This document shows, one piece after another, positions 1 to 64,000 of a stretch of 64,000 nt of DNA. The stretch comes from an uncultured Pelagibacteraceae bacterium. GTDB lineage: Bacteria; Pseudomonadota; Alphaproteobacteria; Pelagibacterales; Pelagibacteraceae. Numbering within the stretch: position 1 is the stretch's first letter; each line of letters starts with the position of its first letter. The notes beneath the pieces were generated by a model. It saw nothing but the letters and a program-made list of their open reading frames with translations. It had not been told where the DNA came from and ran no database searches. Position numbers and translations under genes: made by a program. The stretch covers positions 1 to 64,000 of the forward strand of contig CACNCD010000004.1 of assembly GCA_902618855.1 (NCBI GenBank), written 5' to 3'.

Positions 1-5
1 TAAAA

Positions 6-812
6 ATGTATTGTTTTTCACTTGCAAACTCAAACTTAGATAAAATAAAAAAAATTAATTATATTCCTGTTGGTTTAGGGAAAGGAAAGTTTGATAAAGA
101 ATGGTTAAGAGAAAATACCAAAGATAACATAAGTGAAAAAAATAGCTGGTATGGAGAAAATACATTTTATTATTGGCTATGGAAAAACGAATTAAAAAAA
201 AACTTCGATGCAGACTGGGTCGGTTTTTGCCACTATAGAAGATTTTGGCTTAAAGACGGTAAAGAAAAGAATTATGATAATTTTAAAAAATCAATTGTCC
301 AGGAAGCTCCAATTGAATGGAAAAATCATGAAGTTGTACTAAGAGACGAGGTTTATGTAAACTCTACGAAACTAAGTAAAATCTTAAAGTATGGCAAAAG
401 ACAGTTAATAAAAAATCCTTTTGTTTTTTTATCAAAAAAAACAATGACTGTGAAAGTTCATTACGACATGTATCATGGTTATGGAGAAATGGATAAAGCT
501 ATTGAACTATTAGATGATGAAAACAGAGAAGACTTTAGAAAATGGGTGAACACTGCGGGTTCTTTCAATGCTAATAATGTCTTTATTTGTAAATCTCATT
601 CACTCTATAATGATTATTGCAAGTCTCTTTTTAATTGGCTCGAAAGATGCGAAGAGATATTTGGTTTTGATCCCAAGAGATCATATAGTCGGATAAGAGT
701 CTATGCTTTTTTAGCTGAGAGATATTTAAGCTATTGGTTCAAAAAGAACTCAAATTATATATTATGGCCTATGAAATTTCATGATATCACGAATGATAAA
801 GTGAATTTTTAA
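6..812 (+). CDS. DUF4422 family glycosyltransferase-like protein
   Basis: About 268 residues that match the DUF4422 pattern of polysaccharide-cluster proteins: an N-terminal PVGLGKG segment, NISEKN at residues 41-46, and GFCHYRRF at 73-80. Members usually sit in capsule or O-antigen clusters and are thought to be glycosyltransferases; no catalytic residue can be assigned from sequence alone. It lies 6 bases upstream of a sugar-nucleotide reductase on the same strand, which supports a surface-glycan role. The start is five bases inside the window edge, so an upstream in-frame start cannot be excluded. Family confidence is good, activity is inferred. Confidence 0.75.
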   Translation: MYCFSLANSNLDKIKKINYIPVGLGKGKFDKEWLRENTKDNISEKNSWYGENTFYYWLWKNELKKNFDADWVGFCHYRRFWLKDGKEKNYDNFKKSIVQEAPIEWKNHEVVLRDEVYVNSTKLSKILKYGKRQLIKNPFVFLSKKTMTVKVHYDMYHGYGEMDKAIELLDDENREDFRKWVNTAGSFNANNVFICKSHSLYNDYCKSLFNWLERCEEIFGFDPKRSYSRIRVYAFLAERYLSYWFKKNSNYILWPMKFHDITNDKVNF

Positions 813-818
813 TTTTAA

Positions 819-1718
819 ATGAAAAAAAAAATTTTTTTATCTGGCGTTGGTGGAATGTTAGGTGAAGCATTTTACAAGATTTTTTCAAAAAATTACGAAC
901 TAAAATGCACCGATATTGATGTTAATGAGAAATGGCTTGAGCATTTAGATTTTAGAGATGCAGAAAAGTATAGTTTATTGGTAGAAAAGTTTAACCCAGA
1001 TTATCTGTTTCATATTGGCGCCTACACAGATCTAGAATTTTGCGAGAAAAACCAAGAGGAAACATTTATAACAAATACAGAATCTGTAAAAACAGCTGTA
1101 AGGATAAGCAATGATAAAAATATTCCGCTACTTTATATAAGCACAGCAGGTATATTTGATGGAAAAAAAAACTCATATGATGAGGATGATACACCTAAAC
1201 CAATAGGTACTTATGCTATATCAAAATATGAGGCTGAAAAATTTGTAATTCAAAATTCAAAAAAATTTTTAATTTGTAGGGCTGGCTGGATGATGGGAGG
1301 TGGGCCTAAAAAGGATAAGAAATTTATTCAAAAAATAATTCAGCAAATTAAAGATGGAAATAAAGAATTATTTATAGTGGACGATAAATTTGGAACTCCT
1401 ACTTATACATACGATTTTGCTAAAAATACAGAAACTCTAATTGATACAAATAATTTTGGTTTGTTTAATATGGCATGCGAAGGTAACACAAGCAGGTTAG
1501 AAGTTGCTGAGGAAATTTTAAAAATTTTAAATTTAAGTGATAAAATTAAAGTAAATAAAGTAAAATCTGATTATTTTAATAAAACCTTTTTTGCAGAAAG
1601 ACCTAATTCAGAAAATTTAATTAATAAAAAATTAAATCAAAAAGGCCTAAACCTAATGAGACCTTGGAAAGAAACACTTAGAGAGTATATAAATACTTCT
1701 TATGTAAATTATTTGTGA
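819..1718 (+). CDS. RmlD-like NAD(P)-dependent sugar-nucleotide reductase
   Basis: A 299-residue short-chain reductase of the RmlD (dTDP-4-dehydrorhamnose reductase) family. The Rossmann glycine motif GVGGMLG is at residues 9-15, the active-site STA at 108-110 and the YxxxK pair at Y132/K136. RmlD members reduce the C4 keto group of dTDP-4-keto-6-deoxy sugars. A second reductase of the same superfamily lies on the opposite strand at about 3.0-3.7 kb, so the two probably act on different sugars or in different branches. It follows the DUF4422 gene by 6 bases and ends just before tRNA-Ser. Exact substrate unknown. Confidence 0.8.
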   Translation: MKKKIFLSGVGGMLGEAFYKIFSKNYELKCTDIDVNEKWLEHLDFRDAEKYSLLVEKFNPDYLFHIGAYTDLEFCEKNQEETFITNTESVKTAVRISNDKNIPLLYISTAGIFDGKKNSYDEDDTPKPIGTYAISKYEAEKFVIQNSKKFLICRAGWMMGGGPKKDKKFIQKIIQQIKDGNKELFIVDDKFGTPTYTYDFAKNTETLIDTNNFGLFNMACEGNTSRLEVAEEILKILNLSDKIKVNKVKSDYFNKTFFAERPNSENLINKKLNQKGLNLMRPWKETLREYINTSYVNYL

Positions 1719-1723
1719 TATTT

Positions 1724-1813
1724 GGAGAGATGGCCGAGTGGTTTAAGGCGCACGCTTGGAAAGTGTGTGTACCCTCACAGGTACCGTGGGTTCGAATCCC
1801 ACTCTCTCCGCCA
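1724..1813 (+). tRNA. tRNA-Ser (anticodon GGA)
   Basis: A class II tRNA with a long variable arm. The acceptor 5' strand GGAGAGA (1724-1730) pairs with TCTCTCC (about 1803-1809), followed by discriminator G and an encoded CCA ending at 1813. The anticodon stem CACGC/GTGTG closes a loop TTGGAAA, giving anticodon GGA (reads UCC/UCU). It sits between convergent genes in the sugar island. A spurious reading frame crosses it and should not be called. Confidence 0.95.
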
Positions 1814-1820
1814 ATTAATC

Positions 1821-2999
1821 TTATATTATTTTTGGTGTTGGTACATGAATAATAAATTTTCCACCCTTTTTAATAAAATTTTTTTCCTTTTTAAAAATTT
1901 CATCTTTAAAATTCCAAGCCCCTAAAAAGGCAATATCAATATTTTTCTTATTTAACTTTTTATATTTTTTAATTAAAATTTTGCTTCCGGGCAAATATCT
2001 ATTTATTTTATAAGAAGTTGTATCATAAAAATAATCAATAAACTTATTTCCTATTTTGCAGTAGTTTAAAACAGTGCATGATTTTGCTGTAGCCCCATAT
2101 CCTACGACACTTAATTTTTTCTTTTTTATTTTTTTAAAAATATTTAATAATTTGATTTTGGATTTTTTTACTTTCCTTGCAAATATTCTATAAGTAGAAA
2201 TTTTATTTAAACCAAATTTTATCTCCTTTTTTAATTCGTTTTTTACACTTTTTTTAATGTGAATAGATTTATTAATTTTTTTTTTAATAAAATATCTATT
2301 TGAGCCCCCATGTGTTGTTGTATTTTGAACATCAAAAATCTCTAAACCAAAATTATTTAAAATATTTTTTAATGCTATTGTTGAAAATACATATATATGT
2401 TCACAATAAAATTGATCATAGGCAACATTTTTTATACACTTGAGAAGTGATGGGTCTTCTAATATTAAAATACCCTTTTCTGATAAAGAATAATTAATAG
2501 CTCTAAAAATTTCATCTAAATTTTTGATATGACTCAAAGTATTTGCAGAATATATTAATTCAGCTTTTTTATTTTTAGTAATTTTTTTTGCTAATTTCGT
2601 GCTCCAATATTCAGAGTAAGTAGTATAATTAATATTTCGAGTTAGTTTTGCCAGGTTTTTACAAGGTTCAATCCCTACTATTTTCTCTTTACTAAAATTT
2701 TTCAAGAAAACTCCGTCATTACTTCCGATTTCAATTAAAAATTTAGGTTTGAAACGTTTTTTAATTTTTGTTGTTAAATCTTTAAAAGATTTCCTCATAG
2801 TTTTGGACTCTGATGATTTATAAGGATACATATTGTTAAACATTTTTTCTTTAGGGACTGTATTAACGATTGAAACTAAGTAATTTTTTTCATTAAATGC
2901 AACTTCAAGCTTAAATTTTTTTTCTTTTTTACTTAAATTGCTCTTTTTTAAGTATGAATTAGCAAGCGGTTGTAGGCCTAAATTTAAAAATTTAATCAT
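1821..2999 (-). CDS. sugar C-methyltransferase, Methyltransf_13/14 architecture, zinc site lost
   Basis: A 392-residue SAM-dependent methyltransferase of the dTDP-sugar C-methyltransferase type (TylC3/NovU-like). The SAM motif EIGSNDG is at 90-96, a CEH in place of the usual HEH at 199-201, and the family signature THGGSNR at 229-235; the C-terminal GYGATAKS is the Methyltransf_14 signature. Family members start with a CxxC...CxxC zinc domain. Here the protein begins directly at FLNLGLQPLANS, an in-frame stop lies four codons upstream of the start, and the second Cys pair is also replaced (LEVAFNEKNY). It overlaps the preceding reductase by 8 bases. Probably adds a methyl branch to a dTDP-keto-deoxysugar. 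Confidence 0.8.
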   Translation of the reverse strand: MIKFLNLGLQPLANSYLKKSNLSKKEKKFKLEVAFNEKNYLVSIVNTVPKEKMFNNMYPYKSSESKTMRKSFKDLTTKIKKRFKPKFLIEIGSNDGVFLKNFSKEKIVGIEPCKNLAKLTRNINYTTYSEYWSTKLAKKITKNKKAELIYSANTLSHIKNLDEIFRAINYSLSEKGILILEDPSLLKCIKNVAYDQFYCEHIYVFSTIALKNILNNFGLEIFDVQNTTTHGGSNRYFIKKKINKSIHIKKSVKNELKKEIKFGLNKISTYRIFARKVKKSKIKLLNIFKKIKKKKLSVVGYGATAKSCTVLNYCKIGNKFIDYFYDTTSYKINRYLPGSKILIKKYKKLNKKNIDIAFLGAWNFKDEIFKKEKNFIKKGGKFIIHVPTPKII

Positions 3000-3699
3000 A
3001 TAAAATTTTATTTAATTTTCTTAAATTCATTGAATGATTAAGGGGGATTTTTTGTTTTTTTAATTTTGAATATTTTATTCCTTTTATATTTTTGTTGTAT
3101 TTTTTTGCAAAAGCAAAAACAGATTGAGATTTTCCACCAACATTAATAATACCTTTTAATTTAAGGAGCTTGGGAAATATTTTAACTATATCTTCATGAA
3201 AAATAAAATTTGTGATCAAATCATTGAACGCATGTTTATGAATAAAAGGCTTTTCAGTCATGCTAAGTCTAACTATTAAGGAATTATTGTACATTTGGAC
3301 TGCACACTCACCTCCAAGTTTCGACCAAGCATAATTATTGTAAGGTAATAAAGGGTCGTTCTCCTTATAGTTTCCTTTAGTGCCTGGATATATATAACTT
3401 GTTGATAAATAAATAATCTTAACTTTGTGAAAGGAACAAACTTTTACTAAATTACATGTTCCAATAATATTTTTGTTTATACTTTGAATTATATTTTTTT
3501 CATGAATATTCATTGGCCTTGATAATCCGGCTGCATGTATTAAAATTTTTGGTTTATTTTTTACCAAATATTTTTTAATTGAATTTTCGTTTAAAATATT
3601 TAATTTTTTTTTATTTGGATAAAGTATATTTTTCATTTTTGAAACTTTTTGAAAAACTTTTCCAAATCTTCCATTGCCGCCTAAAAATACTATTTTCAT
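2992..3699 (-). CDS. SDR sugar-nucleotide reductase/epimerase (RmlD-like)
   Basis: A 235-residue extended short-chain dehydrogenase. GGNGRFG at residues 7-13 is the NAD(P)-binding glycine motif, STSY at 99-102 and YAWSK (Y123, K127) form the catalytic set. At 235 residues it is shorter than a typical RmlD (about 300), with a reduced C-terminal substrate domain. It lies between rmlC and the C-methyltransferase in a minus-strand operon, abutting rmlC by one base. That position suggests it is the 4-ketoreductase that finishes a methyl-branched or plain dTDP-deoxysugar. The product is not identifiable from sequence. Confidence 0.75.
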   Translation of the reverse strand: MKIVFLGGNGRFGKVFQKVSKMKNILYPNKKKLNILNENSIKKYLVKNKPKILIHAAGLSRPMNIHEKNIIQSINKNIIGTCNLVKVCSFHKVKIIYLSTSYIYPGTKGNYKENDPLLPYNNYAWSKLGGECAVQMYNNSLIVRLSMTEKPFIHKHAFNDLITNFIFHEDIVKIFPKLLKLKGIINVGGKSQSVFAFAKKYNKNIKGIKYSKLKKQKIPLNHSMNLRKLNKILYD

Positions 3700-3700
3700 T

Positions 3701-4216
3701 TTATTTGAATTGTTTAAAAAATATATTTTTTTTATCCTTAGATGAAATAATTGGTTTTTTAATTTTCCAATTTATTTTTAGATTTTTGTCATTCCATCTT
3801 ATTCCTCTTTCACCTTTTTTATGTCTATAATTTGTACAGCTATAAACAACTATATTTTCTTTTTCTAAACCTCCGAAGCCATGGGCAAATCCCTCTGGAA
3901 TATAAAGAGATGTACAATTTTTTTTAGAAAGAATAATTTTAAAGTGTTTCCCATAGGTTTTAGAATTTTTTCTAATATCTAATGCAACGTCAATAATTTT
4001 ACCTTTTACAACAGATATAAACTTTGCTTGTGGTTTTCCCTTTTGCAAATGAAGTCCTCGAATTACATTTTTCTTAGACATAGACACCACATTAAACTTA
4101 AATTTTCTTTTAACAGATTTTTCAATCAACATTTCTCTAAAATAACCTCTGTTATCGTCAAATTTTTGACCTTTAAAAACTAGAAGACCTTTTATGGGGG
4201 TTTTTAAAATTTTCAT
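3701..4216 (-). CDS. rmlC: dTDP-4-dehydrorhamnose 3,5-epimerase family
   Basis: A 171-residue cupin epimerase. Hallmarks are the N-terminal DNRGYFRE, the catalytic-His motif RGLHLQ (H56), IPEGFAHGF and the C-terminal GIRWND. RmlC epimerises C3 and C5 of dTDP-4-keto-6-deoxy-glucose. It is second in the minus-strand set after rmlA with an 18-base gap. No rmlB (4,6-dehydratase) is visible here, so that step must be encoded elsewhere. Because a C-methyltransferase is in the same operon, the final sugar may be a methyl-branched deoxyhexose instead of rhamnose. Confidence 0.9.
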   Translation of the reverse strand: MKILKTPIKGLLVFKGQKFDDNRGYFREMLIEKSVKRKFKFNVVSMSKKNVIRGLHLQKGKPQAKFISVVKGKIIDVALDIRKNSKTYGKHFKIILSKKNCTSLYIPEGFAHGFGGLEKENIVVYSCTNYRHKKGERGIRWNDKNLKINWKIKKPIISSKDKKNIFFKQFK

Positions 4217-4234
4217 TTTTTTAATAATTTAAAT

Positions 4235-5095
4235 TTATATTTTTTTTAAATAGTTGCTGTAATCGCAATTACCATAAAATTTAATATTCTTTAAAATTTG
4301 TTTTTTATCTATCCATTTTTTATACAAAGCAATTTCCTCTAGGCATGCAATTTTGATATCTTGTACTTTTTCTACAGATTGAACAAATGATGATATATTT
4401 GTCATATCGTCTATTTTTCCTGCATCAGACCAAACAGCTCCTCTACCAATATGCTCAAAACTTAATTTATAATTTTTTTTATAAATCTTTAATAAATCAA
4501 TAATTTCCAATTCACCTCTTTTAGATGGTTTAAGTGTTTTTGTGTACCTAATTACGTTGTTATCAAAAAAATATAAACCAGTAATTGCATAATTAGAGAT
4601 AAATTTTTTTGGTTTTTCAATTAGTTTTTCTATTCTATTATTTTTGATTACAGCGACACCATAATTTTCTGGTCTTTTTACCTTTTTTAAAAATATTCTT
4701 GATCCATTTTTATGTGTTAATGATTTTTCAAGTTTAGCTGTAAGACTCTGTCCATAAAAAAAATTATCACCTAGTATTAAAGCTACATTATCTTTTTTTA
4801 TAAAATTTTTACCTAAATTAAAGGCATCAGGTAGTCCTTTTGGCTTGCTTTGAATTTTATATTGTATTTTAATTCCAAACCTTCTTCCGTCTCCAAGAAG
4901 ATTTTTAAAGTTTTCAATTTGTTTTGGATTAACAATAATTAAGATATCTTTAATATTTGCCAACATTAAAATAGATAAAGGATAAAATATTAAGGGCTTA
5001 TCATTTATAGGTAGCAATTGCTTATTTACTGCCTTAGTTAGTGGGCTTAATCTAGTGCCTGAACCACCCGCTAAAATTATGCCTTTTTTTACCAT
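4235..5095 (-). CDS. rmlA: glucose-1-phosphate thymidylyltransferase
   Basis: A 286-residue nucleotidyltransferase. GGSGTRLSPLT near residues 10-20 binds the nucleotide, LGDNFFYG is the metal-binding region, and YAITGLYFFD and GRGAVWSDAG are RmlA-type motifs. It makes dTDP-glucose from dTTP and glucose-1-phosphate, the entry point to dTDP-sugars, and is the first gene of the minus-strand sugar operon. The roughly 100-base divergent gap to gyrB must hold its promoter, but no clear -35/-10 pair was recognised on that strand. Confidence 0.92.
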   Translation of the reverse strand: MVKKGIILAGGSGTRLSPLTKAVNKQLLPINDKPLIFYPLSILMLANIKDILIIVNPKQIENFKNLLGDGRRFGIKIQYKIQSKPKGLPDAFNLGKNFIKKDNVALILGDNFFYGQSLTAKLEKSLTHKNGSRIFLKKVKRPENYGVAVIKNNRIEKLIEKPKKFISNYAITGLYFFDNNVIRYTKTLKPSKRGELEIIDLLKIYKKNYKLSFEHIGRGAVWSDAGKIDDMTNISSFVQSVEKVQDIKIACLEEIALYKKWIDKKQILKNIKFYGNCDYSNYLKKI

Positions 5096-5169
5096 ATTTT
5101 TTTTTTAAATTACTCTAAATTGACCTCTCTACCAAGATCTAAATTCAACTTATATATTTAATTAGTTAA

Positions 5170-7251
<2,082 letters not shown>

Positions 7252-7254
7252 GTA

Positions 7255-8541
7255 ATGAAGTTTAAAGAGACTTCAAAAAAATATTATCTAAATAAATCAA
7301 CTTATGTCAATTTAAGATGGATAGCTTATATAGGTCAATTAATAACTATATTTGTTGTAGAATTTATACTTAATTTCAAATTTAATTATATTTATTGTAT
7401 TTCAATTATAATTGTTAGTGTTTTAAATAATTTATATTTGAGTTTTAGAATAAAAGAAAATCAACTAAATAATTTTAATTCTACGTTATTTTTAACCTAC
7501 GATATTTTACAACTATCTCTTTTGTTTTATTTTACAGGTGGAGTCACTAATCCATTCATCTTCTTAATTATAATTCCTGCGGTATTTTCATCACAATACC
7601 TTAATATAAAGACTTCAATTTTTTTAGTAGGATTTACAACAAGTTTATTATTACTTTTGACATATATATATGAACCATTACCACATCCAGAAGTTCTTCA
7701 TTTTCATACTCCGAGTTACTACCTTTACAGTATTCCTTTAGCAATTTTTATTGGTTTAACATTTTTAGTTTATTTCGGATCTAAGTTTGGAAAAGAGAAT
7801 AGAATTAGAGAAGAAGCATATGATAAAATCCAAGAGATTATGGCTAAAGAAAATGAGTTAATTTCTTTAGGTGGACAAGCAGCAGCAGCGGCCCATTCAT
7901 TAGGAACCCCACTTTCGACAATTTTATTAACAAGTAAAGAATTGCAAAAAGAGTATGGAAAAAATAAAAAAATTAAAAATGATTTAGACCTGTTAGTAAG
8001 TCAAAGTAATAGATGTAGTGAAATACTAAAAAAACTTACACTAAACCCAAGAATTGAGGACGAATTTTTTGATAACGAGATTTCTTTAGACAGTTATATT
8101 AAAGAAATAGTTAGATCATATAAGGAAATTAGTAGTAAAAAATTTTTAATAAATTTAGATGAATTTAATAATAAAGTTAAATCATCTAAATCGCCTGAAA
8201 TTGTATATGGATTGAGAAATTTTATTGGTAACGCTAATAAATTTAGTAATAAAAAAATTGAAATAATTTTATCAAGTAATAGCAAAGAAACTGAAATTAT
8301 TATTAAAGACGATGGGCCTGGTTTTCCAAAGGATCTAATAGATAAAGAAAGACTGGGAGAACCTTATATAAGAACAAAAGATCATAAAAATATTTCAAAA
8401 CATGGTTTAGGTTTGGGAACGTTTATTGGAAAAACTCTATTAGAGAGAAATTTTGCTAAAATATCTTTTAATAACTCGAGCATAGCTGGAGCTGAGGTAA
8501 AAATTAAATGGACAAATAAAGATCTAAAAAAAATTAGTTAA
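7255..8541 (+). CDS. regB: RegB/PrrB-type redox sensor histidine kinase
   Basis: A 428-residue membrane kinase with about six hydrophobic segments in residues 20-175. The quinone-binding redox box GGVTNPF is at 95-101. The phosphorylatable histidine is H214 in AHSLGTPL, and C254 lies 40 residues later, the same spacing as H225/C265 of Rhodobacter RegB. The ATPase domain has GNANKFS, DDGPGFP and a glycine-rich GLGLGTF. One oddity is Ser in place of Glu directly after H214 (HELGTP in RegB). No regA response regulator is adjacent. It probably senses respiratory redox state. Its 3' end overlaps cobT by 8 bases. Confidence 0.85.
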
Positions 8542-10342
8542 GTCTTTTCTTATTTTTAAATAAACCGCTTAGTTGTCCAATCATAACATCGCCAAGCTCT
8601 TGTACATCTGTAATTTTTATTGCTTTACTATAATACCTAGAAACATCATGTCCTATACCTATAGCAAGAATTTCGACATCTGATTTGTTCTCAATATTTT
8701 TTACAATTTTTTTTAGATGTTTCTCTAAAAAATCTCCAGAATTTACTGATAAAGTTGAGTCATCCACTGGAGCACCATCAGAAATAACCATTAAAATTTT
8801 TCTTTCTTCTTTTCTTTTTTTTAATCTATTGTATGCCCAAGTAATTGCTTCACCATCTATATTTTCTTTTAGCAAACCTTCTTTAAGCATTAAGCCTATA
8901 TTTTTCTTTGATTGTCTCCAATGACTATCAGCACTTTTATAAATTATATGTCTCAAATCGTTAAGTCGACCAGGATTTTTTGGTTTATCATTTTTGTTCC
9001 ATTCCTCTCTACTTTTTCCACCTTTCCAATTTTTCGTAGTGAACCCCAAAATTTCTACTTTGACATCACACCTCTCCAAAGTTCTTGATAATATATCAGC
9101 ACATATTGCCGCAATTGTAATTGGTCTTCCTCTCATTGATCCAGAATTATCGATTAATAATGTTACAATTGTATCTTTAAAATCCAAATCTTTCTCTTTC
9201 TTAAAAGAAAGAGAATTGTAAGGGTCCATAATAATTCTTGGAAGTTTTGAGCTATCTAAAAGCCCTTCCTCTAAATCAAATTCCCATGCTCTATTTTGTT
9301 TTGCAAGTAGTTCTCTTTGAAGTTTATTTGCAAGTTTTGTTATTAAATCTTGAAATGAAATCAATTGTTGGTCCAAATTTTTTCTAAGTTTTGTTATCTC
9401 CTCACTTGTTTCTAGAAGTTCTGCTTTTTCAATTTCATCAAACTCTTTTGTGTAAATTTTATAATCCTTATCATTTACGTTCGTATTTACTCTTTGTGAA
9501 ACTTTTTCTGAGCTTTGCTTATTAGAATCTGTATCAAATAATTGCTCATCCATTTGTAATTTATCAAAATCATAATCACCATCAATTCCATTTTGGTTTT
9601 CATCTTGTTTTGTTTTTTCTTGATCTTCGGATGACTCATTTGAATCATCTTGATTTTTCATGTCATTATTTTCATTATTTTTTTCTTCATTTTCGTTATT
9701 TTCATCATTTTCATTGGAGTCGAAAATATCCATGTCAGAGAGAATTTCAGAAAATTTAGCATTATAAATATCTTGATTTTCAAAGTTTTTATTTAAAAAA
9801 TTTAAGTGTTTTCCAATTGAAGAATTCAAATCTTTCTCCCAAAATTTAAGCATTTTTTTTGATAAATCATTAAGTTCTATATCCAAAAAGTTTTTAAGCA
9901 TATAAAGCTCAAAAGCTTCAGCTATTGCAACATCCTCTTTACTTTTAAGTTGATCTTTTCTTTTAAGATTAAGCTTCTGTTTATAATTATCTTTGAAATT
10001 TTTTGATATACCTTTTAAAATTTTTGAACCCAAAACTTCATATCTAATCTTTTCTGAAATATCATATAATATTTTACAAGATTTTTTTGTTGGAATATTT
10101 TTTTGATATATTTCTTTATCTGAAAATTTTTTTTTAAGAGCTTCAGAGTCAGTTTCAGCTCTCAATCTAATAAAATCATATTTATTAGATAAGTTATCTA
10201 ATTCAAAAAAATCTAAATTTTTTGAACTCAAATTTTTTTTAATACTTTTTTTATTTATTAAATAGTCATCCGATATTACTTTTGCTGTAGATATAAGAGC
10301 CTGTTTGAATTTTTCTTTAAAATTTTCTTGTTTTTTATTCAT
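8534..10342 (-). CDS. cobT: CobT-like VWA protein (cobaltochelatase subunit family)
   Basis: A 602-residue protein with an N-terminal CobT domain, a highly acidic Asn/Asp/Glu-rich linker around residues 205-260, and a C-terminal von Willebrand A domain with the MIDAS motif DNSGSMRG near residue 398. In B12 producers CobT pairs with CobS and CobN to insert cobalt into the corrin ring. Here it is next to cobS and a J-domain gene, but there is no cobN or other cobalamin gene. A chaperone-like AAA+/VWA role on another target is therefore possible. The gene starts one base after cobS ends. Confidence 0.88.
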
Positions 10343-11317
10343 TTAAATCTGAATATTTATCATTGACTCAGGAAGATCTTCCCCAAAACATCTCTGATAA
10401 TATTCAGCAATAATATTTTTCTCAACCTCATCGCATTTATTCAAAAAGGTAACTCTAAACGCATAACCAGTATCTTTGAATATTTCTGCATTTTCTGCCC
10501 AATGTAATACTGTTCTAGGACTCATCACAGTAGATATATCTCCAGCTATAAAACCTTTTCTAGTTAAAGATGCTACTTTAATCATATTCGAAACTTTTTC
10601 CTTGCCTTTTGAATTATTTAAATTTTTATTTTTTGCTAGAATAATTTCCATCTCCTTCTCTAAACTTAGATAGTTAAGACTTGTAACTATGTTCCATCTA
10701 TCCATTTGAGCTTGATTAATTTGTTGAGTTCCAGTGTACAATCCTGTTGTGTCTCCAAGACCTATAGTATTAGCTGTAGCAAATAATCTAAAATAATTAT
10801 TTTGTTTAATTACTTTGTTTTTATCTAGAAGAGTAAAACTACCTTCAGACTCTAAAACCCTTTGAATTACAAACATAACATCTGGTCTTCCCGCATCATA
10901 TTCATCAAATACTAAAGCGATAGGATTTTGAATAGACCACGGCAGAACTCCCTCTTTAAATTCAGTTACTTGTTTTCCATCTTTGATCACAATTGCATCC
11001 TTTCCAATCAAATCAATTCTACTTATATGTGAATCAAGATTTACTCTTACACAAGGCCAGTTTAACCTTGCTGCGACTTGGGTTATGTGAGTACTCTTTC
11101 CAGTGCCATGGTATCCATGAACTATAACTCTCTTATTAAAATTAAATCCGGTTAAAATGGCTAAAGTTGTATCTCTATCAAATTTATAGTCTTTATCTAT
11201 TTCTGGGACAAACTCACTTTTTTTTGAAAAAGCATCAACTTCCATCTCACTTTCAATACCAAATGTTTGTTTTACAGAAAGTTTTATATCGGGTTTAATG
11301 TTTAAGTTAGGTGTCAA
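10343..11317 (-). CDS. cobS: CobS-like AAA+ ATPase
   Basis: A 324-residue MoxR-related AAA+ ATPase. Walker [10 protein letters not shown] is near residues 69-77, Walker B is LVFDEYDAG, and the N-terminal segment [23 protein letters not shown] is typical of CobS. It forms the motor with CobT. It overlaps the upstream J-domain gene by 11 bases and abuts cobT, so the three are almost certainly co-translated. Its substrate in this organism is uncertain because no cobN is nearby. Confidence 0.9.
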
Positions 11318-11834
11318 TTTTATCTCTATAAGTGTTTTTAAGTTGTGTATAAGCCAGTGTTATTAGCTTTAATTTTTCCTCGTACTTTTTATTTCCTGAA
11401 TTCATATCAGGGTGAAATTTTTTGACAAGACTTTTAAATTTGTTTTGTATTTTTTCCCATTTTAAACCAACTGAAATACCTAATATTCCAAAAGCTTTTA
11501 TATCATTATGGTCAAATTTAAATTGACGCATATGATTTAAATTGCTTTTAAGTTGAGATTTATCAAGTTCATCTTTTAAAGCGTTATTCCATAACACTTT
11601 AAAAAAATTATCAGAGGAACTAAAACTTTGTGTAGGTTTATGCCAGGTCATATCAGACTTAAGAAATTCATAAATTTGCTTGTCATTCATTCCGGCAAAA
11701 TAATTCCAATTTTTATTAAATTCTTTTACGTGCTTTAGACAAAGTAATCTAAAATTTTTACTATTATCTTTTTCTATTGGGGCTTTAAATTCTCCTATTT
11801 CCATACAATTATTCCAGTCACAAATATTTTTCAT
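11307..11834 (-). CDS. J-domain protein with N-terminal Cys-rich segment
   Basis: A 175-residue protein with a C-terminal J domain: [18 protein letters not shown] followed by the HPD motif in KFHPDMN. It should stimulate an Hsp70 partner. The N-terminus has CDWNNC and LLCLKHV, which could bind a metal, and NWNYFAGM, a signature seen in alphaproteobacterial J-domain proteins encoded beside cobS. The start is fixed because the Cys motif begins at residue 5. Its start codon lies only 23 bases from the divergent bolA start. Confidence 0.85.
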
Positions 11835-11839
11835 GATAT

Positions 11840-11847
11840 ATTATAAT
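11840..11847. promoter_or_regulatory. symmetric -10 element between divergent J-domain gene and bolA
   Basis: The 23-base gap between the two divergent start codons contains the palindrome ATATTATAATAT. It reads TATAAT on the plus strand (11842-11847) and on the minus strand (11845-11840). A single element could serve both genes. Expected start sites would give leaders of only a few bases, or none. No -35 consensus was seen, and AT-rich DNA makes such palindromes common. Confidence 0.45.
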
Positions 11848-11857
11848 ATTAATATTT

Positions 11858-12118
11858 ATGAAAATAAAAGATCTAATTTTACTTATAAAAAAAAAAATTA
11901 ATAAAAATTTATTAATTGAAAATATTAGCATTGAAGATAAGAGCTTTCTTCATAAAAATCATACTGGAAATGATAAAAATAAGTACCACCTCAAACTAGT
12001 TATTAAATCTAATGAACTGAAAAAAATGAAAAAAATTGAATCTACAAAAAAAATTTATTCAATTTTGGAGGAGGAAATGAAAAAAGATATTCATTCAATT
12101 CAAATCCTAATTATTTAA
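11858..12118 (+). CDS. bolA: BolA family protein
   Basis: An 86-residue BolA-like protein. It has the family pattern of an N-terminal helix, a mid-protein HLKLVIKS strand (YHLKLVIKSNEL), a helix with IYSILEEEM and a terminal IHSIQILI strand. BolA proteins act with monothiol glutaredoxins in iron-sulfur cluster handling. The gene is divergent from the J-domain/cobS/cobT set, a neighbourhood typical of alphaproteobacteria. Its 3' end overlaps aroB by 12 bases. Confidence 0.85.
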   Translation: MKIKDLILLIKKKINKNLLIENISIEDKSFLHKNHTGNDKNKYHLKLVIKSNELKKMKKIESTKKIYSILEEEMKKDIHSIQILII

Positions 12119-13213
12119 TTCTTCTTCGAAAAATTTACTTAAAACTTTTTCGTTAAAATTTAAATTCAATTTAATTCTACCAATTCTTTCAATTAAAATT
12201 AGATTTATAAGATTACTAGTATTTTTTTTATCTTTCTTCATAAAATAAATTAATCTTTTTAAATCTTTTTTAAGGAAATAATTAGTAATCTTATTTGGTA
12301 ATTTATACTTGATAAAATGATCTTTAATCTTAGAATAATTTAACTTTGATAAAAGTTTTAATTTTAGACTAAAATTTATTGCAGAATGTATTCCAAGCAA
12401 TACCGCTTCACCATGATTTAATCTTTTTGAATAATTAAGCGAAGATTCATATGCATGAGCAAAAGTGTGTCCAAAATTTAATATTTTTCTTAGACTTTTC
12501 TCTTTTTCATCTAGTTCAACAATTATTTTTTTTATCTCACAACTTTTAACTATTGATTTTTCTATGAAAGGACTTTTTAAATTTAATATTTCATTTGCAT
12601 TTTTATCTAAGAAGGAAAAAAATTTTTTTTCAAAGATTAACGAATGTTTAAATATTTCTGCGTAACCACAAATTATCTCCCTTTTTGGAAGAGTTTTTAA
12701 GAAATCAATATCAGATATAACTAATTTAGGTTGATAAAATGATCCTATTAAGTTTTTTCCAAAAGATGTATTTATTCCTGTTTTTCCACCGATAGAAGAG
12801 TCAACTTGAGCAAGAAGCGTTGTGGGAATGTTAATAAAATTAATTCCTCTCTTATAAATACTAGAGGCAAAACCTGATACATCCCCAGTAATACCACCTC
12901 CAACTGATATTAAGCAATCGTTTCTTTGAAAATTATTTTTTAATAATACAGCAAGAATTTTGTCAACATTTTTTTGGTTTTTATTTTTTTCGTTAGCATT
13001 AAATAAAAAGGTTATAATATTTTTTTTATCAAATTTTTTTAAAATTCTTGATATTAGTTTTTTTTTAATTTTATTATCAATCACAATTAAATATTTTGTG
13101 AAATATAATGAATTATTTTTTAATAATTTAGGCAAATTATTTAATAGACCTCTACCAATTATTATTGGATATTTTTGTGTTTTTGTATTTATATTTAATT
13201 TAAATTGTTTCAT
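12107..13213 (-). CDS. aroB: 3-dehydroquinate synthase
   Basis: A 368-residue AroB, which converts DAHP to 3-dehydroquinate in the shikimate pathway with NAD and a divalent metal. Visible motifs are SVGGGITGDVSGFASSIYKRG, PTTLLAQVDSSIGGKTGIN and the metal-ligand segment GHTFAHAYE followed by LNHGEAVLLG. It overlaps the upstream aroK by 14 bases, so the two are translationally coupled. Residue usage is strongly Lys/Asn-biased but the catalytic set looks intact. Confidence 0.95.
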   Translation of the reverse strand: MKQFKLNINTKTQKYPIIIGRGLLNNLPKLLKNNSLYFTKYLIVIDNKIKKKLISRILKKFDKKNIITFLFNANEKNKNQKNVDKILAVLLKNNFQRNDCLISVGGGITGDVSGFASSIYKRGINFINIPTTLLAQVDSSIGGKTGINTSFGKNLIGSFYQPKLVISDIDFLKTLPKREIICGYAEIFKHSLIFEKKFFSFLDKNANEILNLKSPFIEKSIVKSCEIKKIIVELDEKEKSLRKILNFGHTFAHAYESSLNYSKRLNHGEAVLLGIHSAINFSLKLKLLSKLNYSKIKDHFIKYKLPNKITNYFLKKDLKRLIYFMKKDKKNTSNLINLILIERIGRIKLNLNFNEKVLSKFFEEELNN

Positions 13214-13712
13214 ATAATTTAATTATATTATTAACTGTTTGAATTTTATTAAATTTATTGCAATCTATTCTAAAATTCGCCTTTATATAATTTTTTTTTC
13301 TTTTTATAATTAATTCTATAAGCTCTTTATTTGTCAATTTATTGGCAAGAGGTCTTCTTTTATTTTTCCTTATTCTATTTATTAGTGTTTCATTGCTACA
13401 ATCCAACCAAAAAGATACATGATTTGAAACTATTTCCTTTCTTAATTTTTCATTTAAGAATGCACCTCCTCCCAGCGATATGACACTTTTTTTATTTTTT
13501 AGAATTTTAAAAACAGTTTTTTCTTCCAAAGATCTAAAAAAAATTTCACTTTTTGCGGTAAATATTTGAGAAATAGTCATGTTCATTTCTTTTTCTATAA
13601 TTTTATCAGTATCATAAAATTTAAGGCCTAATTTTTTTGATACTAAATTACCAATTGTAGATTTCCCTGAAGCCATCATGCCTAGTAAAACTAGGTTTTT
13701 TTTTGATTCCAT
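13200..13712 (-). CDS. aroK: shikimate kinase
   Basis: Phosphorylates shikimate at O3. The start at 13712 (MESKKNLVLLG) is chosen over an in-frame ATG at 13775 because AroK proteins begin just before the P-loop; this gives 170 residues. GMMASGKST is the Walker A motif, then FYDTDKIIEKE (shikimate-binding Asp), the FRSLEE segment, ISLGGGAF and the lid arginine segment NKRRPLAN. The gene is followed by aroB in an overlapping pair. Confidence 0.93.
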   Translation of the reverse strand: MESKKNLVLLGMMASGKSTIGNLVSKKLGLKFYDTDKIIEKEMNMTISQIFTAKSEIFFRSLEEKTVFKILKNKKSVISLGGGAFLNEKLRKEIVSNHVSFWLDCSNETLINRIRKNKRRPLANKLTNKELIELIIKRKKNYIKANFRIDCNKFNKIQTVNNIIKLYETI

Positions 13713-13769
13713 AAGTTTCTTTATTGAAAAAACACAAATATGTCTTAATTTGAAATTAATAAACGATAT

Positions 13770-13955
13770 ATGCAATTCTACAAAAAAACAAGACCTGGTA
13801 AATACAGTCTTTTAATTAGATTCCTAATTAAGGCAGTAATTTTGTTTTTAATACTTTTTATAGCGATTGTATTGATAGATAAAATTGAATTCCCTGCACC
13901 AAACAAAAAAATTGAGAAAATTATTCCAAATGAGAATCTCAAAATTGTTAAATAA
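13770..13955 (+). CDS. small single-span membrane protein, unrecognised
   Basis: A 61-residue frame with a basic N-terminus (YKKTRPGKYS), one strongly hydrophobic helix at about residues 19-39 and a Lys-rich tail. It lies upstream of and overlaps the next exported-protein gene by 26 bases, which supports it being real and co-expressed. No family was recognised. It could be a small inner-membrane partner of the exported protein. Confidence is moderate because of its size. Confidence 0.55.
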   Translation: MQFYKKTRPGKYSLLIRFLIKAVILFLILFIAIVLIDKIEFPAPNKKIEKIIPNENLKIVK

Positions 13956-15693
13956 AATTTATTTATCAATTTTATTTTGCTTTTTATTTCTGCAAAATAT
14001 TGAATTGTACTCAAATGAACCTGTAGATATATGGAGTCTTGAGAATCAAAAGGACCTTGAGAAAAAATCTTTAAATGAAGTTGTGCAAGATGAAAATAAA
14101 TCAGAAAAAACATTGTACGAGTTACAAGGAGAAAAAAATATAAATTCTACTATAGAATTAGACTCACAATTGAAGTCAGATCAAATAGAAATTGTAGGAA
14201 TTTATGATCCATCAGAAAATGATATTACAATTGATATGTGGAAAAATTCAGATGGAAATAAAATTTTAGATCTATACAGAAAAATTCAAAAAATCGATTT
14301 ATCTCATGATTCAAAAGAAATTTTAAAAATATCGCTTCTAACTAATTCTTATGTTCCTACTAAAAATATTTCCAACGATCAATTTTTGAAACTTAAACGA
14401 GATTGGTTATTAGAGAATTCTGATTTGGATTTAATTGAAAAATATTTAATAAAAAATCAAAAAATAAAAAATAACGAAAAGTTAATAAAATTTTTAATTA
14501 ATGAATATTTATCAAAATCAGAACTTGGAAAGTCCTGCAAAGTACTTTCTAAAATCAATTATCCTACTGAAGATGAATATTTAACAAAATTTAATATTTA
14601 TTGTCTGATAAATAATAATAAAAAAGATGAGGCACAATTACAATATGATCTAAAAAGGGAGCTAGGCTTTAAAGATGATTTTTTTGAAAAAAAATTCAAT
14701 TATTTAATGAAATATGATTTATCAATTGATGAAACAGTATCTGAAGCAAGTATTTTAGATTTTCATCTGTCTCATAGAACAAACCCGAATTTTAATTTTG
14801 AACCAAATGACTCTACTAGCAAAAAAATTTGGCGTTATTTATCAACATCTAATTTATTAACAAGTATTGACAGTGTTGATTTAGAAAACGAGCAAAAAAT
14901 TTTATCAATAGAAAAGGCTACACATGAAGGGAATTATACTGAAAAAGAATTATTCGAACTTTATAAAAGATTTCAATTTAATATAAACCAACTTTTAAAT
15001 GTAAATCAATCTTATAAACTTTTAAAAAATGTCGAAAGTAGAGCACTTTTGTATCAGGGAATCTTAATAAATTCAGATATTGATAAAAAGTTAGAATTGT
15101 CAAAATTATTAAAAGAGTCATTTGTTAAAGACGAAAAAGGCAACGCATTTAAAAATGAGCTTGTTAGTATTCTGAATAAAATTGATGAAAAAGATGTTCC
15201 TTTAAATTATTCAAGATTTTATAAAAAGCATGTTCAAACTGAAAAATCTAATCTAAAAAAAATTAAAATTAATAATAAAGTAATACATCAATCAAAATTA
15301 ATTAACTATTTAAAGGGTGATTTAGACGAAGATGAAATAAAGAAGGACTTAAATGACATTCTAAAGAAAGTTAAGAAAAACAAAAAATACTTTGTTTCAA
15401 TAAAAGATATAATTTTACTAGAGACACTAAAATCAGATGGTATTAAATTTGATAAAAAATATGATTCTCTATATGAGGTTGACGACTCAAATATGCCCTC
15501 TGATTTACAGAAATTGATTGAAAATGAGGAATCTGGCCTAGTTTTGCTTAGATTAGTACAAATTCTTGGCCAAGATAATTTTGAAGATCTTGGCTCAGAA
15601 ACTCTTTTTTTTATTGTAAGTGCTTTAAATCAACTAAATATAGACAAACTTCGAAATAAAATCTTATTAAAAGTTCTACCTTTAAAAGTTTAA
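13930..15693 (+). CDS. exported alpha-helical protein of unknown function
   Basis: The start at 13930 (MRISKLLNKIYLS) is preferred to 13885 because it gives a classic signal peptide: basic n-region, hydrophobic LSILFCFLFL core, likely cleavage near LYSNE. The mature part, about 560 residues, is charged and appears all-helical with repeated leucine/isoleucine spacing, like TPR- or SLT-type helical repeats. There are two Cys around residues 195-210. It precedes def by 25 bases. No family recognised; a periplasmic scaffold or envelope role is only a guess. Confidence 0.7.
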   Translation: MRISKLLNKIYLSILFCFLFLQNIELYSNEPVDIWSLENQKDLEKKSLNEVVQDENKSEKTLYELQGEKNINSTIELDSQLKSDQIEIVGIYDPSENDITIDMWKNSDGNKILDLYRKIQKIDLSHDSKEILKISLLTNSYVPTKNISNDQFLKLKRDWLLENSDLDLIEKYLIKNQKIKNNEKLIKFLINEYLSKSELGKSCKVLSKINYPTEDEYLTKFNIYCLINNNKKDEAQLQYDLKRELGFKDDFFEKKFNYLMKYDLSIDETVSEASILDFHLSHRTNPNFNFEPNDSTSKKIWRYLSTSNLLTSIDSVDLENEQKILSIEKATHEGNYTEKELFELYKRFQFNINQLLNVNQSYKLLKNVESRALLYQGILINSDIDKKLELSKLLKESFVKDEKGNAFKNELVSILNKIDEKDVPLNYSRFYKKHVQTEKSNLKKIKINNKVIHQSKLINYLKGDLDEDEIKKDLNDILKKVKKNKKYFVSIKDIILLETLKSDGIKFDKKYDSLYEVDDSNMPSDLQKLIENEESGLVLLRLVQILGQDNFEDLGSETLFFIVSALNQLNIDKLRNKILLKVLPLKV

Positions 15694-15718
15694 AAATTGT
15701 AATAAAATAAAAACCATT

Positions 15719-16237
15719 ATGTCAATTAAGACAATTATTACAGAACCAAACAAAATTTTAAGACAGATATCTCAACCAGTTGAAAAAGTTGGGAAAGAAG
15801 AAAAAATATTAATGGATGATATGCTTGATACAATGTATGCCGCGAATGGAATAGGCTTAGCAGCAATACAAATTGGTGTACCTAAAAGAATTATTGTGAT
15901 GGATATAACGTGGGGTAAAGGAGAAAAAAGCCCTATGTATTTTGTAAATCCAGTAATTAAATATAAAGACAAAGTTAAATCAGTATATGAAGAAGGATGT
16001 TTGTCAGTTCCTAATCAGTTTGCAGAAGTAGAACGACCAAAAAATTGTAGGGTCGAATATTTAGACTACGAAGGAAAAAAAAAAATATTAGAAGCCGAAG
16101 GTTTATTGGCGACATGCATACAGCATGAAATGGATCACTTAGAAGGAATATTATTTATTGATTATTTATCAAAATTAAAAAAAAATATGATCATTAAAAA
16201 ACTTCTTAAGAATAAGCCTGATAGAATAGTTGTCTAA
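15719..16237 (+). CDS. def: peptide deformylase
   Basis: A 172-residue metalloprotease that removes the N-formyl group from nascent proteins. All three motifs are present: GIGLAAIQIG, EEGCLSVP and QHEMDHLEG, so the Cys and two His metal ligands and the catalytic Glu are intact. It is followed after 3 bases by fmt, the enzyme that adds the formyl group, and then truA, the standard proteobacterial order. Confidence 0.97.
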   Translation: MSIKTIITEPNKILRQISQPVEKVGKEEKILMDDMLDTMYAANGIGLAAIQIGVPKRIIVMDITWGKGEKSPMYFVNPVIKYKDKVKSVYEEGCLSVPNQFAEVERPKNCRVEYLDYEGKKKILEAEGLLATCIQHEMDHLEGILFIDYLSKLKKNMIIKKLLKNKPDRIVV

Positions 16238-16240
16238 TAA

Positions 16241-17170
16241 ATGCTAAAAAAAATTGTCTTTATGGGTACACCATATTTTGCTGTACCGATTTTAAAATCT
16301 TTGTATCAAAATGGATATAACGTTTCAGCAGTTTATACACAACCACCACAAAAATCTAATAGAGGTCAAAAAATAAATAAATCACCAATTCAAAATTTTT
16401 CAGAAACTTTAAATATTGAATTTAGGACTCCAACATATTTAAAAGATAATAAAGATGAATTAGAATATTTAAAAAAATTAAATCCCGATATAGCGATTGT
16501 AGTTGCTTATGGTCAAATTATCCCTAAAGAAATTTTAAATCTTCCAAAGAAAGGTTTTATAAATATTCATGCTTCGTTACTTCCAAAATGGAGAGGAGCC
16601 GCACCAATTCAAAGATCAATAATGAATTTAGATAAAGAAACGGGAATAAGTATTATGAAAATTAGTGAAAAACTTGATACTGGTCCTATATTCTGTACAT
16701 ATAAAATAAAAATTAAAGATAGTGATAATGCTCAGATTATATCAGATAAATTATCAAAATTAGCCTCAGAAAAAATATTAGAAGTAGTTGATGATATTAT
16801 TGATGATAAAATAAAACCTGTCGAACAAGATCATAGAAATGCTACATATGCTAATAAAATAAAAAAAATTGAGGGGAAAATTAATTGGAATAAAACAGCA
16901 AGAGAAATAATCGGTATTATAAATGGTTTAAATCCAAGTCCTGGGGCCTGGTTTAACTTTAGTGGTGAGAGGTATAAAATTTTAAACGCAAAAATTTCAG
17001 AAACAAATGGTAAAGCTGGCGAGGTGATGAATGATAAATTAGAAATAGGCTGTAGTGATTTGTCAATTCAAGTTTTAGAAATCCAAAGAGAGGGTAAACA
17101 ACCCCAAAAAATTAATGAATTTATACTTGGTTCTAAAATTAAAAAAGGATCTATTCTTAAATATGAATAG
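16241..17170 (+). CDS. fmt: methionyl-tRNA formyltransferase
   Basis: A 309-residue enzyme that transfers a formyl group from 10-formyl-THF to Met-tRNA. Visible are the N-terminal FMGTPYFAVP, the catalytic region NIHASLLPKWRGAAPIQRSI and the C-terminal OB-like domain beginning near KINWNKTA. The usual SLLP signature is kept. It overlaps the truA start by 8 bases, so the two are coupled. Confidence 0.96.
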   Translation: MLKKIVFMGTPYFAVPILKSLYQNGYNVSAVYTQPPQKSNRGQKINKSPIQNFSETLNIEFRTPTYLKDNKDELEYLKKLNPDIAIVVAYGQIIPKEILNLPKKGFINIHASLLPKWRGAAPIQRSIMNLDKETGISIMKISEKLDTGPIFCTYKIKIKDSDNAQIISDKLSKLASEKILEVVDDIIDDKIKPVEQDHRNATYANKIKKIEGKINWNKTAREIIGIINGLNPSPGAWFNFSGERYKILNAKISETNGKAGEVMNDKLEIGCSDLSIQVLEIQREGKQPQKINEFILGSKIKKGSILKYE

Positions 17171-17903
17171 ATACCAAATTTTAATTGAGTATGTTGGAAC
17201 AAATTTTATTGGCTGGCAAATCCAACCCAAAGGAAAATCAATCCAAAAAATTATTCAATTAAAAATATCCAAACTTCTAAAAGAAAAAATAAAATTAGTA
17301 GGTTCTGGCAGAACTGACACAGGAGTTCATGCAGAAGAACAGTCTGCACATTTTGATACAAAAAAAAAAATCGATAACTTGAATAAGTTTTTAAAATCAA
17401 TTAATTTTTTTTTAAACTCGTCACTAATTTCAATAAAAAAAATAAAAAAAAAAAATCTAAATTTTCATGCAAGATTTTCTGCAAAAGAAAGAGTTTATAA
17501 ATATGTAATATTTAATAGATCTAGTGTTCCTTCAATCGAAAAAGATAGAGGCTGGCATATTAGCAAAAAGTTAGATTTAGAATTAATGAAAAAAGGAGCC
17601 TCAAAACTTTTGGGAAAACATGATTTTTCTACATTTAGAGCATCTAGCTGTAATGCGAAATCTCCCATAAAAATAATTAAATTTATAAAAATTAAAAAAA
17701 TTAAAGATAAAATTGAAATAAAATTTACATCCCAATCTTTTTTGCAACAACAAGTAAGGTCAATGGTTGGTTGTTTAAAATACTTAGCTGAAAAAAAGTG
17801 GGATTTAAAAAAATTTGAAAAAGTCTTTAAGTCAAAAAAAAGATATTTATGTGCACCACCAGCTCCTTCACAGGGTTTGTTTTTAGAAAAAATTATCTAT
17901 TAG
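17163..17903 (+). CDS. truA: tRNA pseudouridine synthase A
   Basis: Makes pseudouridine at tRNA positions 38-40. The start at 17163 (MNRYQILIEYVGTNFIGWQ) fits the family; an earlier in-frame ATG at 17115 lies within fmt. The catalytic Asp sits in GSGRTDTGVHA, followed by FHARFSAKERVYKY and QQVRSMVGCL. Length 246 residues is normal. Its last 11 bases overlap the convergent SET-domain gene. Confidence 0.95.
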   Translation: MNRYQILIEYVGTNFIGWQIQPKGKSIQKIIQLKISKLLKEKIKLVGSGRTDTGVHAEEQSAHFDTKKKIDNLNKFLKSINFFLNSSLISIKKIKKKNLNFHARFSAKERVYKYVIFNRSSVPSIEKDRGWHISKKLDLELMKKGASKLLGKHDFSTFRASSCNAKSPIKIIKFIKIKKIKDKIEIKFTSQSFLQQQVRSMVGCLKYLAEKKWDLKKFEKVFKSKKRYLCAPPAPSQGLFLEKIIY

Positions 17904-18369
17904 TTCTATTATCTTTTTTAAATTTTTTGTTTATTCTCCATCTTGATCCTTCTCTAACAATAAAACCTACACAATTTTTTGATTTACATTTGCATGGGAA
18001 TTGTTTGTAGTCCGAGTCATAGCTGAAACCGTAATCACAAGTCAATTCTTCACCTTTTTTTATATCCTTTATAGCGGTTACCCAAATCTTTAACCCAGTA
18101 CCTTCATAATCACAATTGTTTGAACAAGAGTGATTAATTAAACGCGCTATATTCCAAGAAACATCACCATCCAAATCATATCTTCTATTTAAATTAAAAA
18201 GGTAAATCGGTTTTGTATTGTCAAACTTAGGATTTGTATCACTTTCTCTTCTTGTGATTATATTTCCAACATAATCAATAATTCTGGTTCCCTTTTTAAT
18301 ATCCTTTGTTGCATACAAGCCTTTTCCTTTTTTATCTATATTTGATTTTTTGATTCGATAAAGTTTCAT
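17893..18369 (-). CDS. SET-domain protein lysine methyltransferase
   Basis: A 158-residue protein consisting almost only of a SET domain: GKGLYATKDIKKGTRI at the start, RLINHSCSNNC (SAM-binding NHS), GEELTCDYGF (catalytic Tyr region) and a post-SET Cys cluster CKCKSKNCVG that would complete a zinc site. Such proteins methylate lysines; the bacterial target is unknown. It lies downstream of a histone-deacetylase-fold gene in the same minus-strand run, a pairing of two lysine-modifying enzymes. Confidence 0.88.
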   Translation of the reverse strand: MKLYRIKKSNIDKKGKGLYATKDIKKGTRIIDYVGNIITRRESDTNPKFDNTKPIYLFNLNRRYDLDGDVSWNIARLINHSCSNNCDYEGTGLKIWVTAIKDIKKGEELTCDYGFSYDSDYKQFPCKCKSKNCVGFIVREGSRWRINKKFKKDNRTNR

Positions 18370-18400
18370 TGAGCTTTCTATATTTATAATTTGAAAATTA

Positions 18401-19330
18401 TCAATTGAATTCTAATAATGCATCAACATGTCTCTTAGTACTATCTTGAAGTGCTTTTAAGTCATATCCACCTTCTAATATTGAGACAACTTTTCCATCA
18501 CAAAATTTTTTGGAAACTTCTAATATTCTTTTAGTTATAGTGTGGTAGTCTTCGGTCTTAAGATTAATTTGAGCAAGAGGATCATTTTCATGGGCATCAA
18601 AACCAGCACTTATCAATATAAATTGTGGTTTAAATTCATTCAATTTTTTTAATACACGTTCAAATGCATTTAAATATTCTTCCGAGCTTGTGCCTGCAGC
18701 CAAAGGTATATTTAAGATATTATTAAACTTACCTTTTTCTTTTTCGGATCCAGTTCCGGGGTAATAAGGATATTGATGAGTTGATATTAAAAGAACTTTT
18801 TCGTTTTCATAAAATATATCTGCAGTTCCGTTAGATGCGTGTACATCGAAGTCAACGATAGCTATTTTTTTATAATTATACTTTTTAAGAAGGTAATTTG
18901 CTCCTATAGCAACATTATTAAAAATACAAAAGCCCATTGCTTTATTTTTTTCGGCATGGTGACCAGGAGGCCTTACTGGACAAAAAGCATTTTTAAAATC
19001 TTTATTTTCAACCCCATCTATTGCTGTAATAATTGAACCAGCTGCATCGAATGTAGCTTTTTTACTTCCAGGAGAAATAATTGTATCACCATCTAAAGAC
19101 GAAAAACCTTTTGTTGGAAAAGATTTTTTTACTAAATCAATATAGTTTTCATCATGAGTATCTTTTAAAATTTTATCTGTAATAGTTGTTGGATTTTTCC
19201 ACAAAATATTCTTATTATTTATTTTTTTAAAGTTTTCAATAATCACAGATACCCTGGCTATCTGTTCCGGATGTCCTAGACCCGTATTGTGATCTTGGTA
19301 AGTATCAGAAGTAATTAAACCAGTTTTCAC
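18401..19330 (-). CDS. histone deacetylase family amidohydrolase
   Basis: A 309-residue arginase/deacetylase-fold protein. The active-site tandem His is in RPPGHHAEK, zinc ligands in DFDVHASNGT (Asp and His) and SAGFDAHENDPL (Asp), with EGGYDL near the end. Bacterial members deacetylate acetyl-lysine, acetylpolyamines or other acyl-amines. Its start overlaps the end of dapE by 4 bases, so it is co-translated with diaminopimelate biosynthesis genes; whether it acts on a metabolite or a protein cannot be told. Confidence 0.92.
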   Translation of the reverse strand: MKTGLITSDTYQDHNTGLGHPEQIARVSVIIENFKKINNKNILWKNPTTITDKILKDTHDENYIDLVKKSFPTKGFSSLDGDTIISPGSKKATFDAAGSIITAIDGVENKDFKNAFCPVRPPGHHAEKNKAMGFCIFNNVAIGANYLLKKYNYKKIAIVDFDVHASNGTADIFYENEKVLLISTHQYPYYPGTGSEKEKGKFNNILNIPLAAGTSSEEYLNAFERVLKKLNEFKPQFILISAGFDAHENDPLAQINLKTEDYHTITKRILEVSKKFCDGKVVSILEGGYDLKALQDSTKRHVDALLEFN

Positions 19331-20484
19331 TTAAAATAATTTTGTAAAATATTAACATAAATTTTTGTAAGATTTTTTAAATCTTTCAAAGATACAGCCT
19401 CATCAACTTTGTGCATAGTTTTTCCAACTAGACCAAATTCAAGGCCGGGAGATATAGCTTTTATAAATCGAAGGTCTGAGGTTCCACCCGTAGTAGATAA
19501 TTTTGGTCTAATTTTTGTAATTTTTTTAATAACATTTTGTATCATAAATGTTGTTTTGTTAGGCTTTGTTAAAAAAGCTTCACCAGAAACCCTATAATCA
19601 ATTGTAAACTTTGATTTATATTTTTTACTTATTTTTTTGAAAATTTTATTAAGTCTTTTCTTAATAGATTTTGAAGAATGCTTATTGTTAAACCTAATGT
19701 TAAATGTTGCCTCAGCTATTGCTGGAATAACATTGTCTGCAGTATTATTTACATTTATCTTTGTCACTTCTAAGTTTGTAGGCTGAAAATTTTTTGTACC
19801 TCTATCAAATTTAATATCTTTTAATTCTTTCAAAATTTTGACAATTGTGGTTGAAGGATTGTTTGCTCTATGAGGGTAAGCCACATGTCCTTGTAGACCA
19901 AATATTATTAATTTACCAGTTAAACTACCTCTACGACCAATTTTAATCATTTCACCTAGTTTATTTGGATTTGTTGGCTCTCCTACTAAGCAAAAATTTA
20001 TTTTCTCTTTTCTTTTTTTTAAGTATTTGACAACTTTTTTTGTGCCGTTTATCGCATCACCTTCTTCATCTCCGGTAATCAATAAACTAATTGATCCATC
20101 AAATTTTTTATTTTTTGATAAAAAAGTGTTAATAGCAGAAACAAAGGCTGCAATAGAACTTTTCATATCATTTGCGCCTCTCCCAATTAAATGTCCTTTT
20201 TTAATAGAAGGCCTAAAAGGATTTATTGTCCAATCTTTTATATTTCCTGGAGGCACAATATCGACATGACCAGCAAACATAAAATTTGGCCCTTTAGATC
20301 CTAATCTTGCATATAAATTTTTAACAGGTTCAAAACCTTTTTCTTTAAATTCTAATATTTTCGTTTTGAATCCTAACTTTTTTAAATTTTTTTCTAAAAA
20401 TTTAATTATTCCTGCGTCAGCTGGAGTGATAGATGGAAATCTGATTAGCTCTTTAGCTAATTGTAATTCATTTATTTTTGACAT
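19327..20484 (-). CDS. dapE: succinyl-diaminopimelate desuccinylase
   Basis: A 385-residue M20-family zinc hydrolase in the succinylase branch of DAP/lysine synthesis. FPSITPADAG lies near the N-terminus, metal ligands in FAGHVDIVPPG and GRGANDMKSS, the catalytic Glu in TGDEEGDA, then GEPTNP and RRGSLTGK. The C-terminal GGTSDLRF and a His in VGKTMHKVDE complete the site. It follows dapD by 2 bases. Confidence 0.95.
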   Translation of the reverse strand: MSKINELQLAKELIRFPSITPADAGIIKFLEKNLKKLGFKTKILEFKEKGFEPVKNLYARLGSKGPNFMFAGHVDIVPPGNIKDWTINPFRPSIKKGHLIGRGANDMKSSIAAFVSAINTFLSKNKKFDGSISLLITGDEEGDAINGTKKVVKYLKKRKEKINFCLVGEPTNPNKLGEMIKIGRRGSLTGKLIIFGLQGHVAYPHRANNPSTTIVKILKELKDIKFDRGTKNFQPTNLEVTKINVNNTADNVIPAIAEATFNIRFNNKHSSKSIKKRLNKIFKKISKKYKSKFTIDYRVSGEAFLTKPNKTTFMIQNVIKKITKIRPKLSTTGGTSDLRFIKAISPGLEFGLVGKTMHKVDEAVSLKDLKNLTKIYVNILQNYFK

Positions 20485-20486
20485 AA

Positions 20487-21314
20487 TTAATCTCTTAACA
20501 AATCATTAATAGATGTTTTTGATCTCGTTTTTTCATCTACTTGTTTAATTATGACTGCACAATATAACGAAGGTGCATTTTCATTTTTTTTATTTGGAAG
20601 TGATCCAGGAACTACCACTGAATATGGGGGAATTTTTCCATAAGTTATTTTACCAGTTTCTCTATCTACGATTTTAGTTGATTGTCCAATATACATTCCC
20701 ATGCTTAAAACTGAGCCTTCACCAACGATTACACCTTCAACTACTTCAGACATTGCTCCTAAAAAAACATTATCTTCAATAATAGTTGGTAGGGCTTGAG
20801 CTGGCTCTAAAACTCCTCCAACACCTGATCCTGCTGATATATGACAATTTTTTCCAATTTGACAGCAACTACCGGCTCTTGCAAAAGTGTCTATCATTGT
20901 GCCATCATCAATATAAGCACCAATGTTTACATAACATGGCATTAAAACAGCATTCTTTCCAACATAAGAACCTTTTCTCACAGGAGAATTTGGAACCATC
21001 CTAAACCCTGCTTTTTCATGATCCTCTTTTGTCCAGTCAGCAGTTTTGCCTTTTAATAAATGTGCTTTATCATACCAACTACTATATGGTCCATTAAGAT
21101 TTTCCATTGGGTAAATTCTAAAGCTTAACATAATAGCTTTTTTAATATATTGATGAGTTATCCACTCACCTTTAATTTTTTCTGCGACTCTTACTTTTCC
21201 ACAATCTAGATCAGCTATAATTTGATTTATTGCATCTTTAAGTTTTGGATCAGAATTTTGATTTATTTGGTCCTTATTTTTCCAGGCATCGTTAATAATT
21301 TTTTCTAAAGACAT
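20487..21314 (-). CDS. dapD: tetrahydrodipicolinate N-succinyltransferase
   Basis: A 275-residue hexapeptide-repeat acyltransferase that succinylates tetrahydrodipicolinate. The left-handed beta-helix region covers about residues 110-220 (VGKNAVLMPCYVNIGAYI, GDTM-like DDGTMIDTFA, GSGVGGVLEP, VEGVIVGEGSVL). It lies 2 bases from dapE and 3 bases from the upstream nucleotidase, in a compact minus-strand operon. Confidence 0.96.
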   Translation of the reverse strand: MSLEKIINDAWKNKDQINQNSDPKLKDAINQIIADLDCGKVRVAEKIKGEWITHQYIKKAIMLSFRIYPMENLNGPYSSWYDKAHLLKGKTADWTKEDHEKAGFRMVPNSPVRKGSYVGKNAVLMPCYVNIGAYIDDGTMIDTFARAGSCCQIGKNCHISAGSGVGGVLEPAQALPTIIEDNVFLGAMSEVVEGVIVGEGSVLSMGMYIGQSTKIVDRETGKITYGKIPPYSVVVPGSLPNKKNENAPSLYCAVIIKQVDEKTRSKTSINDLLRD

Positions 21315-21317
21315 AAT

Positions 21318-22010
21318 TTATTTACTTTTTAATAGCCTTATTTCTTTAAGAAATAAAGATAGATTTTCAATTTTATGCGAAATATAATATTTATCAGAGT
21401 CAATTTTTCCAAAATGCTCATCATTAATTAGCCAAACAGTCGTGCAACCTCTTTCATACCCGATACTTAAATTCTTAGCTATATCCTCAATATAAATAGT
21501 TTCTTTAGGATTAATGCCAAATTTCTTAACCATTAAATCGAAAGTTTTTGCTTCTGGTTTTGGAATATAGTTACCATCTTGAATATCAAAAACCTTGTCT
21601 CTCCCAAATAGATCATAAATACCAAGATGTGTTAAAATATTCTCTGCATGTTCTGCGCTACCATTGGTAAAAATAAATTTCTCCATATCCAAATTTTCTA
21701 GCTCTTTTCTCATTACTTTGTCCTCTTTCATAAAAGACAGATCTATTGAATGTACATATTTTAGAAATTCTTGAGGTGGAATATCATGATGTATCATTAA
21801 ACCATTTAAACTTGTGTTATACTTATAAAAATAATCAGTTTGTAATTGTTTTGCTTCATTTAAGTCTATTTTTAATCTTTCTGATATAAAACTTGTCATC
21901 CGTTTTGATACTTGTCCAAACACTTTTTCTAAAGAGTAATTATTATGTTTTCCATAACAAACCCCATCAAGGTCTAAAAGAAGATATTTCATTTCTTTCA
22001 AACTTTTCAT
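21318..22010 (-). CDS. HAD-family pyrimidine 5'-nucleotidase
   Basis: A 230-residue HAD hydrolase of the pyrimidine 5'-nucleotidase (SDT1-like) group. Motif I is LDLDGVCYG (two Asp), motif II TNGSAEHAENIL, motif III the lysine in YIPKPEAKTF and motif IV IEDIAKNL. It is in the classic alphaproteobacterial position between argB and dapD. It overlaps argB by 4 bases. The natural substrate, probably UMP/CMP or a damaged nucleotide, is inferred. Confidence 0.85.
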   Translation of the reverse strand: MKSLKEMKYLLLDLDGVCYGKHNNYSLEKVFGQVSKRMTSFISERLKIDLNEAKQLQTDYFYKYNTSLNGLMIHHDIPPQEFLKYVHSIDLSFMKEDKVMRKELENLDMEKFIFTNGSAEHAENILTHLGIYDLFGRDKVFDIQDGNYIPKPEAKTFDLMVKKFGINPKETIYIEDIAKNLSIGYERGCTTVWLINDEHFGKIDSDKYYISHKIENLSLFLKEIRLLKSK

Positions 22011-22873
22011 TTTCTTATTAATGTTCCAGCACCTTTGTCGGTAAATATTTCAAACAAACATGCATGAGGGGTCCTAGCATCAACTATGGCTACACCAGTA
22101 ACACCATTATTTACAGCATCAATACTTGTCTTAATTTTTGGTATCATGCCACCTGAAATAGTTCCATCAATTGTCATTTTATTTGCAGTATTAGAATTAA
22201 TTTCTGAAATGAGTTTTTTATCCTTATCTAGGACACCTTCTATATTTGTCATCAAAAGTAATCTTCTTGATTTTAAAGATTTTGCTATAGCGCCAGCAGC
22301 TGTATCACCATTTATATTATATGTCTGGTTATTTTTATCTAAACCTAAAGGAGATATGATAGGAATAATTTTTTTTTCTAATATATTTTTAATTAAATTA
22401 TTATTAATTTTATTTGGCTTTCCTACAAAACCAAGTTCCTTTGACTCAGGCACAACCTCAATTATATTATTTTCTTTAGAATTTATAGAAATTGCCTCAG
22501 TTCCCTTTTTTTTCAGAGAATTTACAATATCTATATTGAAGTCTATTAGAACATCTTCAACAATATTTATTACTTTTTCATCTGTTACTCTTAAACCTTT
22601 AATAAATTTAGTTTGAATATTTGATTTATCTAATTCTTTTTTTATTCTTGGTCCACCTCCATGAACAACTATAATTGATATACCTAATTTATTTAATGTA
22701 ATTAGATCTGATATAAAATTGTTAAATATATTTCTATCAATAAAAACGTTTCCTCCATATTTAATTACTATTAAATCGTTTTTATATTTTTCAATATACT
22801 TAAACACCTCTTCTATTGGAGGCCCATTTTTAGGTAGTATTTTTTTTAAATCTTCTTCTTTTGGTAAGGACAT
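22007..22873 (-). CDS. argB: acetylglutamate kinase
   Basis: A 288-residue amino acid kinase that phosphorylates N-acetylglutamate in arginine synthesis. Motifs: VIKYGGNVF, VVHGGGPRIKKEL, NGDTAAGAIA and the C-terminal GGMIPKIKTSIDAV segment. It starts one base downstream of the yidC stop. engB, which commonly lies between yidC and argB in alphaproteobacteria, is missing from this spot. Confidence 0.96.
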   Translation of the reverse strand: MSLPKEEDLKKILPKNGPPIEEVFKYIEKYKNDLIVIKYGGNVFIDRNIFNNFISDLITLNKLGISIIVVHGGGPRIKKELDKSNIQTKFIKGLRVTDEKVINIVEDVLIDFNIDIVNSLKKKGTEAISINSKENNIIEVVPESKELGFVGKPNKINNNLIKNILEKKIIPIISPLGLDKNNQTYNINGDTAAGAIAKSLKSRRLLLMTNIEGVLDKDKKLISEINSNTANKMTIDGTISGGMIPKIKTSIDAVNNGVTGVAIVDARTPHACLFEIFTDKGAGTLIRK

Positions 22874-24556
22874 CTACTTTGTTTTGACACTCATTTTTCT
22901 TTGAATATAGAACTGTTGAATTAAAGTTAAGATGTTATTGAATGTCCAATAAATTACCAATCCGGCTGGAAATGGAGCAAGAAGGACTGTGAGAAAAATT
23001 GGAAAAAACATAAAAATTTTTGCTTGCATTGGATCTGGTGGTGCTGGATTTAACTTCTGTTGAATCCACATTGAAACTCCCATTGCTACAGGCCATGCTC
23101 CAATTACTAAAAAAGAAGGTACATCATATGGAAGCAATCCAAATAAATTGAATAAAGACGTTGGATCCTTAGCGCTCAGATCGTGTATCCATCCATAGAA
23201 AGGCATATGCCTCATTTCAATGGTTACAAATAGAACTTTGTATAATGCAAAGAATACTGGAATCTGGACAAGTATAGGCAAACATCCGCTCATAGGATTT
23301 ACTCCCTCTCTTTTGTATAAAGCCATCATCTCTTGTTGAAGTTTCATTTTATCCTCTTTGTGGAGTTCTTTTAATCTAGTCATCTCAGGCTGAAGAAGTT
23401 TCATTTTTCCCATACTTCTAAAAGAAAATGACGCTAACGGAAAAAATAGTAATCTTATACATACTGTAACTAAAATAATAGCAACACCATAATTACCAAC
23501 TAATTTGAAAAAATAGTCAATCGCAAAGAATAATGGCTTGGTTAAGAAGTACATCATTCCCCAATCGATTGCTAAATCGAATTTATCTATTTTTAAACTT
23601 TCAGCGTAACCATCAATCGTAGAAACTTTTTTTGCCGCCACTATAATCTGAATTTCTTCTTCAATTGTATCATTTGGACCAGCTTGAATTCCCTCAGAGG
23701 ATATATAGTTAACTCTAAATTTATTTTTGTAATCAAAAGTTGTTTTAAAATCTTTATCTCTTGGCGGCACAATACTTGTAATCCAATATTTATCACCAAT
23801 TCCAAGCCAACCTTTTGATGCATTTTTTGAAAATTTTTCGTCTTGGATATCATCGTAATCTTCTTCAATTAACTGATCATCGAGTGTCGCGATTGGACCC
23901 TCATGAAGAATATAAAAACCTGAAATTTCAGGTTTTTTATTTCTAACTATTTGTCCGTAAGAATAGAAATTATAAGTTTTATCTGAAAGGTTTATAACCT
24001 TTTCGGTAACAGTAAATAAAAATTGATCATCTAAACTAATATTTTTTTCAAAAGTTATTCCTTGTTTATTACTCCATAATAATTTAACGGGATTATTTTT
24101 GGTTAATTTATCATTCCCTTCTACTTTCCAGATCGTAGAGGAGTTAGGAACCTGAATATTTTGAGAATTTGAAACAAATCCACTTTCTACATAGTAACCA
24201 TTTTGTATTTTTCTTGGATTTAAAAGAATTACTTTTTCTTTTTGATCTAACTCTATTTTATAATTTTTAAAAATTAAATCATCAATACTTGCTCCTTTAA
24301 GAGAGATTGAGCCAATTATATTTTCGTTTTCAAAAAATATTCTTTCATTTTGAGCCAGTGCTTCTTTTCTTGATAATTTTGTTAAACTCTCGGTTTCATC
24401 TAAACTTGGAGCATCAGAGCTTTGAGCTAACTCCTTTTTTTCTTTTTGTGCTCTCATTTTATTTAGTTCCTCTGGTGAGGGTTGAAAAAATAGAGTATAG
24501 AAAACTATTATCGCTATTGATAAAGTCACTGCTGCAATTATATTTTTTAATTCCAT
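22874..24556 (-). CDS. yidC: membrane protein insertase YidC
   Basis: A 560-residue insertase. It has an N-terminal membrane helix (about residues 5-25), a large periplasmic domain and a C-terminal YidC/Oxa1 core with about five helices. The core contains NYGVAIILVTVCIRLLFFPL, MNPMSGCLP-type GVNPMSGCLPILVQIPVFFALY and a terminal TFNNILTLIQQ. It acts with SecYEG or alone. It sits in the standard rpmH-rnpA-yidD-yidC cluster, 2 bases after yidD. Confidence 0.97.
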   Translation of the reverse strand: MELKNIIAAVTLSIAIIVFYTLFFQPSPEELNKMRAQKEKKELAQSSDAPSLDETESLTKLSRKEALAQNERIFFENENIIGSISLKGASIDDLIFKNYKIELDQKEKVILLNPRKIQNGYYVESGFVSNSQNIQVPNSSTIWKVEGNDKLTKNNPVKLLWSNKQGITFEKNISLDDQFLFTVTEKVINLSDKTYNFYSYGQIVRNKKPEISGFYILHEGPIATLDDQLIEEDYDDIQDEKFSKNASKGWLGIGDKYWITSIVPPRDKDFKTTFDYKNKFRVNYISSEGIQAGPNDTIEEEIQIIVAAKKVSTIDGYAESLKIDKFDLAIDWGMMYFLTKPLFFAIDYFFKLVGNYGVAIILVTVCIRLLFFPLASFSFRSMGKMKLLQPEMTRLKELHKEDKMKLQQEMMALYKREGVNPMSGCLPILVQIPVFFALYKVLFVTIEMRHMPFYGWIHDLSAKDPTSLFNLFGLLPYDVPSFLVIGAWPVAMGVSMWIQQKLNPAPPDPMQAKIFMFFPIFLTVLLAPFPAGLVIYWTFNNILTLIQQFYIQRKMSVKTK

Positions 24557-24558
24557 AT

Positions 24559-24798
24559 TTATTTGACCTCCCCATGTTTTTCTACTGGATCGTTACCACC
24601 AGCTCCAAACCATGGGTTACACTTTAAGATTCTTATAAAAGATTTATAAGATCCTTTAATTACGCCATATCTCTTTAAACTTTCTATAAAGTAGGAACTA
24701 CATGTAGGATTAAACTTACAAGAATTTGGAAATAGCGGACTTATAAATAATTGATAAAATTTTATCATACAGATTAATAAATAAGTTATTATTTTCAT
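24559..24798 (-). CDS. yidD: membrane protein insertion efficiency factor YidD
   Basis: A 79-residue protein with the YidD pattern: YQLFISPLFPNSCKFNPTCS, YFIESLKRYG and the C-terminal ILKCNPWFGAGGNDPV. The N-terminal stretch forms an amphipathic membrane-associated helix. It overlaps the rnpA stop by one base and precedes yidC, the order expected for a helper of YidC-dependent insertion. Confidence 0.95.
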   Translation of the reverse strand: MKIITYLLICMIKFYQLFISPLFPNSCKFNPTCSSYFIESLKRYGVIKGSYKSFIRILKCNPWFGAGGNDPVEKHGEVK

Positions 24799-25139
24799 TA
24801 TTTTATTTTTTCAAATTCTATAAATAAGGTTTTCTTAATATTTTTATACTCATCTTTTAAAATAGTTTCTTTGGCAATTACAAGATATGAATAATTTCCA
24901 TTTATAGAAATTTCTTTATTAGCATCACACATAATATTTTTTAATCTTCTTTTTATTTTATTCCTTTTGACAGCATTTCCTAATTTTCTTTTTACAACAA
25001 AACTTATATTTAAATTATTATGATCTTTTTCTGCAATTTTTTTAAAAAAAACAGTGAAGTATTTGTTAGAGGTCTTTCTTCCAGTTAGTAACTTTTTAAA
25101 ATCTTCATTTTTAGATAGACTAACTATTTTATTTAACAT
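24798..25139 (-). CDS. rnpA: ribonuclease P protein component
   Basis: A 113-residue basic protein that supports the RNase P ribozyme in 5' tRNA maturation. The signature FVVKRKLGNAVKRNKIKRRLK is present, with the RNR-like basic helix. It lies between rpmH and yidD, 4 bases after the rpmH stop, in the conserved order. Confidence 0.95.
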   Translation of the reverse strand: MLNKIVSLSKNEDFKKLLTGRKTSNKYFTVFFKKIAEKDHNNLNISFVVKRKLGNAVKRNKIKRRLKNIMCDANKEISINGNYSYLVIAKETILKDEYKNIKKTLFIEFEKIK

Positions 25140-25143
25140 CTAA

Positions 25144-25278
25144 CTATACACTCAAAGATCTTCTTCCTTTTTTTCTTCTATTCCTCAAAACTTTTTGTCT
25201 CTTTTTATTTGCCATTCTAGACCTAAATCCGTGTTTGCGAGCTCTTTTAATTTTTGAAGGTTGCCATGTTCTTTTCAT
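25144..25278 (-). CDS. rpmH: 50S ribosomal protein L34
   Basis: A 44-residue frame, translated directly: it begins [18 protein letters not shown], continues [13 protein letters not shown] and ends GRRSLSV before TAG at 25144-25146. This matches L34 over its full length. It heads the minus-strand operon rpmH-rnpA-yidD-yidC; the 77 bases to the divergent membrane-protein gene must hold its promoter. Confidence 0.98.
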
Positions 25279-25355
25279 AAGTGTCTTATATTAAAATTTC
25301 GCTTTTATAGAAAATAAAACTATATAAGTACAGTTATTTTTAATAAATTGCTTAT

Positions 25356-26078
25356 ATGGATAAGGCAAAAAATATTAAAATTACTCTTGCTATTATTTAT
25401 GTTTTGATAATTTCCATTTTTTTGTGGTTTTTTTTCAAATATTTTTCTATTCAAGATTTTACGACTTTTGAAATAATTAAATCCAATAGAGACTCACTTA
25501 ATGAACTCAAAAATAAAAATATATTTTTATCTTCTATTATTTTTTTATTAATTACTATTGTCTGGGTATTATTATTGGGATTTGCAGCTCCAATATTTTT
25601 AGTTGGAGGTTTTATTTTTGGTAAATGGATTGGAACATTAATTGTCTTATTTGGACTTACTGTGGGATCTACATTTTTATATATAATAGCAAATTATATT
25701 CTTAAAGACTTCATATATGAAAAATTTTCGTCAAAATTTAGTTTTTTAATTTATAAATTTAAAAAAAATGAATTTATTTATTTTGTATTATATAGAGCCA
25801 TAGGAGGTTTACCTTTTTTTCTTCAAAATTTATTACCAACATTATTTAATATTAAAATAAAAAATTATTTTTATGGCTCCCTAATTGGATTGGCACCCCA
25901 ATTGTTTATTGGAGTTTCATTGGGCGCTGGTGTTAATAAATTAATTGACGATAACGAGAATATGCCTAGTTTTCTCCAAATGATTTCGACCCCGGATATT
26001 TATTTACCTATATTTGGCTTGATAGCCATTTTTATAATTGCTTTTTTTTCCAGAAAAAAATTCTTTAAAAGCAATTAG
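25356..26078 (+). CDS. TVP38/TMEM64 (VTT domain) membrane protein
   Basis: A 240-residue inner-membrane protein with about six hydrophobic segments. The VTT core shows VGGFIFGKWIGTLIVLFGLT and YRAIGGLPFFLQNLLP followed by a LIGLAPQLFIGVSLGAG stretch, which matches the DedA/TVP38 superfamily of lipid- or ion-handling proteins. Function is unassigned. Its stop codon is directly adjacent to the CCA end of the convergent tRNA-Thr gene. Confidence 0.85.
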   Translation: MDKAKNIKITLAIIYVLIISIFLWFFFKYFSIQDFTTFEIIKSNRDSLNELKNKNIFLSSIIFLLITIVWVLLLGFAAPIFLVGGFIFGKWIGTLIVLFGLTVGSTFLYIIANYILKDFIYEKFSSKFSFLIYKFKKNEFIYFVLYRAIGGLPFFLQNLLPTLFNIKIKNYFYGSLIGLAPQLFIGVSLGAGVNKLIDDNENMPSFLQMISTPDIYLPIFGLIAIFIIAFFSRKKFFKSN

Positions 26079-26152
26079 TGGTGCTCTCACCAAGAATCGA
26101 ACTTGAAATTGATCCTTACCATGGATCCGTTATACCATTTAACTATGAGAGC
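26079..26152 (-). tRNA. tRNA-Thr (anticodon GGT)
   Basis: On the minus strand, acceptor GCTCTCA (26152-26146) pairs perfectly with TGAGAGC, followed by A73 and an encoded CCA. The anticodon stem GATCC/GGATC closes the loop ATGGTAA, giving anticodon GGT for codon ACC/ACU. The D loop is glycine-like (AATGGTATAAC), but the anticodon loop and G1-C72/C2-G71 fit threonine. Confidence 0.88.
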
Positions 26153-26255
26153 AAATTACTAGTATAAAAATAGCAATGTATAAAATGTTATTTTTCAAAT
26201 AATTGCCTTAATTTTTTATGATTTTATAATATATTGTTTGAATTTAAAATTCACC

Positions 26256-26546
26256 ATGAAAGTATATAAAAAAATTATCCTGAACAAAAATGACGAGATT
26301 GTCTATGAGGATTCTTATGATTATCAAGGATGCTGGTCATACTGCGGAATACATTATGACTTCAAAAGTACTCGAGGCGCAAAAGCAATGGAAAAAAAAG
26401 CTAAGAGAGAAAAAAAGTTAGCCGAAAGAAGAGCAAAAAGACAAGCGAAGTTTGGCAACAAAAAAGAAGAGGAAAATTTAAATAAAATTAAAGTTGATGA
26501 ACCACTTTCGTTAGATTTTATAACAAATCCAGATAAAGGTAAATGA
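26256..26546 (+). CDS. small basic protein, unrecognised
   Basis: A 96-residue protein, start taken at ATG 26256 instead of an upstream TTG. The N-terminus has a conserved-looking VYEDSYDYQGCWSYCG segment with two Cys. A Lys/Arg/Ala-rich helical stretch follows (about residues 45-75), probably coiled-coil or nucleic-acid binding. It overlaps the following 37-residue gene by 4 bases. No function assigned. Confidence 0.6.
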   Translation: MKVYKKIILNKNDEIVYEDSYDYQGCWSYCGIHYDFKSTRGAKAMEKKAKREKKLAERRAKRQAKFGNKKEEENLNKIKVDEPLSLDFITNPDKGK

Positions 26547-26656
26547 ATTTAAATAATAAAAAGGATAAGCTTTCTAAGCTTGAACTTGCCCTTAGGAAAA
26601 ATTTAAAAAAAAGAAAAAGTTTTCAAAAAAAACTTAAGAATAAAAAAAATAAGTAA
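26543..26656 (+). CDS. 37-residue basic micro-protein upstream of dcd
   Basis: ATG at 26543 overlaps the preceding TGA; TAA at 26654-26656 is one base before dcd. The product begins MNLNNKKDKLSKLELALR and ends in a Lys-rich tail with KNLKKRKSFQKK. The core LELALRKNLKKRK resembles a small conserved alphaproteobacterial protein (LRENLRRRKAQ-type) that I recall near dcd/murA. The tight coupling to both neighbours supports translation. Function unknown. Confidence 0.65.
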   Translation: MNLNNKKDKLSKLELALRKNLKKRKSFQKKLKNKKNK

Positions 26657-26657
26657 A

Positions 26658-27209
26658 ATGATTTTAAATGATAAACAGATAAAAAAATTAGTTGAAGAAG
26701 AGGAAATGATTAGCCCATTTGTTGATAAACTAGTTCACAAAGGAATAAGTCATGGGCTTGGAACATTTGGATATGACATAAGATGTGGAGATGAATTTAA
26801 AATATTTAGTAATGCAAAAGGAGCAATTTGTGATCCAAAAAACTTTACTGAAGATAGTTTTATAACTGTAAAAGGCGAGGAGTCTGTATTGATACCACCA
26901 AACTCTTTTGCTTTAGCTGCTAGTATGGAATATTTTAAAATGCCAAGGCGAATAACTGGTTTAGTTACTGCAAAAAGCACTTATGCTAGAACAGGCCTTG
27001 GAACACCATCTAGTGTTCTTGAGGGAGGATGGAGAGGTAATTTGGTAATGGAATTTGCCAATCATACAAATTTGCCAATCAGATTGTATGCAAATTCTGG
27101 GGCAGCCCAAATTTTATTTTTTGAGGGAAAAGAGCCCGAAGTTTCTTACGCCGAAGGTTCACGGAAATATCAAGACCAGCGTGGCATAACACTCGCTAAA
27201 TCAAAATAG
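26658..27209 (+). CDS. dcd: dCTP deaminase
   Basis: A 183-residue deaminase producing dUTP from dCTP. Trimeric dUTPase-fold motifs: GLGTFGYDIRCGDEF, KSTYARTGLG, the catalytic Glu region EGGWRGNLVMEFAN and GAAQILFF. The C-terminal YQDQRGITLAK is the mobile tail typical of Dcd. It is one base downstream of the micro-gene and 3 bases upstream of murA. Confidence 0.96.
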   Translation: MILNDKQIKKLVEEEEMISPFVDKLVHKGISHGLGTFGYDIRCGDEFKIFSNAKGAICDPKNFTEDSFITVKGEESVLIPPNSFALAASMEYFKMPRRITGLVTAKSTYARTGLGTPSSVLEGGWRGNLVMEFANHTNLPIRLYANSGAAQILFFEGKEPEVSYAEGSRKYQDQRGITLAKSK

Positions 27210-27212
27210 TTT

Positions 27213-28481
27213 ATGGAAAAATTTTTGATTAAGGGCTCTTCTACGAAAGGAGTTAAAGGTACAATTATATGTAGTGGGGCAAAAAATGCTGTTTTACCTT
27301 TAATGGCCTCGTCAATTTTATTTAATAATACAATTACACTATCAAACGTCCCTTTAGGAGCAAATGATATTAAAACCATGATTATTTTGTTAAAATCTTT
27401 GGGATCAGAGATAGAAGTATTTAAAAAAAAAAAAATATTAAAAATAACTAACAAAAAAAAACATAAACTTTTAGTTAAATATAAGTTTATATCAACTATG
27501 AGAGCTGGAGTTTTGGCTATGGGAGCATTACTTGGGAAATATAATAAATGTTCAACAGCTCTATCTGGTGGTTGCAGTTTAGGACCAAGACCTATTGATT
27601 TTCATTTATCTGGTTTTAAAAAACTCAACTGCAAATATAATTTAAAAAATGGCTATATAAACATTATTGCGAAAAATGGGATTAAAGGTGCACAGTATTA
27701 TTTTCCTAAAGTAAGTGTTACAGGTACATCAAATTTAATTTTAGCATCTGTGCTTGGTAATGGAACAACTATTTTAAAAAATATCTCAATAGAGCCAGAG
27801 GTTTTAGATCTAATTAAATTTTTAAAAAATGGAGGTGCTAAAATTTATTCAACAGGAAAGAGGACAATAAAAATTCATGGAGTTAAAAAATTAATTGGTC
27901 ATTCACATGAAGTTATAGGTGATAGAATTGAAGCATTTTCCTATTTATGTACTGCAGCTATTACAAAAGGAAAAATCAAGATTAATAAAATAGAACCAAA
28001 AAATTTACAAGCAGAATTAAAAATTTTAAAGAATATAGGATGTGATTTAAAAATTCATAAATCATCAATTGAATTGAGTAGAAAAAAAAACTTACTACCC
28101 GCAAATATTAAAACTTCTCCTTTCCCTGGTTTTGCAACAGACTGCATGCCTATGTTAATGGCAGTTTTAACAAGATCAAATGGTTTGAGTAGAATTGAAG
28201 AAACTATATTTAGTAATAGATTTATGTCTGCTCCAGAACTTGTGAGAATGGGCGCAAAGATAAATATAAAAGGATCAAAAGCCATAATAATCGGAAAAGA
28301 CATCCTAAATGCTGCTGATTGTATTTCGTCTGATCTAAGAAGTACTTTTGCTATAATTTTGGGCGCAATGGCTGCTAATGGAACGAGTTGTATTAATCGA
28401 ATATATCATGGTTTGAGAGGTTATAGTAATCTGTATTATAATTTAAAAAAAATTGGAGTAAAAATTAAAAAGATTTCTTGA
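27213..28481 (+). CDS. murA: UDP-N-acetylglucosamine 1-carboxyvinyltransferase
   Basis: A 422-residue enzyme for the first committed step of peptidoglycan synthesis. CSGAKNAVLPLMAS is the UDP-GlcNAc site, and the catalytic Cys lies in LSGGCSLGPRPIDFHLSG, so fosfomycin-type reactivity should be retained. GATKTKN-type motifs and the C-terminal ISSDLRSTFAIILGAMAA complete the pattern. The stop overlaps the next start by one base. Confidence 0.96.
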   Translation: MEKFLIKGSSTKGVKGTIICSGAKNAVLPLMASSILFNNTITLSNVPLGANDIKTMIILLKSLGSEIEVFKKKKILKITNKKKHKLLVKYKFISTMRAGVLAMGALLGKYNKCSTALSGGCSLGPRPIDFHLSGFKKLNCKYNLKNGYINIIAKNGIKGAQYYFPKVSVTGTSNLILASVLGNGTTILKNISIEPEVLDLIKFLKNGGAKIYSTGKRTIKIHGVKKLIGHSHEVIGDRIEAFSYLCTAAITKGKIKINKIEPKNLQAELKILKNIGCDLKIHKSSIELSRKKNLLPANIKTSPFPGFATDCMPMLMAVLTRSNGLSRIEETIFSNRFMSAPELVRMGAKINIKGSKAIIIGKDILNAADCISSDLRSTFAIILGAMAANGTSCINRIYHGLRGYSNLYYNLKKIGVKIKKIS

Positions 28482-28888
28482 TGGATAAGCAGTTTTTTAA
28501 AAAAATAACTTGTCAATCCCCTGAAGATTTACCATTTGTATCTGCTCTAATTTCTGAGGGGAAAATAAAATTTAAGGAACTAAAATACCTTCCAAAAAAT
28601 AAAATATTCTTATTTTTAATTGTAAGATCTGATAAAGAAAATCCAGAAAATAACAAAAAAATTATTTCAATAGTAAAATTTGCATATATTATTTCAATTA
28701 AATTGAAAAATTTCGAATCTTCAAATAAAGATGAGATATTCGAACTTTTAGCAATGGACTTATTAAAAAAAGATCATAATTATGAGATAGTACTTTTATT
28801 TTCCAATAATAGATTTATAACTCTCAACGCAGAAGTAATAGATATTGAACTGACAGATCAAGTAGTTTTAAATAATGAAAATAATTAA
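28481..28888 (+). CDS. DUF2948 family protein
   Basis: A 135-residue protein of the alphaproteobacterial DUF2948 family: SPEDLPFVSALISEGKIKFKELKYLPKN at the start, ELLAMDLL mid-protein, and a terminal LNAEVIDIELTD. Its position between murA and hisD is the usual one for this family. The ATG start at 28481 is preferred to a TTG three bases upstream. Function is unknown. It overlaps hisD by 14 bases. Confidence 0.82.
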   Translation: MDKQFFKKITCQSPEDLPFVSALISEGKIKFKELKYLPKNKIFLFLIVRSDKENPENNKKIISIVKFAYIISIKLKNFESSNKDEIFELLAMDLLKKDHNYEIVLLFSNNRFITLNAEVIDIELTDQVVLNNENN

Positions 28889-30149
28889 TTGTAGCAGTAA
28901 AAATAATTTAAAAAAATTGGTGAACATTCTTGATTCAAGAAGAGATGAAAAAATTAAAAATTCAAAAGTTATTGACAAAATTCTGCAAAATATAAAGAAA
29001 AATAAATTTAAAGCACTTTTAAAATATGAAATGAAGTTTAGTAAAAATAAAGAAATAAATATTTCAAAAAATAAAATAAATAAATCAATAAAAAGTTTAG
29101 ACCCAAAAGTAAAAAAAGCGATCGATTATGCTTATTTAAGAATTCAAAAATTTCACTCAAAGCAAATAAAAAATTATAAAAAAAACCTTGTATATGTTGA
29201 TAAATTCAAAAATAAATTGGAGTATATTAATGTACCAATTGAGTCTGTTGGCATTTATGTTCCAGGGAATCTTCCCTCGACTCTTCTCATGAATGCAATT
29301 CCAGCAAAGATTGCCAAAGTAAAAAAAATTATTTTAGCAACCCCAAAAGTTTCTGGGAAATTAAATCCAGCAGTTTTATATGCTGCAAAGAAAATAGGAA
29401 TTAAAGAAATTTATTGTATGGGAGGTGCACAAGCCATTGCTAGTCTTGGATATATACATAAAGTCAATAAAATTATTGGACCTGGAAATCAGTTTGTAGC
29501 AGAGGCTAAACGTAAGTTGTCTGGTAGGGTAGTAGGTACTGAGTCGATGTATGCTGGACCATCTGAAATATGTGTTTTGGCAGATAAAAATACAGATTTA
29601 AATCAAATTATAACTTCTCTTGTTTCGCAAGCAGAACACGATCCAAATAGTCAATGTATACTTATTACAAAAGATAAAAAAATTATTAAAAATGTTATCA
29701 ATGGAGTAAAAAAATTAGTAAATAACTTACCAAGAAAAAAAATTGCATCAATCGCATTAAATAAAAACGGTCTAATTATACTTGCTAAAAATGATAAACA
29801 AATAATTAGTATAATTAATGAAGTAGCGCCTGAGCATCTTGAGATTAATGTAAATAATTATAAAAAGTATTATAAAAAAATATTGAACGCAGGAAGTATT
29901 TGTAACGGTAAATATACACCAATGAGTGCATCGGATTATACCGTAGGTACAAATCACGTTTTGCCTACCTCAGGATCTTCAAAATTTAGTTCTGGATTAA
30001 ATACTAACGAATTTATTAAAAAAATATCTGTTGTTACACTTAGTAAATTAGGGGTAGAAAAAATTGGAAATCCAGCTATAACTCTTTCGAAGTTTGAACA
30101 ATTATATGGTCATGCTCAAAGTATTAAATCTAGAATAAGGAGAAAATAG
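28875..30149 (+). CDS. hisD: histidinol dehydrogenase
   Basis: A 424-residue zinc enzyme that oxidises L-histidinol to L-histidine. [33 protein letters not shown] and [11 protein letters not shown] are typical; zinc ligands appear in [11 protein letters not shown] (Gln, His), SASDY (Asp) and LYGHAQSI (His). The segment after [10 protein letters not shown] reads [15 protein letters not shown], slightly different from the usual EASGDYxxGPNHVLP. It is part of murA-DUF2948-hisD-infA. Confidence 0.96.
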
Positions 30150-30151
30150 TT

Positions 30152-30367
30152 TTGTCTAAACAAGACTTATTAGAGTTTAAAGGTAAGGTTATTGATTTAC
30201 TTCCCAATGCCATGTTTAGAGTGCAATTGGAAAATAACCACATTGTTACGGCTCATACTGCTGGAAAGTTAAGAAAAAATAGAATTCGAGTACTACAGGG
30301 CGATAATGTAACAGTCGAGGTCACACCTTACGATCTTACAAAAGGCAGAATTATATTTAGGTTTTAG
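30152..30367 (+). CDS. infA: translation initiation factor IF-1
   Basis: A 71-residue S1-fold protein starting with TTG at 30152: [21 protein letters not shown], then [20 protein letters not shown] and TKGRIIFRF. It binds the ribosomal A site during initiation. It is 2 bases after hisD and 5 bases before tRNA-Phe. Confidence 0.97.
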
Positions 30368-30372
30368 TATTT

Positions 30373-30447
30373 GCCTCGGTAGCTCAGGAGTAGAGCAGAG
30401 CCCTGAAAAGGCTTGTGTCGGAGGTGCGAATCCTTCCCGAGGCACCA
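30373..30447 (+). tRNA. tRNA-Phe (anticodon GAA)
   Basis: Acceptor GCCTCGG (30373-30379) pairs with CCGAGGC (30437-30443), then A73 and an encoded CCA. The anticodon stem GAGCC/GGCTT closes the loop CTGAAAA, anticodon GAA. D arm GCTC/GAGC is intact. It lies between infA and cspA, apparently within the same transcription unit as infA. Confidence 0.95.
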
Positions 30448-30513
30448 CCAAACATGCGATAAATAAATTTTATTAAATCTTGCATTCAATTGTAAAATCT
30501 AATAATTACTTGC

Positions 30514-30530
30514 AAGCTAATTTTTAGCTT
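30514..30530 (+). promoter_or_regulatory. hairpin in cspA upstream region
   Basis: A perfect 7-bp stem AAGCTAA/TTAGCTT with a three-base loop lies 28 bases before the cspA start. No T-tract follows, so it is not an intrinsic terminator. It may be a leader structure of cspA mRNA, where temperature-sensitive folding is common in the family, or a boundary after tRNA-Phe. Confidence 0.45.
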
Positions 30531-30557
30531 AAGTTAAATAACAAAAGAAAGAGTAAA

Positions 30558-30767
30558 ATGAGTCTAAAAGGTAAAGTAAAATGGTTCAATGGCAAAAAAG
30601 GTTATGGTTTCATTGAACGTGAAGATAAAGAAAAAGATGTATTCGTACATGCTTCAGCAGTTAGAGAAGCTGGGTTAAGATTTCTTAACGAAGGCGACGA
30701 ATTAACTTTTGAAGTTGAAGACGGAGAAAAAGGTCCTTCCGCAGTTAAACTGCAAAAAACCTCTTAA
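30558..30767 (+). CDS. cold-shock protein (CspA family)
   Basis: A 69-residue cold-shock domain with RNP1 GKKGYGFIE and RNP2 DVFVHASAV, preceded by a purine-rich ribosome site (AAAGAAAGAG). It binds single-stranded nucleic acid. It is a stand-alone gene between tRNA-Phe and a 232-base non-coding stretch rich in inverted repeats, discussed separately. Confidence 0.95.
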
Positions 30768-30783
30768 TTCTAATTCAAATAAT

Positions 30784-30831
30784 TTGTATAGGAGTATCCA
30801 AAGTTTAAAAACTTAGTCTATTCCTATACAA
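30784..30831 (+). terminator. long hairpin downstream of cspA
   Basis: TTGTATAGGA (30784-30793) pairs perfectly with TCCTATACAA (30822-30831). Inside is a second stem AAGTTT/AAACTT. The following TTCTTCCTT is pyrimidine-rich but not a clean T-tract, so this may be a cspA terminator or a stabilising 3' UTR element. Its size (48 bases) is larger than most terminators. Confidence 0.5.
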
Positions 30832-30875
30832 TTCTTCCTTGCATTTAAAATTTTAAATGTTATTTAAACCATCAT

Positions 30876-30950
30876 GATTAAAGCTATTAATATTTCTAAA
30901 ATATCTGACAGACACCATATTCATGCTGGCTGCACGCTAGCTATTTAATC
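30876..30950 (+). ncRNA. possible structured RNA between cspA and tRNA-His
   Basis: GATTAAAGCTA (30876-30886) pairs with TAGCTATTTAATC (30938-30950) through 11 bp with a two-base bulge. An alternative hairpin GCTGGC/GCTAGC (30925-30930 with 30936-30941) uses part of the same 3' arm, so the two folds exclude each other. No open frame lies here. It could be a small RNA or a conditional leader; no known family recognised. Confidence 0.4.
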
Positions 30951-30967
30951 ATTTTATAAATTTAAAA

Positions 30968-30976
30968 TTATCCACA
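30968..30976 (+). promoter_or_regulatory. consensus DnaA box
   Basis: TTATCCACA is the perfect DnaA-box consensus, 24 bases upstream of tRNA-His in AT-rich non-coding DNA. It is a single box with no cluster around it, so it may regulate transcription or titrate DnaA; it does not by itself mark an origin. Confidence 0.5.
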
Positions 30977-30999
30977 ATTAGTATAAAACAAATAAAGGA

Positions 31000-31076
31000 G
31001 CACGGGTAGCTCAGTTGGTTAGAGCAGCGGTTTGTGGAACCGAAGGTCGACAGTTCGAATCTGTCCCCGTGTACCA
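31000..31076 (+). tRNA. tRNA-His (anticodon GTG), alphaproteobacterial type without encoded G-1
   Basis: Acceptor GCACGGG (31000-31006) pairs with CCCGTGT, including a G1-U72 pair, followed by A73 and CCA to 31076. The anticodon loop TTTGTGG gives GTG. The base at -1 is A and the discriminator is A, not the G-1:C73 pair found in most bacteria. hisS begins four bases after the CCA. Confidence 0.95.
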
Positions 31077-31080
31077 AAAA

Positions 31081-32415
31081 ATGAAAAAAGAAAAAAAATT
31101 AAAACCTCCAAAGGAGCTACCTTCAGGTTTTGACGATAGACAAGAAAAAGAACTCTTAATTAGAGATTTTGTAATTTCTAAAATCAAAGAGGTAATGATA
31201 AAATATGGATTTCAATATCTTGAAACACCAAGTTTTGAATTTACTGAAAGTATAGGTAAATATTTACCCGATAAAGATAGACCAGGAGAGGGGATTTTTT
31301 CATTTCAAGATGAAAACAAATGGATTTCGCTACGTTATGATCTTACTGCACCATTAGCTAGATATGTAGCAAAAAATTTTAATATAATTTCAAAACCTTT
31401 CAAACGATACCAATTAGGAACTGTTTGGAGAAATGAAAAGCCAGGACCTGGAAGATATAGAGAATTTCTTCAATTCGATGCAGATTATGTAGGAACAAAA
31501 AATTTGCAAGCTGATGCTGAACTTTGTGTATTAATTTCTGAAATATTAGAAAGCTGTGGACTTAGTAAGACAGACTATACTGTAAAAATTTCTTCTAGAA
31601 AATTTACAGATAAATTGTTTGAAAAATTAAAAATTGAATCTAAAGACCAAATATCAACTATACTACGTGCTCTTGATAAAATTGATAGACTTGGCTGGAA
31701 TGAAGCAAAAAAACTTCTTGCAGAAGGTAGAAAAGATAAATCAGGAGATTATACAAAGGGTGCAAATCTTAACAGTGATCAAATCAAAATAATTGAAAAA
31801 GCTTTAGACAGTAAAACATCAGATAGTGAGGATGTTTTAGAGATCATAAAAATATTTGAATTTTATAAATTCAAAAATTACAAATTTGATCCAACAGTTA
31901 TAAGAGGCCTTGAATATTACACAGGACCTATTTTTGAAGTTAATTTAAATTTTGAAGTAAAAAATTTGAAAGGGCAAATAATTCAATTTGGATCAATTGG
32001 TGGAGGAGGAAGATATGATAATCTTGTAAGTAGCTTTGGGAATATTGACTGTCCTGCAACCGGAATATCAATTGGTCTTGATAGGCTTGTTTTTGCTTTA
32101 CTGCAAAAAAAAGATTTCAATATAAAACCTATTAGGCCCGGCGTTATATGTGTTTTTGATAAAAGTAAAACCAAAGAATATGTTGAAATTTTAAAGAAGC
32201 TTCGAGATGCCAATATTAGTTCGGAGATTTATCCAGGCGAGGGTAATTTAAAAAAGCAAATGGAATATGCAAATAAAATAGAATCTCCTTTTGTTATTTT
32301 CTACGGTGAAGATGAAATAAAAAAAGGTGAAGTAAAATTAAGAAATCTTAAAACTGGCAATGAGTCGTCTATAAAAATTGAAAATTTAGCTGATGAAATC
32401 AAAAAAATTATCTGA
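31081..32415 (+). CDS. hisS: histidyl-tRNA synthetase, alphaproteobacterial type
   Basis: A 444-residue class II synthetase. The start at 31081 is chosen; an upstream in-frame start would read through tRNA-His. Motif 2 reads WRNEKPGPGRYREFLQFDADYVG, the divergent alphaproteobacterial form that goes with a tRNA-His lacking G-1. The histidine motif RGLEYYTGPIFEV and motif 3 GISIGLDRL are present. It overlaps hisZ by 23 bases. There is no room for a normal leader between the tRNA and the start. Confidence 0.95.
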   Translation: MKKEKKLKPPKELPSGFDDRQEKELLIRDFVISKIKEVMIKYGFQYLETPSFEFTESIGKYLPDKDRPGEGIFSFQDENKWISLRYDLTAPLARYVAKNFNIISKPFKRYQLGTVWRNEKPGPGRYREFLQFDADYVGTKNLQADAELCVLISEILESCGLSKTDYTVKISSRKFTDKLFEKLKIESKDQISTILRALDKIDRLGWNEAKKLLAEGRKDKSGDYTKGANLNSDQIKIIEKALDSKTSDSEDVLEIIKIFEFYKFKNYKFDPTVIRGLEYYTGPIFEVNLNFEVKNLKGQIIQFGSIGGGGRYDNLVSSFGNIDCPATGISIGLDRLVFALLQKKDFNIKPIRPGVICVFDKSKTKEYVEILKKLRDANISSEIYPGEGNLKKQMEYANKIESPFVIFYGEDEIKKGEVKLRNLKTGNESSIKIENLADEIKKII

Positions 32416-33448
32416 AAAAATTCTTAGATCAATTAAATCTAAGGGTTTTAATAATATTATATTAGATCCAGTTCTTGAGACAAAATATATCCTTCAAAGA
32501 TCAGGTGAAAATTTCAAAAAATTTCTATTTTCATTTTATGATTTAAATGGCAAGGAGCTTTGCCTGAGACCTGATCTGACAATTTCTTCAGTAATAAGGT
32601 TTATACAAAATAAAAAAGACTATAGAGAAAAAGTTTTTTATAGCGGTGAAGCTTTTAGAAAAACTTATAAAAAGAAAGACAGTATAATAAAAAATCAAAT
32701 TGGTTATGAAATTTTAGGGTCAAAAAATAAACAAAAAGACGATAAGGAAATTATAGATACTTCTTTAAAAATTTTAAAAAATATTGGTACAAAAAAATCA
32801 GTTTTGAAAATTGGAAATGTTGAATTATTCAATTTAATAATTGACAAATTAGATATTCCAAGAAGATGGAAAAATAGACTTAAAAGATACTATTGGAATG
32901 AAAATTATTTTAACGAATTATTAAAAAGATTAGAAACAAATTTGGATATAGATCCAATATTTGTTGAAGCAGATAAATCAAGATATAAAAAGATGATAAA
33001 AGAAAATCAAAATAAAGTTATTGCTGGAAGAACTTACAAAGAAGTATTGGACAGGTTTAATATGAAGGTTAGTGATCCAAGAAAATCTTCAACAGGAAAA
33101 AAAAATACAAATATTATAAGACAATTTTTAAAAATAAAATGTCCATTAGAAAAAGCTCCAAAAATTTTAAATGAATTTTTTAAAAAAAATAGAATTAATA
33201 TAATTGTTGGAAAAGATTTTTTTCCTTTAAGTAAAAATAATAATAAGAATTTAAAAATAGAATTTTCAGCCTCTAATGGTAGAGAAGTTGAGTTTTATAG
33301 TTCAATGATTTTTTCTATAGATATAAAAGTTAAATCAAAGTTTAAAACTTTTATATCGGGTGGAAGATATGATCAATTAACTACTAATTTAGGATTTAGA
33401 AAAGTTTCTGCAGTAGGTGCTGCAGTAAACATGAATTTATATGACTAA
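32393..33448 (+). CDS. hisZ: ATP phosphoribosyltransferase regulatory subunit
   Basis: A 351-residue class II synthetase paralogue without aminoacylation motifs intact. It shows LCLRPDLTISSVIRFI, VFYSGEAFRK and the C-terminal FISGGRYDQLT. HisZ is required by the short form of HisG, which is encoded next, so the pair forms the hetero-octameric first enzyme of histidine synthesis. It overlaps both neighbours (23 bases with hisS, 8 with hisG). Confidence 0.92.
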   Translation: MKSKKLSEKILRSIKSKGFNNIILDPVLETKYILQRSGENFKKFLFSFYDLNGKELCLRPDLTISSVIRFIQNKKDYREKVFYSGEAFRKTYKKKDSIIKNQIGYEILGSKNKQKDDKEIIDTSLKILKNIGTKKSVLKIGNVELFNLIIDKLDIPRRWKNRLKRYYWNENYFNELLKRLETNLDIDPIFVEADKSRYKKMIKENQNKVIAGRTYKEVLDRFNMKVSDPRKSSTGKKNTNIIRQFLKIKCPLEKAPKILNEFFKKNRINIIVGKDFFPLSKNNNKNLKIEFSASNGREVEFYSSMIFSIDIKVKSKFKTFISGGRYDQLTTNLGFRKVSAVGAAVNMNLYD

Positions 33449-34127
33449 AAATATTATTAATATTGGGCTTCCATCGAAGGGAAGATTAAAGCATGACACA
33501 ATTAATATATTTAAAAAAAATAAATTAAAAATTTATTCTGAAAGAGGGGAGAGAGATTTGTTTGGATATATTAAAAAACTTCCCAATGTTAAAATCATTT
33601 ATTTACATGCGAGAGAGTGTATTGAACAATTGTCATTTGGTAACATTGATATTGGTTTTTCAGGATACGATTTATTTAAAGAAAGCGAAATTAATACACA
33701 AAATAAAATTTTAATAAATAAAAAGTATAATTTTGGTAATGCAAATTTAGTTTTGGCTATTCCAGATTTATGGATAGATGTTCAAACTTTATTAGATTTA
33801 GATGAGGTAGCTGATGAATTTAAAAAGAAAAAGAAAAAGCTTTTAAGAATTGCAACAAAATATCCAAATTTAACCAGGCAATTTTTATATTCAAAAGGAG
33901 TAACGCAATTTCAATTAGTTAAAAGTTTAGGAAGTACAGAAGTTGCTCCATTTACAGGCACGGCAGAAGCAATTTCAGATATAACCAGCACTGGAGCAAC
34001 ATTAAAAGCAAATAATTTAAGAGTATTAAAAGATGGTGAAATTCTGAAATCGCAAGCTTGTTTGATGCAATCTAAGCTTTCTAAAAATAAAAAAGGTTTA
34101 AAAAAATTAATAAAAATTCTTATTTAA
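33441..34127 (+). CDS. hisG: ATP phosphoribosyltransferase, short form
   Basis: A 228-residue catalytic subunit that condenses ATP and PRPP. It starts INIGLPSKGRLKHDT, has GNIDIGFSGYDLF, ATKYPNLTRQF and the PRPP loop region APFTGTAEAISDITSTG. The C-terminal regulatory domain of long HisG is absent, consistent with the adjacent hisZ. Its 3' end overlaps the convergent ATPase fragment by 4 bases. Confidence 0.95.
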   Translation: MTKNIINIGLPSKGRLKHDTINIFKKNKLKIYSERGERDLFGYIKKLPNVKIIYLHARECIEQLSFGNIDIGFSGYDLFKESEINTQNKILINKKYNFGNANLVLAIPDLWIDVQTLLDLDEVADEFKKKKKKLLRIATKYPNLTRQFLYSKGVTQFQLVKSLGSTEVAPFTGTAEAISDITSTGATLKANNLRVLKDGEILKSQACLMQSKLSKNKKGLKKLIKILI

Positions 34128-34342
34128 CTTTGAACCTCTGAGCATAAAGGTTTTTCAATTTTTTCATACTTACCTCTCTTAACTTCTTGTTCTGAAAATA
34201 TATTATGAATGATATCAAAAGTTTTCAATAAAGTAGTCTTACCAGAACTATTTTCACCATATAAAAGAGTTAATGGTGCAATTTTAAGATTTTGTTCCTT
34301 TGAAAATGTTTTTATGTTTTTTATAGAAATTTGCTTATACAT
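34124..34342 (-). pseudogene. truncated AAA/OLD-type ATPase N-terminus
   Basis: A 72-residue frame beginning MYKQISIKNIKTFS and containing APLTLLYGENSSGKTTLLK, a clear Walker A of the AAA_15/OLD-like family. It stops about 35 residues later, before Walker B or any effector domain. Complete relatives run to 300-600 residues and are often in defence or repair systems. It looks like a remnant left at an insertion/deletion boundary between hisG and rmuC, though a short functional peptide is not excluded. Confidence 0.6.
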
Positions 34343-34454
34343 ATCATTTGGGAAATATAACCTGAAAATTGATTATATATAAATATATATATTCCTTATT
34401 TTTAATTTTTTACTTGTTTACTTTCAATAAAAGGGGAATATTTACATAGATACT

Positions 34455-35510
34455 ATGCAAGATTCGTTACTATATATAATTTTAGTCCTAATAGGGGTTG
34501 TTATTTACCTTTTGGTTACTCAGCGTAAAAATAAAGAAGAGCCAAAAGACAACACTCAAGAACTTAATAATTTAAAAGAAAGCATCAATACCTCATTTAA
34601 TACTATGTCTGCCTCATTCAATAGTTTGTCCAAAGATGTGACAAGAGATATGACTCAAACTTTAACCTCAGTTAACGAAAAAGTTTCTGCTTTTAATACA
34701 CAAGTTGAGAATTTAAATAAAAGCCAAGAGGGTATTAATAAGATTTTAGCCGGCGTTAAAAAATATGGAACCTTGGCCGAGTTTAGTTTGGCATCTTTAT
34801 TAAAAGATTTATTACCGGCTTCTCAATTCATTTCAAATGCTAAGATGAAAGAGGATACCTCAGAAAATGTAGAATTTGCAATCAAACTTCAAGGAGATGT
34901 CTTAGTTCCGGTAGATAGTCATTTTCCAGTAGAAAGATTTAAAGCAATAGATGACGCTCATCAGGCAGATGATAAAAAAGCAATGGCAGATGCTAGAACA
35001 AAATTAGCGAAAGCCTTTAAAGAAAAAGCTAAAAGCGTGAATGAAAAATATATCGTTCCACCAAAAACTACAGATTTTGGAATTGTATATGCTCCAACCG
35101 AGAGTTTATACAAAGAATTAACTGACTATCAAGATCCAAGTAGCAAAGAATTATTAACTCAAGAATTGATGAAAAAATACAAAATTGTAATCATGGGTCC
35201 AAATACTCTTTCAGCTTATTTGCAATCATTACATATGGGATTTCAGTCATTAAAAGTACAAAAGGGTGCAACAGAAATTTATAATCACCTAAAAACAATC
35301 AGTACAAGATTTGCAAAACATTTTGACAATGTAATTGTGCTTCGAAAAAAATTAGAGGAGGCGATGAAAGTTGTAGATACATTTGGCACAGACGCTAGAT
35401 CGATTACTAGAACTTTAGAAAGTATAAAAGATCCCGAGCAAGTTGAAATAGCTGCTAAGACAGAAAATGTAGAGAAATTTGCAGAACATTCAAAACAGCT
35501 TAAGAATTAA
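34455..35510 (+). CDS. rmuC: DNA recombination protein RmuC
   Basis: A 351-residue protein with an N-terminal membrane helix (about residues 4-21), a coiled-coil region (about 35-95) and the RmuC nuclease-like domain: GTLAEFSLASLLKDLLP, VPVDSHFPVERFK, PPKTTDFGIVYAPTESLYKEL and IMGPNTLSAYLQSL. It limits DNA inversions and is thought to be a restriction-like nuclease. Shorter than E. coli RmuC (about 475). It is first of a three-gene nuclease group. Confidence 0.9.
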   Translation: MQDSLLYIILVLIGVVIYLLVTQRKNKEEPKDNTQELNNLKESINTSFNTMSASFNSLSKDVTRDMTQTLTSVNEKVSAFNTQVENLNKSQEGINKILAGVKKYGTLAEFSLASLLKDLLPASQFISNAKMKEDTSENVEFAIKLQGDVLVPVDSHFPVERFKAIDDAHQADDKKAMADARTKLAKAFKEKAKSVNEKYIVPPKTTDFGIVYAPTESLYKELTDYQDPSSKELLTQELMKKYKIVIMGPNTLSAYLQSLHMGFQSLKVQKGATEIYNHLKTISTRFAKHFDNVIVLRKKLEEAMKVVDTFGTDARSITRTLESIKDPEQVEIAAKTENVEKFAEHSKQLKN

Positions 35511-35547
35511 TTTTAAATTTAATCCAAATACTTTTATAAACAAGTGT

Positions 35548-36231
35548 ATGGAATGGAATAATAAGTTTACCTACCCAAAGTCAACTCGTTCTATTGTTAA
35601 TGGATCAAGACATTATAACTTGGGTGGTTCAAATTTGCCCAGTGTTACAAGTATTCTTAAAGCAACTCAAAGTGCAGAAGATAAAGCCGCAATAGAAGCG
35701 TGGAAAGAGAGAGTAGGTCACAAAGAGGCCGAGAAGATCAAGAATGAAGCATCAAGCAGAGGAAGTTCCATGCATTCTTATATAGAGCAATTTTTATTAG
35801 GTAAATTTAATTTAGACCTATTAGACGAAGAAAATAAATCAAAAAAAATGGCAGTTGAAATTATTGATAATGGATTAAAAAATAAACTTACAGAAATTTG
35901 GGGAGCTGAAGCGACCGTATATTACCCAGGAAAATATGCAGGTACTGCAGACTGTATTGGAGTTTATGAGGGAAAAGAGACTATTTTAGATTTCAAACAA
36001 AGTAACAAGCCTAAAAAAGAAGAATATATTGAAGATTATTTTTTGCAAATCGGGGCTTATTCTTTAGCACATAACACCGTGCATAATTCTAAAATAACAC
36101 AAGGGGTAATATTGATCTGCACTGTTGATAGACTTTTCCAAGATTTTAAAATTGAAGAAAATGAACTTAAAAATTATCAAAATAAATTTCTTGAAAAAGT
36201 AGAACAATTTTATCAAATAATTGGAAGATAG
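35548..36231 (+). CDS. PD-(D/E)XK exonuclease, MGME1/RecB-like
   Basis: A 227-residue nuclease. PSVTSILKAT near the start, SSRGSSMHSYIEQFL (His of the RecB-type motif), the catalytic core GTADCIGVYEGKETILDFKQSNKPK (Asp ... Asp-x-Lys) and YFLQIGAYSLAHN (Gln/Tyr motif). This is the layout of mitochondrial genome-maintenance exonuclease 1 and of phage homologues. The start at 35548 is preferred to a frame extension at 35479 inside rmuC. It probably trims single-stranded DNA flaps. Confidence 0.82.
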   Translation: MEWNNKFTYPKSTRSIVNGSRHYNLGGSNLPSVTSILKATQSAEDKAAIEAWKERVGHKEAEKIKNEASSRGSSMHSYIEQFLLGKFNLDLLDEENKSKKMAVEIIDNGLKNKLTEIWGAEATVYYPGKYAGTADCIGVYEGKETILDFKQSNKPKKEEYIEDYFLQIGAYSLAHNTVHNSKITQGVILICTVDRLFQDFKIEENELKNYQNKFLEKVEQFYQIIGR

Positions 36232-36344
36232 AATTTGACTTTAACAAAAATTAATATATTAACAAAACAACTTTGCTACTTGTTTAGATGCGAGTTTCTT
36301 AAAAAAATTCCCCAAACAGATAGCATAAAATATAAGGAGTAATT

Positions 36345-37775
36345 TTGAACTTAGCTATTTGGGACGTGGAAAGCTCGTCATCATCAACTTCCTTTGGAAG
36401 TATAATTGAAATAGGTGGAATTCTAGTTGATGAAAATTTTGTAGAAAAAGATCGATTTAATTTTAGATGTAGGTTGCCAGAAGGGGAAATTCCTCAAGCT
36501 ATGGCTTTGATTGTTAATAAGACAGGGGTGGATTTATTAACAAAAGCCAATTTAAGCCACTATCAAATGTTGGGCGAAGTTGAAAAGATTTTTAAAAAGT
36601 GGAGCCCCGCAATATTTTTAGGTTGGTCAAATATAGGTTTTGATGATGAAATGATAAGAAAAGAGTTTTTTAAAGGAATTAGATATCCTTATATTACTAA
36701 TGCCTCACCAAATAAAAGACATGATGGCCTTAATATTGCAAGAGCAGCATATGCTGTAGATAAAAATATTCTAAAAACAGAGATTAATGAAAAAGGCAAC
36801 GCAGTTATGAAGTTAGAGTCTTTATCTAGAATGAATGGATTTGAGGCTTCGGGAGCTCATTCGGCTTTATTTGATGCTGAATTAACAATGAAAATATTAT
36901 CATTAATTAAGAAAAAACAACCTGAAACATGGGGCTCATTTCTTAAAACTTCAAACAGACTTGATACTGAGACGATATTTAAAAAAGAAAAGATCTTTAC
37001 ATTAAATGAATATTTTTATGGAAAATCAAGACTATATCTATGTGCTCCACTTCATCCTAAACATTGTATCCATCCAATTTATCAATGGGGACAAGCAGTT
37101 GATCTTAGGGTAGACGTTGAGCCATTATTAAATTTATCAATTAACGATCTTAAATTAGAAATGAAAAAATCTCCAAAATTCTTACGAACCATAAGATCAA
37201 ATAAGGCTCCAATTATTTTAGACTCAAGCTATGGAATGAAAGAAGAACCATATAATGCTATAGATATTAATATAATTAAAAAAAGAGCAGAATTGGTTAG
37301 AGATAATGAAAAATTTTCTCAGAATATAATGACTGCCTTGAGAGAAATAGCAGAAGAAAAGGAGCAATCAAAATCACAAGAAGATCTTTTAGCAGAGGAA
37401 AGTATTTATAAAAAATTTACCTCTAACAAAGATACAGCACTATTTCCAAAATGGCACGCTGCTTCTTGGAAAGATAAATTGATTTTGCTAGATAAATTTG
37501 ATGATGAGAGACTTGTTAGTTTTGGAAAAAAAATTATTTATCAAGAAGCCCCAGAAGTTTTGCCAGAGAAAATGTTTAAAAATATTAAAAGAGAAATTTC
37601 AAAACGTATATTAAGTGAAAAAAAAGAAAAATGGTGGACATGCAAAGAGTTTTACTTTGAGTGCGACAATTTGAGGGAAAAATATTCAAATGAAAATGAT
37701 GATCAAAAATTAAAATTTCTTGATGAATTAAACAATTTTGTAATGTCCATACAGAAAAAATATGAAAATGCTTAA
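36345..37775 (+). CDS. sbcB: exodeoxyribonuclease I
   Basis: A 476-residue DEDDh exonuclease, almost the same length as E. coli ExoI. The TTG start at 36345 follows AAGGAG by five bases. Exo motifs: WDVESSSSS (Asp, Glu), GWSNIGFDDEMIR and SGAHSALFDAELT (His and Asp). The C-terminal half matches the ExoI SH3-like and helical domains. It degrades single-stranded DNA 3' to 5' and acts in recombination and repair. It follows the MGME1-like gene by 113 bases. Confidence 0.92.
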   Translation: MNLAIWDVESSSSSTSFGSIIEIGGILVDENFVEKDRFNFRCRLPEGEIPQAMALIVNKTGVDLLTKANLSHYQMLGEVEKIFKKWSPAIFLGWSNIGFDDEMIRKEFFKGIRYPYITNASPNKRHDGLNIARAAYAVDKNILKTEINEKGNAVMKLESLSRMNGFEASGAHSALFDAELTMKILSLIKKKQPETWGSFLKTSNRLDTETIFKKEKIFTLNEYFYGKSRLYLCAPLHPKHCIHPIYQWGQAVDLRVDVEPLLNLSINDLKLEMKKSPKFLRTIRSNKAPIILDSSYGMKEEPYNAIDINIIKKRAELVRDNEKFSQNIMTALREIAEEKEQSKSQEDLLAEESIYKKFTSNKDTALFPKWHAASWKDKLILLDKFDDERLVSFGKKIIYQEAPEVLPEKMFKNIKREISKRILSEKKEKWWTCKEFYFECDNLREKYSNENDDQKLKFLDELNNFVMSIQKKYENA

Positions 37776-37825
37776 ACCAAAAAATTATTTATTGAATAAA
37801 TTTTAATAAATTATATATAGATTGT

Positions 37826-38146
37826 ATGCCAACTTTGAATGTAACAGACGAAAATTTTGATACAGAAGTACTAAAGTCTCAAAAACCAATCGTTGTAGAT
37901 TTTTGGGCTGAGTGGTGTGGACCATGTAAGCAAATTGGCCCAACCCTAGAAGAGATTTCAGATGAGATGGTTAATGAAGTTAAAATAGCAAAACATAATA
38001 TTGATAATGAACCTAATACTCCAACGAAATATGGAATAAGAGGTATTCCAACGATGTTGTTGTTTAAAGATGGCGAGTTAAAAGCGACAAAAGTTGGAGC
38101 AACAACAAAATCAAATATCGTCTCTTGGATTAAAGAAAATATTTAA
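37826..38146 (+). CDS. trxA: thioredoxin
   Basis: A 106-residue classic thioredoxin: DFWAEWCGPCKQIGPTLEEI active site, cis-Pro in GIRGIPTMLLFKDG. It reduces protein disulfides in the cytoplasm. It lies downstream of sbcB and convergent with folC, sharing 4 bases at the 3' ends. A TTGAAT/TATATA pair sits just upstream but is too weak to call a promoter. Confidence 0.96.
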   Translation: MPTLNVTDENFDTEVLKSQKPIVVDFWAEWCGPCKQIGPTLEEISDEMVNEVKIAKHNIDNEPNTPTKYGIRGIPTMLLFKDGELKATKVGATTKSNIVSWIKENI

Positions 38147-39411
38147 TTTAAATTTAATACTTCTCCAGCAAGATATAAAGAGCCTGTAATCAACACAACG
38201 TCATCTTTGCTTAAACTTAAGGATTTAAGGGCTTCCTCAATAGAATTTTTATAATTAATATTTTGAATATAATTAAGTTTATTTTTAAGTTCAGCTCCTT
38301 TAATTGCATTAGGTTGGTTTGGTATATCAATAGTTGTTAAAGAAGATATGTTTTTAAAATAGCTAATATAATCTTTATGATTTTTATTATTCATCATACC
38401 TAATATTATATGAACATTGCCATGAATTTTATTAATAAAATTATTTAAAACAATTGCTCCTAATGGATTATGAGACCCATCAACAAATAATTTATTATTT
38501 AAACATAACTTTTTAAGCCTACCATTTTTTATTTCTTGAAGCCTTGCAATACTTTGAATACTTGTAATACCTTTTTTAATATTTTCATCAGATACATTTA
38601 GATTTTTTATATTTCTAATTGTCGCAATAGCTGTTGCAACATTTGACAGTTGGAACTCTCCATTAAGGTTTGGTAAAGGAAGTTTTAATCCACCAAATTC
38701 ATCTTCATAATAAAAAAAGTTATTTTCACCCAGCGTATATGAGTACAAATCATTAAAAAATATTTTTTTTGATTTATTATATTCAAGGGACTTTTTAATT
38801 TTATCTTGAATTTTATTATCTATTTGTTTTGACACAATTATATTTGATTTTAATAATGATGAGGTTTTTTCAAAAATGATTCGATCTATAGTTTTTTCAT
38901 TTTCAGGTAACCAATCCAAATGGTCTAAGCCAATTGTAGTTATAATTGTTGCCAAATTTTTTTTAAGTATATTTACTGCATCAAACCTAGCGAAAAGTCC
39001 AAACTCACATATAGTAAGGTTTTTTTGATATTTTTTACATCCATGAAAAAATGCAGCAGTTAGTATTTCAAAGAAAGTAATTTCTTCACCTGCGTTAACT
39101 TCTTCAACCTCATTTAACAATCTCGACAAATTTTCATCATCAAGCTCTTTATCGTTATATACAAATCTTTCGTTTATTTTTTGTATATGAGGACTTGTAT
39201 AAATATTACATTTTATACCAGCATCATTTAAGATAGCTCTTAAAGCTTGAATGGTAGAATATTTTCCATTTGTTCCCGCAACCTGTATACAATTTAGATT
39301 ATCTTGGGGATTTCCTAATTTTTTACATAGATTTTGAATTCTATTTAAACTTAGGTCTATTTCTTTAGGATGCAGCTTTTGTAAGCGTTCTAGCGTCTTC
39401 TTGAGTTTCAT
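38143..39411 (-). CDS. folC: folylpolyglutamate/dihydrofolate synthase
   Basis: A 422-residue Mur-ligase-fold enzyme. The start matches the family (LERLQKLHPKEIDLSLNRIQNL). The P-loop reads VAGTNGKYSTIQ, with Tyr replacing the usual Gly after the lysine. TTIGLDHLDWL, GSHNPLGA and FVDGSHNPLG follow. Its start lies 47 bases inside the accD end, so the two are tightly coupled. Last gene of the long minus-strand run. Confidence 0.93.
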   Translation of the reverse strand: MKLKKTLERLQKLHPKEIDLSLNRIQNLCKKLGNPQDNLNCIQVAGTNGKYSTIQALRAILNDAGIKCNIYTSPHIQKINERFVYNDKELDDENLSRLLNEVEEVNAGEEITFFEILTAAFFHGCKKYQKNLTICEFGLFARFDAVNILKKNLATIITTIGLDHLDWLPENEKTIDRIIFEKTSSLLKSNIIVSKQIDNKIQDKIKKSLEYNKSKKIFFNDLYSYTLGENNFFYYEDEFGGLKLPLPNLNGEFQLSNVATAIATIRNIKNLNVSDENIKKGITSIQSIARLQEIKNGRLKKLCLNNKLFVDGSHNPLGAIVLNNFINKIHGNVHIILGMMNNKNHKDYISYFKNISSLTTIDIPNQPNAIKGAELKNKLNYIQNINYKNSIEEALKSLSLSKDDVVLITGSLYLAGEVLNLN

Positions 39412-40297
39412 TTAATTCTGCACTTATATCAGAATTTCTCTTAAGCAATATTGATAAAATAGAACCTATTTTTTCTCGCAGATCCTTTCTTTCTATAACC
39501 GAGTCAATAAATCCACAGTTTTGTTCAACGTACTCACTAGTCTGAAAATTTGATGGAAGTTCTTCTTTAACTGTGGCTTGGATAACTCTTTTGCCTGCAA
39601 ATGCTACTATCGCACCAGGTTCGGCAAACGTAATATCCCCAAGCATACCAAATGAAGCTGTTGTACCACCTGCGGTAGGATCAGTAAGAACGACTATGTA
39701 AGGTAAATTATTTTTTTTAAGTTCGTTTATTGCTAACGTTACTCTAGTCATTTGTGATAATGCAATAAGAGATTCAAACATTCTCATTCCACCCGAAGCT
39801 GTAAATAAAACAAATGGCTGCTTATTATCTATTGCGTTTTGAATACCATAGATTATTGCCTCTCCCTCTGCTGCTCCGACTGAACCTCCAATAAAATTAA
39901 AATCAAATGCTCCAGCAGTAATATCAATATTATTAATTTTTGTTTTAGCTATCATTACTGCAGTTTCTTGACCTGTTTTTTTTCGGGCAACTTTTAACCT
40001 TTCCTTATAAGATTTCGAGTCTACCCAATTCAAAGGATCATCTGAAGGTATTGGAGTTTTTAATATCTCATAATTATTTTTTCCAAACATTATATCAAAT
40101 CTTTGTCGACAGTTAATTCTATGGTGTTTATTACAAGCGCTACAAACCCATAAATTTTCTTCCAAATCTTTTTTTAAAACAGGTCCCTTACAACAAGTTG
40201 TCCAGTTGCTATTTTCAATTTCTTCTTTACTAGGTCTTTTCTTAATTGCAGTTTTTATTTTCTCACCAAACTTTAATACTTTTGTTATCCAATTCAT
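39365..40297 (-). CDS. accD: acetyl-CoA carboxylase carboxyltransferase subunit beta
   Basis: A 310-residue carboxyltransferase subunit. GGSVGAAEGEAI, TASGGMRMFESLIALSQM and GRVIQATVKEELP-type AGKRVIQATVKEELP are present. The N-terminal zinc ribbon is irregular: TTCCKGPV has CC where CxxC is expected, while the second pair CSAC is normal. The matching alpha subunit accA is at the far end of the window. It overlaps trpA by 4 bases. Confidence 0.94.
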   Translation of the reverse strand: MNWITKVLKFGEKIKTAIKKRPSKEEIENSNWTTCCKGPVLKKDLEENLWVCSACNKHHRINCRQRFDIMFGKNNYEILKTPIPSDDPLNWVDSKSYKERLKVARKKTGQETAVMIAKTKINNIDITAGAFDFNFIGGSVGAAEGEAIIYGIQNAIDNKQPFVLFTASGGMRMFESLIALSQMTRVTLAINELKKNNLPYIVVLTDPTAGGTTASFGMLGDITFAEPGAIVAFAGKRVIQATVKEELPSNFQTSEYVEQNCGFIDSVIERKDLREKIGSILSILLKRNSDISAELNETQEDARTLTKAAS

Positions 40298-41097
40298 AAA
40301 ATTTTGTCTTTCATCTTTTTTACCATTTTATTTACATTTGTGACAGGATTTTGTCTTTTTTTTAAACTTTTAGTTATTTCTTTACATATCTCGCTTCCAA
40401 CGACAACTCCATCAGCTTTTTTGAAGGATCCTATTGTATTATTAGTGATACCAAACCCAATAACACAGTTTTTATTTTTATTAATTTTTTTAATTTTACT
40501 GTAGTTTTCTAAAATTTTTTTAGGTGGAATTTTCAACTTTCCACCAGTTGTAGACAACATGCTTATATAATAAATCATATCATGTGAATCCTTAATAATT
40601 TTTTTCATTCTAACTTTTGAGGTTGTAGGTGACAAAAGCTGCACAAAACTTATTGATTTTTTCTTACACTTCTCGGCAAATATTTTATTTTCTGGCCATG
40701 GCAAATCAACAACAATTAATCCATCTACTTTAGATGATTTACAATTTTTAATAAAATTATTTTCACCACTTTGATAAATCAAATTATAATATCCCATTAA
40801 AATTAGAGGTTTTTGAGGATTTTTATTTTTAAAACTTTTTGCAATTTTAAAAGTATCTTTTAACGTAGTACCGTTTTCTAAAGATCTATATGTACTGTTT
40901 TGGATTTGACCTCCATCTGCTATAGGACAATTGTGTAAAAATGAGAGTTCAAGAATATCAACATATTTTGAAATTGAGTTTAATATTTTTAATGAATTTT
41001 TTTTCGTATTATCCCCAGCTACCGTAAAGGTTATTAAAGCTGGCCTTTTTTCTTTCCTACATTTTTTGAAAGTAAAATCAATTAAAGATGATTTCAT
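40294..41097 (-). CDS. trpA: tryptophan synthase alpha chain, divergent
   Basis: A 267-residue TIM barrel. Catalytic E50 and D61 (E49/D60 of E. coli) are retained in LELSFLHNCPIADG, as are Tyr and Thr of loop 6 (YYISMLSTTGG). But the usual GIPFSDP between E49 and D60 is SFLHNCP. This replaces D56, the residue that contacts TrpB Lys167, with Cys (C57), and loop 6 lacks Arg179. The phosphate region VIGFGITNN and VVVGSEI look normal. Coupled to trpB by a one-base overlap. Either a diverged TrpA or a repurposed one. Confidence 0.82.
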   Translation of the reverse strand: MKSSLIDFTFKKCRKEKRPALITFTVAGDNTKKNSLKILNSISKYVDILELSFLHNCPIADGGQIQNSTYRSLENGTTLKDTFKIAKSFKNKNPQKPLILMGYYNLIYQSGENNFIKNCKSSKVDGLIVVDLPWPENKIFAEKCKKKSISFVQLLSPTTSKVRMKKIIKDSHDMIYYISMLSTTGGKLKIPPKKILENYSKIKKINKNKNCVIGFGITNNTIGSFKKADGVVVGSEICKEITKSLKKRQNPVTNVNKMVKKMKDKIL

Positions 41098-42329
41098 TAA
41101 AATTTTCCTAATCGTTGTTTTAAAATATCTCTATCTTTGTGTGCATCACCGCATGAATTAACAATTATAATTATATTTTTATCTAACTTTGGAGCTAATT
41201 TTATTGCCTCTGCAAATGCGTGACTAGGTTCTAAACTCGGATTTAAATTTTCAAATTTAGTTACCAGTTTAAAGGCACTCAAGGCTTCTTCATCTGATGC
41301 TGCCGTATATCTTGCTCTTTTTGTATCTTTTAAAAAACAATGAAGCGGTGAAACTCCAGGGTAGTCTAGCCCAGCACTGATTGACTCAGTTTCTTCTATT
41401 TGACCTTCGTGATTTTGATTCACATATTGAGCTGCACCGTGCAATATACCAATTTTCGATCCATAGGTTAAAGGGGCAGCGTGTCTTTTGCTTTTTTTTG
41501 GTCCTCCGGCTTCTATACCAACAAATTCGACCTGGCTTTTATCGTAATGCATAAACTCGTTCCAAAATCCAAAACTTGATGAGCCTCCACCGACACAATT
41601 TAATAATTTGATTTTTTTTGGTATTTTTCCAAATTCTTTTTTAATTTGTTTAATAAGTTCCCTAGAAATTTGTGATGTACTCCAACCGCAAATTTTAACA
41701 AAAATATTTGGACCAACAGTTGATCCAACACACATATGTGTCGTATCGCAATTTGATACCCAGTATCTCATACATTCACTTACTGCATCAACAAGTGTTT
41801 GGCTTCCAGTATAAACAGGAACTATTTCTGCTCCATTTTTTTTGATCGCATCACAATTAGGTTTTTGTCTTTTGATATCTTTAACACCCATGAATATTTT
41901 ACATTTAAGTCCAAATTTTTTTGCAGCCATACTTAACATCTTTCCTGCATAACCTGCGCCTGTATCTCCTATTATAAATTTTTTACCTGCTCTCTTTGCA
42001 ATAAGACAGTGAACTGTAGCATTATATATCTTATGAGCACCACCATTAGCCTCGGATACAACTTTTGCCCAAATTTGCGCCCCACCTAAATGATTTGTTA
42101 AATTATCTAATTTGATAAAAGAAGTTGGAGATCCAACCCAATTTTTGAAGTAGTAGTCTCTTTCCCTTATAAATTTTTTATCATGCCTTAATTTTTCAAA
42201 TAAATTTGTTAAGTCTTCTACTGGTTTTTTTAAAGTTTCAGGGATATAGCTTCCACCAAATTTTCCACCCCAAAGCCCAGTTTTTTTATCATGTTGATCA
42301 ATTAAAGGTATGTATCGTTTAATTTTCAT
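41097..42329 (-). CDS. trpB: tryptophan synthase beta chain, strongly divergent active site
   Basis: A 410-residue fold-type II PLP enzyme. The PLP lysine K100 is in GGAHKIYN, and SISAGLDYPGVSP and CVGGGSSS are recognisable. Unusual changes by gapless alignment (offset 13 from Salmonella): E109 is Asp122, Q114 is Tyr127, H115 is Ala128, K167 is Val180. The strand before the lysine reads AKVVSEANGGAHK in place of LKREDLNHTGAHK. GGGSNA is GGGSSS. Gene order trpF-trpB-trpA-accD-folC is the normal alphaproteobacterial one. It may still make tryptophan, or favour another nucleophile. Confidence 0.8.
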   Translation of the reverse strand: MKIKRYIPLIDQHDKKTGLWGGKFGGSYIPETLKKPVEDLTNLFEKLRHDKKFIRERDYYFKNWVGSPTSFIKLDNLTNHLGGAQIWAKVVSEANGGAHKIYNATVHCLIAKRAGKKFIIGDTGAGYAGKMLSMAAKKFGLKCKIFMGVKDIKRQKPNCDAIKKNGAEIVPVYTGSQTLVDAVSECMRYWVSNCDTTHMCVGSTVGPNIFVKICGWSTSQISRELIKQIKKEFGKIPKKIKLLNCVGGGSSSFGFWNEFMHYDKSQVEFVGIEAGGPKKSKRHAAPLTYGSKIGILHGAAQYVNQNHEGQIEETESISAGLDYPGVSPLHCFLKDTKRARYTAASDEEALSAFKLVTKFENLNPSLEPSHAFAEAIKLAPKLDKNIIIIVNSCGDAHKDRDILKQRLGKF

Positions 42330-42942
42330 TTTTAATTTTATTAATATTTTCTAAAAAAAAATTAATTTTTTTTTTATCTTTTTTACCTAGTGTTTCTAAA
42401 CTTCCTGAAATATCAATAATATCTGCTATTTTAGAATATTTATCAAGTATATCGTCATACTGGATATTTCCAGCAAGCATTTTAGTTATAGATTTTGGTA
42501 TACCTTTAAGAAGCTTGTGATCAAAACCTAAAGACTTTTCGTAACCTTTGCTATCAAACAATATAATATCTGAAATAGTCTTAAATTTTTTATATTTCTT
42601 GACATCATTTTTATTTTCTATTGTAAGAGCTGTTATAATTTTTTTTTTATATTTTTTTTTAATAGTTTTAGTTAAGGTAGGACTTGTATTGTATAATTGG
42701 TAAAAATCAAAATTTATATTTTTTATTTTTTCTAAAAATTTCTTTTCTGGATTCACCATAACAGCAACAAAAAAAACTTTGTTTTTCTTTATACTGATTA
42801 ATTTTTTTAATTTTTCTATTTTTACATATCTCTTAGATTTTTTATAATTAATTATAAATCCTATAAACTTAGGAGGGTATTTATGATTAATGATATATTT
42901 TAAAGTATTAATGTCTTTTACACCGCAGATCTTTGCTTCCAT
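42319..42942 (-). CDS. trpF: phosphoribosylanthranilate isomerase, divergent
   Basis: A 207-residue TIM barrel with the catalytic Cys in AKICGVKD and an Asp in ILFDSKG. Other family motifs are eroded: the usual QLHG is QLYN, the GGTG segment reads KSLGFDHKLL, LAGGL is LAGNI and SSGVE is SGSLE. It overlaps trpB by 11 bases. TrpF activity is plausible but not assured given the similar drift in trpB and trpA. Confidence 0.75.
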   Translation of the reverse strand: MEAKICGVKDINTLKYIINHKYPPKFIGFIINYKKSKRYVKIEKLKKLISIKKNKVFFVAVMVNPEKKFLEKIKNINFDFYQLYNTSPTLTKTIKKKYKKKIITALTIENKNDVKKYKKFKTISDIILFDSKGYEKSLGFDHKLLKGIPKSITKMLAGNIQYDDILDKYSKIADIIDISGSLETLGKKDKKKINFFLENINKIKNEN

Positions 42943-43616
42943 TATTTATAAATATTCATTAATAATTTTTTAAAATTGTTTTTAATATTTCCACTGGTAA
43001 TTGATCTTCCTATTACAATCCAATCACTTCCATTTTGAAAAGCTTTTTTAGGAGTCGTGACTCTTTTTTGATCATTATTTTTTGAGTTCAGTCTTATGCC
43101 AGGAGTAATAATCTCTTTTTTAAATCTTTTTTTAACATACTTTATTTCATGTGGACTACAAACCAATGCGTCGAGATTAGCCCTAGCCGCTAGTTTAGCT
43201 TGATGTTCTACAAGTTTATTTAAACTTTTATTATATCCAATTTCTTTTAGGCTTTTATTATCTAAAGATGTTAATGTAGTTACTCCAATTAATTTAGTTT
43301 TACCGCAGACTTTTTTTGCCTCCTTTAAAGCTTTTAAGCCTGTACTCACGTGAATCGTCAAATAGTTTATTTTTAAGTCTTTAACAGCTTTAATTGCCGA
43401 AACACATGTATTTGGAATATCGAACAGTTTTAAATCAGCAAATATTATTTTATTCTTAATTTTTGAAATAAAGGATCTCCCTTTTTTTGAATTAAAAAAC
43501 TCTAATCCAAATTTGTAACCCACTTTTATTTTATTTGATTGAGTTTCTCTAATAATTTTTTTAACTTTTTTTATACTAGTTGTATCGCAAGCTATAAAAA
43601 TTTTTTTATTTTTCAT
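42942..43616 (-). CDS. pyrF: orotidine 5'-phosphate decarboxylase
   Basis: A 224-residue decarboxylase for UMP synthesis. The catalytic Asp-Lys-Asp is in FADLKLFDIPNTC, followed by LIGVTTLTSLD, VCSPHEIKYV and the phosphate-binding TPGIR and VIGRSIT. It shares one base with trpF and overlaps ihfB by 11 bases. Confidence 0.95.
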   Translation of the reverse strand: MKNKKIFIACDTTSIKKVKKIIRETQSNKIKVGYKFGLEFFNSKKGRSFISKIKNKIIFADLKLFDIPNTCVSAIKAVKDLKINYLTIHVSTGLKALKEAKKVCGKTKLIGVTTLTSLDNKSLKEIGYNKSLNKLVEHQAKLAARANLDALVCSPHEIKYVKKRFKKEIITPGIRLNSKNNDQKRVTTPKKAFQNGSDWIVIGRSITSGNIKNNFKKLLMNIYK

Positions 43617-43893
43617 TATTTAATTTTTTAAAAAATTCTTTTGCCATTTTAAAACGAATCTTTATTTTTTTATTAGTGTGGACTTTCTCCCCCGTTTTAG
43701 GATTCCTTGATATTCTAGGTTTTTGAATAGTTACAGACCACATTCCAAAATCTCTTAATTCAACTCTCTCACCCCTTTTTAAGGCTTCTTTGATTTCATT
43801 TAAGAATATATTAAAAAATTTATTAAGATCTTTTTTAAAAAAATTTGGATAGCCATCTGAAATTTTTTTTAAAAGCTTTGATTTAACAATCAC
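43606..43893 (-). CDS. ihfB: integration host factor beta subunit
   Basis: A 95-residue HU/IHF-fold protein. The order rpsA-ihfB is the standard one for himD. It has the LRDFGMWSV strand, the DNA-contact tip PRISRNPKTGEKVHTNKK and the terminal VRFK-like IRFKMAKEFFK. It bends DNA as a dimer with IhfA, which is not in this window. Confidence 0.9.
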   Translation of the reverse strand: MIVKSKLLKKISDGYPNFFKKDLNKFFNIFLNEIKEALKRGERVELRDFGMWSVTIQKPRISRNPKTGEKVHTNKKIKIRFKMAKEFFKKLNNEK

Positions 43894-43905
43894 TAATTCA
43901 GTATA

Positions 43906-45630
43906 TCATTCCTTAGTTTTTTTTTTAAGCTTATCTGATAACGATGAAAATGGAAGGTTTTTACCTGAAGCTTCAGATCCAAATTTAGATACAGCCTCCT
44001 TATTTTGTAGTTCCTCTAAAAGTTTAATGCTCAAGCTTATCTTTCGTTTATCAATGTCCAGCTCAGATATAGCTGCATCAATTCGTTCTCCACCAACAAA
44101 TCTTCCAGGCCTAGCATCTGCTGCGTTTACGGCTATCTGAGATTTTTTTATGGTGAAATTCATTTCACATCCCTCAGGACTTACAACTAGACCTTTATTG
44201 TCTGAGGATATAACTTTTACTGTTATTGCATCATTGACTTTTTTATTTTCAAACCAGCTTAAAGGATCTTTTTGAGTTTGTTTTAATCCAACTCTTACTT
44301 TTTGTTGATCTGTTTTAATCTCTAAAATTTTTACTTTTAATTTATCACCTTTTTTATATTTTGCTAATTCCTCCTCTGGATTGCCAGTATAACTCAAATC
44401 GTTACAATGCAAAAATCCATCAATATCTAAATTGTCAAGTTTAATATAGATAGCATACTCATTTGTACTATTTATAACTCCCTCAATTTCACTTCCAACA
44501 GAATATTTTTTTTCCAGAATATTATAAGGATTCTCAATAGTAAGTCTGTGAGATATTGCTACCCTTCTTTTTTCTTTATCAATTTCTGTTATTACACATT
44601 CAATTTCATCACCCACTTTAAACATTTTTTTTGCGGAAGGACTTTTTTTAGTCCAACTTAATTCGCTTGAGTGAAGTAGCGTACTTAAACCAGGTTCTAA
44701 CTCACAAAATGCACCAAAGTCCATTAGTTTAACTACTTTTACTTTATATTTTTTGTTTAACTCATAATTTGAAATGTGTTCAAATGGATCAGGAGAAAGT
44801 TGTTTGATGGAACAGCCAACTTGAAGTTTTTCTTTGTCTACTGATATAACTAACAAATCATGCTTTTCACCAATATTAAATATCTCCTCAGGATGATTTA
44901 CTCTAGAGTAACTTATCTCTTGTAAATGTACCAAAACATCTAATTCTGAGTTTACATCGAAGAAACATCCAAAAGAGCTGTACCCTTTGACTATTGCATT
45001 TTTAATTACGTCTCCGACTTTATATTTTTCTACAATTTTTGCTTTATCACCTTTTTTATTTGATGAAATTATTTGTCTTCTTGATACACATGCATTCCCT
45101 CTTATTTTATCAATCTTTATTAAAGCAAATTTAAGTGGTTCGTTCATCAAGTGTGAGATATCTTTTAAAGGCTTGTCAGAAATTTGTGAACCAGGACAAA
45201 ACATTAATGAACCAGTGTCTAAATGTTCTACTATTACTCCACCTTTACATTTTGACGTAATTTTACCATTTATAGGTTCGTTTTTTTCAAAAGCTTCTAC
45301 TAGTTTATCCCAACCTTTTATTTTTTGTGCTTTAGAGGCTGAGACTAAAACTTCACCATTTTTGTCCTCTATTCTTTCTAGCAGGACAGATATTTTTTCT
45401 CCAATTTTAGCTTTATCAATCATACCCATGCTCTTAAGCTCGTTAACGTCAAGCATAGGTTCACTTTTTAAACCCTCAATAAAAAGGAAAACAAATTTAT
45501 CTGTTATCTTAGTAATTTTTCCATCAATAATTTTACCTTCTACAAGATTTTTAGTTTTAGAAAGTTGGCTGTTTAGTAATTTTTCGAACTCTTTTGATGC
45601 AGGTGTTTTTAGGTCTTTGTAAATTTCCAT
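43906..45630 (-). CDS. rpsA: 30S ribosomal protein S1
   Basis: A 574-residue protein with six S1 repeats, visible as recurring GxVxxxxxxGxFVxL-type strands (for example KGYSSFGCFFDV, VVKLMDFGAFCELEPG, GVINSTNEYAIYIKL). It unwinds and recruits mRNA; this matters in an organism where many genes lack a Shine-Dalgarno. It shares one base with cmk and lies 12 bases before ihfB, the conserved cmk-rpsA-ihfB order. Confidence 0.96.
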   Translation of the reverse strand: MEIYKDLKTPASKEFEKLLNSQLSKTKNLVEGKIIDGKITKITDKFVFLFIEGLKSEPMLDVNELKSMGMIDKAKIGEKISVLLERIEDKNGEVLVSASKAQKIKGWDKLVEAFEKNEPINGKITSKCKGGVIVEHLDTGSLMFCPGSQISDKPLKDISHLMNEPLKFALIKIDKIRGNACVSRRQIISSNKKGDKAKIVEKYKVGDVIKNAIVKGYSSFGCFFDVNSELDVLVHLQEISYSRVNHPEEIFNIGEKHDLLVISVDKEKLQVGCSIKQLSPDPFEHISNYELNKKYKVKVVKLMDFGAFCELEPGLSTLLHSSELSWTKKSPSAKKMFKVGDEIECVITEIDKEKRRVAISHRLTIENPYNILEKKYSVGSEIEGVINSTNEYAIYIKLDNLDIDGFLHCNDLSYTGNPEEELAKYKKGDKLKVKILEIKTDQQKVRVGLKQTQKDPLSWFENKKVNDAITVKVISSDNKGLVVSPEGCEMNFTIKKSQIAVNAADARPGRFVGGERIDAAISELDIDKRKISLSIKLLEELQNKEAVSKFGSEASGKNLPFSSLSDKLKKKTKE

Positions 45631-46286
45631 TAATATTTTAGTTTCCTATCCATAATAGCTTTTATTTTTTCAAAGCAACGTTTTCTACTAAGTTTAGTAG
45701 TATTAATCAATATTGAATCTTTTGTTTTTTTTAAAGGACCGTATTTTCTTTGACGGTCGGATTTATCCCTATTTTTAAGGCTTTTTAGAACTTCTTTATA
45801 AGAAATTTTTTTTTTTAGTGATTTATATTCCCTAAATCTTCTCTTTGCTCTAGTTTCAAGGCTGGCTGTGATAAAAAATTTAAACATAGCATCTTTAACT
45901 TGAATAGTAATTATGTCTCTTCCATCAAGAATTGATCCTGCATATCTTGAAGGAGGGGAATAAGCACATTTTTGCTGAAATTTATGAACGACTTTTCTAA
46001 TTTTTTTACTTCTGGCTATTATTGCAGCTGAAGTAGCAACTTTGTCAGATAGAAGAGTTTTATTGTTTAAATCTTTTATTTTTATATTTTTAATTTTTTT
46101 TTTAACTAAAGATAAATTAAATTTTTTAGAGTTATCTAATTTAAGCTTACCAATAAGCCTATAAATTCTACCAGTATCAAGATGTTGGAGGTTATAATGT
46201 TTTGCAATTAGTTTTGCTTGGGTTCCTGCTCCAGCTGCAGCCGGAGAATCTATTGCAACAGTAATGATATTTTTTCTCTTTTTCAA
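45630..46286 (-). CDS. cmk: cytidylate kinase with P-loop lysine replaced
   Basis: A 218-residue (d)CMP kinase fold. Substrate motifs are kept: LDTGRIYR at 36-43, LDGRDIITIQV, KRRFREYKSL lid and DKSDRQRKYGPL. The nucleotide P-loop reads SPAAAGAGTQAK, with alanine at residue 20 where the family has the catalytic lysine (GKGT or GKST). The codon is GCA, so it is not a single A/G error. ATP binding should be weakened unless another lysine substitutes. It overlaps aroA by 4 bases. Confidence 0.85.
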   Translation of the reverse strand: MKKRKNIITVAIDSPAAAGAGTQAKLIAKHYNLQHLDTGRIYRLIGKLKLDNSKKFNLSLVKKKIKNIKIKDLNNKTLLSDKVATSAAIIARSKKIRKVVHKFQQKCAYSPPSRYAGSILDGRDIITIQVKDAMFKFFITASLETRAKRRFREYKSLKKKISYKEVLKSLKNRDKSDRQRKYGPLKKTKDSILINTTKLSRKRCFEKIKAIMDRKLKY

Positions 46287-47614
46287 TTTATTTTTGCTCC
46301 CAAGTCATCTTTTAAAATTTTTAGAAATGATGGAAAAGAAGTTTTAATGGACTCAGGATTATGAATTTTCCATTTTCCACCAAGAGTTAATGCAGCTATA
46401 GTACTTAATGCCATAATTCTATGATCCTTAAAAAAATTTTTAATTTCCATTTTTTTATTCAATTTTAAATTTGGATCTCCATAAATTTTAATGGATTTTT
46501 TTGTGAGCTTTGTTTTAATTCCAATCATATTCAAAATTTTTGATCCTAAATTAAGTCGTGGACTTTCTTTTTGATTTAATTCAGCTAAATCTCTAAAATA
46601 AGATATTCCATTAGCTTTTGCCGCAACCAAAAATATTATTAAAAACTCATCAATAGCACTACTATTGTATTTTATTGGGCAGTTTATCGGTTTGAAAGAT
46701 TTTTTAGACTTAACATGAATATTGGCAGTTTTTTCTCCTTTATAATATTTTTTATTCTTTAAGATTATGTTGGCTCCCATCTTATTTAAAATATCAATAC
46801 AGCCTGTTCTTGAGGAATTAATGTTAACATTTTTAATTATTAGATGTGATTTATTTGAAAGAAGTGTCAGTACAATAAAAAAAGCACTACTACTGATATC
46901 GGATGGAATATTATAATCAAACGAATTAATTTTTTTTTCTCCGTTAATTTCTATAAAATCTATACTTTTTTTATTTATGACTTTAATTGGAAGTTTCAAA
47001 AATTTATATAGTAATTCTGTGTGGTTTCTTGATTTCTTAGCTTTAATTTTTGTAGCTCCAGGGGCATTTAACGCTGCTAACATTATACAACTTTTAATCT
47101 GAGCGCTCCCTTTTTTTTCGAAGTATCTTATAGGTCTAACAAAATTTGTTCCTTGTATATATATTGGTAGTTTAGATTTATTTGACGGATAAAAATTTGC
47201 ACCAAATTCTTTTAGTGGACTTATAACTCTTGAAAAATCTCTTCTTGATAAACTTCTATCCCCAGTTAACTTTATTTTATAAGGTGATTTTATTAAAAGT
47301 GCCAATATTAACCTTCCAAAAGTACCAGAGTTACCAGCATAAATATTTAAATTTTTTCTATATTTAAATCCATTAATACCCACACCGTCAATTTCACAAA
47401 ATTTTTTACTTATATTTATTTTCACTCCTAATTTTTTTAAACCGTTAAGGGTACTTAAAACGTCCTCAGACTGTAATAAATTATATGCTCGTGACTTACC
47501 TATGGCTTGAGAGGCTAGCAAAGCCCATCTTATAGACAAACTTTTATCACCAGAAACACTAATGACTTTTTTAAATGGTTGAATTTTTTTACTTATAAAA
47601 ACATATTTCGGCAT
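46283..47614 (-). CDS. aroA: 3-phosphoshikimate 1-carboxyvinyltransferase (EPSP synthase)
   Basis: A 443-residue enzyme. SGDKSLSIRWALLA (PEP/S3P lysine, serine, arginine), GNSGTFGRLI, GDRSLSRRDFS, SAQIKSCIMLAAL, NIPSDISSSAFF, KESPRL, FKDHRIMAL and TSFPSFL are all identifiable, so the active site is essentially complete. It supplies chorismate together with aroB and aroK at 12-13.7 kb. It lies 8 bases after lptB. Confidence 0.95.
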   Translation of the reverse strand: MPKYVFISKKIQPFKKVISVSGDKSLSIRWALLASQAIGKSRAYNLLQSEDVLSTLNGLKKLGVKINISKKFCEIDGVGINGFKYRKNLNIYAGNSGTFGRLILALLIKSPYKIKLTGDRSLSRRDFSRVISPLKEFGANFYPSNKSKLPIYIQGTNFVRPIRYFEKKGSAQIKSCIMLAALNAPGATKIKAKKSRNHTELLYKFLKLPIKVINKKSIDFIEINGEKKINSFDYNIPSDISSSAFFIVLTLLSNKSHLIIKNVNINSSRTGCIDILNKMGANIILKNKKYYKGEKTANIHVKSKKSFKPINCPIKYNSSAIDEFLIIFLVAAKANGISYFRDLAELNQKESPRLNLGSKILNMIGIKTKLTKKSIKIYGDPNLKLNKKMEIKNFFKDHRIMALSTIAALTLGGKWKIHNPESIKTSFPSFLKILKDDLGAKIN

Positions 47615-47622
47615 TTTAATTT

Positions 47623-48402
47623 TTAGTTAAATTTAAAAAACTCACCAAAATATGCAGATCTAGCATTTTCATTTTTTATCAATTGAGATGGAGTTCCCTG
47701 AGCGATAATTTTATTATTAGACAAAATCATTGCACGGTCAACAACTGACAATAGCTCTCTAGCCTGATGTTCGCAAATTATAATACACATTTGAGGTTTT
47801 TCATTTTGAAGAGTGACCAAAATTTCTTTTAACATTTGTATAGTAAGCACATCAAGTGCTGCAAAAATTTCATCACAAAGTAAAATTTTTGGGTCTCCTA
47901 AAAGAGCCATACAAATTACAAGTTTTCGCCGTTGTCCACCTGATAAGAACTTTGCTTTTATCTCTCTAACATTATCTAATTCAAACTTGCCAATTAGTTC
48001 ATTAACTTTGTAAATTCTATCGTTTTTATTTTGAATTAGTATTTCTGCAATAGCATATAAATTTTCAAAAAGTGTCAAATCATTAAAATAACCTCCATAT
48101 TGTGGAACATATCCAATTTTAAATTTTCTCGTCCTTAAATAAATAGGGTATTCAGTTGCATCTTTTGCTTCAAAAAAAATATTTCCATGATCTGGTTTTA
48201 ATAATCCTGTGAGAATATTAAATATTGTGCTTTTACCTGCTCCGTTTGGGCCCAGAAGTCCTAAAATTTCTCCAGGATTCACTTTAAAACTTACATCATC
48301 CAAGATTTGTCTTTTACCAAAAGATATTGAGATTTTACTAAAATAGATTAAGGGTGCACTCTTTTTAAAACTTTTGATTCGGAATTTTTTAATAATTGCC
48401 AT
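47623..48402 (-). CDS. lptB: LPS export ABC transporter ATPase
   Basis: A 259-residue ABC ATPase: Walker A GLLGPNGAGKST, signature LSGGQRRKL, Walker B ILLCDEIFAALD and switch His in IICEHQARE. A basic 20-residue N-terminal extension precedes the usual start. It powers LptFG for LPS extraction. It follows lptC by one base; lptA, usually between them, is absent. Confidence 0.9.
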   Translation of the reverse strand: MAIIKKFRIKSFKKSAPLIYFSKISISFGKRQILDDVSFKVNPGEILGLLGPNGAGKSTIFNILTGLLKPDHGNIFFEAKDATEYPIYLRTRKFKIGYVPQYGGYFNDLTLFENLYAIAEILIQNKNDRIYKVNELIGKFELDNVREIKAKFLSGGQRRKLVICMALLGDPKILLCDEIFAALDVLTIQMLKEILVTLQNEKPQMCIIICEHQARELLSVVDRAMILSNNKIIAQGTPSQLIKNENARSAYFGEFFKFN

Positions 48403-48403
48403 C

Positions 48404-48988
48404 TTATTTTTTATAAACTATTTTAATTTTTTCTCTTTGATCTTTCATTGAAATTGTAGAGTTTTTTGAAATTAAGTCAATTTCCAATCTATCAGCAAAA
48501 AGATTCGTTTGTAAACTTTTGTAAGATATATTTTCATATAGTACTGCCAATTTTTTTTCAAACGAAAGATCTAAATATCCACAATTTATTTTATGATCAT
48601 CATAATCAATTTTTGTATTTTCATAAAAATTTGTATCAAAGCTTTTATTGTTATATTTTGCATAATCAGACATAATATTTATATCGCCAGAATTTAAAAT
48701 GCTAATTTTTGCTTTTACATTCCTAAGATATATTATATTTGGATCTTGATCTTTAATCTCGCCATATTCAGCAAATATACTGTAAGTATTTCCATCCTCA
48801 TCTTTTGATAAGTAATTAATATCTTTGATGATATTTGATTTTTCATTTATTTCTTCGGGCATTTCATTTTTTGAAACAACTTTATTTGTGGTCTTTAGTT
48901 CTTGATTAAAGTACATAAAAAAAATAGTTAAAGAAATCATAACAACTACTAATGATAAAAATATCTGTACTGCAGTTTTTTTGTTCAT
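48404..48988 (-). CDS. lptC: LptC-like LPS transport protein
   Basis: A 194-residue bitopic protein with one N-terminal membrane helix (about residues 8-26) and a periplasmic beta-jellyroll: KDEDGNTYSIFAEYGEI, AKISILNSGDINIMSDYAKYNN, ENTKIDYDDHKINC. It links the LptBFG complex to the periplasmic LPS bridge. It starts one base after kdsD ends. Confidence 0.82.
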   Translation of the reverse strand: MNKKTAVQIFLSLVVVMISLTIFFMYFNQELKTTNKVVSKNEMPEEINEKSNIIKDINYLSKDEDGNTYSIFAEYGEIKDQDPNIIYLRNVKAKISILNSGDINIMSDYAKYNNKSFDTNFYENTKIDYDDHKINCGYLDLSFEKKLAVLYENISYKSLQTNLFADRLEIDLISKNSTISMKDQREKIKIVYKK

Positions 48989-49960
48989 TTACTGTATATT
49001 TGCTTTGAGCAATGCATGAAGATGCAATAAGCCTATAGTGATTTTTTTTTTTCCATTTTTATGGACACATAAGCTAGTTATTTTTTTTTCAGACATAATT
49101 GATAAACTTTTAGATGCGAGTGTATCTTTTTCAATACTTATTGGATTTCTTGTCATAACATTTTTTACTATTAATTTTTTTAAATTATTATTTTTTTGGC
49201 TTGATCTTCTAATTTGTCCATCAGTAATAATTCCTGTGGTAAATCTATTTTTATTTATTGCGATTAATACACCAAGCTTTTTTTTAGTCATTACATTTAG
49301 TGCATTTTTCATGTCTGAGTTTTCATTTATAAACGGGATTCCTTTTTTTGTTATCATCAAGTCCTCTGCTGTTTTAAGTTGTGCTCCTAAAGAACCTTTT
49401 GGGTGCAAGGCTTTAAAGTTTTTTTTATTGAAACCCTTTTTTTTTAAAGCTGCAACTGCTAGACAATCTCCTATTGCAAGTGATTCTGTTGTGCTACTTG
49501 TTGGAACTATTCCAAGACCAGCCTCCTTAACTTCAGGAATGAATATTTTAATATCAGCAGCTTTATATAAAACAGAGTTTTTTTTAGAGACAATTCCTAT
49601 TAATGTTATTTTATTTCTGTTTGCATACTGTATAACAGGTTTTAGTTCTTGCGTTTCTCCTGAATTGCTTATTAACACAAGAATATCTTTTTTTGAAATA
49701 CTCCCTAAATCTCCATGAGCACAATCACTTGCAGCTAATGAAAATGATGGGCATCCTACCGAGGATAATGTTGCAGAAATCTTAGATGCTATCAAAAAAC
49801 TTTTTCCAACACCACAAAGTATAATTTTTGATTGACATTTTACTATTGCATTTACCGCCTGATCGAATGAAATGTTAATAGATGTTTTTAATTTTTTTAA
49901 TGCTTGTATTTCTAAATCCAAAACCTCTCTTGCAATTTTTTTTAAATTAATATTGTTCAT
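48989..49960 (-). CDS. kdsD: D-arabinose 5-phosphate isomerase
   Basis: A 323-residue KpsF/GutQ-type isomerase producing arabinose 5-phosphate for KDO. The SIS domain has CGVGKSFLIASKISATLSS, SDCAHGDLG and ISNSGETQEL; two CBS domains follow from about residue 205. With kdsB at 56 kb and the lpt genes beside it, KDO-containing LPS is indicated. Confidence 0.93.
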   Translation of the reverse strand: MNNINLKKIAREVLDLEIQALKKLKTSINISFDQAVNAIVKCQSKIILCGVGKSFLIASKISATLSSVGCPSFSLAASDCAHGDLGSISKKDILVLISNSGETQELKPVIQYANRNKITLIGIVSKKNSVLYKAADIKIFIPEVKEAGLGIVPTSSTTESLAIGDCLAVAALKKKGFNKKNFKALHPKGSLGAQLKTAEDLMITKKGIPFINENSDMKNALNVMTKKKLGVLIAINKNRFTTGIITDGQIRRSSQKNNNLKKLIVKNVMTRNPISIEKDTLASKSLSIMSEKKITSLCVHKNGKKKITIGLLHLHALLKANIQ

Positions 49961-49968
49961 TAAATTAT

Positions 49969-50586
49969 TTAATGTTCAAATGTTTCTAGCTTATATCCTG
50001 AAATTTCCATATCCACTAATACAGGGATTACTTTCATACATTTTTCAAAAAGATCAATTCTTTTTTCTCTAATTAGCATTTTTGTCAATTTATCTTTTAT
50101 TTCAAATAAATATTCTGTATCTTGAGCCGCATAATTAATCTGTTTTGTTGATAAATTTGGATTTCCCCAATCACTTTGTTGTTCTTTTTTTGATATATCT
50201 TTACCACATAGTTCTTTAACTAAATCTTTATATCCATGGTAGGAGCTTGCAGTACGAGCAATCTTTGAAGCTACTTTAGTACAAAAGATATTTTTTGGTT
50301 GAACATTTAAATGGTATTTTAACCATAACAAATCTTGTCTTGCATAGTGCATAACAAATTGAGTAGAGGGATTTGAGAGTATTTTTACCAAGTTTGGAGC
50401 TTTGTATGTTTCTCTATTGAGCTTTATTAAAAAAAAATGTTTTGATTGAAGTCCTAATTGTACCAACGTCAATGGATCTCTGCCAAGAACTAATCCTAGA
50501 GCTTCGTTATCTATGCCGATTGTTTTTTCATTACTTAAATCAATGTCGGCAGGTAAATCATTTTCAAAAATTTTGATGTTATTCAT
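49969..50586 (-). CDS. rnd: ribonuclease D-like 3'-5' exonuclease
   Basis: A 205-residue DEDDy exonuclease domain without the HRDC domains of full RNase D: IGIDNEALGL (variant of DxE), VMHYARQDLLWLKY and INYAAQDTEYLFEI (Tyr and Asp). The first motif reads DNEAL where DTETxGL is typical. The short form is common in alphaproteobacteria. It heads the long minus-strand run, 8 bases before kdsD. Confidence 0.85.
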   Translation of the reverse strand: MNNIKIFENDLPADIDLSNEKTIGIDNEALGLVLGRDPLTLVQLGLQSKHFFLIKLNRETYKAPNLVKILSNPSTQFVMHYARQDLLWLKYHLNVQPKNIFCTKVASKIARTASSYHGYKDLVKELCGKDISKKEQQSDWGNPNLSTKQINYAAQDTEYLFEIKDKLTKMLIREKRIDLFEKCMKVIPVLVDMEISGYKLETFEH

Positions 50587-50640
50587 TTTTATTTATATAT
50601 ATAAAGACATAACAAAAATGTCTAATTTTTGGTAAATTAT

Positions 50641-51585
50641 ATGAAAAAAGTATTAATCTTTGGTGCTAGCGGACAAATTGGTCGATATTTAATTAGAAAG
50701 TTAACAAAGAATAACTATACGGTAACAGCCATAACAAGAAATTCTCATCAGAAAGGCTATGTATTGAAAACCCAAGCAAATGCAGGTTATTTAACTATAG
50801 TTGAAGCTAGTATATTTGATGAAGATAAAATTAGATCCTTAATAAAAAATGCTGATATATGTATAAATTTAATTGGTATTTTATATGAGAAAAACAAAGC
50901 AAATAGCTTTGAAAATGTTCACTCTAATTTTCCATATTTAATCTCCAAATTATCTTCTGAAAATAATCTTAAACAATTTATTCATTTGTCTGCTCTGGGT
51001 ATTGAAAACTCAATCGACTCAAAATATGCAAATAGTAAGTTACAGGGAGAAAAAAATATTAAAAAAAATTATCCAAAAGCTTTAATTTTAAGACCTTCAA
51101 TTGTTTATTCTGTTGATGACAATTTTACAACTAACTTTATGAGTTTATTAAGCTTACTCCCTTTTTTTCCATTATACTATAATGGAAGAACAAAATTTTC
51201 ACCGATACATTGTTCAGATTTAGCTGAAATTATTTATTATGTAATTTCTAAAAATATTAATTCTCTAACTTTGGAATGTATTGGCCCTGAAGTTATTTCT
51301 TTTAAAGAGATTTTAGAACGATTATTAAAATTAATTAATAAAAAAAGGTTATTAGTTCCCATTCCTTTGGTAATTGCAAAATTATCAGCAGTTTTTTTCC
51401 AATTTTTTCCATCACCTTTAATAACTTTGGATCAAATAAGACTTCTTAAATATGATAATGTTCAATCAGGAAAATATAAAACAAATTTTGATATAGGTTT
51501 TAAAAAATTAAAAAATTTTAATGAAGAAGTAGAAAAATATTGCTACATGTGGAAAAAGGGTGGTGAATTTTCTAGAAAAAAATAA
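50641..51585 (+). CDS. NDUFA9-like NAD(P)-binding protein (complex I-associated SDR)
   Basis: A 314-residue atypical SDR. The start at 50641 (MKKVLIFGASGQIGRYLIR) is chosen because the Rossmann motif lies at residue 7. NLIGILYEKNKANSFENVH and FIHLSALGIEN fit the NDUFA9/complex I family; the Tyr-x3-Lys is replaced (SKYANSKLQGE). It may bind NADPH as a respiratory-complex or quinone-synthesis assembly factor. Divergent from rnd with 54 bases between. Confidence 0.8.
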   Translation: MKKVLIFGASGQIGRYLIRKLTKNNYTVTAITRNSHQKGYVLKTQANAGYLTIVEASIFDEDKIRSLIKNADICINLIGILYEKNKANSFENVHSNFPYLISKLSSENNLKQFIHLSALGIENSIDSKYANSKLQGEKNIKKNYPKALILRPSIVYSVDDNFTTNFMSLLSLLPFFPLYYNGRTKFSPIHCSDLAEIIYYVISKNINSLTLECIGPEVISFKEILERLLKLINKKRLLVPIPLVIAKLSAVFFQFFPSPLITLDQIRLLKYDNVQSGKYKTNFDIGFKKLKNFNEEVEKYCYMWKKGGEFSRKK

Positions 51586-51634
51586 TTTTTTGAAATGAAG
51601 GTAAAAATAATATTAATTTAAAAATAGTTTATAA

Positions 51635-51772
51635 ATGATTAATTTTTTTGTTTATTTTTTGATATTTTTGATACTGTGCTATGTTTTATTTTTAGGAGCA
51701 ACAGCAGTTAAAAGAGGCATTGACGCTAAAAATGAGAAAAAAAAAAATAAAGATATCCTAAAAAAAAAGTAA
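51635..51772 (+). CDS. 45-residue single-span membrane micro-protein
   Basis: ATG at 51635, TAA at 51770-51772. It begins MINFFVYFLIFLILCYVLFL, a hydrophobic helix, then GATAVKRGID and a Lys/Asn-rich tail. It lies in the 200-base gap between the NDUFA9-like gene and gcrA and fills most of it. No family recognised. The clean helix-plus-basic-tail layout supports a real protein; no ribosome site is evident. Confidence 0.5.
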   Translation: MINFFVYFLIFLILCYVLFLGATAVKRGIDAKNEKKKNKDILKKK

Positions 51773-51785
51773 TTTTCCTGATTAC

Positions 51786-52283
51786 TTATGCTGATTTAAT
51801 TTTTTTTTCAATAAATTGAGGCATGTCTTCTTCTTTTTCCCCCACATCTTCCTTTTTGCCTTTTGGTTGGAAGGCGTATAACAAGTGAAGCTTGCAATAA
51901 GAAAAATCTTTTAATGATTTTCTACCACAAAAATAAAATGTACTTTCATTTGGGTGACCAATGGGCCATTTACACACACTCTCATCTAATTCCTCGAGTT
52001 GTTTGGGTTTTTCAGGTTCAAAGTCACTTTCGATAATTAGTGATTTAAATTTATTTCTTCTTCCCCTTTTTTTAACAATAGTTTCTTGACTGCTTGTCTC
52101 TAAGTTATTTTGAGCTACAGAAGTATTTCTTGTTTTTATTTTAGCAGATAAGTTTAGTCTGTGTGCTTTACCAATTACTGCATTTCTGCTAATACCACCA
52201 ATTATTTCAGCAATCTGACTTGCTGTATTTCCTTTACCCCACAGCTCTTTTAATTTTGCAACTTTCTCTTCTGTCCAACTCAT
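51786..52283 (-). CDS. gcrA: cell-cycle regulator GcrA
   Basis: A 165-residue GcrA. The start at 52283 (MSWTEEKVAKLKELW) matches the family and drops two residues of the longest frame. The DNA-binding part has GNTASQIAEIIGGISRNAVIGKAHRL; the C-terminal sigma-interacting part has CKWPIGHP, FYFCGRK and YCKLH. It activates cell-cycle genes with sigma-70, in many alphaproteobacteria through GANTC methylation. Its promoter region carries CtrA- and DnaA-like sites. Confidence 0.93.
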   Translation of the reverse strand: MSWTEEKVAKLKELWGKGNTASQIAEIIGGISRNAVIGKAHRLNLSAKIKTRNTSVAQNNLETSSQETIVKKRGRRNKFKSLIIESDFEPEKPKQLEELDESVCKWPIGHPNESTFYFCGRKSLKDFSYCKLHLLYAFQPKGKKEDVGEKEEDMPQFIEKKIKSA

Positions 52284-52301
52284 AAGCACTATATTTAGTG
52301 T

Positions 52302-52338
52302 TTAAATATTAATTAAATACTATATAGAGTTACCCACA
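52302..52338. promoter_or_regulatory. CtrA-like and DnaA-like sites upstream of gcrA
   Basis: TTAA-N7-TTAA (52302-52316) is the full CtrA half-site pair, and TTACCCACA (52330-52338) is one base from the DnaA-box consensus. In Caulobacter, gcrA is repressed by CtrA and activated by DnaA. Both sites are within 55 bases of the gcrA start. In DNA this AT-rich, the CtrA pattern alone has a fair chance of occurring randomly. Confidence 0.4.
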
Positions 52339-52412
52339 ATAAGGCAAAAAAAACAAGTAATATTTTTGTTTTATTAACAAAAGTTCAAAAAAAAATATAT
52401 GAATTATTACTT

Positions 52413-53225
52413 ATGGTTGAATTACAAAATAAATATAAATTAGGTGTAAGGCGTTTTGGCCTAATTAACTGGGTAGGTGCTACTAACTTATTTTATAAAG
52501 AATGTAGTAGATTTTTTGTTGTATGGGCTCAAACATTATTATCACCGCTTATTTCAAGTTTGCTTTTTCTATCAGTTTTAACATTGGCTTTAGGCAATGA
52601 GAGAGGAGAGGTTTTGGGCTATTCATTTATCGAGTTTCTAGCACCAGGTTTAATTGTTATGAGTCTAATCAGTCAATCTTTTAGTCATTCTGTAAGTTCT
52701 TTAATGATTAGTAAAATGCAGGGCAATATAGTTGATATGCTTTATGCGCCTTTATCAGCTTTAGAGGTAACTTTAGCAATTATTTTAGCAGCCGTAACAA
52801 GAAGCATTGTCATTGCAATTATTTCAATTTTAGTTTTTTCGGTTATCGTGGATCTTAATTTTTATAATTTTTTCTACATACTTACATTTGGACTCTTGGG
52901 ATGTTTTATTCTAGGATCTTTAGGATTTATAACAGGCCTTTGGGCTGAAAAATTTGATCATACTGCTACAATTACTAATTTTATAGTTACTCCATTGACT
53001 TTTTTGAGCGGAACCTTTTTTACAATTGATAAACTACCAGCTTTTTTTAAAAGTATTAGTTTAATGAATCCTTTCTTTTACATAATAGATGGCTTTAGAT
53101 ATGGTTTTCTAGGAAAATCTGACGGATCAATATTTTTTGGATTGATTTACTTAAGTATACTATCATTTTTAATGTGGTATTTGGCTTTTTATCTTTTTAA
53201 AAAAGGTTATAAAATTAAATCATAA
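52413..53225 (+). CDS. ABC-2 type transporter permease
   Basis: A 270-residue permease with six predicted helices. The ABC2 signature region is near ISKMQGNIVDMLYAPLSALE and the C-terminal part has PLTFLSGTFFTIDKLPAFF and NPFFYIIDGFRYGF. No ATPase gene is adjacent, so its partner is encoded elsewhere. It lies 5 bases before argD and divergent from gcrA. Substrate unknown; drug or polysaccharide exporters share this fold. Confidence 0.85.
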   Translation: MVELQNKYKLGVRRFGLINWVGATNLFYKECSRFFVVWAQTLLSPLISSLLFLSVLTLALGNERGEVLGYSFIEFLAPGLIVMSLISQSFSHSVSSLMISKMQGNIVDMLYAPLSALEVTLAIILAAVTRSIVIAIISILVFSVIVDLNFYNFFYILTFGLLGCFILGSLGFITGLWAEKFDHTATITNFIVTPLTFLSGTFFTIDKLPAFFKSISLMNPFFYIIDGFRYGFLGKSDGSIFFGLIYLSILSFLMWYLAFYLFKKGYKIKS

Positions 53226-53230
53226 TTTCA

Positions 53231-54412
53231 ATGAGTGCTTTAGCTAAAAATTATAATAGAAGAAAGATTGCTTTTAGAAGAGGCAAGGGAAGTTTTCTTT
53301 ATTCGACTAATGGAAAGAAATATTTAGATTTTGTGCAAGGAATAGCAGTAAATTCCTTAGGACATGCAAATCCAAAATTAATTAGAGCAATACAAAACCA
53401 ATCAAGAAAAATTTGGCATATTTCAAATGCCTTTTTAATTCCTGAAGGAGAAAGATTAGCAAAAAGATTAACAAAAAAAACATTTGCTGAAAATGTAATT
53501 TTTCAAAACTCTGGAGCGGAAGCAACAGAGGCTGCAATTAAAGTCGCAAGAAGATATTTTTATATGAAAGGTAAACCAAAAAAAAATAGAATTCTATGTA
53601 TTAAAAATTCATTTCATGGAAGAACTATTGCAGCAATTTATGCAAGTGGCTCAAAAAAAATGACCGAAGGTTTTGGACCTAAAGTTCCAGGTTTCGATCA
53701 TATCGAATTTAAAGATTTTAAGCCAAGATTCCCAAACTTAAAAAAAAAAATAAAAAAAAATACAGCTGCAATAATGGTAGAAACTGTAATGGGTGAAGGA
53801 GGCGTTAAGCCTATTCCAGTAAAATGTTTAAAATATTTAAGAAAAATTTGTAATGAAAAAAAAATCCTATTAATTCTCGATGAGGTTCAGTGTGGAATAG
53901 GTAGATCTGGAAAATTTTTTGCTTATGAATACTCCAATATAAAACCAGATATTGTACCAATTGCAAAAGGTATAGGAGGCGGATTCCCAATCGGAGCTCT
54001 TTTAATGACGAAAAAAGTTGCTTCAAGCATGATTCCAGGAACACACGGAAGTACATTTGGAGGAAACCCATTAGCAATGAGTGTTGGAAATGCAGTTTTA
54101 GATGAAATATTTAAAATAGGATTTTTAAAAAATGTACAAAAAATTTCAAAATATTTTCATTTAGAATTAAATAAAATTAAAAATGATTATCCGCATGTAA
54201 TTAAAGAGGTAAGAGGCTTAGGTTTGTTAATTGGTTTAAAACTTTTTAATAACCAAAATAAATTTATAAAAAAGCTAGAGAACAACAAGTTGCTTACAAT
54301 AAAAGCCGCAGAAAATGTAGTAAGAATATTGCCACCTCTTAATGTAAAAAAATCAGAGATCAATCTTGCTTTAAAAATTATCAAAAAGGTTTGTAAAGAT
54401 TTCAATACATAA
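53231..54412 (+). CDS. argD: acetylornithine aminotransferase
   Basis: A 393-residue class III PLP aminotransferase: GIAVNSLGHANP, FQNSGAEATEAAIKVARRY, FHGRTIAA, ILDEVQCGIGRSG and the PLP lysine in AKGIGGGFPIGA. It acts in arginine synthesis and possibly as the DapC transaminase for lysine. Its stop shares one base with the argF start. Confidence 0.95.
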   Translation: MSALAKNYNRRKIAFRRGKGSFLYSTNGKKYLDFVQGIAVNSLGHANPKLIRAIQNQSRKIWHISNAFLIPEGERLAKRLTKKTFAENVIFQNSGAEATEAAIKVARRYFYMKGKPKKNRILCIKNSFHGRTIAAIYASGSKKMTEGFGPKVPGFDHIEFKDFKPRFPNLKKKIKKNTAAIMVETVMGEGGVKPIPVKCLKYLRKICNEKKILLILDEVQCGIGRSGKFFAYEYSNIKPDIVPIAKGIGGGFPIGALLMTKKVASSMIPGTHGSTFGGNPLAMSVGNAVLDEIFKIGFLKNVQKISKYFHLELNKIKNDYPHVIKEVRGLGLLIGLKLFNNQNKFIKKLENNKLLTIKAAENVVRILPPLNVKKSEINLALKIIKKVCKDFNT

Positions 54413-55341
54413 TGAAACATTTTATTAATCTCAAAGATATATCTAGTAATGATTTAAAAAAAATTATACTTAATGCAAGAAAAAGAAAATCTAAGAGAAA
54501 AAACCTCAATACTCTTGAAGCAGATAAAGATTCACCCTTGAAAGGAAAGCTTTTGATACAAATGTTTGAAAAATCCAGCTTAAGAACAAGACTAAGTTTT
54601 TATATCGCAATTAAACAACTTAATGGTGGAGCACTTACATTGCGTCCTGACGAACTTCACTTAAATAAAGGTGGAGAAAGTTTATCTGATACTGCAAAAA
54701 TTATATCTACCTTTGGAAATGCATTTATGCTTAGAACAGATAGTGAGAAAAAATTAAATATTTTAAAAAAAAATATGACAATACCTATAATCAATGGTTT
54801 ATCACCTAACTCACATCCAACTCAAGTTCTATCGGACGTTTTTACAATTGAGGAAATAAAAAAAAAACCAATTTCAAAACTTCAAATTTGTTGGATTGGC
54901 GATTCAAATAATGTCCTAAATAGTTTAATTGAGGCATCTGTTAAATTCACATTTAAATTAAATATTGCATGTCCAAAAAAATACAAACCTAATAAAAAAT
55001 TATTAAGTTGGGCAAAAAATAACAAAGGTCAAATAAAAATATTTTCTGACTGCAAAGGTGCAGCAATAGGAAGTGATGTAATTTTTACTGATAAAGTCAT
55101 ATCTTTGAATGATAATTTAAATAAAAAAAAAAAATTAAGAGAGTTCAAAGATTTTAAAGTAAATTCAGCTGTCATGAAACATGCAAAAAAAGATGCAATT
55201 TTTCTTCACTGTTTACCAAGAGGCTCCGAGGTTTCAAATGAGGTATTTTTGGGTAAACAAAGTAAAGTTTTTCAACAAGCACTTAATAGAATTTATGTAC
55301 AAAAAAGTATCTTATTGTATTGTTTCGAAAAATTAAGGTAA
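54412..55341 (+). CDS. argF: ornithine carbamoyltransferase
   Basis: A 309-residue transcarbamoylase. The carbamoyl-phosphate loop reads KSSLRTRLSF, in place of STRTR, then NGLSPNSHPTQVLSD, WIGDSNNVLNSL and the ornithine loop HCLPRGSEVS. It makes citrulline. The 3' end overlaps the convergent cytochrome gene by 9 bases. Confidence 0.95.
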   Translation: MKHFINLKDISSNDLKKIILNARKRKSKRKNLNTLEADKDSPLKGKLLIQMFEKSSLRTRLSFYIAIKQLNGGALTLRPDELHLNKGGESLSDTAKIISTFGNAFMLRTDSEKKLNILKKNMTIPIINGLSPNSHPTQVLSDVFTIEEIKKKPISKLQICWIGDSNNVLNSLIEASVKFTFKLNIACPKKYKPNKKLLSWAKNNKGQIKIFSDCKGAAIGSDVIFTDKVISLNDNLNKKKKLREFKDFKVNSAVMKHAKKDAIFLHCLPRGSEVSNEVFLGKQSKVFQQALNRIYVQKSILLYCFEKLR

Positions 55342-55866
55342 AGTTTTAGGACTATCACTATTTTGATTTAAATATAAAATGACTGAAGCTCTATCTTTTT
55401 CTTTTTTAAGTCCTGCAAATCCCATTTTATTTCCTTTAATCCAAGTGGATGGTTTAATTAAAAAGCCATTCATTTCTTCCCAAGTCCAATTTTTCTTATA
55501 TTCAGTTAAAGATTTGGAGTATTTATAATCTGATACAGCTCCAACTGGTCTAAACATCACATTCCAAAGTTTAGGACCAATTTTATTTCCTCCGCCCTGT
55601 TTAATACTATGACATGCTGCACATTTTTTAAAAACTTTTTTACCATGCTCTACATCACCCATTGCTAACAAGGCCAGAATATCAACTTGGCTTTCAGAGC
55701 TCGTTTTAGATACCAACTTATCTGAGGTTTTTATTTCAACTTTGTAACCATCTATGTCAGGCTTATTTGTCTTAAAAATTATATCTGATATTTTTCCAAC
55801 ACCAAAAACTAGCAAAACTACTAATAAAATTGCAGTAATTATTTTATTTATTTCGAATGAATCCAT
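55333..55866 (-). CDS. membrane-anchored c-type cytochrome (c552/CycM type)
   Basis: A 177-residue protein with an N-terminal signal-anchor (about residues 9-25), a linker and a class I cytochrome c domain. The haem motif is CAACHSI; the distal Met is in KGNKMGFAGL. GPKLWNVMFRPVGAV is typical of alphaproteobacterial CycM, which links the bc1 complex to cytochrome oxidase. Monocistronic, with 104 bases to kdsB. Confidence 0.9.
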   Translation of the reverse strand: MDSFEINKIITAILLVVLLVFGVGKISDIIFKTNKPDIDGYKVEIKTSDKLVSKTSSESQVDILALLAMGDVEHGKKVFKKCAACHSIKQGGGNKIGPKLWNVMFRPVGAVSDYKYSKSLTEYKKNWTWEEMNGFLIKPSTWIKGNKMGFAGLKKEKDRASVILYLNQNSDSPKTLP

Positions 55867-55927
55867 TTTAATTATAATTATTTGACGTATAACATAATAA
55901 TTTGAAAATTACTTATTTTTTTAAATT

Positions 55928-55959
55928 ATTAATTTGCGTCTGTTAGACGCAGAATTAAT
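55928..55959. promoter_or_regulatory. 14-bp inverted repeat upstream of kdsB
   Basis: ATTAATTTGCGTCT (55928-55941) pairs with AGACGCA-G-AATTAAT (55945-55959), with a three-base loop and one bulged G. The core TGCGTCTGTTAGACGCA is a perfect palindrome in otherwise AT-rich DNA. It ends 11 bases before the kdsB start. It could be an operator in the cytochrome/kdsB gap or an mRNA hairpin near the kdsB ribosome site. Confidence 0.5.
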
Positions 55960-55970
55960 TAAAATATTCA

Positions 55971-56714
55971 ATGATGTCAAAAACAATTATTTTAATTCCC
56001 TCTAGATTATCCGCTTCAAGGTTACCAGGAAAACCGCTTCTAAAGATAAATGGTTTACCAATTATTTGTCATGTATTTAAAAAAGCTAAAAAAACTAATA
56101 TTGGGCAAGTTGTAGTATGCGCTGAAGATAAAGAAATTGTAGACGAAATTAAAAAAATTGGTGGTGAAGCAATTTTAACAAGCAGTCATCATAAGTCGGG
56201 GAGCGATCGAATCTTTGAAGGTTTTAAAAAATTAGAATTAAAAAATTTCGACTATATACTTAACTTACAAGGCGATGAACCAAATATAGATGAGAAGGAT
56301 ATAATTAATTTGAATAACTCAATTATGAATAACAACTCAGACCTAGGAACTTTAGCAACAAAAATTAAAAATGAGTCGATTTTGTCTAATGAAAATATCG
56401 TGAAAGTTATATTAAAAGAAAAATTATCTGAGAGAAATTTTCCTCTAGCGACTAATTTCTATAGGAAAAATTTGTCTATTAAGAATGAAAATATATATCA
56501 TCATATTGGTATTTATATTTACAAGGTAAGTGTCTTAGAAAGATTTGTTAATTTAAATCAAACAAGCAATGAAATTAAATATAGATTAGAACAATTGCGA
56601 GCTTTGGATAATGGTATAAAAATTAATGTAGCTTTGGCCAAATCTAGTCCCATAGGCATAGATACCGAGGAAGATTATCTAGCGTTAAAAAAAATAATGG
56701 AATATAAGTCTTAA
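55971..56714 (+). CDS. kdsB: 3-deoxy-manno-octulosonate cytidylyltransferase
   Basis: A 247-residue CMP-KDO synthetase: IPSRLSASRLPGKPL (nucleotide site), SHHKSGSDRIFEG, NLQGDEPNIDE and HHIGIYIYK. Two tandem ATG codons (55971 and 55974) are equally possible starts. Together with kdsD it indicates KDO in the outer membrane. A strong inverted repeat precedes it. pheA follows after one base. Confidence 0.94.
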   Translation: MMSKTIILIPSRLSASRLPGKPLLKINGLPIICHVFKKAKKTNIGQVVVCAEDKEIVDEIKKIGGEAILTSSHHKSGSDRIFEGFKKLELKNFDYILNLQGDEPNIDEKDIINLNNSIMNNNSDLGTLATKIKNESILSNENIVKVILKEKLSERNFPLATNFYRKNLSIKNENIYHHIGIYIYKVSVLERFVNLNQTSNEIKYRLEQLRALDNGIKINVALAKSSPIGIDTEEDYLALKKIMEYKS

Positions 56715-56715
56715 A

Positions 56716-57543
56716 ATGAAAATACTTTATCAAGGTTCGCCGGGAGCTTATTCACATTTAGCAGCAAATGAACTTTACCCAGATGCCGAAATAGTTGCAT
56801 GTAAAACTTTTGATGAGTGTTTTAAAAGGGCCGAGGAGGATAAAAATTTAAAAATTATAATACCTGAGTCAAATAGAATTACAGGTAATATAGGAATTGA
56901 ATATTTAATTTTTAAACATCGATTAAACGTGTATGCAGAACATTTTCACAGAATTGAGCATAATTTATTAGCATTACCTGGATCAAAACTTAAAGATATA
57001 AAAAATGTTTATTCTCACGCTCAGGCACTATCGCAATGTTCAGAATTTATAAAAAAAAACAATATATCTGAAAATGTTAGGGCAGATACAGCTGGATCAG
57101 CAGAGTTAATTTCTAAAAACCGAAATAAAAATGATGCAGCAATTGCTTCAAAACTCAGTGCCCAAATTTATAAATTAGATATTATTGCATCAAATATTGA
57201 AAATGAAAAAGGTAACGTTACTCGTTTCTTAATAATGGGAAAAAATATTTTGCAACCAGAATTTGGAAAAGGGAAGTTCATAACCTCTTTTTTATTTAAG
57301 CTAAAGAGTAAACCCGCTGCCTTATATCAATCATTAGGAGGGTTCGCAATTAATGGAGTAAATCTAACTAAGTTACAAAGCTATCCAGAAAAAAATTCAT
57401 TTTCTTCATATTTTTTCCTTTGTGATTTAGACGGTCATATTGAAGATTCAAAAGTGCAAAAATCTCTAGAGGAACTAGGATTACATTGTGAAGATTTTCA
57501 CGTTCTAGGTGTCTTTCCAGCTGATAAGTTTAGAGATAAGTAA
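56716..57543 (+). CDS. pheA: prephenate dehydratase
   Basis: A 275-residue monofunctional dehydratase with a C-terminal ACT domain. YQGSPGAYSHLAA starts the catalytic part; SHAQALSQC and the catalytic motif GNVTRFLIMG are present; the ACT region begins near FKLKSKPAALYQSL and shows the ESRP-like SYPEK. It makes phenylpyruvate from prephenate and is probably feedback-inhibited by phenylalanine. Confidence 0.94.
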   Translation: MKILYQGSPGAYSHLAANELYPDAEIVACKTFDECFKRAEEDKNLKIIIPESNRITGNIGIEYLIFKHRLNVYAEHFHRIEHNLLALPGSKLKDIKNVYSHAQALSQCSEFIKKNNISENVRADTAGSAELISKNRNKNDAAIASKLSAQIYKLDIIASNIENEKGNVTRFLIMGKNILQPEFGKGKFITSFLFKLKSKPAALYQSLGGFAINGVNLTKLQSYPEKNSFSSYFFLCDLDGHIEDSKVQKSLEELGLHCEDFHVLGVFPADKFRDK

Positions 57544-57597
57544 TTTTTTTTATACTTTATATTGTAGAATAGAAATCATTGCTGTTATAATACTTTC

Positions 57598-57681
57598 GGA
57601 GGCTAGAGGTGAATGCTGCTTGAACCCGACTAGATCTTAACAGAAGCAATCGTAGAGACAGTTATTCAGGTTCTAGTCTCC
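57598..57681 (+). ncRNA. ffs: signal recognition particle RNA (small bacterial type)
   Basis: Ends pair as GGAGGCTAGA with TCTAGTCTCC. The distal hairpin matches SRP domain IV base for base in layout: CGA/TCG stem (57627-57629 with 57650-57652), a symmetric loop CTAGA/AGCAA, then TCT-TAAC-AGA (57635-57644). The conserved AGCA (57645-57648) is intact, but the usual GGAA tetraloop is UAAC, a URRC-type loop. It lies just upstream of dnaX-ybaB-recR, a known location for the SRP RNA gene. Confidence 0.82.
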
Positions 57682-57688
57682 TGATTTT

Positions 57689-59377
57689 ATGAACAAAAAT
57701 TTAAAAGTTTTATCTTTAAAATATAGACCACAAAATTTTGCTGATTTGATTGGTCAAGACATAGTTTCAGAAACAATAATCAATTCTATAAAATATAATA
57801 AAGTTCCTAATGCATATTTGTTTACAGGAATTAGAGGGATTGGGAAAACTACTATTGCAAGAATAGTTGCAAAATCTCTAAATTGTAAAAATGGAATAGA
57901 TAACATTAACAAAAAAGATTCTTGTGAAAATTGTCATTGTGAAGCTATCGCAAATTCAAATCATATTGATGTTTTAGAGATGGATGCCGCAAGCAAAACA
58001 GGCGTAGATGATGTAAGAGATTTAATTGAATTTTCAAGATATGGCCCAACAACAGCAAAGTATAAAATATTTATTATTGATGAAGTTCATATGCTTAGCA
58101 AACAAGCATTTAATGCTCTACTAAAAACTTTAGAGGAACCACCTGAATATCTAAAATTTATCTTTGCAACAACAGAAATAAAAAAGATACCCGTTACTGT
58201 CATATCAAGATGTCAAAGATTTGATTTAACAAGAGTAAAATCTTTAGAATTATTTGAATACGTTAAAAAAATAAAAGATAAAGAAAAAGGAAAACTTACT
58301 GACGAAGCCTTAAAACTTATTGTAAAAATTTCAGAAGGTTCAGTTAGAGATGCACTATCGCTTTTAGATAGAGCTATTTTAAGTTTGGAAGAAGGTGAAG
58401 AATTTGATTTAAATAAAGCTCAAAAAATTTTTGGATATTTCGATAAATCACAATTAATAAATTTATTTCAGCTTATATTTCAAGGAAATGAGAAAGAAGT
58501 TTTAAAAGTTTATAGATCAATTTTTGATCAAGGAGTTGAGCCAAAAATATTTTTAAATGACTTTTTAGAGATACTATATTATTTTAAAAATATAAACTCT
58601 TTAACAATTGACGGAAATAATTTCTCATTAAATGACGAGGAACATAAATTAATAAAAAAATTGTCTAACGAAGTTGAGCAAAGCACTCTTTTATTATTTT
58701 GGCAATTTACTATAAAAACCCTAGGCGAGCTAGATATTGTTAATAATCAAAATTTATCTATTGAAATGTTTCTAATTAGATTAATCCATCTAAAGAAAAT
58801 TAAAAAAGACTCAGAAAATGTTGAAGGTATAAAAAATAAACTTGAAGATAACAATATTGTTTTAGACGACAAAGCAAAAATAGATAGTAATGATTTATTT
58901 AATATAAAAAATAAAACCGTAGGTCAGATAAAAAATATTACCCAAGAAAAAAAATTAGACGATGAAATATCAAAGCAAAAGGATATAGATATAAAAGAAC
59001 TATCGATTAATTCGTTTGATGATCTTTTGCATATTTGTATTTCTAGAAAAGAAGCAAAATTAAGATATGAGCTGGAAAAAAACGTCAATCTCGTAAGCTT
59101 TGATAATCAAAGAATAGAAATTTCTTTCAACGAAAAATTAGATAAAGACTTTATAAAAATATTATCCTCAAAATTATATGATTGGACTAATAAAAGATGG
59201 ATAATTACTCTATCCAAAGAAAAAGGAAGTCCATCAATTAAAGAAAATTTACTTCAGGATAAAAAAAATTTATTTGAAAAAAAAAAAGATGGCTTTATCT
59301 ATAAGAAAATTTTGGAAAATTTTCCAGATGCAGAAATGACTGAGGTCAAAATCTTAAAAGAGGAAAACAATGAATGA
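57689..59377 (+). CDS. dnaX: DNA polymerase III subunits tau/gamma
   Basis: A 562-residue clamp-loader subunit. Walker A GIRGIGKTTIAR, zinc Cys cluster SCENCHC, Walker B IIDEVHML, then SRC and sensor regions. Domain III ends near residue 370, followed by a charged linker and a C-terminal tau domain. An A8 run at codons 420-422 lies in the linker; a shift in either direction meets a stop within four codons and would give a gamma-length product. It overlaps ybaB by 8 bases. Confidence 0.95.
   Translation: MNKNLKVLSLKYRPQNFADLIGQDIVSETIINSIKYNKVPNAYLFTGIRGIGKTTIARIVAKSLNCKNGIDNINKKDSCENCHCEAIANSNHIDVLEMDAASKTGVDDVRDLIEFSRYGPTTAKYKIFIIDEVHMLSKQAFNALLKTLEEPPEYLKFIFATTEIKKIPVTVISRCQRFDLTRVKSLELFEYVKKIKDKEKGKLTDEALKLIVKISEGSVRDALSLLDRAILSLEEGEEFDLNKAQKIFGYFDKSQLINLFQLIFQGNEKEVLKVYRSIFDQGVEPKIFLNDFLEILYYFKNINSLTIDGNNFSLNDEEHKLIKKLSNEVEQSTLLLFWQFTIKTLGELDIVNNQNLSIEMFLIRLIHLKKIKKDSENVEGIKNKLEDNNIVLDDKAKIDSNDLFNIKNKTVGQIKNITQEKKLDDEISKQKDIDIKELSINSFDDLLHICISRKEAKLRYELEKNVNLVSFDNQRIEISFNEKLDKDFIKILSSKLYDWTNKRWIITLSKEKGSPSIKENLLQDKKNLFEKKKDGFIYKKILENFPDAEMTEVKILKEENNE
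58947..58954 (+). other. A8 slippery tract inside dnaX
   Basis: Eight adenines within GAA-AAA-AAA-TTA (codons 420-423). A -1 shift gives ATT AGA CGA TGA and a +1 shift gives an immediate TAG. The predicted truncated protein of about 425 residues is close to E. coli gamma (431). Poly-A runs are common in this genome, so the position is the only support. Confidence 0.35.
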
Positions 59378-59687
59378 TTTATCAAAAATTCTTTCTCAAG
59401 CTAAAGAACTTGAGATGAAAATGAAAGAAAGCCAAGAAAAAATAAAAAATATTACAGCTGAGGGTGTGTCTGGATCAAATTCAGTCAAAGTTATTTTAAA
59501 TGGCGATGGTGAGATAATAAAAATTGATATTTCTCAGGAGACATTAAAAGAGGAAAAAACAATTTTAGAAGATTTAATTATGGCCGCACATAATAATGCA
59601 AAAATAAAATTAAAATCAAAAACTTCTGAAGAAATATCTAAAGCAACAGGAGGCTTGAATATACCAGGTTTTAAATTTCCACTTTAA
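59370..59687 (+). CDS. ybaB: YbaB/EbfC nucleoid-associated protein
   Basis: A 105-residue DNA-binding protein: LSQAKELEMKMKESQEKI (coiled helix), GDGEIIKIDIS, LEDLIMAAHNNA and the C-terminal GGLNIPG. It sits in the conserved dnaX-ybaB-recR order, overlapping dnaX and 4 bases before recR. Confidence 0.94.
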   Translation: MNDLSKILSQAKELEMKMKESQEKIKNITAEGVSGSNSVKVILNGDGEIIKIDISQETLKEEKTILEDLIMAAHNNAKIKLKSKTSEEISKATGGLNIPGFKFPL

Positions 59688-59691
59688 CTAT

Positions 59692-60309
59692 ATGCAAAGC
59701 ATTAACGAAATAGATGAATTGGTAAAACTAATATCTAAGTTGCCTGGATTAGGGCCCAAGTCTGCAAAACGTATTGTTCTTAAATTAATAAATAATAGAA
59801 ATGAACTTATTAAACCAATGGCAAAAACATTAGCGGAGGTTTATAAAAATATTTCAAGATGTAAAATTTGTGGAACATTAAAAAATAACACAATTGAATG
59901 TAGTTATAATAATTGTAAAATTCTTGAAAAAAAATATGATAAAATTTGCGTTGTTGAATCAATAGGAGATCAATGGTCAATTGAAAGCTCAAATATATAC
60001 GAAGGATATTTTCATATATTGGGAGGTACAGTTTCTTCAGTTGGAAAAAGAAAAGAGGATTTATTGATTAATTCATTAATTGAAAGAGTAAAAAAAGGTA
60101 AAATAAATGAAGTAATTATTGCGACTAGTGCAACTGTCGAAGGAATGACAACTGCTTATTATATTAAAGATAGTTTAAAAGGTATAAATGTTAAAGTATC
60201 CAAACTGGCTCAAGGTTTGCCTGTTGGTGGCGAAATTGAGAATTTAGATGATGGCACATTATTTTCAGCTTTTAAAAATAGAAATGGTGTTAGCAACAAA
60301 GCAGATTAG
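59692..60309 (+). CDS. recR: recombination mediator RecR
   Basis: A 205-residue protein of the RecFOR pathway: helix-hairpin-helix [14 protein letters not shown], a zinc cluster CKICG...CSYNNC, and a TOPRIM domain starting [22 protein letters not shown] replaces the common HVLGGxLSP. The 3' end overlaps glcB by 4 bases. Confidence 0.95.
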
Positions 60310-62480
60310 TTTTTTTTAAGAAGCCTATTAAGATGAAGGATTGGTTCTGTATAACCAGAAGGTTGTAATCTTCCATGAAAAACTAAATCACAAGCTGCTT
60401 TAAAAGCTACTGATCGGTCAAAGTTGCCTGACATTGTCTGATATGGAGCTTGGCCTTTCATGCTCGGATCTTTTAAATTTTGACTATCAACAACCTTAGC
60501 CATTTTTTTCATAATTTCTAAAACTTGTTTTTTACTGCAAACACCATGATACAACCAATTAGCAATATGTTGACTACTTATTCTACAAGTTGCTCTATCT
60601 TCCATAAGACCAATACCATTAATGTCAGGAACTTTTGAACAACCAACTGATTGATCAACCCATCTAACTACATATCCTAAAATTCCTTGAGAATTATTTT
60701 TTAACTCTTTTGTAATATCATCCATTGACCAGTTCGTTCTATTATCAACTGGAATAGTTAAAAGATCTGAGAGTTTTGCAATTTTTCTTTTTGATAATTT
60801 TTTTTGTTTAGCAAAGACATCGATCTCATGATAATGAAGAGCGTGTAATGCTGCAGCTGTCGGTGAGGGCACCCAAGCACAATTAGCTCCTGATTGAGGA
60901 TGTACGATTTTTTGTTTCATCATATCTTTCATTAAGTCTGGCATTGCCCACATTCCTTTACCAATTTGTGCTTTACCTGAAAAACCACATGATAGACCAA
61001 TATCAACGTTTCTATTTTCATAAGCAGATATCCACTTTGAGGATTTCATGTCTCCTTTGAAAACCATAGGACCTGCCTCCATAGAAGTATGAATTTCATC
61101 TCCAGTTCTATCTAAAAAACCTGTATTTATAAAAAAAACTCTATTTTTTAGAGCCCTAATACATTCTTTAAGATTAACAGATGTTCTTCTTTCTTCATCC
61201 ATTATTCCACAAAGTATTTGATTTCTTTTTAAATTTAAAACCTTTTCCACTTTTTCAAAAATTAAGTTTGTAAATGAGCATTCTTCAGGCCCATGCATTT
61301 TTGGTTTAACTATGTAAATAGAATTTTTTCTTGAATTCCCTTTTATTTTAAAATCATGGATACATGCAAGAGATGTTATAAAAGCATCAAGAATACCCTC
61401 TGGACATTCTGAACCGTCTTTCAGGAGAATTGCTGGAGTAGTCATCAAATGACCTACGTTTCTATTTAGTAGCAAAGATCTTCCATGTAATTTAATTTTT
61501 TTACCCTTTGTAGAAATATAATTTCTGTCACTATTTAATTTTCTCAAAACTTTTTTACCATTTTTGGTAAATTCTGAATTTAGGCTTAGCTTCATTAATC
61601 CTAACCAATTTCTATAACCAAGAATTTTATCCTCAGCATCTACAGCAGCTACACTATCCTCGTGATCACATATAGTTGAAATAGCTGATTCCAAGATAAT
61701 GTCATGAATTTTTAAAATATCTTGATTTCCCTCAGGATTATTTATTTCCATATTTCCTGAATGATCAAATAAGATATCAATATGTAGATTATTATTTATG
61801 AACAGAAGTGAAGACAGTTTATTTAATTTTTTATTATAACCAACAAACTGTTTAGGATTTTTTAAATCTAAATTAAGTTTATTATTTTTTACTTCAGGAG
61901 TTTTTGATAAATCCTTCCAGCTTTTATCTTTTAAGGGTATATATTTATCTAACAAATCACGTGCATAACTGATTACCTTTTTTCCTCTTATTGGATTATA
62001 AGTTTTTCCCCTTAGGGCGCCATGAGTCTCAGGAATTATATCTGTCCCGTAAAGACTGTCATATAAACTTACCCATCTAGCATTTGCAGCGTTAAGCAAA
62101 AATCTTGCATTTGAAACAGGACAAACTAATTGTGGTCCACAAATACTTGATATTTCTCTGTCTACGTTTTTTGTTTTAATTTTAAAGTTGCCACCTGGCT
62201 TACTTAAATAACCAATTTTTTTAAGGAATTCTGTATATTTTTTTAAATTTAAATGATCACCTTTTCTATCTTTGTGCCATCTATCAATAATTTTTTGTAA
62301 TCTTTCTCTTTTTTCTAATAACTTTTTGTTTGTAAATGAAAGCTTGTGTACATATTTATTAAAACCACTCCAAAATTTTTCTTTATTGACTTTCGTTCCT
62401 GGCAACAGTTCTTTATTGATAAAGTTAACTAGCTTTTCTGATACCGACAGATCTTTAATTTTTAAATACTTTTCTTTCAT
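60306..62480 (-). CDS. glcB: malate synthase G
   Basis: A 724-residue enzyme that condenses glyoxylate and acetyl-CoA to malate. RGNVGHLM-type [15 protein letters not shown], the active-site [22 protein letters not shown] and [21 protein letters not shown] are all present. In studied SAR11 strains this gene is controlled by a glycine riboswitch, but the 136 bases upstream here show no recognisable glycine aptamer. Confidence 0.96.
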
Positions 62481-62616
62481 TTATTCACTCTATTATTTTA
62501 TAATTTTATAGGAAATATAACTTTTTGCTCCTAAATCCGTCAATTTATTATTATATTTTTTTAAATTTTATCATTTTATTGCCCTTTTTTAATTTATAAG
62601 CATTATTATTAAAGCA

Positions 62617-63723
62617 ATGAAAAATTATTTAAATTTTGAAGATGAAATAAAAAATTTGGAGAGCGAGATAGATAAATTAAAAGATCCTTACAATAATGAG
62701 GGACTTTCAGAGGTCGATACTGGTAAAATTTCTAAAATTCAGAATGAAATAGATCAAAAATTAAAAGAAGTTTATTCAAATCTTAATCCTTGGCAAATAA
62801 CTTTGGTTGCAAGGCATGAAGATAGACCTAAGTCCAAATTTTTTATAGAAAATTTATTTGAGGAATTTTTACCTTTGTCAGGTGATAGATTTTATGGCGA
62901 GGATAAGTCAGTATTAGCTGGATTTGCAAAGTTTAAAGGCAACTCCGTATTAGTTATTGGTCAAGAGAAAGGTGATGACTTAGATTCTAGAATTAAAAGA
63001 AATTTTGGAATGATGAGGCCTGAAGGTTATAGAAAAACAATAAGATTAATGAAACTAGCTGACAAATTTAAAATACCCATAATTTTTTTTATAGATACAC
63101 CTGGTGCTTACCCAGGAGTTGGGGCAGAGGAGAGAGGTCAAGCTGAAGCAATAGCAAAAACTATAGAATGCAATATGGATTTGGGAATACCAACTATATC
63201 TATAATAATAGGTGAAGGTGGCTCGGGTGGAGCTGTGGCCCTAGCTTCATCAAGCAAAGTTCTTATGTTGTCAAACGCGATATATTCTGTGATTTCTCCA
63301 GAGGGATGCGCTACCATACTTTGGAGAGATGCATCAAAAACTTTAGAGGCAGCAAAAGCAATGAAACTTTCAGCAAAAGATTTATTTAACCTAGGCGTCA
63401 TTGATGAAATTATTGATGAACCCTCAGGAGGCGCACATAGAGACAGAGATCTTACTTTAGAAAATATTAAAAGTGCAATCGAAAAAAATTTAAATTCTCT
63501 TAAAAACTTAAATAAAGATGAAATTATCAATCATAGAAAAAACAAATTTTTATCTATCGGAAGAAGAGATGGATTTTCTAAACATTTAGGTGAAGAAACT
63601 TCTTTAAGTATGAAAATAACCTTTATAGAAAACTTAAAAAATAGAGTTATTTTATATAAAAAAGAGTTATCTGTATTCTTCGCAGCAATTATATTTTTTA
63701 CTTTTCTTTATTTAATATTATAA
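62617..63723 (+). CDS. accA: acetyl-CoA carboxylase carboxyltransferase subunit alpha with C-terminal membrane segment
   Basis: A 368-residue AccA: coiled N-terminus, ARHEDRPKSKFFIENLFEEF, RNFGMMRPEGYRK, FIDTPGAYPGVGAEERGQ and EGGSGGAVALA. The family normally ends near HRKNKFLSIGR. Here about 50 further residues follow, ending in a hydrophobic helix (about residues 351-368) at the very C-terminus. This could anchor the carboxyltransferase to the membrane. It is divergent from glcB; the stop overlaps secA by 6 bases. Confidence 0.92.
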   Translation: MKNYLNFEDEIKNLESEIDKLKDPYNNEGLSEVDTGKISKIQNEIDQKLKEVYSNLNPWQITLVARHEDRPKSKFFIENLFEEFLPLSGDRFYGEDKSVLAGFAKFKGNSVLVIGQEKGDDLDSRIKRNFGMMRPEGYRKTIRLMKLADKFKIPIIFFIDTPGAYPGVGAEERGQAEAIAKTIECNMDLGIPTISIIIGEGGSGGAVALASSSKVLMLSNAIYSVISPEGCATILWRDASKTLEAAKAMKLSAKDLFNLGVIDEIIDEPSGGAHRDRDLTLENIKSAIEKNLNSLKNLNKDEIINHRKNKFLSIGRRDGFSKHLGEETSLSMKITFIENLKNRVILYKKELSVFFAAIIFFTFLYLIL

Positions 63724-64000
63724 AGCACCACAGCAAAACTTATATTTTTTACCAGTTGCTTCACATATATCGTTGCGAGATATTTTTTGACCTTTGTTTA
63801 AAATTAAGAGACATTTTGGGTTATTAACTATACTAGTACTTTTTTTAATATTGTCTTGTTCATTCTTTTTTTCGATAATTGTCAAATTAATTAAAATGGT
63901 AATTAAATCTGTTTTAAGTTTATTTAATAAGTTTTCAAATAGATTAAAAGCTTCTTTTTTGTACTCAATTAATGGATCTCTTTGACCATAGGATCTTAGC
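63718..64000 (-). CDS. secA: preprotein translocase SecA, C-terminal part
   Basis: Only the 3' end (about 94 codons) is in the window. It reads LRSYGQRDPLIEYKKEAF, typical of the SecA helical scaffold end, then a short linker and the tail RNDICEATGKKYKFCCGAL. The SecB/lipid-binding zinc tail normally has CxC before the GKKYK segment; here one of the two cysteines is missing (CEATG). The gene continues beyond position 64000. Confidence 0.9.
   Translation of the reverse strand, partial: LRSYGQRDPLIEYKKEAFNLFENLLNKLKTDLITILINLTIIEKKNEQDNIKKSTSIVNNPKCLLILNKGQKISRNDICEATGKKYKFCCGAL

Follow-up and report, generated by a model that had tools for sequence, protein, structure and literature searches.

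A cytidylate kinase without the Walker A lysine

Judging from protein sequences, the cytidylate kinase, or (d)CMP kinase (CMK), of many marine SAR11 bacteria, a large group of them, is without the textbook ATP-gripping lysine of the P-loop. It is a real and conserved variant of the known CMP kinase family, and we hold, with fair though far from full confidence, that it is a genuine working (d)CMP kinase that does without the Walker A lysine, relying on arginines that are all intact and, probably, on a basic residue at position 40.

The gene was examined in a 64,000-nucleotide stretch of DNA from an uncultured Pelagibacteraceae bacterium (the window). There, cmk of the lysine-less P-loop type, assigned from profiles and predicted fold, occupies 45630..46286 on the minus strand (657 bases, TTG start, TAA stop, 218 aa), the coordinates being those given by a first-pass annotation of the same DNA. 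Its upstream neighbor is aroA (46283..47614, minus strand) and its downstream neighbor rpsA (43906..45630, minus strand), both recognized from the gene order and from their likeness between loci; the position of cmk next to rpsA is as that annotation had stated. Residues 13-22 (46221..46250, minus strand) read D-S-P-A-A-A-G-A-G-T, and this altered P-loop was defined from the sequence and a family tally. The position of the Walker A lysine is held by Ala20, with the codon GCA at 46229-46227, which bears out the replacement claimed in the first-pass annotation; what had been overlooked there is that the first glycine of the G-x4-GK[ST] motif is also replaced, by Ser14 (TCT).

Family identity and predicted fold

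The window protein matched the Pfam family Cytidylate_kin (PF02224) at 1.1e-39 and 136.8 bits (cut-off 26). Against NCBIfam TIGR00017 it scored 133.2 bits, just under the 135.55-bit cut-off, which was passed by two other lysine-less proteins, L246 and L247 (153.8 and 139.1 bits). An AF2 model built from 54 sequences had a pLDDT of 87.7 and a pTM of 0.84, residues 121-130 and 181-190 averaging 63. In the structural comparison, the top match of this predicted model was E. coli CMP kinase 2cmk (Z 24.7, rmsd 1.9, 204 residues aligned) and the first 16 rows were all CMP kinases, while Foldseek gave 2h92 as best. The predicted fold is thus the one common to CMP kinases, and fold alone is no proof of activity. 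An identity as adenylate kinase was rejected: PF00406 scored only 23.4 bits, below its cut-off of 26.8, and adenylate kinases reached a Z of 13.8 or less in the structural comparison, against 24.7 for CMK.

Compared with the bacterial (d)CMP kinases (PF02224, TIGR00017; E. coli 2cmk/1kdo and Thermus 3akc), the SAR11 variant has the same predicted fold, length, CMP and phosphate ligands, and aroA-cmk-rpsA order, but it carries Ala, Gly, or Ser for the Walker A lysine, Ser for the first glycine, a Lys or Arg at position 40, and a KKTKDS loop. Furthermore, the position of E. coli R92 is Leu in 134/139 lysine-less proteins. With regard to the Walker A motif G-x4-G-K-[ST], both the lysine and the first glycine were found in 0/139 lysine-less proteins and in 47/47 lysine-bearing ones, and the protein is therefore a variant rather than a canonical (d)CMP kinase. 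No report of a lysine-less CMK was found in the part of the literature that was searched.

Distribution and origin of the lysine-less P-loop

In P-loop NTPases the Walker A lysine counts as indispensable, and an enzyme that has lost it is usually taken to be dead. In a comparison of this position, 245 loci were retrieved, of which 222 yielded a CMK (23 did not), and collapsing identical proteins left 188 distinct ones. With L216 and L220 left out as misaligned or truncated, the final counts were 139 lysine-less and 47 lysine-bearing proteins. Of the latter, 18 belong to the same order and 29 come from outside it, E. coli among them; none of the broken copies (L193, L201, and L208) enters the 139. 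All 139 lysine-less homologues, from Pelagibacteraceae (SAR11), have a small residue at position 20 (Ala 132, Gly 6, Ser 1), so the change in the window is not an isolated mutant. Position 14 is Ser in 138 and Ala in one, while Ser14 occurs in 0/47 lysine-bearing proteins, all of which have Gly. Over the 139 proteins codon 20 is GCA in 71, GCT in 48, GCG in 10, GCC in 3, GGA in 6, and TCC in one, and this synonymous variation indicates that it is in the protein that a small residue is maintained.

Among 133 scored loci, 124 lacked the lysine, 95 of them reading exactly DSPAAAGAGTQAK, and nine had it. Over this and one further comparison, intact homologues with at least 48% identity to the window protein were without the lysine, and those with 41% or less had it. 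Searching 61 relatives with the window protein gave two same-genus classes, at 55-81% and about 35-39% identity. The best 80 of 560 matched loci were all lysine-less, the patterns used having included AIDSPA and the loci thus having been chosen for likeness; these 80 were titled Pelagibacteraceae or Pelagibacterales except for one MAG titled Parcubacteria (L060). Matches were present in 250 of 300 same-genus genomes and in 273 of 298 same-order genomes, falling into the same two score classes, with the P-loop letters read only in the retrieved loci. Farther afield, lysine-less P-loop patterns matched three genomes in a class sample of 385 (the window and two non-CMK matches) and 26 in a phylum sample of 398 (the window and 25 genomes with 26 places, none of them a CMK by HMM search); these patterns would pass over a lysine-less P-loop that is spelled differently, as in L197. 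Among 29 pattern stretches from viral contigs, no relatives were found.

Other SAR11 genomes carry lysine-bearing CMKs (types L198-L200, L202-L206, and L022-L030), which are the nearest relatives of the lysine-less ones in the tree or by identity. They differ from them in having a GK[ST]-, GKG-, or GKN-type P-loop and show 41% identity or less to the window protein, and many of them share the gene neighborhood.

A tree of 71 proteins was computed with the P-loop columns removed, by a quick method that left many inner forks open. A single branch (SH-aLRT 95) set all of its 24 lysine-less rows apart, and the lysine state required one change, against a mean of 20.4 when shuffled. The closest lysine-bearing kin of this clade in the tree are other Pelagibacteraceae. 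Since the lysine-less proteins form one clade on a P-loop-free tree, a single loss of the Walker A lysine within Pelagibacteraceae, in an ancestor of that clade, is probable, with no regain in this sample. The lysine-less state and Gly14Ser go together and are fixed in this one SAR11 clade. An early-branching lysine-less CMK, L197 (3495-4145 in genome G403), has the P-loop DATAGSGSTS and reads LNGRD where others read LDGRD.

Signs of retained function

The CMP-binding motifs are otherwise kept, as the first-pass annotation had also asserted: at twelve further positions conserved in the family, Y42, R43, R97, R123, D124, K136, R146, R149, R150, R173, D177, and R180 were each found in 139/139 lysine-less proteins, and these include the residues aligned with the E. 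coli CMP and phosphate ligands R41, R110, R131, D132, R181, D185, and R188. In the window, R123-D124 (45915..45920, minus strand) align with E. coli R131 and D132, ligands of phosphate and cytosine, and R173...D177...R180 (45747..45770, minus strand) with the LID ligands of CMP R181, D185, and R188; both were mapped by alignment, with the ligand roles as given in PMC7259600. The same annotation's view that the gene is under selection agreed with dN/dS values of 0.036-0.18 over 34 non-overlapping pairs of 85-99% identity, which denote purifying selection. As for the normal position beside rpsA, in 25 of the first 30 loci the lysine-less cmk lies only 0-59 bases from aroA and rpsA, and of the 80 named loci (the best of 560 matches) 79 had the two genes in the retrieved stretch.

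In all six genomes tested (G000, G012, G106, G178, G110, and G142), the lysine-less CMK was the sole full CMK; G012 is a single contig and 100% complete, and G000 is 88% complete. Moreover, in two genomes the cmk between aroA and rpsA is decayed, being broken by 15 stops in G355 and in pieces in G236, and each has an intact lysine-less copy elsewhere. These observations suggest that the lysine-less enzyme is likely still catalytically active. In G104, a lysine-bearing CMK (L263) occupies the aroA-rpsA slot and an intact lysine-less copy lies elsewhere, and the same-genus genomes with L024, L026, L028-L030, and L143 have a lysine-bearing CMK (INSGLLYR or LNSGLLYR type) at a site apart from aroA-rpsA. 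From such genomes, the lysine-less and lysine-bearing CMKs look interchangeable.

Four genomes of 90-92% completeness (G394, G397, G229, and G408) have aroA-rpsA (L276-L279) without cmk, and no CMK was found in them; our guess is that they belong with the genomes whose lysine-bearing CMK is displaced. In G399 (91% complete), the only CMK copy found (L201) is interrupted at about residue 95 by a single frame break, which is either real decay or an assembly error. The four cmk-less genomes and the broken G399 copy count against a strict need for the gene. The check for missing cmk covered 18 same-order genomes, seven of them with weak matches (E about 1e-3 to 1e-5) and 11 taken from the 25 that had no match. 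Missing matches were rejected as a sign of dispensability: 14 of the 18 were also without an rpsA match at E<=1e-80, and the cmk locus is probably unassembled there; the other four are the genomes named above, in which aroA and rpsA adjoin.

Candidate substitutes for the lysine and a proposed mechanism

Position 40 of the 139 lysine-less proteins is Lys in 102, Arg in 34, Met in two, and Leu in one; it is basic in 136/139 of them versus 8/47 lysine-bearing CMKs, the lysine-less proteins probably stemming from a single loss event and so not being independent cases. The residue opens helix alpha-2 and is followed three places on by R43, the aligned counterpart of a ligand of the CMP phosphate; by analogy with Adk Asp33 it would be expected near Mg2+ and the phosphates. 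In the window the segment is D37-T-G-R40-I-Y42-R43 (46158..46178, minus strand), with R40, presumably near the phosphates, as the proposed partial replacement of the P-loop lysine. The two Met40 proteins, L005 and L094, belong to one lineage (98% alike) and carry K35, a site without a basic residue in the other 136; in the Leu40 protein, L051, no nearby substitute for the P-loop lysine is visible. As far as alignment can tell, Lys/Arg40 is the best candidate for the lysine replacement, and a plausible one, although K40 may simply pair with D37.

A basic residue 40 is present in some lysine-bearing CMKs, including L198-L200 (DSGKLYR). These are the closest lysine-bearing proteins by identity (about 40%), although the tree does not place them as sister group; the residue may therefore be older than the loss and have permitted it. 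On the other hand, only 6 of the 18 lysine-bearing CMKs of the SAR11 order have it, and Leu prevails in the rows closest to the lysine-less clade in the tree, which makes its presence before the loss uncertain.

Other basic residues were considered and rejected as stand-ins. K25 varies (K 129, R 5, Q 2, L 2, and E 1 of 139) and is thus no candidate for a universal substitute; K136, R146, and the like are ordinary CMK residues rather than new compensators; and K186, K187, and K189 are near-universal, each with exceptions, in a poorly modelled loop. That loop, P184-L-K-K-T188-K-D-S191-I-L-I-N195 (45702..45737, minus strand; defined by alignment, with low model confidence over 181-190), is nonetheless typical of the clade, whose characteristic features are Ser14, basic residue 40, and K186-K187-T188-K189-D-S191. 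T188 occurs in 139/139 lysine-less proteins, versus Ala in 27/29 non-SAR11 CMKs.

According to PMC7259600, Lys15 of the Thermus CMP kinase P-loop bridges the two beta-phosphates, and Arg153 and Arg171 hold the moving phosphate. Loss of such a bridging lysine should cost rate. A precedent for tolerance is the mycobacterial dephospho-CoA kinase CoaE, whose K14A mutant lost only 19% of kcat, although Lys14 is named in ATP binding in the same paper (PMC3019153). The phosphate-binding arginines of the Thermus and E. coli enzymes, with roles as described in PMC7259600, are all kept at the aligned positions of the lysine-less CMKs. We favor the following scheme. Thr22, Mg2+, and the backbone amides of the P-loop would bind ATP; R43, R123, R149/R150, R173, and R180 would take care of the phosphate in transfer and of the transition-state charge; and Lys/Arg40, at the start of helix alpha-2, would probably make up in part for the missing ammonium.

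A bolder reading, quite possible but held only tentatively, is that the enzyme is a natural P-loop counterpart of the With-No-Lysine (WNK) kinases, a housekeeping kinase of abundant marine bacteria whose positive charge would now sit on helix alpha-2 (K/R40; in one lineage K35) or on a bound monovalent cation. In WNK protein kinases, the ATP-binding lysine is absent from its usual place and is supplied by a neighboring element. Their fold is unrelated, however, and in the SAR11 CMK the relocation is a putative one. An apparently active housekeeping kinase has persisted here without the Walker A lysine throughout a whole clade's history. The SAR11 CMK is thereby a natural test of how essential this lysine is, and its natural series (Ala, Gly, or Ser at 20; K40, R40, or K35 with M40; and lysine-bearing relatives) offers a test of both the role of the lysine and its replacement. 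It also cautions against calling pseudoenzymes from the Walker A lysine alone.

Alternative explanations

SAR11 bacteria are slow-growing, and they might tolerate a slower CMP kinase that is active with no specific replacement, the backbone amides, Mg2+, and arginines sufficing and basic residue 40 being incidental (K-rich proteins, or a salt bridge with D37). The intact arginines and L051, without K/R40, are in line with this, as is the small loss of kcat in CoaE K14A. Both P-loop kinases would then tolerate Lys-to-Ala, although CoaE K14A is an engineered mutant in another family (PMC3019153). Set against it are the bias toward a basic residue at position 40 (136/139 versus 8/47) and K35 where position 40 is Met; furthermore, the same clade has Gly14Ser and the T188 loop as fixed features, which points to remodelling more than to plain tolerance. 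We regard this explanation as plausible, yet clearly less likely than the one favored above.

Cations replace basic residues in other P-loop proteins, and a monovalent cation (K+ or Na+) could sit at the lysine ammonium site, enabled by the small residue 20 and the Ser14 hydroxyl. That residue 20 is always Ala, Gly, or Ser and that Ser14 is present in 138/139 versus 0/47 lysine-bearing proteins would fit such a site, which we nevertheless consider improbable.

A maintained pseudoenzyme that has lost its kinase function, a different kinase having taken over CMP phosphorylation, would account for the absence of a textbook-essential lysine, for the intact lysine-less copy of G104 beside a lysine-bearing CMK in the aroA-rpsA slot, and for the broken sole copy of G399. 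It is very improbable in view of the invariant ligand residues, the lack of a second full CMK in the six genomes tested, and the intact lysine-less copies of G355 and G236, whose resident copy is decayed; the genomes without a good CMK match lend it little, 14 of 18 also being without the rpsA match and the locus probably unassembled. Finally, a sequencing or assembly artefact, for which nothing was found in favor, is practically negligible, since all of the best 80 of 560 loci, from many separate assemblies, carry the change and codon 20 varies synonymously.

Surroundings of extra lysine-less copies

Two intact lysine-less cmk copies each were found in G148 and G112. The extra copies of G112 (L210, 3104-3736) and G104 (L196, 1435-2103) sit directly beside an ATP-sulfurylase gene. 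In G148 the neighbor of the extra copy (L209, 3222-3887) is an APS-kinase gene, itself next to an ATP-sulfurylase gene, with a sulfotransferase also there. In G355, the extra copy (L192, 3250-3912) adjoins a NeuB-family gene, and in G236 (L207, 414-1064) it lies three genes from a cytidylyltransferase gene, with class-III aminotransferase and formyltransferase genes nearby. The surroundings of the G355 and G236 copies are probably surface-glycan regions, and CMP recycling would make sense beside NeuB-family and cytidylyltransferase genes.
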